Assembly (NCBI GenBank): GCA_024697825.1
Contig: JAILEP010000130.1
Coordinates: 1-32,108 of the forward strand
Reading direction: 5' to 3'
Source: Acholeplasmatales bacterium
GTDB taxonomy: Bacteria; Bacillota_I; Bacilli_A; Acholeplasmatales; Anaeroplasmataceae
DNA length: 32,108 bases
Shown here: positions 1 to 32,108 of the stretch, piece by piece
How the letters are laid out: each line of letters opens with the position of its first letter
Numbering within the stretch: position 1 is the stretch's first letter
The notes under the pieces: model-generated
The model's input: the letters and a program-made list of their open reading frames with translations, nothing else
Told to the model about the DNA's origin: nothing
Databases searched by the model: none
Made by a program: the position numbers and the translations under genes

Positions 1-1698
1 ATATTCAATATCTAGTATTTTAGTATATAGAGTAAATGATTCATTAGTTAATCTTGCAAAGAATCCACCTTCTGCATTATCCATACTCCATTTAGCAATA
101 CGCTTTATAATCTTATTACATTCATTTGAACCAAAGATTGTTTGTAATGATGGGAAATCAACAATCTTTAGGGTACAAATTGAATAAGGATCATGTGTTT
201 CATTATTATCACGCTTAGTATCAATTAGCCATTTATTAAAGTTATAAACGCCTGTAAGCTTATCAAGATATAGCTCATTGTAATGCTTCTCTGATAAATA
301 TTCAGATTGAAGCTTTATGGCAAAATTCTTTGCAATTAGCATGAATGCACTAACATCAGTTGATTGCCAGAATCTATTTGTAGAGCACATATCAAATCTA
401 ATTTGTCCATAAGTTTTGTTTTCATGCTCAAGCTCAAATGCGACTATCGCACTTGTGCCCTGGCTTTCAAGCAATGAATAAACAGGTAAATCCTTATTAG
501 ATGCCATTTGATTAACCTTTAGCATCTTAATCTTATCATATGTATTTCTCCAGGCCTCAATATTATCCTTAGAGAATACTATATTCGATGTTTCAATAAG
601 TGGGCTATGCCATTCTAAAGAATAATTAACCTCCTGAGTATCTGGCTTTAATACACATAATGCAATTCTATCTAAAAGGAAATAATTACCAATAAGAGAT
701 AAGCAGTCAAGTGCATTTTCCTTAAATGAATATGCTCTATTTAATAATTCAATAACACCTGAGACAATATTGTAATTATTTACTGAATAAATATTCTTAT
801 CCATCGTCTTAGTTGGATCATTCTTTTCAACAGTATCTAAGGTAACCTTACCACAGCGCTCTTCTGTATAAATAATGAAGCAATTTCTGCCCTTAGCCTT
901 ACCTCTATTTAATGCAACAATACATTTTTCTCTCAACAATTCATAATTGTCTGCATCCTTAGGGAATACTGCACATCCTAATGTTGCAGAAAGACTCGCA
1001 TTCTTGATGTTTTTACCATTTAAGGCTGAAATCTCACGTCTTAATTCTGTACAAGCATCATGAATCTTATCATATTCATTTTCAATAAATAAAATAATCA
1101 TGAACATATCGCCACCAACTCTTGCGACATATCCATTATTTTTAACAAACTTCTTTATAACTGCAGCTGTTTCAATTAGAATCATATCACCAAACATATG
1201 ACCATATGTTTCATTGAAATGCTTAAAATTATCAATATCTAGTAATAATAAAATGAATTCCTTTTTAGCAGAAATAGCCTCTTTCAGTCTCTCTAAAAAG
1301 AATTTTTTAGTTAAACATTTTGTTAAACCATCAACATTTGATTGAGCAATTAATAATTCATTAGATATAGTTAATAACACCTTAGTTTTACTAACTTTTA
1401 ATCCCTTATAAATAATTGTAGTTGGAGTTCCATCAGTCTTTGTATAGTTAATTGAAATTTCAAAAGGACCTTCAGATGGATTTAGATTATTCAAAAATCT
1501 TAATAGCTTTGGTCTAAATGTATCAACCAAATCAAAAGTGTTGGCAAAGATATCGCATATTTCATCAAATGATGCCTCATTTTGAATTAGATTATTTCCT
1601 TTATAAATCTCTTTTATCATCTTGTTTTCAATATCAACAAAGAATAACAGATTATTATGTACATACATTAATGTATCAAGCATTTTTTTAATGTCCAT
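1..1698 (-). CDS. GGDEF/GAF-like signalling protein, C-terminus truncated by the window edge
   Basis: Open frame from ATG at 1698 to base 1, missing from the ORF track because its stop is outside. Own translation: MDIKKMLDTLMYVHNNLLFFVDIENKMIKEIYKG...DGLTKCLTKKFFLERL...LLDIDNFKHFNETYGHMFGD...ARVGGDMF..., then a GAF-like region, then a second GGDEF-like start (DKLTGVYNFNKWL...ARLTNESF). GGAGGG RBS upstream. Confidence 0.85.
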   Translation of the reverse strand, partial: MDIKKMLDTLMYVHNNLLFFVDIENKMIKEIYKGNNLIQNEASFDEICDIFANTFDLVDTFRPKLLRFLNNLNPSEGPFEISINYTKTDGTPTTIIYKGLKVSKTKVLLTISNELLIAQSNVDGLTKCLTKKFFLERLKEAISAKKEFILLLLDIDNFKHFNETYGHMFGDMILIETAAVIKKFVKNNGYVARVGGDMFMIILFIENEYDKIHDACTELRREISALNGKNIKNASLSATLGCAVFPKDADNYELLREKCIVALNRGKAKGRNCFIIYTEERCGKVTLDTVEKNDPTKTMDKNIYSVNNYNIVSGVIELLNRAYSFKENALDCLSLIGNYFLLDRIALCVLKPDTQEVNYSLEWHSPLIETSNIVFSKDNIEAWRNTYDKIKMLKVNQMASNKDLPVYSLLESQGTSAIVAFELEHENKTYGQIRFDMCSTNRFWQSTDVSAFMLIAKNFAIKLQSEYLSEKHYNELYLDKLTGVYNFNKWLIDTKRDNNETHDPYSICTLKIVDFPSLQTIFGSNECNKIIKRIAKWSMDNAEGGFFARLTNESFTLYTKILDIEY

Positions 1699-1787
1699 AA
1701 TATCCCTCCCCTACTATTAGTTATTAATTTTTCAATCGCTTAACTATCTTTGTTAAATTATAACGTATTTATAACTTTTAGTCAACA

Positions 1788-1811
1788 AATAAAGGCTCCC
1801 AAGCGGGAGCC
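1788..1811 (-). terminator. Rho-independent terminator after the MIP channel gene
   Basis: GGCTCCC-GCTT-GGGAGCC stem (1794-1811) followed on the minus strand by TTTATTTGTT. Confidence 0.8.
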
Positions 1812-1840
1812 CTCATAATATAGTAATTAAATTAATTTAA

Positions 1841-2620
1841 TTATTCAGCATCTTCCTCTTCTGAAGACTCAACTTCAGTCATAGGATCAGCATTCTTATC
1901 ATCACTATGTAAGAATAAATATAAAACTGCAGCTAATGCACCACCAAGAAGTGGACCTACAAAGAAAATCCATACCTGCTCTAATGCATCAGTACCATTA
2001 CCAAACATTGCAGATGTAATTGCTGTAGCTAAAGATCTAGCTGGGTTAACTGATGTACCAGTTAAGCCGATACCAACTAAGTGTACTAAAGTTAATGTTA
2101 AGCCAATAACTAAACCAGCAATCTTAGATGTCTTAGCCTTTTCAGCTGTAACATTAAGAATAACATAAACAAAGATACAAGTAAGAATGATTTCTACAAA
2201 TAATGATGCGAAGATTGAACCAGCATTAACATCTCCGCCAATTACATAATTAGATGCATCACCAATTGATTTAACTGTATTTGCATCCATAGCTGCATCA
2301 AAATCACATCCTGCCATCTTCATGAAACCGAAGATTGCAAGTGCACCTAAAATACCACCAACAATCTGAGCACATACATATACTACGAAATCCTTTAAAG
2401 ACATTCTCTTAGTAATTAAGCATGCTAATGAAACTGCTGGATTAATATGGCAGCCTGAAATTCTACCAATTGAGTAAGCCATTGCAACAATTACAAGACC
2501 AAATGCTAGTGCAGTAGGTGTAATATCACCCTTAGTAATTGCGGCAACTCCACAAGCGACGAAAACTAATACAAAAGTACCAATAACTTCTGCGATAGCC
2601 TTCTTAAAAATATTATTCAT
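1841..2620 (-). CDS. MIP/aquaporin family channel
   Basis: Two NPA boxes (SGCHINPAVSLA, GTSVNPARSLA) and six hydrophobic segments. Start MNNIFKK at 2620 preferred over the ORF-track start at 2653 because of the upstream AAGGAGGAAAA. Confidence 0.92.
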   Translation of the reverse strand: MNNIFKKAIAEVIGTFVLVFVACGVAAITKGDITPTALAFGLVIVAMAYSIGRISGCHINPAVSLACLITKRMSLKDFVVYVCAQIVGGILGALAIFGFMKMAGCDFDAAMDANTVKSIGDASNYVIGGDVNAGSIFASLFVEIILTCIFVYVILNVTAEKAKTSKIAGLVIGLTLTLVHLVGIGLTGTSVNPARSLATAITSAMFGNGTDALEQVWIFFVGPLLGGALAAVLYLFLHSDDKNADPMTEVESSEEEDAE

Positions 2621-2705
2621 TTTCCTATTTTCCTCCTTAACGATAATATTCATAAAAATTATATCACAATCTTATTAAAGTGTTATATATGCAAAAAATA
2701 AAAAA

Positions 2706-2730
2706 GTGCAGTTTTATGAAAAAACTACAC
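2706..2730 (-). terminator. Rho-independent terminator after the second MIP gene
   Basis: Minus strand GTGTAGTTTT...AAAACTGCAC stem with one wobble, followed by TTTTTTATTTTTT. Confidence 0.65.
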
Positions 2731-2741
2731 TAGTTTATTAT

Positions 2742-4139
2742 TTACTCATTTTCTTTATTTGTATCATCAGTAGCTTCTGTCTCAGATTCTATCTTTTCTT
2801 CTTCCTCTACTTGAGTATTATCAGAAGATTCTTCATTTAATTCTTGAGCATTATTATCAGAAGCTTCGTTATTTACCTCTTCACCTTTTTCTTCAGTATT
2901 ATTTTCAGCTACTGTAGTTTCATCATTTGTAGCATTAGCCTTCTTCTCAGCCTTAATAAACTTAAATAATACAAATCCAAGGATTGATGCAACAAACATC
3001 ATAACGTATACAAATCTAGCATTATCAGTCAATTCCTCTGTGTAATCTGTAACATTAGCTAGGTTATCGCTAAATGTTGCAAATGTAGGAGCAATAATTA
3101 ATAGAATTCCTGAAATTAAAGCTAAAATAGCACCAATTAAAACAAGAATCTTAGCCCCGCCTTCCTTCTTAGTAAATCCTAATATTGCAGCGATTACAAA
3201 CATTATAAAGACTAAAATCATTACTGAGAATGAAATAATATTTCCAACTGATACAGTATAGAAATCCATGCCATTTAATTTATTGCCAAATGTAATATCA
3301 AAACCAGATACTATAACATTAGTTCCCATAGCACTAAATGTCATAAATTCACCTGAGAATCCTAAGAATGCAACTACAACAGCTGCAGCGGCAATTAAAA
3401 CAATAATATATTTAACAAATGCACAATGCTGCTTTTCTTCGTTTTTTTCATCACTTACAAAATATCTATAAGCAAATGCTGCTAAAACTGCTCCTGCAAT
3501 TGGGGCAGCCAAGAATATAGGTAAAAGCTTTGCGGCCTCTAAATCACCACCAAGCATCTGAACAATTGCTGGAGCGAAGCTTCTAGCAGGGTTAACAGAT
3601 GTACCTGTTAAATTATATCCTAATAAATGAACTAAAGTTAAAGCACCACCTACAAATAGGCCTGTAGCCTTACCAGTTGTACTCTTCTTACCTGTTGCAT
3701 ATAATACCGCAAAGGCAAAAATGAATGTTAAGAAAATCTCCACAAAGCTTGCACCTACATAAGATAAGGCAGTAAGCTCATAGTCTGAATCTCTTAAGGC
3801 AAGTCCAATACCATTTGCTCCAAGTGATGTAAATTGAACTGTAATTAATCCCAAAATAAATGATCCTATAAATCCACCTACAACTTGGGCTAAGATATAT
3901 AAAACACATTCCTCGCCGCTAATTTCTTTATTAATTAGCTTTGCAATACTTATTGCTGGATTGAAATGTCCACCTGAAATTGGTCCAATTGTATAGCATA
4001 GGATTGTAAGAACTAAACCAAAGGCAAGTGAAACATTAATTGTACCTCCAGCTGCGTACGCAACACCACAGGCAATAGCCGTAAGCATTGCGGTACCAGT
4101 TGCTTCCACAACTAATTTTTTACCATATTTTCCGAACAT
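2742..4139 (-). CDS. MIP/aquaporin family channel with a C-terminal multi-TM domain and acidic low-complexity tail
   Basis: NPA boxes SGGHFNPAISIA and GTSVNPARSFA; about 4 extra hydrophobic segments after the MIP domain, then an E/N/D-rich tail. Start at MFGKYGKK (4139) behind GAGGGAGGAAAAG. Confidence 0.9.
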   Translation of the reverse strand: MFGKYGKKLVVEATGTAMLTAIACGVAYAAGGTINVSLAFGLVLTILCYTIGPISGGHFNPAISIAKLINKEISGEECVLYILAQVVGGFIGSFILGLITVQFTSLGANGIGLALRDSDYELTALSYVGASFVEIFLTFIFAFAVLYATGKKSTTGKATGLFVGGALTLVHLLGYNLTGTSVNPARSFAPAIVQMLGGDLEAAKLLPIFLAAPIAGAVLAAFAYRYFVSDEKNEEKQHCAFVKYIIVLIAAAAVVVAFLGFSGEFMTFSAMGTNVIVSGFDITFGNKLNGMDFYTVSVGNIISFSVMILVFIMFVIAAILGFTKKEGGAKILVLIGAILALISGILLIIAPTFATFSDNLANVTDYTEELTDNARFVYVMMFVASILGFVLFKFIKAEKKANATNDETTVAENNTEEKGEEVNNEASDNNAQELNEESSDNTQVEEEEKIESETEATDDTNKENE

Positions 4140-4221
4140 ATTCTTTTCCTCCCTCATATGACGAAACCTTTAATTAATTTTACTATATCATACATTCTTT
4201 TTCAATTGGTTCGAAATAAAA

Positions 4222-4243
4222 GCGTAGAATTTTAGTTCTACGC
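4222..4243 (-). terminator. Rho-independent terminator
   Basis: GCGTAGAA-loop-TTCTACGC perfect stem, minus-strand TTTTATTTC tail. Confidence 0.75.
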
Positions 4244-4251
4244 TCTCTTAA

Positions 4252-4629
4252 TTAAATCTTTTCAAACACAAGCTTTTCGGCTTTTCTACAATTAACACAT
4301 TGACCTTTAAAAAATGTGTTAATTTCCTCTAAATTACCATAATGTAAATCAGATGTCATATCTAAAAGCTCTAAAATCTTATTCTTTCCTTTAATTTCTG
4401 AATGATCATACATAGTAAGCTTTAAAATATACTGTAAATCGGATGACAGCTTTCTATCAAACATCATTCTATTTCTCTGAATATCAGTTATAGGAGTTCC
4501 TCTTCTAACAAAACCATAATCAGCTCCTAATTCATTTGGTACTCCATTATAGAATCTTTCTCCATCAAAATCTTCACTAAAGAATAATATATTATTATCC
4601 TTATCATAAGCTGTTATTCTTAGCTTCAT
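4252..4629 (-). CDS. Uncharacterised small cytosolic protein with CxxC (CVNC) near the C-terminus
   Basis: 125-aa ORF from MKLRITAYDKD (4629) with GGAGACG RBS and its own terminator; no family recognised. Confidence 0.7.
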   Translation of the reverse strand: MKLRITAYDKDNNILFFSEDFDGERFYNGVPNELGADYGFVRRGTPITDIQRNRMMFDRKLSSDLQYILKLTMYDHSEIKGKNKILELLDMTSDLHYGNLEEINTFFKGQCVNCRKAEKLVFEKI

Positions 4630-4659
4630 AATATCGTCTCCTTCCGTGTAAGACAAAAG

Positions 4660-4677
4660 AAACAATATAAATTGTTT
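4660..4677. promoter_or_regulatory. Palindrome in the divergent promoter region (AAACAAT-ATAA-ATTGTTT)
   Basis: Perfect 7-bp arms. The right arm overlaps a -35-like TTGTTT (4672-4677), 17 nt from a -10-like TAAAAT (4695-4700) for the GH28 gene. Confidence 0.5.
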
Positions 4678-4717
4678 ATTTAACCCAAGCGTGTTAAAAT
4701 TGAATCGAGGTGTTCCT

Positions 4718-6223
4718 ATGCTATTATTATATCTTAGTTCAAGAACTGTTTCAATAGAATTGGATTCAAATAATCCATTTTACCATAACGGTTCAAAAAT
4801 ATATTTAAATGATAATTTAATAGGTCATGCTAATACTAATGTAATAACTCTTTATGATTTAGAGCCTGATACAAAATATAATCTAAAAATAGATAATGAT
4901 TTTGTATCTTTTAAAACTAAAAGTGAAACAGCATGCTTTAACATTAAAAGCTTTAATGCGGCAGGAGATGGAATTACAGATGATACATCTAAAATCCAAT
5001 CCGCAATCAGTACTGCTCCTAAAGGTGCATTAATCTATATTCCAGAAGGAACATATTTAGTTTCTTCTCTTTATTTAAAATCAGATATATCTATCTATTT
5101 AGAAAAGGGTGCGACTATTTTAGCTCAAACAGAAAGAAAATGCTACCCAGTTCACCCAGGACTTACTGATGAGCATCCAATTGGGATATGGGAAGGCACT
5201 GAGCAGGATAATTTCGCATCTATATTTAATTTAATTGATGTTAAAAATGTCGATATTATCGGTGAGGGCACAATTGATGGACAGGCTGAAAATGGAGATT
5301 GGTATATAGACCATAGAAATCCAAGGATTGCCTGGAGAGGTCATTTATTATTTACTGAAAGATCAGAAAATATCCATATTATAGGTCTTAATTTTTATCA
5401 TAGCCAGTCTTGGTCTATTCATCCTTATATGTCAGAAAATATTGATATAATAAATGTTAATATTAAAAATAACCCACATATGCCAACTACAGATGGAATT
5501 GATCCTGATTGCATAAAGCATATGAGAATTTTAGGTTCTACTATTTCTGTTGGTGATGATTGTATTGCTATAAAATCAGGTACATATAAGCATGCCTTAA
5601 AATATAAGGCTTCATCTTCTGATATTTTAATTAGAAATAATTTAATGATTGAAGGACATGGTGGTGTAGTATTTGGTTCAGAGCTTTCTGGTGGTATTAA
5701 TAATATCATAGTTACAAATTGTGTATTTAAAAATACTGATAGAGGATTAAGAATTAAAACTAGACGTGGTAGAGGTCATATAGGAACAATCAATAATATC
5801 AAATTTGATAATATTATTATGGATGGTGTAAAAACACCATTTGTAATAAACATGTATTACAATATGGGAGATAAGGGTGGCCATGATGAATATGCATGGA
5901 CTAAAAAGAAATTACCTTTTAATGAATTAACTCCAGTACTTGGTGATTTTGAATTCTCTAACATGAATTGTACAAATGTAGAATACGCAGCTGGCGTATT
6001 CTTAGGTCTTCCTGAATCTAAGATTGATGGTATTAAATTAAAAAACATCAAATTCTCATACAATAATAATTGTAGTGAGGGCTCACCTGCAATGATTGAG
6101 CATAATTTCAAATTAAAAAATGCTGGAATTTATGCTTCAAATTGCGTTAATATTTCCTTTAATGATGTAGAATTTAGTGGTATTATAGGTGAGGAAATAA
6201 TAAGAGAGGAAAGTGATAATTAA
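4718..6223 (+). CDS. Glycoside hydrolase family 28 (polygalacturonase-like), no evident signal peptide
   Basis: Pectate-lyase/GH28 beta-helix start (FNAAGDGITDDTSKIQSAI) and GH28 motifs: TDGIDPDC, VGDDCIAIKSG, EGHGGVVFGSE, RGLRIKTRRGRG. Start ATG 4718 behind GAGGTG. Confidence 0.92.
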   Translation: MLLLYLSSRTVSIELDSNNPFYHNGSKIYLNDNLIGHANTNVITLYDLEPDTKYNLKIDNDFVSFKTKSETACFNIKSFNAAGDGITDDTSKIQSAISTAPKGALIYIPEGTYLVSSLYLKSDISIYLEKGATILAQTERKCYPVHPGLTDEHPIGIWEGTEQDNFASIFNLIDVKNVDIIGEGTIDGQAENGDWYIDHRNPRIAWRGHLLFTERSENIHIIGLNFYHSQSWSIHPYMSENIDIINVNIKNNPHMPTTDGIDPDCIKHMRILGSTISVGDDCIAIKSGTYKHALKYKASSSDILIRNNLMIEGHGGVVFGSELSGGINNIIVTNCVFKNTDRGLRIKTRRGRGHIGTINNIKFDNIIMDGVKTPFVINMYYNMGDKGGHDEYAWTKKKLPFNELTPVLGDFEFSNMNCTNVEYAAGVFLGLPESKIDGIKLKNIKFSYNNNCSEGSPAMIEHNFKLKNAGIYASNCVNISFNDVEFSGIIGEEIIREESDN

Positions 6224-7239
6224 TGGATAGTCTATTATTTACACTTAACGCAGTATTACCAATTATTGCTTGTATATTAATTGGTTATTTTATAAAAAGA
6301 TTAAAAATATTCCCTGATAATTTCTGGGGAACATTAAATAAGCTTACCTTTAAATTATTCCTACCAGTTCTTCTATTTAAAAATATTTATGATATTGATG
6401 ATATAGGAGCTGTAGGAAACTATTGGAAGGTTATCCTATTCTGTGCAGTAACAACTATAGTCGTATTTTTTATCGGCTTAATATTTGTTAAATTCTGCAT
6501 AAAAGAGGATAAGCAAAAGGGTGTTATTTTACAGTGTATCTTTAGATCTAATTATGCAATTATTGGTATTGGTTTAATTGAATTATTAGCTAATGGCAAT
6601 GAAATGGCTAAGGGTATTGGAGCTGTAATTAGTGCAGTATCTATTCCTATTTTTAATATTTTAGCAATCATTTCACTATCTATATTTGTAAAAAGTGAGG
6701 ATGGTAAGAAGCCATCTCCTAAACAGATTTTTATTAAGATTTGTAAAAACCCACTTATTATTGGTGTATTAACTGGTTTAATCTTCTTAAGCATCAAATC
6801 ATTAATTTTAAATAACACTTCCGCTTTAGAGGAGGAAGTATTCCTACAATATGAAGGCTGTGAATTCCTTTATACAACTATTAAATGGCTTGCACAATGT
6901 GCATCTCCTGTTGCCCTAGTAGCATTAGGTGGAGGATTTGTATTTAGTGCTATTTCAAGACTTAAATTCCAAATTATTATTGGTACAGTCGCAAGAACTA
7001 TAATCGTTCCAGTTTTAGCTTTAATAGTTGCATATTTACTAGGCTTTGGTAATGATTCTTATTTCCCAGCATTAATTGCCTTATTCGGTACACCAGTTGC
7101 CGTATCAAGTGCACCTATGGCTCAGGAAATGGATAATGATGGAGAGCTTGCTGGACAATTAGTTGTTTGGTGCTCTATTGTATCAGTTATAACATTAACA
7201 TTAATTATATTAGTGTGCTCACTAATGGGTATAATTTAA
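6223..7239 (+). CDS. AEC (auxin efflux carrier) family transporter
   Basis: About 10 hydrophobic segments; FTLNAVLPIIACILIGYFIKRLKIFPDNFWGTLNKLTFKLFLPVLLFKNIY and C-terminal ALFGTPVAVSSAPMAQEM typical of AEC carriers. TAATG overlap with GH28. Confidence 0.88.
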   Translation: MDSLLFTLNAVLPIIACILIGYFIKRLKIFPDNFWGTLNKLTFKLFLPVLLFKNIYDIDDIGAVGNYWKVILFCAVTTIVVFFIGLIFVKFCIKEDKQKGVILQCIFRSNYAIIGIGLIELLANGNEMAKGIGAVISAVSIPIFNILAIISLSIFVKSEDGKKPSPKQIFIKICKNPLIIGVLTGLIFLSIKSLILNNTSALEEEVFLQYEGCEFLYTTIKWLAQCASPVALVALGGGFVFSAISRLKFQIIIGTVARTIIVPVLALIVAYLLGFGNDSYFPALIALFGTPVAVSSAPMAQEMDNDGELAGQLVVWCSIVSVITLTLIILVCSLMGII

Positions 7240-7245
7240 AACTAA

Positions 7246-7268
7246 AATGCCATTTATGATGGCATTTT
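7246..7268 (+). terminator. Rho-independent terminator after the AEC gene
   Basis: AATGCCAT-TTATG-ATGGCATT then TTT. Confidence 0.75.
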
Positions 7269-7310
7269 TAATTTGGACGTTAGTCCTAAAACGTTTTATT
7301 TTATAATTAT

Positions 7311-7339
7311 TTGCAAGTCCTATTCCATAGGACTATAAT
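7311..7339 (+). promoter_or_regulatory. MATE promoter with an operator-like palindrome in the spacer
   Basis: TTGCAA (7311-7316), 17-nt spacer, TATAAT (7334-7339). AGTCCTAT-TCC-ATAGGACT (7316-7334) essentially fills the spacer. Confidence 0.7.
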
Positions 7340-7359
7340 AGGCTAGAAAGCGTGATAAT

Positions 7360-8751
7360 ATGAAGGACATGAATATGACTGAGGGTAATCTTGCCAAAAA
7401 GATTATCGTCTTCTCAATTCCAGTAATGCTATCGAGCATACTTCAGCTTTTATTCAATACAGTCGATATGATTGTAATTGGTAAATTTGCAGGAGATGCA
7501 TCATTAGCCGCAGTAGGCTCTACCTCTGCACTTATCAATTTAATAGTTAATATGTTTATAGGTGTTTCTATCGGTGCTAATGTTATTGTATCAAGAGCTG
7601 TAGGTAGAAAGGATATGGATGCTGCCCAGCGTGCTTGCCATACTGCACTTCTATTTAGTGCAATTGCAGGTATTGTTCTAATAGTCTTTGGTATTTTTAC
7701 TGCAAGAACATGGCTTGAGCTTATGGGTACTACTGAGGAATCTATTGATAAGGCTACCTTATATCTACAGATTTATTTTGGTGGCTCATTATTCAATATG
7801 GTTTATAATTTTGGAGCCGCAATCTTAAAATCAGTTGGCGAAACTAAAAGACCTCTATATTATTTAACAATTGCCGGTGCCGCAAATGCAGCCTTAAATT
7901 TATTATTTGTAATTGTATTTAAAATGGATGTCGCAGGTGTTGCAGTTGCAACAATCATTTCTCAAGCAATTTCTGCAATCTTGGTAGTAATTTGCCTTAC
8001 TAAGCGTGATGGCTATGTTCATATTAATTTAAAGAAGCTTAGAATTTATCCAAAGGAATTGGGATTAATGGTTTTAGTTGGTCTTCCTGCTGGAATCCAA
8101 GGATCACTTATTTCTTTCTCTAATGTATTTATTCAATCAGCCGTTAATTCATTCAAATCAACATTAATAGTTGCAGGCAATACCGCTTCTGCAAATATTG
8201 AAGGATTTGTCTGGACATCTATGAATTCATTCTATCAGGCATGCATCGCCTTTACAGGACAAAACTTTGGTGCAGGTAAGCTTAAGAATTGTAGAAAGGT
8301 TTTACTTATTTGTATGGCCTATGCCGCAATAACAGGTGTTGTACTTGGTGGCGCTGCTTATTTACTAAGAAACCCACTAATTCATCTATATACAAGTGGT
8401 GATGCTGTAAAATATGCAGATATTAGAATTACAATAATCTGCTTAACATATTTCCTATGTGGTATTATGGATATTCCAGTTGGTGGTATGCGTGGTCTTG
8501 GTAAATCAATTATCCCAATGATTATATCAATTATGGGTATGGTAGTATTTAGAATTATTTGGATTTCTACTATCTTCCAAGCTAATCACGAGCTATGGGT
8601 ATTATATATTTCTTATCCAATATCATGGATATTAACTGAATCAGTACATTACACATGCTATTTCCTTGTGTTTAATAAGCTTAAAAAGAAATATCCAGAA
8701 ATGTATTATGAAAATTTAAATAAAAATGAAGAAGCCCCTCACTTAGCATAA
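7360..8751 (+). CDS. MATE family multidrug/toxin efflux transporter
   Basis: MTEGNLAKKIIVFSIPVMLSSILQLLFNTVDMIVIGKFAGDASLAAVGSTSALINLIV is a typical MATE N-terminus; about 12 TM. Start may be 7375 (GAAGGA RBS). Confidence 0.95.
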   Translation: MKDMNMTEGNLAKKIIVFSIPVMLSSILQLLFNTVDMIVIGKFAGDASLAAVGSTSALINLIVNMFIGVSIGANVIVSRAVGRKDMDAAQRACHTALLFSAIAGIVLIVFGIFTARTWLELMGTTEESIDKATLYLQIYFGGSLFNMVYNFGAAILKSVGETKRPLYYLTIAGAANAALNLLFVIVFKMDVAGVAVATIISQAISAILVVICLTKRDGYVHINLKKLRIYPKELGLMVLVGLPAGIQGSLISFSNVFIQSAVNSFKSTLIVAGNTASANIEGFVWTSMNSFYQACIAFTGQNFGAGKLKNCRKVLLICMAYAAITGVVLGGAAYLLRNPLIHLYTSGDAVKYADIRITIICLTYFLCGIMDIPVGGMRGLGKSIIPMIISIMGMVVFRIIWISTIFQANHELWVLYISYPISWILTESVHYTCYFLVFNKLKKKYPEMYYENLNKNEEAPHLA

Positions 8752-8762
8752 GCAGGGGCTTC
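8731..8762. terminator. Bidirectional terminator overlapping the MATE stop codon
   Basis: GAAGCCCCT...AGGGGCTTC stem, T-rich on both strands; the TAA at 8749-8751 lies in the loop. Confidence 0.85.
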
Positions 8763-8786
8763 ATTTTTTATCTTTATCTTCTTTTT

Positions 8787-9701
8787 TTATTTAATATATT
8801 TCTCTGTGAATTTCTTAATTGAAAGCCATACATTATGGCATTCAGGTAATGAATCATCATGCGTGTAGAAATCATGCCACATATGACGATATAGATGTAC
8901 TTCGTTTACTACATCTGATCTTTCTAAAATATCTTCAAGCTTTAAGGTATCTGATAATACCATTTCATTTTGTGATGTATTTACCATCACAGGAGGGAAT
9001 CCTCTAAAATCCTTTAAAAGTGGATATAAATAAGGAGATTGACAAGCAGGATATGGATTAGGTAATACCTCATCCTTAAGTGAACCAAATATTATATCCT
9101 CTTTTCTCTTTGTTTCATAGCTTTCGCCATCGCATTTTACATCAAGCCATGGTGATGCAAGCACTAGGCAATCTGGAAGCCTTATTCCATTATCCTTAAG
9201 ATAATGTGTAAGTGATACTGCAAGTCCCGCACCTGCGGACTGGCCTGCAATAACGATATGCTCATATTTATCTATTAAGGTTTCATAGCCTTTAAATGCA
9301 TCCTCTAGAGTCTTTTCATAGCTACCCTGGCTTTTAACTGTATAATCAATTAATAGGATGTCTGAATTATCTGTATACTGCGAATATAGTGATGATCCAA
9401 AAATATTATTCTGAGAGATTGGTAAAACATATCCTCCGCCATGAATTACATATACAACATTTTTTCTAGATCCTTTTCTAGATTTAAAATAGTATGCCTT
9501 TACTCCATTGATTGTTTTAATTTCAATTTCAAAATAAGGCATAATATCGTGGAAGCTATAGCCTCTATTTTGATATTTATAGGTTTTTAAATCCGTAATA
9601 ATTGGATTAGCCTTTAGCTGTAGTATTCTTCTTAATCCACTTGTGTACTGCATTTCGCCTCGCATTGAGACTTCATCAATTTTATTAATCACTTTTATCA
9701 C
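8787..9701 (-). CDS. Alpha/beta hydrolase (HSL/esterase-like)
   Basis: HGGGYVLP oxyanion motif, GQSAGAG nucleophile elbow, C-terminal HMWHDF. GTG start; exact start uncertain (9701 or 9692). Confidence 0.9.
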   Translation of the reverse strand: MIKVINKIDEVSMRGEMQYTSGLRRILQLKANPIITDLKTYKYQNRGYSFHDIMPYFEIEIKTINGVKAYYFKSRKGSRKNVVYVIHGGGYVLPISQNNIFGSSLYSQYTDNSDILLIDYTVKSQGSYEKTLEDAFKGYETLIDKYEHIVIAGQSAGAGLAVSLTHYLKDNGIRLPDCLVLASPWLDVKCDGESYETKRKEDIIFGSLKDEVLPNPYPACQSPYLYPLLKDFRGFPPVMVNTSQNEMVLSDTLKLEDILERSDVVNEVHLYRHMWHDFYTHDDSLPECHNVWLSIKKFTEKYIK

Positions 9702-9718
9702 TTCCTTTAGAGAAAATA

Positions 9719-9737
9719 AAAGACTGCGCGTGCAGTC
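9719..9737 (-). terminator. Rho-independent terminator after the CBM20 gene
   Basis: GACTGC-ACGC-GCAGTC then TTTTATTTTC on the minus strand. Confidence 0.75.
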
Positions 9738-9739
9738 CC

Positions 9740-10048
9740 TTATTTACCGAATTTATCTACTCCGTAAACCTGAGGTTCACTAACCGGTAGGAACAGAATA
9801 TGGTTATCTAATTCTTCACCATACATACCCTTCTCAACACAATTCCAATCCTTCGCGCTAAGGAATTTAAATTGTATCATCTGTCCTTCTGGTAGCATTT
9901 TTGTAATGGAATATTCTCCATCATTAACTTTCTTTAAGGCAACAGCCTTGGCTGCATCCCAATTACCTAGCTGTGGAATGCTTCCACACATGTAAATTTC
10001 TTCACCAGCCACTGCATGTACAATAATCTCGACCTTTTTATTTGCCAT
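9740..10048 (-). CDS. Stand-alone CBM20 (starch-binding) domain protein
   Basis: MCGSIPQLGNWDAAKAVALKKVNDGEYSITKMLPEGQMIQFKFLSAKDWNCVEKGMY matches CBM20 patterning; no signal peptide, no catalytic domain. Start MANKK at 10048 with AAGGAGTG RBS. Confidence 0.8.
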   Translation of the reverse strand: MANKKVEIIVHAVAGEEIYMCGSIPQLGNWDAAKAVALKKVNDGEYSITKMLPEGQMIQFKFLSAKDWNCVEKGMYGEELDNHILFLPVSEPQVYGVDKFGK

Positions 10049-10175
10049 AAGCACCACTCCTTATTAATTTATAACCGCTTCTTTTAGTATCTCTATTATA
10101 ACGCATTTTGTAAAAAAAATACAACCCCTTTAATTTATGGCCTTTTATGATAAAATAAAAGGGAGGTAAGAAACT

Positions 10176-10919
10176 ATGAAATTTATAAGCTGGAATGTTA
10201 ATGGCATCAGAGCCTGCAAAACCAAAGGTTTTGATGATTTTTTTAAGGAAAGTAACGCTGACTTCTTTTCTATTCAGGAAACTAAATGTCAGGAAGGACA
10301 AATAGATTTAGATGTTGAAGGCTATTTCCGTTATCAAAGTAGCGCAATTAAGAAGGGCTATTCTGGTACTTTAATTTATGCTAAAAAGGAACCATTAAGT
10401 GTTGTATATGGTATCAATGGTAATTATAATGATGAAGGTCGTGTAATCACTTTAGAATATGATAACTTCTATTTAGTAAATGCTTATGTACCTAATTCTC
10501 AGGAGGGCTTAAAGCGTCTTGATTATAGAATGGTATTTGAGGATGAAATGAGAAATTATTTATCATCATTAAGTAAGCCAGTTATCTACTGTGGTGATTT
10601 AAATGTAGCCCATGAAAGAATTGATATTAAAAATCCTGATGCAAATGTCAAGAATGCAGGCTTCTCTATTGAGGAGCGTAATAAATTCACTGAATTATTA
10701 AATGCTGGATTTAAGGATACATTTAGAACATTATATCCTGAAAAGGTAATTTATTCGTGGTGGAGCTACCGCTTCAACGCTAGAGCGAATAATGCCGGAT
10801 GGAGAATCGATTACTTTGTAGTATCAGATTCAATTATGGACAAGGTTAAAAATGCAGAAATCCTAAATGATATTTATGGTTCTGATCATTGTCCTGTTAC
10901 ATTAGAAATTGATTTATAG
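10176..10919 (+). CDS. xth: Exodeoxyribonuclease III / AP endonuclease
   Basis: MKFISWNVNGIRACKTKGF, SIQETKCQ, YCGDLNVAHERIDIKNP, YSWWSYRFNARANNAGWRIDYF, GSDHCPV. Confidence 0.96.
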   Translation: MKFISWNVNGIRACKTKGFDDFFKESNADFFSIQETKCQEGQIDLDVEGYFRYQSSAIKKGYSGTLIYAKKEPLSVVYGINGNYNDEGRVITLEYDNFYLVNAYVPNSQEGLKRLDYRMVFEDEMRNYLSSLSKPVIYCGDLNVAHERIDIKNPDANVKNAGFSIEERNKFTELLNAGFKDTFRTLYPEKVIYSWWSYRFNARANNAGWRIDYFVVSDSIMDKVKNAEILNDIYGSDHCPVTLEIDL

Positions 10920-10929
10920 GCGTAAAAAA

Positions 10930-10949
10930 ACTCACGATTTCTCGTGAGT
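10930..10949. terminator. Bidirectional terminator between convergent genes
   Basis: ACTCACGA-TTTC-TCGTGAGT flanked by A7 and T8 tracts. Confidence 0.88.
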
Positions 10950-10956
10950 ATTTTTT

Positions 10957-12486
10957 TTACTTCTTTACGATTAATGACTTAGATGTCATATCAGCTGGGA
11001 TAGGTAATCCTAATAACTCAAGTAATGTTGGAGTGATATCAGATAAAATACCATCACGAAGCTTAATGCTCTTATCAGTAACTACAACTGGTACTGGGTT
11101 AGTAGTATGAGCTGTATGTACGTTACCATTTTCATCACGCATCTTTTCAGCGTTACCATGGTCTGCAGAAATTAAAGCAACACCGCCAACCTTATCTAAG
11201 GCTTCCATAACTCTACCGATGCACTTATCTACTGCCTCTACTGCAGCAACTGCAGCAGGAATAACACCTGTATGACCAACCATATCGCAGTTAGCATAAT
11301 TTAATACGATTGTATCGTACTTTTCAGATTCAATTGCAGCAACAACCTTATCAGTTACCTCATAAGCACTCATTTCAGGCTGTAAATCATATGTTGCAAC
11401 CTTAGGAGAGTTAACTAGGATTCTGTCTGCACCCTTAATATCACGGTCAGCACCACCATCAAAGAAGAATGTTACGTGAGCATACTTCTCTGTTTCAGCA
11501 ATTCTTAGCTGAGTCATGTTATTATCAGCAATAACATCACCATATAAATTAGCAAATGACTGAAGACCGAATGCTAAATCACCCTTAACCTGGTCAGCAT
11601 ACTTCATCATTGATACGAAGCAAACGTTCTTAGGACCTCTAGAGATATCTAGCTTATAAGGCTTTTCAGGATTATAAACGATACCCTCTGGGTTAGAAAT
11701 TGCAGTTGCAATCTGAATTGCACGGTCTGGTCTGAAGTTAGAGAATACAACTGAATCGCCATCCTCTACCATACCATTCTTATCAGATACGAATGGAACA
11801 ACGAATTCATCAGTTTTACCTCTATCATAAGATAGCTGTACACCCTTTACAGCATCTTCAATGTATTCACCCTCGCCCTGAGTAATTGCATCATAAGCAA
11901 GCTGGATACGATCAAAATTCTTATCACGGTCCATACCATAGTATCTACCACCAACTGTAGCTACCTTAACTCCACCTTCTCTAATAACCTTAGCAAGGAA
12001 ATCCTTACCAGATGTTGGAGCTGTATCACGACCATCTAGGAATGCATGATAATAAACATTTTCAATACCATTTTCATGTGCAAGCTTAGCGATTGCAATG
12101 ATATGGCTAGTATGACAGTGAATACCACCGTCAGAGCATAAACCAAAGATATGGAACTTCTTACCATTCTTCTTTGCGTTTTCAACTGCCTTTAATATAG
12201 CCTCGTTCTTAAAGAACTCGCCTGTCTTAATTGAATAATTGATTCTTGATAATGACTGTCTAATAATACGGCCAGCACCAAGGTTCATATGACCAACCTC
12301 AGAATTACCCATCTGACCTTCAGGTAAGCCTACTGAATCACCTGATGCAAGTAGCTGCTTAGTGTCGAACTCAGAAAAGATACGATCTAGGTTTGGCTTC
12401 TTAGCTAAACTAATAGCATTAGAATCTGATGGAGCGGCTAATCCGTAACCATCTAAAACAATTAACATAACTGGTCTTTTTTTCAT
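10957..12486 (-). CDS. gpmI: 2,3-bisphosphoglycerate-independent phosphoglycerate mutase
   Basis: MLIVLDGYGLAAPSDSNAI, GQMGNSEVGHMNLGAGRIIRQ, FLDGRDTAPTSG, SADHGNAEKM, HTTNPVPVV. Start at MKKRPVM (12486) behind GAGGTATATTAT. Confidence 0.97.
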   Translation of the reverse strand: MKKRPVMLIVLDGYGLAAPSDSNAISLAKKPNLDRIFSEFDTKQLLASGDSVGLPEGQMGNSEVGHMNLGAGRIIRQSLSRINYSIKTGEFFKNEAILKAVENAKKNGKKFHIFGLCSDGGIHCHTSHIIAIAKLAHENGIENVYYHAFLDGRDTAPTSGKDFLAKVIREGGVKVATVGGRYYGMDRDKNFDRIQLAYDAITQGEGEYIEDAVKGVQLSYDRGKTDEFVVPFVSDKNGMVEDGDSVVFSNFRPDRAIQIATAISNPEGIVYNPEKPYKLDISRGPKNVCFVSMMKYADQVKGDLAFGLQSFANLYGDVIADNNMTQLRIAETEKYAHVTFFFDGGADRDIKGADRILVNSPKVATYDLQPEMSAYEVTDKVVAAIESEKYDTIVLNYANCDMVGHTGVIPAAVAAVEAVDKCIGRVMEALDKVGGVALISADHGNAEKMRDENGNVHTAHTTNPVPVVVTDKSIKLRDGILSDITPTLLELLGLPIPADMTSKSLIVKK

Positions 12487-12618
12487 AATATAATATACCT
12501 CTACAAGCATTATAAAACAAAAACTATTTTATATCTATAAAATATTTAAAAAAGCGATTTCACCTAGACCAAAATTGGACATATTTTAATTTTTGATGCA
12601 TATTAGATTCGATATTTA

Positions 12619-12648
12619 TTGACAAACAATAAATCTTTAAATTATAAT
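12619..12648 (+). promoter_or_regulatory. Sigma-A-like promoter for the SPFH gene
   Basis: TTGACA (12619-12624), 18-nt spacer, TATAAT (12643-12648). Confidence 0.7.
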
Positions 12649-12679
12649 TTTATTATAAATTAAATTTGGAGGGTAAAAA

Positions 12680-14014
12680 ATGGGTTTAATTAAAGCTTTA
12701 ACAGGTAGTGTTAGCACTACATTTGGCGATCAGTGGTTGGAATACTTCTACTGTGACTCTTTAGAAAAGGATGTTCTTTGCGTTAAGGGTCAGAAAAGAG
12801 TAAATTCAAAGAAATCATCTAATACAAAGGGTAGCGATAATATTATTTCAAATGGTTCTATCATTTCAGTAAATGAAGGCCAGTGTATGATGATTGTAGA
12901 TCAGGGAGCAATCGTAGAATTTACAGCAGAAGCTGGTGAATTCAAGTATGATAAATCAACTGAAGGATCTATCTTCGCAGGCGGTCTTGGTAATGGTATT
13001 TTCAAGACAATCGCACGTCGTTTTAAGTTCGGTGGCGATACTGGTAAGGACCAGAGAGTTTATTATTTTAATTTAAAGGAATTAATGGACAACAAGTTCG
13101 GTACTGCACAGCCAGTTCCATTCAGAGTTGTTGATTCAAAGATTGGTTTAGATATCGATGTATCAGTAAGATGTAATGGTGTATTCTCTTATAAGATTAC
13201 TAACCCAGTTCTATTCTATCAGAACGTATGTGGTAATGTAACAGAGGCTTATACAAGAGACAAGATTGATACACAGCTAAAGACTGAGTTCATCAGTGCA
13301 TTACAGCCAGCATTTGGTAAGTTATCAGAAATGGAAATGAGACCTAACCAGATTATGACTCATATCACAGATATGGAAAATGCTATGAACGAAGCATTAT
13401 CAGAAAAGTGGAGAGACACTAGAGGTCTTGAAATTGTTTCAATCGCATTAGGTTCTGTAACTCTTCCTAAGGAAGATGAACAGTTAATTAAGGAATTACA
13501 GAGAAAGGCAGTTTACGCTAACAACCCTAACATGGCTGGTGCTACATTAGTTGAGGCTCAGGCTGACGCTATGAAGACTGCAGCTGGTAACTCAAACGGA
13601 GCAGCAATGGGCTTCTTCGGTATGGGTATGGCTCAGAATGCAGGCGGTATGAATGCTAACCAGTTCTATCAGATGGGCCAGCAGCAGCAAGCTCAGCAGG
13701 CTCAGCAGCCACAGCCACAGGCACAGCCTAAGGCAGATTCTTGGACTTGTCCTACATGTGGCAAGCAGGCAACTGGTAAGTTCTGTCCTGAATGTGGTAC
13801 AAAGAAGCCAGCTACTACTTCTGATGGTTGGACTTGTCCTACATGTGGTACAACAAACAAGGGTAAGTTCTGTGTAGAATGCGGAACTAAGAAGCCAGCT
13901 GGTGTACCTCTATATAAGTGCGATAAGTGTGGTTGGGAGCCTAAGGATCCTAAGAACCCACCTAAGTTCTGCCCTGAATGTGGCGATCCATTCGACGACA
14001 AAGACATTAAGTAA
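12680..14014 (+). CDS. SPFH-domain protein with Q-rich linker and C-terminal zinc ribbons (YdjI-like)
   Basis: MGLIKALTGSVSTTFGDQWLEYFYCDSLEKDVLCVKGQ, SPFH core, then three CxxC...CxxC ribbons (CPTCG...CPECG, CPTCG...CVECG, CDKCG...CPECG). Confidence 0.88.
   Translation: MGLIKALTGSVSTTFGDQWLEYFYCDSLEKDVLCVKGQKRVNSKKSSNTKGSDNIISNGSIISVNEGQCMMIVDQGAIVEFTAEAGEFKYDKSTEGSIFAGGLGNGIFKTIARRFKFGGDTGKDQRVYYFNLKELMDNKFGTAQPVPFRVVDSKIGLDIDVSVRCNGVFSYKITNPVLFYQNVCGNVTEAYTRDKIDTQLKTEFISALQPAFGKLSEMEMRPNQIMTHITDMENAMNEALSEKWRDTRGLEIVSIALGSVTLPKEDEQLIKELQRKAVYANNPNMAGATLVEAQADAMKTAAGNSNGAAMGFFGMGMAQNAGGMNANQFYQMGQQQQAQQAQQPQPQAQPKADSWTCPTCGKQATGKFCPECGTKKPATTSDGWTCPTCGTTNKGKFCVECGTKKPAGVPLYKCDKCGWEPKDPKNPPKFCPECGDPFDDKDIK
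13743..13916 (+). repeat. Two-copy 87-bp (29-aa) in-frame tandem repeat encoding zinc ribbons
   Basis: ggacttgtcctacatgtgg recurs at 13743 and 13830; WTCPTCG..GKFC.ECGTKKPA in both. Confidence 0.8.
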
Positions 14015-14030
14015 TTTAGGAGAATAGCTT

Positions 14031-15335
14031 ATGGCAGATTTATTAGCATACACTTGTCCCTGCTGTGGTGGTTCACTTAAATTCGATAGTAAATCTCAAC
14101 ATGTAAAGTGTGAATTCTGTGATACTGAATTCAACATAACCGACTTACAGGCTTACGATGATTCATTAAAGGATACTCCTGAAGAAAAAACTGATTGGGA
14201 AACTGAAAATAATGGTGAATTCACAGAGGACGAAGGCTATAACATCTATACATGTAAGACATGTGGTGGTGAGGTAATGTGTGATGAAAACACAACTTCT
14301 ACTACTTGTCCTTACTGTGGTAACCCAGTATTATTTACTGGTAGATTAAGTAATGGCTTAAAGCCAAACTATGTCATCCCATTTAAATTAACTAGTGAGG
14401 ATGCTAGAAATAATCTAAACAATTATTTCAAGGGTAAGCTATTATTACCTGGAGATTTCAAAAAGCTAAATCAGGTAAAGGAAATTACTTCCTTATATGT
14501 ACCTTATTGGGTATTTGACGCTAAGGTTGATGGCGCAGTAACATTTAAGGCTACAAGAGTAAAGCATGAACGCCGTGGTGATTATGAATATACTCATACA
14601 AGCTACTATCGTATCGTAAGAAATGGTAAGGTTGACTTTGAGCATATTCCAGTAGACGCATCTAGAAAAATGGATGATAAGATGATGGAATCAATTGAAC
14701 CATTTGATTTCAATGATGCTAAACCATTCTCACAGGCATATCTAGCAGGCTATCCTGCAGATAAATATGATGTTTCTAAGGAAGAAAACTTTGAACGTGC
14801 TAACACACGTATTAAGCAAGGTACAGTTGAAGCCTTCCTTGAAACAGTTAATGGTTATGATACAGTAGCTCCTCAGGACTGCGCAGTTCAATACCGCGAC
14901 AGTAAGGCAAGCTATTGCTTATATCCAGTATGGACATTAAACTCTGAATATAAGGGTGACATGTTCAAATTTGCAATGAATGCTCAAACTGGTAAGCTTG
15001 TAGGTAACCTACCTATGAGTGGACTAAGATTTACGATATTATTATTATCAACATTCCTTATCTTCTTTGGAATTGCATTCGGTCTTACCATTTTAATTGC
15101 AGGCAGCGATGCCGAATCATTATTATGGTCAACAGTAATTGGTTTAATTGTTGGTGGTGTTTCTTCTGGTGGTATTTCATATCACTTTAGAAAGCAGCTT
15201 AAGCCTGTTAAATTCCAATATGGTGCCGCTCAATATCGAGTACCTAACAGCCGTATTCTTGAAGTATCTAAAGATATTTATCTATATACTAAGACTACAA
15301 GCCGTAGGGTTTCATCAAGCAATAATAAGAGATAA
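14031..15335 (+). CDS. TFIIB-type zinc-ribbon membrane protein (YdjG-like)
   Basis: YTCPCCGGSLKFDSKSQHVKCEFCDTEF and YTCKTCGGEVMCDENTTSTTCPYCGNPV ribbons; KPNYVIPFKL region; two C-terminal TM segments. Confidence 0.85.
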   Translation: MADLLAYTCPCCGGSLKFDSKSQHVKCEFCDTEFNITDLQAYDDSLKDTPEEKTDWETENNGEFTEDEGYNIYTCKTCGGEVMCDENTTSTTCPYCGNPVLFTGRLSNGLKPNYVIPFKLTSEDARNNLNNYFKGKLLLPGDFKKLNQVKEITSLYVPYWVFDAKVDGAVTFKATRVKHERRGDYEYTHTSYYRIVRNGKVDFEHIPVDASRKMDDKMMESIEPFDFNDAKPFSQAYLAGYPADKYDVSKEENFERANTRIKQGTVEAFLETVNGYDTVAPQDCAVQYRDSKASYCLYPVWTLNSEYKGDMFKFAMNAQTGKLVGNLPMSGLRFTILLLSTFLIFFGIAFGLTILIAGSDAESLLWSTVIGLIVGGVSSGGISYHFRKQLKPVKFQYGAAQYRVPNSRILEVSKDIYLYTKTTSRRVSSSNNKR

Positions 15336-15342
15336 AAATAAA

Positions 15343-15364
15343 GGCCTGTTCAACAAAACAGGTC
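15343..15364. terminator. Bidirectional terminator
   Basis: GGCCTGTT-CAACAA-AACAGGTC with T6 on the plus side and a T-rich tail on the minus side. Confidence 0.8.
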
Positions 15365-15372
15365 TTTTTTCA

Positions 15373-15891
15373 TTACCAGTTATTGTAGTGAATAGCACTC
15401 ATATCATAATCATTTCTTTCTTCCTTTAAATCATTTGGATCTTCAGGATATCCAAAGGCAATAATTGAATGAGGTATTTGATTATCTGGTAAATTAAATA
15501 GCTTCTTTTGAGCCTCAACTCTATCCATTTGAGGCCATGTACCAAGCCATACTGAGCCAATACCAAGCTCAGTTGCTGCAATAATCATATTTTCTCCAGC
15601 TATTGCACCATCAACAACCCAGTAATCCTTTGCATACATAAATGCCTTATCATAATCACCACAGATTAAAACACCTAAGGCAGCTCCTCTTAAAGGCTCT
15701 GCAGGCTTTCCATTTAAATCTGCCATTTTGTTTAGCATTTTCTTATCTGTTACTACAATAAAGCTCCAGTCCTTAGAATTTACACATGTTGGTCCACTTA
15801 CTGCAGCCTTCATAATAATATCTATTTCTTCCTTCTTTAAAGGCTTATCTAAATATCTTCTTACACTTTTTCTTTTAAATATTGCGCTCAT
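15373..15891 (-). CDS. Nitroreductase family protein
   Basis: FKRKSVRRYLDKPLKKEEIDIIMKAAVSGPTCVNSKDWSFIVV; AIAGENMIIAATELGIGSVWLGTWP. Confidence 0.93.
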   Translation of the reverse strand: MSAIFKRKSVRRYLDKPLKKEEIDIIMKAAVSGPTCVNSKDWSFIVVTDKKMLNKMADLNGKPAEPLRGAALGVLICGDYDKAFMYAKDYWVVDGAIAGENMIIAATELGIGSVWLGTWPQMDRVEAQKKLFNLPDNQIPHSIIAFGYPEDPNDLKEERNDYDMSAIHYNNW

Positions 15892-15940
15892 AATTTTATT
15901 CTCCTTACTATATTATACAATTAAACAATTAATATTAAAC

Positions 15941-15964
15941 CCCATTTGGAATCTACCAAATGGG
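15941..15964 (-). terminator. Terminator closing the iron/flavin operon
   Basis: CCCATTTGG-6 nt-CCAAATGGG perfect 9-bp stem just after the apbE stop; minus-strand tail GTTTAATATT. Confidence 0.7.
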
Positions 15965-15970
15965 CTAGTT

Positions 15971-16957
15971 TTAAGCTATAAACATAGTTGTATAATATGT
16001 AATTCTTTCACTTCTATAAAATAAAGCTTCAATGCCCTTTTCTTCTACAAAGCTTGCACCCATATTAGAGTCCATTGAAAAGATTGCAGTTGAATAAACA
16101 TCCGCTCTCATTGCATCATCACATATTACAAATATACCATCATGATATGTTTCAGGATATCCTGTATTTGGATTAATGATATGATGAACCTTAATTCCAT
16201 CAACATAGGTACTTTGATATTTAGAGCTAGATGCACCAAGGTTAACATTTTTTAATGATAATGTCGCGATAGTTCCTGTTTCATATTCATCATTTTCATT
16301 ATAAGGCTTATCTAAGGCAACACTAAATGTCTTACCAGCCTTAGTTCCAAGCGAAATGTTAGATGAACCAGAAATCATATAGCCATCTACATCATTTTCC
16401 TTTAAATATTCTACAGCCTTCATTGTGGCATAGCCTTTGGCAATACCACCTAAATCTAAATTACCATCACCATTTATTGTAATGGTATTACCTTCAATAG
16501 TTACTGAGGTATTCTTAGCTATTTCTACCTCGTTTTGAATTAGGCTCTCATCTGGCATGCATGGATTATCGCTTTCAATTACGTCCTTCCATATATGTGA
16601 AAGCCTGCCAATAAATGGATTAAAGTAACCATTAGTTTCTTCCATCATAGTTAGGGATTCTTTAATTAAATCAACTAATATATCATCAGCCTCAAGAGTT
16701 CTATTTTGATTAAGCTCATATACTCCATTACCATATGGGCTTTCATTAAAATCATCTGTTACATTCGCAACATTATTGAAAATATCTCTTACAGCCTGAT
16801 AATGAGTTTCAGCCTCTACTTCATCATAAAAATTAATTGTAATGAATGTATTCATTGTTGAAATAGTCTTACTATATGTTTCAATTTCACTACTTCCACA
16901 TGAAGCAAATGACAAAACACATATAAACCCCAACAATAATAACATTAATCTTTTCAT
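15971..16957 (-). CDS. apbE: FAD:protein FMN transferase (ApbE), lipoprotein
   Basis: Lipobox FASC; LDLGGIAKGYATMKAVEYL, ISGSSNISLG, HHIINPNTGYPE. Confidence 0.94.
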   Translation of the reverse strand: MKRLMLLLLGFICVLSFASCGSSEIETYSKTISTMNTFITINFYDEVEAETHYQAVRDIFNNVANVTDDFNESPYGNGVYELNQNRTLEADDILVDLIKESLTMMEETNGYFNPFIGRLSHIWKDVIESDNPCMPDESLIQNEVEIAKNTSVTIEGNTITINGDGNLDLGGIAKGYATMKAVEYLKENDVDGYMISGSSNISLGTKAGKTFSVALDKPYNENDEYETGTIATLSLKNVNLGASSSKYQSTYVDGIKVHHIINPNTGYPETYHDGIFVICDDAMRADVYSTAIFSMDSNMGASFVEEKGIEALFYRSERITYYTTMFIA

Positions 16958-16970
16958 TTTAATTCCTCTT

Positions 16971-17672
16971 TTATTTCATTTTCCAAATAGCCATTGATAT
17001 TGAATTAACTAAAAGCTCATCAATATCTAAGCCTGCTGGACAAATCTTTCTACAAGCAAGTGATTTACCACAGCCTGCATAAATATGCTCATCGAATAGC
17101 TTAGCAATCTCCGCTCTTTCCTTAGGTGATATTTCACTTAATAGCCTAGTTGTAATACCGATTGCGGCCATACCAAAGAATGTGCCTTTTGGATAGAAAT
17201 TAGGACATACCTCAAGACAGCAGCCACACTGAATACATTTAGAGGCTTTAAATGCTAAGGCAATCTTCTTTTCAGGTAGATTAGAATCCTTTTCTAACCA
17301 AAGCTTTAATGTCTTTAGGTTTTCATAAAGAATTTCTCTATTGACAACTAAATCATGAACAATAGGAAATTTCTTTAGTGGCTCAACCTTAACAACATCA
17401 CCAAATTCAATAAGCTTAGCATCACATGCAAGACGAGGTCTACCGCCTATTCTCATAGCACAGGCTCCACACTTTTTTTGAAGACAGCTGCATTCCCATT
17501 TAATAGGCTCAGTAGGATTTCCATCAATATCCCTTAAATCATCCTGCATATTAATTCTTCTTAATGCTGTGGCAACTGTATCAGCATCACCCTTCATTTC
17601 ATAAAGGAAGGTTTGGTAATAGGCTTCTGAGTCTTTATCCTTTTGTCTTAAAACCATAATCTTTTTAATCAT
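16971..17672 (-). CDS. Succinate dehydrogenase/fumarate reductase iron-sulfur subunit
   Basis: [2Fe-2S] CSCLQKKCGACAMRIGGRPRLAC; CIQCGCCLEVCPNF and CGKSLACRKICP cluster motifs. Start ATG 17672 overlaps the end of the upstream flavoprotein gene by 8 bp. Confidence 0.94.
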   Translation of the reverse strand: MIKKIMVLRQKDKDSEAYYQTFLYEMKGDADTVATALRRINMQDDLRDIDGNPTEPIKWECSCLQKKCGACAMRIGGRPRLACDAKLIEFGDVVKVEPLKKFPIVHDLVVNREILYENLKTLKLWLEKDSNLPEKKIALAFKASKCIQCGCCLEVCPNFYPKGTFFGMAAIGITTRLLSEISPKERAEIAKLFDEHIYAGCGKSLACRKICPAGLDIDELLVNSISMAIWKMK

Positions 17673-19245
17673 AAGGCTCACCTGCCATTCTAAAGCTTAT
17701 ATTAATTTTTCCATCATCATATTTAGCAATAGATTGAAGCTTATATTCATCAAGTGATTCTGGATAATCACTTCTATAATGAGCTCCTCTTGATTCCTTA
17801 CGAGAAAGGGCAGATTTAATCATTGCAATACCTAAATAGATACGCAATTTATCTATTTCATTATCACAATTATTTAATAAATCTATAGCCTTATTTAAGG
17901 CATCATTTAATCCATCCTCATTTCTAACAATGGTAAGTCCATTATATAAAATATCCTTAAGCTTTACAACAGTACTCATTTTAGAATCAGCTAAAATTTT
18001 ATTATTCTTTAATTCATTTGGTATTTCTAATTCCTCGAAATATTTAATTGCAGACTCTGCAGCCTTAATACCACCATAGGATGCACCAAGTAAGGAATTA
18101 CCACCTAAACGATTGGCTCCATGATAAATACATGCACATTCACCAGCTGCATATAAATTTTTAACGCTCGACCTATGGAGATTATCAGTATTGATTCCAC
18201 CCATAAAGAAATGAATACCGGGTTCAATTTTAATTGGCTCCTTTGCCGGATCCTTCTTCAAATAGCTTTTAATTTCTTCTCTTAAATCAGAAAGCTTATT
18301 CTTCCAGGTAGCCTTAGGAATAACAGTCATATCCAAATAAATATTATGCTCGCAAGCAGGGCTTGTTGAAACAAAATATTCCTCACGTGAGACAACATCT
18401 CTTGGCATTAGATTTTTAAGCTCTGGATACTTTTCTTCCATAAAATACCAAGGCTTACCATCCTTAATTACATAAAGACGTCCACCCTCACCTCGTGCAG
18501 CTTCGGTTATAAGCATTCTTTTTCCAGTTATCCTAATAGTTGTTGGGTGATACTGTAAAAACTCTAAATTCGCGAATTCTACGCCCTTAGAAAAGGCAAT
18601 AGCTTGAGCATTTCCATCGTTTTGAGTAGTTCCAGTAGTTTCTTCTGGAAAGAATCCATTCATTCCTCCTGTTGCAAGAATTACAGGTCCATTTAAATAA
18701 ATTAATTCATCCTTATATGTATCCTTGATTAAGCATCCATATAAAATACCATTTTCTATTAATAAATCCTTAAGCTCATGATGAGGCATGCGATTAACTA
18801 ACCCTAAGGCTTCATATTTTCTTACCTCATCAATTAAAGCAGTCATTAAAATCTTACCTGTACTACTTCTAGCAAAGGCAGTTCTTTTCTTTTTTTGACC
18901 ACCAAAATTTCTTTCTATAATATGGCCGTTTTCCATATTGAATGGCACACCATAGCTTACATATTTTTCAATTATTTTTGGAGCATTATCAGTTAAATTT
19001 TTAACTGCCTCACTAGAGGCGATAAAGCATCCACCCTTCATAGTATCATTAAAATGGAAAAGGGGCGAATCATCTTCACCCATTGTATTTAATGATGCAT
19101 TTATACCACCCTCTGCAAGCACAGATTGTGCTCTTTCAGAAGGCTGTAATGATATTAGATTAGTATGAAAGCCAACCTCTGATAAAGTAATAGCCGCATT
19201 TAAGCCAGCTATACCTGAGCCAATAATATTAATTGTCTTTTCCAT
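17665..19245 (-). CDS. Fumarate reductase/succinate dehydrogenase-like flavoprotein subunit
   Basis: NIIGSGIAGLNAAI FAD fold, AEGGINASL, LQYHPTTI, TEAARGEGG, GIHFFMGGI, GANRLGGNSLLGA. Confidence 0.94.
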   Translation of the reverse strand: MEKTINIIGSGIAGLNAAITLSEVGFHTNLISLQPSERAQSVLAEGGINASLNTMGEDDSPLFHFNDTMKGGCFIASSEAVKNLTDNAPKIIEKYVSYGVPFNMENGHIIERNFGGQKKKRTAFARSSTGKILMTALIDEVRKYEALGLVNRMPHHELKDLLIENGILYGCLIKDTYKDELIYLNGPVILATGGMNGFFPEETTGTTQNDGNAQAIAFSKGVEFANLEFLQYHPTTIRITGKRMLITEAARGEGGRLYVIKDGKPWYFMEEKYPELKNLMPRDVVSREEYFVSTSPACEHNIYLDMTVIPKATWKNKLSDLREEIKSYLKKDPAKEPIKIEPGIHFFMGGINTDNLHRSSVKNLYAAGECACIYHGANRLGGNSLLGASYGGIKAAESAIKYFEELEIPNELKNNKILADSKMSTVVKLKDILYNGLTIVRNEDGLNDALNKAIDLLNNCDNEIDKLRIYLGIAMIKSALSRKESRGAHYRSDYPESLDEYKLQSIAKYDDGKINISFRMAGEPYD

Positions 19246-19266
19246 CTAATATCACCCCTTTAACAA

Positions 19267-19812
19267 TCAGGAATTCCACCTGATAAAATATACAATAAAT
19301 GCCACTGTAGCGATACTTAATATAATCATTATTATCACATAAATATCAGCTGCGTATGGCTTTAATTCCTTTATACCAAAGGCAATTAATAATGGCTTTA
19401 CATTCATTATTATATGTAATGCTAAAACGATAACTAATGTAATCATTACAATAAGCCTAAATACTGTAAATTCTGGAAGTCTTTGATCTACTGATCTAAA
19501 GGCTAGGATATGAAATACTATTAATACAATCATTAAATATCCACTAATTCTTCTAGCCCAGAATAAGCCATTACCTCTAAAATATGACACTCCTGCCTTA
19601 TGACAAGCATAGAGAGTTGTCACCGTTAAAATAGTACCTATAATAACATGAACTCCAACAAAGCCCATAGTTATCCAGCCTAGCACGCTAGTTCCACTAA
19701 TGTTAACCCCAAACATTTGTAAAGAACCAAAAACTGCGTGTAGGAGGAACATAATAAGCATGAAGTGAGATACGAACATGTTTATTTTTCTTAATCCAAA
19801 TTTTCTTTTCAT
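19267..19812 (-). CDS. Cytochrome b-like membrane anchor subunit
   Basis: Five TM segments with His in TM helices (SHFMLIMFLLH, GVHVIIG, VFHILAF, LALHIIMN), directly upstream of the flavoprotein gene. Start at MKRKFG (19812) with AGGAG. Confidence 0.75.
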   Translation of the reverse strand: MKRKFGLRKINMFVSHFMLIMFLLHAVFGSLQMFGVNISGTSVLGWITMGFVGVHVIIGTILTVTTLYACHKAGVSYFRGNGLFWARRISGYLMIVLIVFHILAFRSVDQRLPEFTVFRLIVMITLVIVLALHIIMNVKPLLIAFGIKELKPYAADIYVIIMIILSIATVAFIVYFIRWNS

Positions 19813-19813
19813 A

Positions 19814-20371
19814 TTAATCTCCTGTCGCAGTTTCTTCACTTGTATCCTCAGTTATATGTAAAACTATGACACCATCAATTTCATCCTTTAAGCTAAATGA
19901 CTCTGCCATAGCCTCACTCATAACAACTAAATCTAGCATACCCTTTTCAGCCTTAGATACAACTAATATACCAGTTTCACTATCTAGTGTTATTGCAGCA
20001 CCGTTTGCGATAGCTCCTTGGTAATACTGTCCCATAGTGATTCCAGCTGAATCACCATTTATAACAGTTAATTTAATCTTTTCATCACCAGTTAAAATAT
20101 CCTTTTTAGTAATAAAGATTGATGAATCTCTATCACTACCATCAAAATATGAAACTAATCTAGTTTTAAGCCTATCAGAAAATGACGCTTCATTAATTAA
20201 AATGACAAAGCTTCCACTAGATTCATATTCTGAAAGATCAATTGAACCACCGGCTGTTGCGTCTACTGTTCCAAGCTTTATTAAATTGTCCCTTTGAACT
20301 AGCAAAGGAATACCAACAAATAGGAACAATGTAAGTAATACAAAGCCTATGTGCTTCAATATCTTTAGCAT
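19814..20371 (-). CDS. Unknown protein with N-terminal TM anchor and predicted extracytoplasmic domain
   Basis: 185-aa ORF inside the operon; N-terminal LKHIGFVLLTLFLFVGIPLLV, rest soluble; stop and next start abut as TAATATG. Confidence 0.8.
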   Translation of the reverse strand: MLKILKHIGFVLLTLFLFVGIPLLVQRDNLIKLGTVDATAGGSIDLSEYESSGSFVILINEASFSDRLKTRLVSYFDGSDRDSSIFITKKDILTGDEKIKLTVINGDSAGITMGQYYQGAIANGAAITLDSETGILVVSKAEKGMLDLVVMSEAMAESFSLKDEIDGVIVLHITEDTSEETATGD

Positions 20372-20395
20372 ATTTCACACTTCTTTACTTAAATT

Positions 20396-20878
20396 TTATT
20401 CAGTATAAACAGGACCAGCCTTTAATGCCTTTTCTACTGCATTTACAAACTGATTGAAATTGATTGTCGCACCAGCGATACAATCAACATCACTAATATT
20501 TTGAGCTGCGATTAATGCATTAGCATATTCAACACATGCCTCAACTGCAGTCTTAGCATTTCTCTTTTGGTTACTATCTAATTCGGCATTATTATAATAG
20601 CTTTCATCCTTTAGTGTACCATCAAGCTTATATGTTTGGAAAGTACATTCAGTAATTACACCACCTGAAATTGTAAATGTTACAATTCCATAGCCTGAAT
20701 CTACATCATCATCTGTACCATAGGTTGAGCTTTTACCACGATATGTACCATCTTCATATGTGACTGTAGCCTCACTTGATTCTAAAGCTTCAGTACTTGA
20801 TTTAGAATCACTTCCACAAGATGCAAGTGCAAGCATACCTGAAGCTACAATTGCTAATAATCCCTTAATTTTCTTCAT
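20396..20878 (-). CDS. FMN-binding domain lipoprotein (predicted ApbE substrate)
   Basis: Lipobox ALASC; EDGTYRGKSSTYG...YGIVTFTISGGVITECTF; flavinylation-like motif DCIAGAT; TAATG overlap with the ATPase stop. Confidence 0.9.
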   Translation of the reverse strand: MKKIKGLLAIVASGMLALASCGSDSKSSTEALESSEATVTYEDGTYRGKSSTYGTDDDVDSGYGIVTFTISGGVITECTFQTYKLDGTLKDESYYNNAELDSNQKRNAKTAVEACVEYANALIAAQNISDVDCIAGATINFNQFVNAVEKALKAGPVYTE

Positions 20879-21675
20879 TATTCTTCCTCTTTCTCTTCCT
20901 TAGATTCATTGTTTTCTACTTTCTCTAAAGGAACCTCTTCTTTATCTTCGTCCTTATTAAGACCTAAAAGGTCATACTTATCGCCTTTAATATTTTCATC
21001 ATTATTAAACTTAGGATTAATGTTATCGCTAACAATTTTACCATGCTCAAGCTTAACAATTCTTTGAGCATAATCACCAACCTCTGGTGCATGTGTTACA
21101 ACAATTAAAGTCTTGCCTTCCTTATGAAGCTGTCTAAAAATATCAATAACTAGCTTTTCGTTTGCCTCATCAAGGTTACCTGTAGGCTCATCAGCTAGGA
21201 TAATTTCAGGTGAGTTAATTAACGCTCTTGCAATACAAACTCTCTGTTGCTCACCACCAGATAGCTGGCTTGGTAAATGCTTAGATCTTGCACCTAAGCC
21301 TACACGTTCAAGTGCAGCTTGAGCCTCCTTTTGATCTGGCATTGAATGATAATACTGGGCAAGCATTACATTTTCAACCGCATTTAAATAATTTACTAAA
21401 TGGAATTGCTGGAAAATTAAACCAATCTTTTCTCTTCTAATTTGAGTTAAAGATGTACTACTTTCCTTAGATATATCATTTCCATCAAGTAAAACCTCAC
21501 CTATTGAAGGCTTATCAAGACATCCAATAATGTTCATCATTGTAGATTTACCTGAACCAGATGGACCCATGATGGCAACCCACTCGCCCTTTTCAATCTT
21601 TAGATTTACATCATCTAATGCTTTAATATCATCATATATTTTTGAAATATTTTTTAATTCTAATACTGTACTCAT
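20878..21675 (-). CDS. ABC transporter ATPase (MacB/LolD-type) with acidic C-terminal tail
   Basis: Walker [36 protein letters not shown]. Confidence 0.97.
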
Positions 21676-21691
21676 ATTTTAATCTCCTTAA

Positions 21692-22996
21692 CTACTCACC
21701 CTTTAAAACTACTGCAGCGTTAACCTTTGCAGCACTTCTAATAGGAAGCAAGCTTGCTAATGCTGTAACAGCAATAGATACTACAAGTGTAATAGGTAAT
21801 AACCACCATACAAATGTAATTGTGTTTTTAAATACCTGAATACTTACATATTCTGCAAATCCAAAACCAGCAAATGAACCAATAAGGCCACCAACAAATC
21901 CAAGTACAATTGATTGTACTAAGAATTCTGTAATAATATCCTTATTAGATGCACCAATAGATTTACATAAAGCAATTTCCTTACGTCTTTCATTAACTAC
22001 TGCATTCATTGTTGTAGCTACACAAATCATTGTTAATACTAAAACAATTAATGTAGTAACTAAAATTAATGACTGAAGCTTCTTTAATACTGTTCCTTCA
22101 GATGAAGTTAATCTTGTAATTGCCTTTGCAGTTGCATTAGCTAATGCATTAGTAATAGCTTCTGCATAGGTACTAACCTTTGAGCCTGATACTGAGAATT
22201 CTACTAAATCAAAGCCTTCTTCATTTTCTAAGGTATAATCAAAGCTTTTTCCTAAATATGTATATTCATTTTCATATTTATATAATGTTTCTCCATTTAC
22301 ATAAATATAATCCTCTTCAGAGCCACCTGTTTCAACAATACCAACAACTGTATATGTATATGCATATTCAACTGCAGCCTCAAGAGTATAATATGTTTCT
22401 CCTTCTTGATAGGCTGTAGCCTCTATATATGCGCCATCTTCTAAAATGTAATAAACTGCATCAGAAAAATTAGATGCATTTACTGCTGATGTAACATCTA
22501 AGTAATCATTATTAATTGTGATACTAGATTCAAATTTATCTAATAGCTTAAGTGAAAGCATATCAGCTACATTTTTACCTATTAAAACCTGAGCCTCTGT
22601 TGTTGGATAATCTCCTGAAACAGACCAATATGGGCTTGTCTTTTTAATAGTATCAAAGGTAATACCTGCAAGAACTACTGGCTGCTCGTGAACCTTTACA
22701 GTTTCATACTTATATGTTGTATAACCAACTAAATCATCAGAATCAATTAAGCGTACTGCTTGATCTACCTCTGAATCAGATAAAGCCTCATCGCCTGTTG
22801 GCATTAAAACCATATTAGCTCCATAATTACGGAATTCAGCACCCATCTGACGTGGGATATCATAATAAATTGTAAATAAACCAAATAAGACTGTTGCACC
22901 AACAACAATTGCAAGTAAAGCAATTATCATTCTCGATTTACGTCTAATAAGTGCAGCAAAGATCATTTGAAGGAACATTTTTCTTTTTGCATTCAT
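21692..22996 (-). CDS. FtsX-like ABC permease
   Basis: N-terminal TM, long extracytoplasmic domain, C-terminal FtsX core VNERRKEIALCKSIGASNKDIITEFLVQS and further TMs. Confidence 0.93.
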   Translation of the reverse strand: MNAKRKMFLQMIFAALIRRKSRMIIALLAIVVGATVLFGLFTIYYDIPRQMGAEFRNYGANMVLMPTGDEALSDSEVDQAVRLIDSDDLVGYTTYKYETVKVHEQPVVLAGITFDTIKKTSPYWSVSGDYPTTEAQVLIGKNVADMLSLKLLDKFESSITINNDYLDVTSAVNASNFSDAVYYILEDGAYIEATAYQEGETYYTLEAAVEYAYTYTVVGIVETGGSEEDYIYVNGETLYKYENEYTYLGKSFDYTLENEEGFDLVEFSVSGSKVSTYAEAITNALANATAKAITRLTSSEGTVLKKLQSLILVTTLIVLVLTMICVATTMNAVVNERRKEIALCKSIGASNKDIITEFLVQSIVLGFVGGLIGSFAGFGFAEYVSIQVFKNTITFVWWLLPITLVVSIAVTALASLLPIRSAAKVNAAVVLKGE

Positions 22997-23012
22997 CTTC
23001 TATTCCTCCATC

Positions 23013-24338
23013 CTACTTACCATGTAATACTTCCTGTGGCTTTAATCTAAGCATTAATCTTACCGCAGGAATACTACCAATTAGGGTAACTACTATAATA
23101 ATAAATGAAACAACAACTGCGACGATACCATTCATATCAACAGATGCGCCAAAGACAGTATGACCTATCAACTGGGCAAAGCCATATCCTAAGAAATAAC
23201 CAAATACATTACCTATTATTGCAACTATTACAACCTCAAGTAATACTAAAACTGTAATTTGATTATTCTTAGCACCAATAGCCTTCATTAAGCCTATCTC
23301 AGCACTTCTATCCATTACACTTGATGTAACTAAATTAGAAATACCTAAGGCAGCTGCGATAATACTTACTATCGCAATTAGCTGCATTAATAATTCAGTT
23401 TTTTCAAGGATATTTGATTCTGCATCCGCAATCTGTCTTACTGCTGATGCGACTGTATCAGGCATAACCTCCATAATTTGATAACAAATTGAGCTTACAT
23501 AAGCTGTACAATACCATAAATCATATTCTGAGCTTGTAAGTGATGTTGGATCAATTGCAGCTCTTTTAGCAAGCTCATTATCTGGAGTAGTTAAAGCACT
23601 AACCTCTATTTTCTTTACATATTCGTCCATTCCTGTAAAGGCCTGAGCGAAATCTAAATATGTATAAATATATGAATCCTCATCATCACCTGATGAATAA
23701 ATACCATATACCTTTACTGTTTGAGTTAAAGCATCACCTAGTGAACTAGATAATGTAATTTCATCACCAACAGAAATATTATTTGCCTTAGCATAATCAG
23801 CTCCAACCATTGCAAGGTTTTCAATAGTATTTCCGGCATCATCAACTGCAACCTGTTCATCTAGCCAATTACCATCAACAGTCCACCAAGAACGCATGCT
23901 TGTGATACCTAAATCAACCTCTTCCTTAGTTGGAAGTAATAAATGATGATTAAACCAAGCACCTACTACCTTAACCTTAGAACCATTTGAATCAGTTACA
24001 TAGGTTTCATATGTAGGTGCCACATCAGTAATATTAAATGCCCAGAATACTGTTTTAATCTTACCGATATCCTCTTCTACAATATATTCATCTGGAGATA
24101 ATGATTCCTCAGTATCCTCAAATTCATATAAGCTGCTTAAAACTGATGCCGACTTAGATACAACCGAAATATTAGAACCATATGATTTAAGCTCTGCATT
24201 AATCTTATCGCCAACATCAAGCATAACATTTAACATCGCAGTTGCAATTGATGCGCCAAGCATAACTGTAATTGCAATCATAAGCATTTTCTTAAATTGC
24301 TTACGATAAAGACCTATAATCATTTTAATAAAGAACAT
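23013..24338 (-). CDS. FtsX-like ABC permease
   Basis: Same architecture; MDRSAEIGLMKAIGAKNNQITVLVLLE; C-terminal RLKPQEVLHGK. Confidence 0.93.
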   Translation of the reverse strand: MFFIKMIIGLYRKQFKKMLMIAITVMLGASIATAMLNVMLDVGDKINAELKSYGSNISVVSKSASVLSSLYEFEDTEESLSPDEYIVEEDIGKIKTVFWAFNITDVAPTYETYVTDSNGSKVKVVGAWFNHHLLLPTKEEVDLGITSMRSWWTVDGNWLDEQVAVDDAGNTIENLAMVGADYAKANNISVGDEITLSSSLGDALTQTVKVYGIYSSGDDEDSYIYTYLDFAQAFTGMDEYVKKIEVSALTTPDNELAKRAAIDPTSLTSSEYDLWYCTAYVSSICYQIMEVMPDTVASAVRQIADAESNILEKTELLMQLIAIVSIIAAALGISNLVTSSVMDRSAEIGLMKAIGAKNNQITVLVLLEVVIVAIIGNVFGYFLGYGFAQLIGHTVFGASVDMNGIVAVVVSFIIIVVTLIGSIPAVRLMLRLKPQEVLHGK

Positions 24339-24339
24339 A

Positions 24340-25983
24340 TTATGCTGCCCCCTTGCTAAACTTCATTTGATATTTAACTAGCTCAGGAATTGGAATTCTA
24401 ATGCTTTCCATATCAGCACTATTAATTGTGTATGTACCCTCTTCGTATGAAATAACGATAGGGTTACATCCACCCTTCATACCAATTGTTGCCTTATTCA
24501 TAACAACACCACATCTCTTACAGATGATATCTCCATCCTTTTCGTAGTAGCCAGCCTCACCACATGTTTCACAGGCATCAAGGCCAACACCATAGCACAT
24601 ATTAGGCTTTAATACGACAATAACTCTTGTGTTATATCCATCCTCTGTCTTATAGCCAAAGCGATGTAAATGCCCATCCTCAACCATTGTATATGGAATA
24701 TAAATATATCCATTATCCTCTGTTACCTCAAAGCCATCAGAGTCTGTATATGTATAATAATCATGAATAACAATTGGATCTTCAACTGGCGCTTCATTAA
24801 TTGAATTATCTGCAACTACATAAAGTGCAGTCATTGACAATATACCAACAATTGCAGATGTACCTGCTAGAATACTCCATCTAATACCATTTAGCCAACC
24901 AGCCTTAATCTTTCTCTTTTCAGCTGTATTACGATACTTAAGCTTTGTAGTATGTAATGTATAAATAAAGAAGATTATAGCAAGTGCTAAAATACCAACC
25001 GCAATATAATTTAAAATGTCACTATGAGCATCAATTTTTAAAATTTGACGATAAATATTATCACCAAAAATTACGATACTCTTAAAGAATTTTCTGGTTT
25101 TTCTAAAATAAGAATATGTTTTAGAAATTGTATTCATACCTGCAATAAACCAAGCAAGTGTAAAGATTGAATACATAATTATATAGCTATAAATCTTACT
25201 CTTTCTTTCAGTGATAATATTTAAAACCTTATATAAACCAACTGGAATGATAATTGAAATAATAACTCCTAATATATATCCTGATAGGAATACTAAATAG
25301 GTACTACTTAATACTCCAATCTCTGAATCATAATATTCAAATGGTATCTTAAATACCTTAGTGACATCGATAATGATAATAGCAAATAAAACTATACCTA
25401 AAAACATAAAGGTAATTGCATCAAGTAAATTCATTAAAGTAAAATTTAATACCTTAACATCAGGCATTGCCTCAAGCTCAGAATCCTCATATTTTCTATA
25501 TTTCTCAGGATTCTTTTTCTTTCTACCCTCATCCTTAGCTAGCTTCTTTTCAACTCTAGCCTCACCATTTTTAGGATCATTTTTTCTTATTTCCTCATAT
25601 TTCATTTCTTTAGCCTCACGCTTTTTAGCTAAAGAAATAATTCTTCTCTTTTTAAAATTTGGATATTTAATTCTTAGTGGAACACCATCAGTCTTCTTTC
25701 TTAATGGCTTAACACTAGTGACAATAGTCATAACAATAAATAATAAGAATGACCAAACAGTTAGATGTAGGAAGGTTAACATCATCTTATATTCCTTTGG
25801 TATTCTATAATTTAAACCAACGGTAGCGTAAATTACTGAGAATAAAAATCCTAATACTGCAAATATTGTCGCAATACGCATTCCAAGCTTGCCATATTTA
25901 GCCTTCGCATAGGCAAAGAATGCACCTATTGCAACCATAAATACCAATAATTCAGTTACTACGTCGCTTGTAAAATTAAACAT
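24340..25983 (-). CDS. FtrD-like DUF2318 membrane protein
   Basis: Multi-TM N-terminal part with C-terminal VGLDACETCGEAGYYEKDGDIICKRCGVVMNKATIGMKGGCNPI (DUF2318 signature). Start MFNFTSD at 25983 behind AAAGGGG. Confidence 0.88.
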   Translation of the reverse strand: MFNFTSDVVTELLVFMVAIGAFFAYAKAKYGKLGMRIATIFAVLGFLFSVIYATVGLNYRIPKEYKMMLTFLHLTVWSFLLFIVMTIVTSVKPLRKKTDGVPLRIKYPNFKKRRIISLAKKREAKEMKYEEIRKNDPKNGEARVEKKLAKDEGRKKKNPEKYRKYEDSELEAMPDVKVLNFTLMNLLDAITFMFLGIVLFAIIIIDVTKVFKIPFEYYDSEIGVLSSTYLVFLSGYILGVIISIIIPVGLYKVLNIITERKSKIYSYIIMYSIFTLAWFIAGMNTISKTYSYFRKTRKFFKSIVIFGDNIYRQILKIDAHSDILNYIAVGILALAIIFFIYTLHTTKLKYRNTAEKRKIKAGWLNGIRWSILAGTSAIVGILSMTALYVVADNSINEAPVEDPIVIHDYYTYTDSDGFEVTEDNGYIYIPYTMVEDGHLHRFGYKTEDGYNTRVIVVLKPNMCYGVGLDACETCGEAGYYEKDGDIICKRCGVVMNKATIGMKGGCNPIVISYEEGTYTINSADMESIRIPIPELVKYQMKFSKGAA

Positions 25984-26036
25984 AATAAAAACCCCTTTAC
26001 TAATAAAACAATACAAATACGCCTAAAAGGTACACT

Positions 26037-26056
26037 TTTTATACGCGCGTATAAAA
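26037..26056. repeat. Perfect 20-bp palindrome in the P19-DUF2318 intergenic region
   Basis: TTTTATACGCGCGTATAAAA is identical to its reverse complement. Confidence 0.85.
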
Positions 26057-26065
26057 CGGAAAATA

Positions 26066-26090
26066 ATCGGCGAAGTTTTCCCCCGCCGAT
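26066..26090 (-). promoter_or_regulatory. Intra-operon GC-rich hairpin (attenuator or processing candidate)
   Basis: ATCGGCG-11 nt-CGCCGAT; minus-strand downstream sequence TATTTTCCGTTTT. A third weaker stem TTACGA/TCGTAA lies at 26108-26124. Confidence 0.6.
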
Positions 26091-26137
26091 CACTATATAG
26101 CCAGTTATTACGAGGTTATCGTAAAACTAAATAGCTA

Positions 26138-26713
26138 TTAGATTTCCCATTCGCCTTCCTTGTAATCCCATTCAACACTGATTGTCTGTGTTTCAGGATA
26201 TACAGAAGATTCAGGACCTGTAGTCTCATCTGTATGGATTAAATAAGTAGTTGTTGTATCTGGGAACTTGATTGTGAATGTTAAATCATATGTACCAGAG
26301 CCGTTTAATGTTACGTTTGCACCATAGTGAGGACCATCTGATGCAGCCATTGGCATGAAAGTACCTTCATCAACAGTAGCGCCATTCTGAGATACTACAT
26401 ATTCAATAGTTAAATATGGAACCCAATCACCCTTACCATAACCATAGTCATTTTCAGTAGCCTTAACGTCTAACTCTAAGTGACAAGAAGCTGTAGTAGA
26501 TGACTGACCATCTGTTAAATCACAAGCCTGGAAATAAACTGCATTGCACTCTAAGAATGCTACTGTCTTAGGCTCATCGAAGATATCAACCTCGTTGAAA
26601 CCTGCACTTTCTTCCTCTTCAACGCTTGAAGCAGCTGAATCAGAACCACATGATGCTAATGCACCAACTAAACTTGCAGCAACAAGTACTGCACCTAATC
26701 TCTTTAATTTCAT
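26138..26713 (-). CDS. P19-family periplasmic/extracellular iron-binding lipoprotein
   Basis: Lipobox ALASC; CHLELDVKATENDYGYGKGDWVPYLTIEYVV and GTFMPMAASDGPHYGANVTL match the P19/Fe transport family. Confidence 0.93.
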   Translation of the reverse strand: MKLKRLGAVLVAASLVGALASCGSDSAASSVEEEESAGFNEVDIFDEPKTVAFLECNAVYFQACDLTDGQSSTTASCHLELDVKATENDYGYGKGDWVPYLTIEYVVSQNGATVDEGTFMPMAASDGPHYGANVTLNGSGTYDLTFTIKFPDTTTTYLIHTDETTGPESSVYPETQTISVEWDYKEGEWEI

Positions 26714-26775
26714 TTCGTTTTTCCTTCCTTTTTCTTTCTATATGATAAACTGTCTAGGAAACAGTATATCCCAAA

Positions 26776-28323
26776 TTATTCTACTGACTCTTCAGTAGCC
26801 TCTGCTACAGGGGTGTCAGCTTCCCCTTCTTGAATTTCTGATACTTCATCAGATTCAACACTTTCCTCTTGCGCATCATCAATAACATTCTTAGATTCTG
26901 CTTTAGCCTTAAGCTTCTTATTCTTCTTTAGCTGAATTATGAATAAAACTGTTAAAGCGATAAATAAAATTATCTGAGGAATGATAGTACCCCAAACTGG
27001 GTAAATACCAAAGAAGTTTAATACCTCATTTTCAATCATCCATTCAAGACTTGGGCTAATTAACTGAGATGATGCATTTAATACACCTGAATCAAATAAT
27101 AATTCCCAAATACCTGCACCAATAAAGGCAACTGCCATAATAGACATTAAAATACTTGTTACCATGAAGAATGGCTTTAATGGTAGCTTGATTGAGTAAA
27201 CTCTAATTAAGAAATATACAACAAGGATTAATGCAATACCTAATCCTAAGCCAAGCCATACAGCTCCAATGCTTGTCGTAGCTGTAATCATAGGCTGATA
27301 GAATAGTACTACCTCGGCTCCTTCTCTAAATACAGCAAGGAATGCTGTAAATGCTATTGAGAAGACACCACCCTTATTAACTGAATTTGTAATAGATTTA
27401 TTAAGATATTTTGTCCATGCCTCTGTTTCTGATTTAGAAATCAACCAGTTCGATACGTAAATAATTACAACAACTGCTATCAAGGCTGTTACACCCTCAA
27501 TTACCTCCTGTGAAGTAGTTGACATCTTAATTAAATTAATTAGGAATGCTAATAGGAAGCTTGCTGCAACTGCAACAGCTACACCAATATAAATCCACTT
27601 TAGCTTATCCTTATTTCCTGTCTTAGCCATATATGCTGCAAGTGCAGATACAATTAATACTGCTTCTAATCCTTCACGGATCATAATACCGAAGCAAGCT
27701 AGGAATGTAGGCCAGAATGTATTTGAGCTGCCATCCTCTGAATAGAAAATATCATCAAGTATAGCTGCATCTGTTCTTAAATCCTCAATTAGCTCATCAA
27801 CTGATGTGCATAAAGCATCATAACTTCCAGACTGATTATATAATTTTTTTATTTCACTGAACTTTAATTCCATTTCAGTTACTCTCGCACCTGAAATAAA
27901 ACCATTAACCATTTTTTCAAAACCACAAGTGTCATACCATCTACCATAAATGTAGCCTAGGCAATCCTTGTAGTTATATTCCTTGTTCACATAAGCAGAA
28001 AGCTCTTCCTCTCTACCTTCTGGAACAACAATATAGTCAATGCCTGTCCCACCATTTTCATAGTCGTAATAAAGCTCAAGACCCTTTCTAGCAAGTCTTT
28101 CAATTCTATCTGTTACATTATCCCAAGTATAAGTAATATCTCCATCAGGGTTTTCTGTCTTCTGCCACTGAGTGTATGTTAAATATACAGGAGCGTCTGC
28201 ATCATATGCTGCAAGAGCTGGCATATGAACAGGTAATAATAACAAAATAGCTGCAAACATTATTGCAAAAATTACCTTAAGCGATACACGGCGATGCTTC
28301 TTATTATCCAAAGCATTTTCCAT
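26776..28323 (-). CDS. FTR1-family iron permease with N-terminal extracytoplasmic domain
   Basis: MIREGLEAVLIVSAL and VFREGAEVVLFYQP (two REGxE motifs), 7 TM, signal-like N-terminus. Confidence 0.95.
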   Translation of the reverse strand: MENALDNKKHRRVSLKVIFAIMFAAILLLLPVHMPALAAYDADAPVYLTYTQWQKTENPDGDITYTWDNVTDRIERLARKGLELYYDYENGGTGIDYIVVPEGREEELSAYVNKEYNYKDCLGYIYGRWYDTCGFEKMVNGFISGARVTEMELKFSEIKKLYNQSGSYDALCTSVDELIEDLRTDAAILDDIFYSEDGSSNTFWPTFLACFGIMIREGLEAVLIVSALAAYMAKTGNKDKLKWIYIGVAVAVAASFLLAFLINLIKMSTTSQEVIEGVTALIAVVVIIYVSNWLISKSETEAWTKYLNKSITNSVNKGGVFSIAFTAFLAVFREGAEVVLFYQPMITATTSIGAVWLGLGLGIALILVVYFLIRVYSIKLPLKPFFMVTSILMSIMAVAFIGAGIWELLFDSGVLNASSQLISPSLEWMIENEVLNFFGIYPVWGTIIPQIILFIALTVLFIIQLKKNKKLKAKAESKNVIDDAQEESVESDEVSEIQEGEADTPVAEATEESVE

Positions 28324-28413
28324 GATTCTTCCTCTTTTCTCCTATGATTAAATTTTCTCATTTTCCCGGTTTTATCAACAATTTTCGTTGAATGGTTAAC
28401 CAAAGTTAACCGA

Positions 28414-28469
28414 GTTAGTTAACGTTAACTAACCGAAAATATTATATTCAAGATTTTTTCAACTGTCAA
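28414..28469 (-). promoter_or_regulatory. Promoter and operator of the FTR1 operon
   Basis: Minus strand TTGACA (28469-28464), 17 nt, TATAAT (28446-28441), 7 nt, then perfect 20-bp palindrome GTTAGTTAACGTTAACTAAC (28414-28433). Confidence 0.85.
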
Positions 28470-28560
28470 CATACTATAATTAAATTTTTATTATTATTTT
28501 TGTGAAATCGCTTACGATACAAAACATTTATAAACGTAAAATGAAAATCCTTTTATATTC

Positions 28561-28612
28561 TTGACTTATGTCATAAACCCATCTATAATAATTGCTGTTA
28601 GTTATATCTAAC
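28561..28612 (+). promoter_or_regulatory. Promoter and operator of the DUF4418-FtsX-ATPase operon
   Basis: TTGACT (28561-28566), 17 nt, TATAAT (28584-28589), 7 nt, then GTTAGTTATATCTAAC (28597-28612). Confidence 0.82.
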
Positions 28613-28626
28613 CAAAGGAGTAAAAA

Positions 28627-29043
28627 ATGAAAAATAAAAAGTTAATTATTGTAGTGCTAAGTAGTATTACTGCTCTATTATCATTATTCTTATTAATTGG
28701 TAGTCAGTGGATATTTACTGTTTGCCAAAGTGAAGGCACTCACGGCTGTACAAATGCAGATCACGCTATCCTTGGAATGTCTATTATTATGATTTTAACA
28801 GCTTGCTCTGCTTTAATATTTAGAGATGAAAAAAGCTTAATTATAGCTTCTTCTTTAAATTTTGCAGAAAGCTTTATGTGTATGCTTTTAGCATCTGCTA
28901 TTTTAAGCTTCTGTAAGATGGAGACAATGTCTTGTGTTGCAAAATTCAAGCCATTTGTTATTATTATGGGAGTCATTATTATGATTTCATCTGCTATTAA
29001 TTTATTATATGGCCTATATCAGCTTAAGAAAGGAAATCACTAA
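28627..29043 (+). CDS. Small 4-TM membrane protein, DUF4418-like
   Basis: 138 aa, four hydrophobic segments, Cys between TM1 and TM2 (FTVCQSEGTHGCTNADHA); RBS AAAGGAG. Family call from memory. Confidence 0.7.
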   Translation: MKNKKLIIVVLSSITALLSLFLLIGSQWIFTVCQSEGTHGCTNADHAILGMSIIMILTACSALIFRDEKSLIIASSLNFAESFMCMLLASAILSFCKMETMSCVAKFKPFVIIMGVIIMISSAINLLYGLYQLKKGNH

Positions 29044-30278
29044 TGCAAAGAATCTTCAACAGTCTAACCTTTAAAAATTTAATCGGTAGACCTGCAAGAT
29101 CTATAATGCTAATCCTATTATCTTTAATTATGTCGTTTACAATTATTGCAGGTACTCTTGCAATATCAGGTGTAAGTAGCGGAATTGACGCAGCTGAAGG
29201 AAGGCTTGGAGCTGATATTATGGTTTTACCATATCAAGCAGGCTCTCGTTCTACTGAATATACACTCCAGGGAAATAATGGTAGATATTATACTTCTATT
29301 AATTATGTTCCTGCTAGCTTAAATACTGAGGGTGTAGATAAGGTATCCTACCAATATGTACTTTCTACTCTTGCAGCATCATGCTGTGATTCTAAGGTTA
29401 CAATTTATGGCTTTGTTCAGGAAGGAACATATAAGGATTTTACTATTTCACCTTGGATTTCATCTAAATATAGTGTTAGCACCCTAAAAATAGGTGAAAT
29501 AATCGTTGGTGCTGATTTAGTTTTAGATAAAGGTGATACCTTTACAGCTTATGATTATGAATTATCTGTTGTAGCTCGTATGGATAAGACTGATACATAC
29601 CTTGATACTGCAATTTATGCATCTATTGAAACTATTCAAGATATTTATGATTCTAATTCATCTACTCTTGCAAATTCAGGAGCTTTAAATCCATCTAGCT
29701 ATGTTTCAAGCATTTTAATTAATGTTAAGAATGGCTATGAAATTGATGATGTAGTTGCTAATTTAAAATTCTCATTAGGATATACAGATACTCATTCTAA
29801 TTATGGATATTATGTAATTGGTTCTGATGAAATATTATCTAATATTGGTGACAATTTAAGTACAGTTTCAAGTATTATTACAGCCTTAATTGTTGTAATT
29901 TGGATATTATCATTCCTAATTATGGCAGTTACATATACAATGATGATTAATGAACGTAAAAAGGAATTTGCAATTATGCGAGTTGTAGGCGCTTCTAAAT
30001 CAAAGCTTTCAAGCATAGTCTTTAAGGAGGCTCTAGCTATTAATTTAGTTGGTGGTATTATTGGTACATTACTTGGCTCATTATTAGTATTATTATTTAA
30101 GAGCTCTGTTGAAAATATGCTAGGTCTTCCATTTGTAATGCCAGATTGGTATATCATTATTATCTTTATTATTGGTTCAATACTATTCGCTGCGGCAGCT
30201 GGTGCGATTTCTTCTCTTATTTCGACAAGAAAGATTAATAAGATTGATCCTGCTTATACATTAAGGGAGGATAATTAA
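29043..30278 (+). CDS. FtsX-like ABC permease
   Basis: NERKKEFAIMRVVGASKSKLSSIVFKEAL FtsX core; TAATG overlap with the upstream gene. Confidence 0.92.
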   Translation: MQRIFNSLTFKNLIGRPARSIMLILLSLIMSFTIIAGTLAISGVSSGIDAAEGRLGADIMVLPYQAGSRSTEYTLQGNNGRYYTSINYVPASLNTEGVDKVSYQYVLSTLAASCCDSKVTIYGFVQEGTYKDFTISPWISSKYSVSTLKIGEIIVGADLVLDKGDTFTAYDYELSVVARMDKTDTYLDTAIYASIETIQDIYDSNSSTLANSGALNPSSYVSSILINVKNGYEIDDVVANLKFSLGYTDTHSNYGYYVIGSDEILSNIGDNLSTVSSIITALIVVIWILSFLIMAVTYTMMINERKKEFAIMRVVGASKSKLSSIVFKEALAINLVGGIIGTLLGSLLVLLFKSSVENMLGLPFVMPDWYIIIIFIIGSILFAAAAGAISSLISTRKINKIDPAYTLREDN

Positions 30279-30279
30279 T

Positions 30280-30945
30280 ATGATTTTAAAGGCTCAAAAT
30301 ATTAAAATGGAATTCGAAAGAAAAAGAAAGGATACTAATATCCTTGAGGTTTTAAATGAATTCAATTTAGAAGTACCTGAAGGAAAGCTTCTATTAATTA
30401 TGGGTGAATCAGGTAAAGGTAAAACTACAATACTAAATATAATATCAGGTCTTCTTAACCCAACCGAAGGTAATGTATTTTTAGATGAAACTGATATTTA
30501 TTCATTAAATGATAAGGAATTATCTAAATTAAGAAGTGAAAACTTCGGTATGGTACCACAAGGACAAACCTTACTTAGAAGCTTAAATGTATTAGATAAT
30601 ATTCTTCTTCCAATTAAGCTTTATAGAAATCCTAGTGATGATGATATTAAAAGAGCTAAGGATTTAATTGATGAAATGGGAATTACAGATTTAATTGATG
30701 TAATGCCAAGTGAAATGAGCGGTGGTGAATTAAGACGTGCCGCAATCGCAAGAGCGTTAATTAATAATCCAAAGATTTTATTTGCGGATGAACCAACATC
30801 TGATCTAGATTCTAAGAATCGTAATATGATTATTGATATCTTTAAGGCTCAAAGAGATAAAGGTGTGTCAGTTGTTATGGTAACACATGATGATTCACTA
30901 AAGGATATTGCAGATATTTTAATTAACTTAAATGAAGAGGCATAA
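30280..30945 (+). CDS. ABC transporter ATPase (MacB/LolD-type)
   Basis: GESGKGKTT, MSGGELRRAAIARAL, ILFADEPTSDLD. Confidence 0.95.
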   Translation: MILKAQNIKMEFERKRKDTNILEVLNEFNLEVPEGKLLLIMGESGKGKTTILNIISGLLNPTEGNVFLDETDIYSLNDKELSKLRSENFGMVPQGQTLLRSLNVLDNILLPIKLYRNPSDDDIKRAKDLIDEMGITDLIDVMPSEMSGGELRRAAIARALINNPKILFADEPTSDLDSKNRNMIIDIFKAQRDKGVSVVMVTHDDSLKDIADILINLNEEA

Positions 30946-30950
30946 GAAAA

Positions 30951-30975
30951 GGGATTACACATTTCGTGTAATCCC
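30951..30975. terminator. Bidirectional terminator
   Basis: GGGATTACAC-ATTTC-GTGTAATCCC perfect 10-bp stem then TATTTTTT; A-rich on the other flank. Confidence 0.88.
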
Positions 30976-30981
30976 TATTTT

Positions 30982-31320
30982 TTAATATCTAAGTGCAAGT
31001 CTTTCCTTCTGCTGCTTTCTTCTAATTTGAAGCTTTCTAATACCAATAGTTAAAGCTGCACAGAATGGGAAGAATGGAGTACCAGGAAGTAACCAGAACC
31101 CCCAACAAGATGAGCCAACACCAATTAGCCATGGCTTATCAAATGTAAATCCAAGTGCCATAGGAACCCAAACCTCAGATCCTATTAATAAAACAACTAG
31201 GATAAATAAAACAACGGTTTTCCATGAAAAATATTCTTTAAACAATCTTTTAATAGATGTTTTACAATAATAAAACGCAAACACAATTAATAATAAAAGC
31301 TTTGCCCATATCTTCTTCAT
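30982..31320 (-). CDS. Small uncharacterised membrane protein
   Basis: 112 aa with hydrophobic segments and VWVPMALGFTFDKPWLIGVGSSCWGFWLLPGTPFFPFC; RBS GAGGCGAG. Confidence 0.7.
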   Translation of the reverse strand: MKKIWAKLLLLIVFAFYYCKTSIKRLFKEYFSWKTVVLFILVVLLIGSEVWVPMALGFTFDKPWLIGVGSSCWGFWLLPGTPFFPFCAALTIGIRKLQIRRKQQKERLALRY

Positions 31321-31424
31321 ATACTCGCCTCCTCACCCAAAATAAAATAACTACCTCAAATCATATTGTAACACATATAAGCTATTTTGTAACAATATAT
31401 TTACATTTGTTAAAATTTTGTTAA

Positions 31425-32108
31425 TTATCTATTCATTAATAATGAATAGCTTACAACAAGCTCAGGATAATTCTTATATTTAGAAATCCTTGCTAGATTT
31501 TTACCATATAGGAATAATGTTTTTTCAGAATATGATTTTAATTCTCCTCTTAAATATGTCTCATATGAGGTATTATTAGGACTATCAGTACTTGTTCTAA
31601 TAGTACGCATTGAACGACCTAAATCAGGATTTAATTTATTAAAATCCTCCATCTGCTCAACCTGAGTTGAAACAATCATCTCAATTAAAGCGTTCTGCTT
31701 ATCACTAATTATTGGTAGTCTATCCTTAATCTTATTAAATTCGAAAGGATTAGTAGATTCCATCATATATGCATATTTAATCTCAGGAAGGCTATATCCT
31801 CCATCTTGAGCATTTAATAAATCTGATTGATATGATTTTAATAAATCTAAATCAAAGCTTAATGCTTGAGATTTTCTCATCATTTTGAAATATTCAAAAT
31901 TATCCTGACAATCTGCTCTACCACCAATATTTTCTAAGATAGTAAATTGATTCCATTCTAAATCAACAATTCGATTAATTAAGCTATTCTTATATTCACT
32001 ATTTTGAATAAATGTAGCTATTTCATCCTTATAATCCTCAATATATTTACTATCTCTATTTAGAATAATGTTATATTTAAATAATTCATCAATTAAGAAT
32101 TTAATGAT
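31425..32108 (-). CDS. DUF4125-family protein, N-terminus beyond the window
   Basis: Frame stays open from the ORF-track ATG (31883) to 32108: ...LINRIVDLEWNQFTILENIGGRADCQDNFEYFKMMRKSQALSFD...KYAYMMEST...TSYETYLRGELKSYSEKTLFLYG, matching DUF4125 patterning. Confidence 0.8.
   Translation of the reverse strand: MIKFLIDELFKYNIILNRDSKYIEDYKDEIATFIQNSEYKNSLINRIVDLEWNQFTILENIGGRADCQDNFEYFKMMRKSQALSFDLDLLKSYQSDLLNAQDGGYSLPEIKYAYMMESTNPFEFNKIKDRLPIISDKQNALIEMIVSTQVEQMEDFNKLNPDLGRSMRTIRTSTDSPNNTSYETYLRGELKSYSEKTLFLYGKNLARISKYKNYPELVVSYSLLMNR

Follow-up and report, generated by a model that had tools for sequence, protein, structure and literature searches.

Genes at the locus

The window, that is, the whole 32,108-nucleotide stretch of DNA that was analysed, contains two divergent operons. 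The minus-strand operon begins with the gene of an FTR1 iron permease (26,776–28,323), followed by those of a P19-type Fe2+ transport protein (PF10634, Iron_transport; 26,138–26,713) and an FtrD-like membrane iron-sulfur protein (24,340–26,016), all assigned by means of Pfam, and, in the same run, of two FtsX permeases and an ABC ATPase (20,878–24,338). The resulting gene order, FTR1-P19-FtrD-like-FtsX-FtsX-ABC, is shared with the Campylobacter FTR1-P19 systems (Cj1658-type), which the run resembles. Compared with those systems, the promoter here bears a predicted operator of the DtxR type. Few members of the family have FTR1 (it occurs in 2 of 55 genomes), and a protein search with FTR1 in the named genome collection gave no relatives. 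Past this run (15,373–20,878) lie genes of an FMN-binding protein, two unassigned proteins, a fumarate-reductase-like flavoprotein with an Fe-S subunit, ApbE and a nitroreductase, which may possibly supply electrons for ferric reduction.

The plus-strand operon starts with the gene of a DUF4418 protein (28,627–29,043, Pfam) and continues with an FtsX-like permease and a LolD/MacB-like ABC ATPase (29,043–30,945, with Pfam among the bases of the assignment). This operon as a whole (28,627–30,945) appears to be co-regulated with iron uptake. A related FtsX-ABC pair adjoins feoAB in the relative G008 (L113).

Two promoters with matched palindromes

Direct reading of the window gives the FTR1 promoter, on the minus strand, as TTGACA-17 nt-TATAAT-7 nt-GTTAGTTAACGTTAACTAAC. 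Its -35 element lies at 28,464–28,469, its -10 element at 28,441–28,446 and its predicted operator, a perfect 20-bp palindrome, at 28,414–28,433. The DUF4418 promoter, on the plus strand, reads TTGACT-17 nt-TATAAT-7 nt-GTTAGTTATATCTAAC, with the -35 element at 28,561–28,566, the -10 element at 28,584–28,589 and the predicted operator at 28,597–28,612. The two palindromes therefore stand at the same 7-nt distance from the -10 element, as an earlier note on this DNA had claimed. The note had also taken the 20-bp form as the motif. The palindrome is real, but the 20-bp form is not the unit: a genome-wide comparison of sites yields the 16-bp GTTAG-N6-CTAAC as the element common to them. The DUF4418 operator contains this core exactly, and the FTR1 20-mer consists of two such cores, each with one mismatch, which overlap at a 4-bp offset. 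An order-3 Markov model predicts 1.7e-5 occurrences of the 20-bp pattern GTTAGTTAN4TAACTAAC in the window and 0.001 in the genome. When 3 mismatches are allowed, shuffles expect 0.40 occurrences in the window, and the pattern blends signal with noise; the 16-bp core was used for the scans. A weaker palindrome, GTTAACCAAAGTTAAC (28,395–28,410, without strand), lies in the FTR1 leader just downstream of the FTR1 operator and, from its sequence, is a candidate accessory site.

The core motif and its targets

In the 1.9-Mb genome, the exact core occurs 13 times, compared with 2 copies of the reversed control pattern and 1.2 copies expected from an order-3 Markov model. Over 55 genomes of the family Anaeroplasmataceae, there are 215 copies of the motif and 110 of the control. 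Across 61 genomes from the two remaining families of this order, the real pattern averages approximately 0.5 copies per genome and is usually under its control, so the reversed control errs, if at all, on the generous side. A general occurrence of the motif throughout the order was considered and rejected, as the order-wide scan found the other families to be without it. Genus g5 (G041–G051) has DtxR proteins, mostly of the N10 type, yet shows no excess of the motif, which suggests that the operator has changed there.

The exact copies are found in front of genes of several kinds. One precedes a gene on contig C13 that encodes a DtxR-family protein of 124 aa, and its promoter, TTGACT-17-TATAAT-7-GTTAGTTTTAACTAAC, has the geometry of the two promoters in the window. 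Others precede a DUF3793-flavodoxin-ABC operon (at two sites), the gene of a ZupT-like ZIP transporter, a GAF/C_GCAxxG_C_C gene pair, a TetR-ABC operon, a DUF4491 gene, an ABC ATPase and a few genes that have no obvious link to iron (HXXEE, UPF0154). Cores with one mismatch precede feoA-feoA-feoB and a FecCD-type ABC operon. Two unrelated promoters share an identical site, GTTAGATTATACTAAC, which overlaps the -10 region of each; they are those of TetR-ABC exporters (G000:C10:1032, L021; kept in A. bactoclasticum) and of the DUF4491 gene (G000:C88:2773, L038). The paired operators of the DUF3793-flavodoxin-ABC operon (L012:3623-3679 and orthologs in many relatives) are 41–42 bp apart, or 33–35 bp apart in other genera; one of them embeds the -35 element, and the other lies over the predicted start. 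The literature search found no paper that connects DUF3793 with iron.

The genome under study belongs to the same genus as G001, a contig of which matches Anaeroplasma bactoclasticum ATCC 27112 without a difference over the part that was compared. Within this genus, exact sites closely precede feoA/feoB, DUF3793-flavodoxin (frequently as a pair, 41–42 bp apart), ZIP, TetR-ABC-ABC, GAF-C_GCAxxG_C_C, FTR1 (in G008) and several dtxR genes. G001 itself (98% complete) has sites at DUF3793-flavodoxin, TetR-ABC and ZIP. The FTR1 ortholog of G008 (52% identity) carries GTTAGTTAACACTAAC 7 nt past TATTAT, and the ortholog of the C13 dtxR gene in G015 (64% identity) keeps its site. Other genera of the family have sites at feoAB, DUF3793-flavodoxin, ZIP and FecCD, and a site lies between the divergent feoAB and dtxR genes in G054 and G004. 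All the computational tests proposed in the earlier note support it: the motif recurs at iron genes, with the excess over the control given above; it is linked to a gene of the DtxR type with the same 7-nt geometry; and it is kept in relatives at feoAB, flavodoxin, ZIP, FecCD and FTR1.

The position of the sites is also constrained. Family-wide, 109 site-gene pairs include 19 promoter-site pairs in which the gap past the -10 element is exactly 7 nt, whereas permuted positions give 1.2 on average and never more than 5 over 2000 runs; the count includes orthologs of common ancestry, which are not independent. The register nevertheless spans the non-homologous operons of DUF4418, FTR1 of G008, dtxR, DUF3793, ZIP and feoA, and it is more than a product of chance. 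There are two minor registers, at -34 (with the -35 element inside the operator) and at -13 (with the -10 element inside it). The three registers are 20–21 bp apart, or approximately two helical turns, and a dimer would therefore approach the promoter from the same side in all of them. At the iron-uptake targets FTR1, feoAB and FecCD, the operators overlap the predicted transcription start and/or the -10 element.

Comparison with known metal regulators

The closest resemblance is to the DtxR/IdeR iron box. An IdeR dimer can bind TTAGGNNNNCCTAA, the single-dimer consensus, singly (PMC8464063), and repression by IdeR results from its occupation of the start, the -10 element or both (PMC10317159). 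The sites described here share with the box (TTAGGTTAGSCTAACCTAA) and its single-dimer form a palindromic TTAG-N6-CTAA core of identical spacing. The DUF4418 and dtxR promoters carry this core without mismatch, and it agrees with the palindromic operator form TTAG(G)-N4-(C)CTAA. The sites likewise overlap the start or promoter of iron-uptake genes and are linked to DtxR-family genes, and five relatives (G003, G004, G005, G009 and G014) contain the IdeR form GTTAGGNNNNCCTAAC exactly. Unlike in the IdeR box, the usual form here is GTTAG-N6-CTAAC, in which the first C of CCTAA is mostly replaced and an outer G/C is added. Moreover, the sites are mostly single-dimer ones. The full 19-bp two-dimer box TTAGGTTAGSCTAACCTAA is absent: 16-bp cores stand alone, the overlap in the FTR1 20-mer has an offset of 4 bp rather than 5 bp. 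The candidate regulators also differ, in that they have no SH3-like domain.

Two other regulators share some of these features. The TroR of Treponema belongs to the DtxR family, that of T. pallidum likewise has no SH3-like domain, and the intermediate ligands (N or D at position 10) also occur here. Its operator has dyad symmetry at a sigma70-like promoter, and the T. denticola TroR senses Mn and Fe. In contrast, TroR governs its own tro ABC operon rather than many iron operons, and it has Glu where Cys is found here at the position of C102. The Bacillus subtilis MntR is a short, SH3-less repressor of the DtxR family and the best sequence match. The C84 type of protein described below keeps its D8, E11, H77, E102 and H103. 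It differs in that E99 is replaced by Cys here and in that the targets are iron genes. Taken on its sequence features, the system is one that would work like an IdeR/DtxR regulon, as most of the defining features of such a regulon are present.

Candidate regulators and alternative readings

The genome encodes two proteins of the DtxR family, named C13 and C84 after their contigs, and two of the Fur family. C13 (124 aa) and C84 (122 aa) have a DtxR fold that is evident from their sequences; they consist of two domains only, and neither has the C-terminal SH3-like domain. The C13 gene gives PF02742/PF01325 matches and has a candidate operator at its promoter. The gene of C84, which represents the widespread type of DtxR, lacks such an operator in this genome. 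At the positions of MntR D8, E11, H77, E99, E102 and H103, C13 has M, K, Y, C, E and H, and C84 has D, E, H, C, E and H. The binuclear MntR site is thus complete in neither protein, as E99 is Cys in both. The primary metal site of DtxR consists of M10, C102, E105 and H106 (PMC2628430). All four ligands are present only in C13, whereas the C84 type has D, C, E and H; consequently, C13 carries the set of an iron sensor and C84 an intermediate set. C13 departs from both DtxR and MntR in having K and Y at the positions of MntR E11 and H77 and Ser at that of IdeR Pro39, while C84 keeps the Pro of the recognition helix. In a tree, C13 clusters with Met-type DtxRs from sister genera. By sequence as well as by profile, both proteins match MntR best.

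The single-dimer binding and start-covering of IdeR, the same spacing of TTAG-N6-CTAA and the presence of GTTAGGNNNNCCTAAC in five relatives make metal-dependent binding of a DtxR-family protein over the start the likeliest explanation. It is highly probable that an iron-responsive repressor of the DtxR/IdeR/MntR family uses both palindromes in the window as its operators; it would shut off iron acquisition when loaded with metal. The earlier note had proposed that one repressor controls both operons; control of the DtxR type is supported, and the note was right in essence, but the word "one" is in doubt, as two DtxR paralogs may act in this genome. It is an almost even question whether a regulator of the C84 type alone reads the operators, with C13 as an autoregulated side branch, or the reverse, although the balance is slightly against it. 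Most relatives that bear the motif have a single C84-like DtxR, and A. bactoclasticum G001, whose only DtxR is 69% identical to C84, still has sites. C84 also retains D8, E11, H77, C, E and H together with the recognition-helix Pro. However, the C13 gene has an operator in the exact 7-nt register, which is kept in its ortholog, C13 carries the DtxR-like Met/Cys ligand set, and sister genera with Met-type DtxRs use the same motif.

The metal could also be manganese, in which case the repressor would be an MntR-like sensor and the regulon would answer mainly to Mn(II). The MntR matches of both paralogs, the D8 retained by C84 and the membership of a ZIP transporter in the regulon are consistent with this. 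It is nevertheless unlikely: the targets are iron-specific (FTR1, Feo, P19 and FecCD) and include flavodoxin, an iron-sparing protein, nearly all family members have Cys in place of MntR E99, and D8 is replaced by Met in C13, a substitution that loosens the specificity for Mn (PMC2628430).

Far less probable is the binding of the palindromes by a Fur-family regulator, even though Fur is the usual iron regulator and two Fur-family genes are present. The motif is not a Fur box, and one of the two genes adjoins a rubrerythrin gene, as that of PerR often does. Two near-complete genomes, G033 (99% complete, 8 sites) and G054 (97%, 6 sites), have the motif at feoAB and ZIP and one DtxR each, and a PF01475 search found no Fur-family protein in either. 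Fur is therefore dispensable for the regulon, and a Fur regulon was rejected. Together with the half-site spacing of IdeR, these Fur-less genomes agree with the view of the earlier note that the sites resemble a DtxR/IdeR box more than a Fur box. Palindromes do arise in AT-rich intergenic DNA and the 20-mer could fold as a hairpin, but a chance origin, or a hairpin of a leader or terminator that has nothing to do with a regulator, is hardly credible given 13 sites against 2, the association with iron genes, the fixed 7-nt register and the conservation in relatives.

Proposed mechanism and its implications

Under control by a DtxR-family repressor, plentiful cytoplasmic Fe(II), or Fe/Mn, would load a dimer of the short SH3-less protein, which would then bind GTTAG-N6-CTAAC. 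The bound dimer would cover the transcription start, because the site begins 7 nt past the -10 element, and would block RNA polymerase. Under iron limitation, the metal would leave the repressor, and both operons of the window (FTR1-P19-FtrD, for uptake, and DUF4418-FtsX-ABC) would be turned on together with the feoAB, FecCD, ZIP and flavodoxin operons. The C13 dtxR gene would repress itself, because it bears the same operator in the same register. Protein binding, the identity of the metal, the sign of the regulation and the division of the sites between C13 and C84 are what we infer in this scheme.

A broader proposal is more tentative, and its chances are somewhat below even: an iron regulon of the whole Anaeroplasmataceae (Mollicutes), in which SH3-less DtxRs with a mixed DtxR/MntR metal site act on single-dimer 16-bp operators in three helically phased registers (-35, -10 and start, approximately 20–21 bp apart), with two paralogs that have different ligands on common operators in this genome. 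A literature search, which covered few subscription journals, found no described iron or DtxR regulon of Anaeroplasma, Anaeroplasmatales or Mollicutes. The regulator and mechanism appear to be of a familiar kind, and the operator and regulon in Mollicutes appear to be undescribed in the literature searched. A complete iron regulon (operator, regulator and targets) can thus be predicted for wall-less bacteria of the rumen and gut. A role in iron limitation can be assigned to proteins of unknown function, namely DUF4418-FtsX-ABC, DUF3793 and DUF4491. Because paralogs with different ligands appear to use one operator, this genome would also provide a natural test of how the ligands at positions 10 and 102 set the choice between Fe and Mn in the DtxR/MntR family.

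A further DtxR paralog of approximately 143–147 aa is encoded in G003 (L103:948-1379) and G009 (L116:2144-2587). It has lost metal ligands (L, K, H, Y, E and N stand at the six MntR positions), and it is possibly metal-blind or differently tuned. Its promoter has two operators, one of which is the IdeR form GTTAGGNNNNCCTAAC, and an ABC exporter gene lies nearby.
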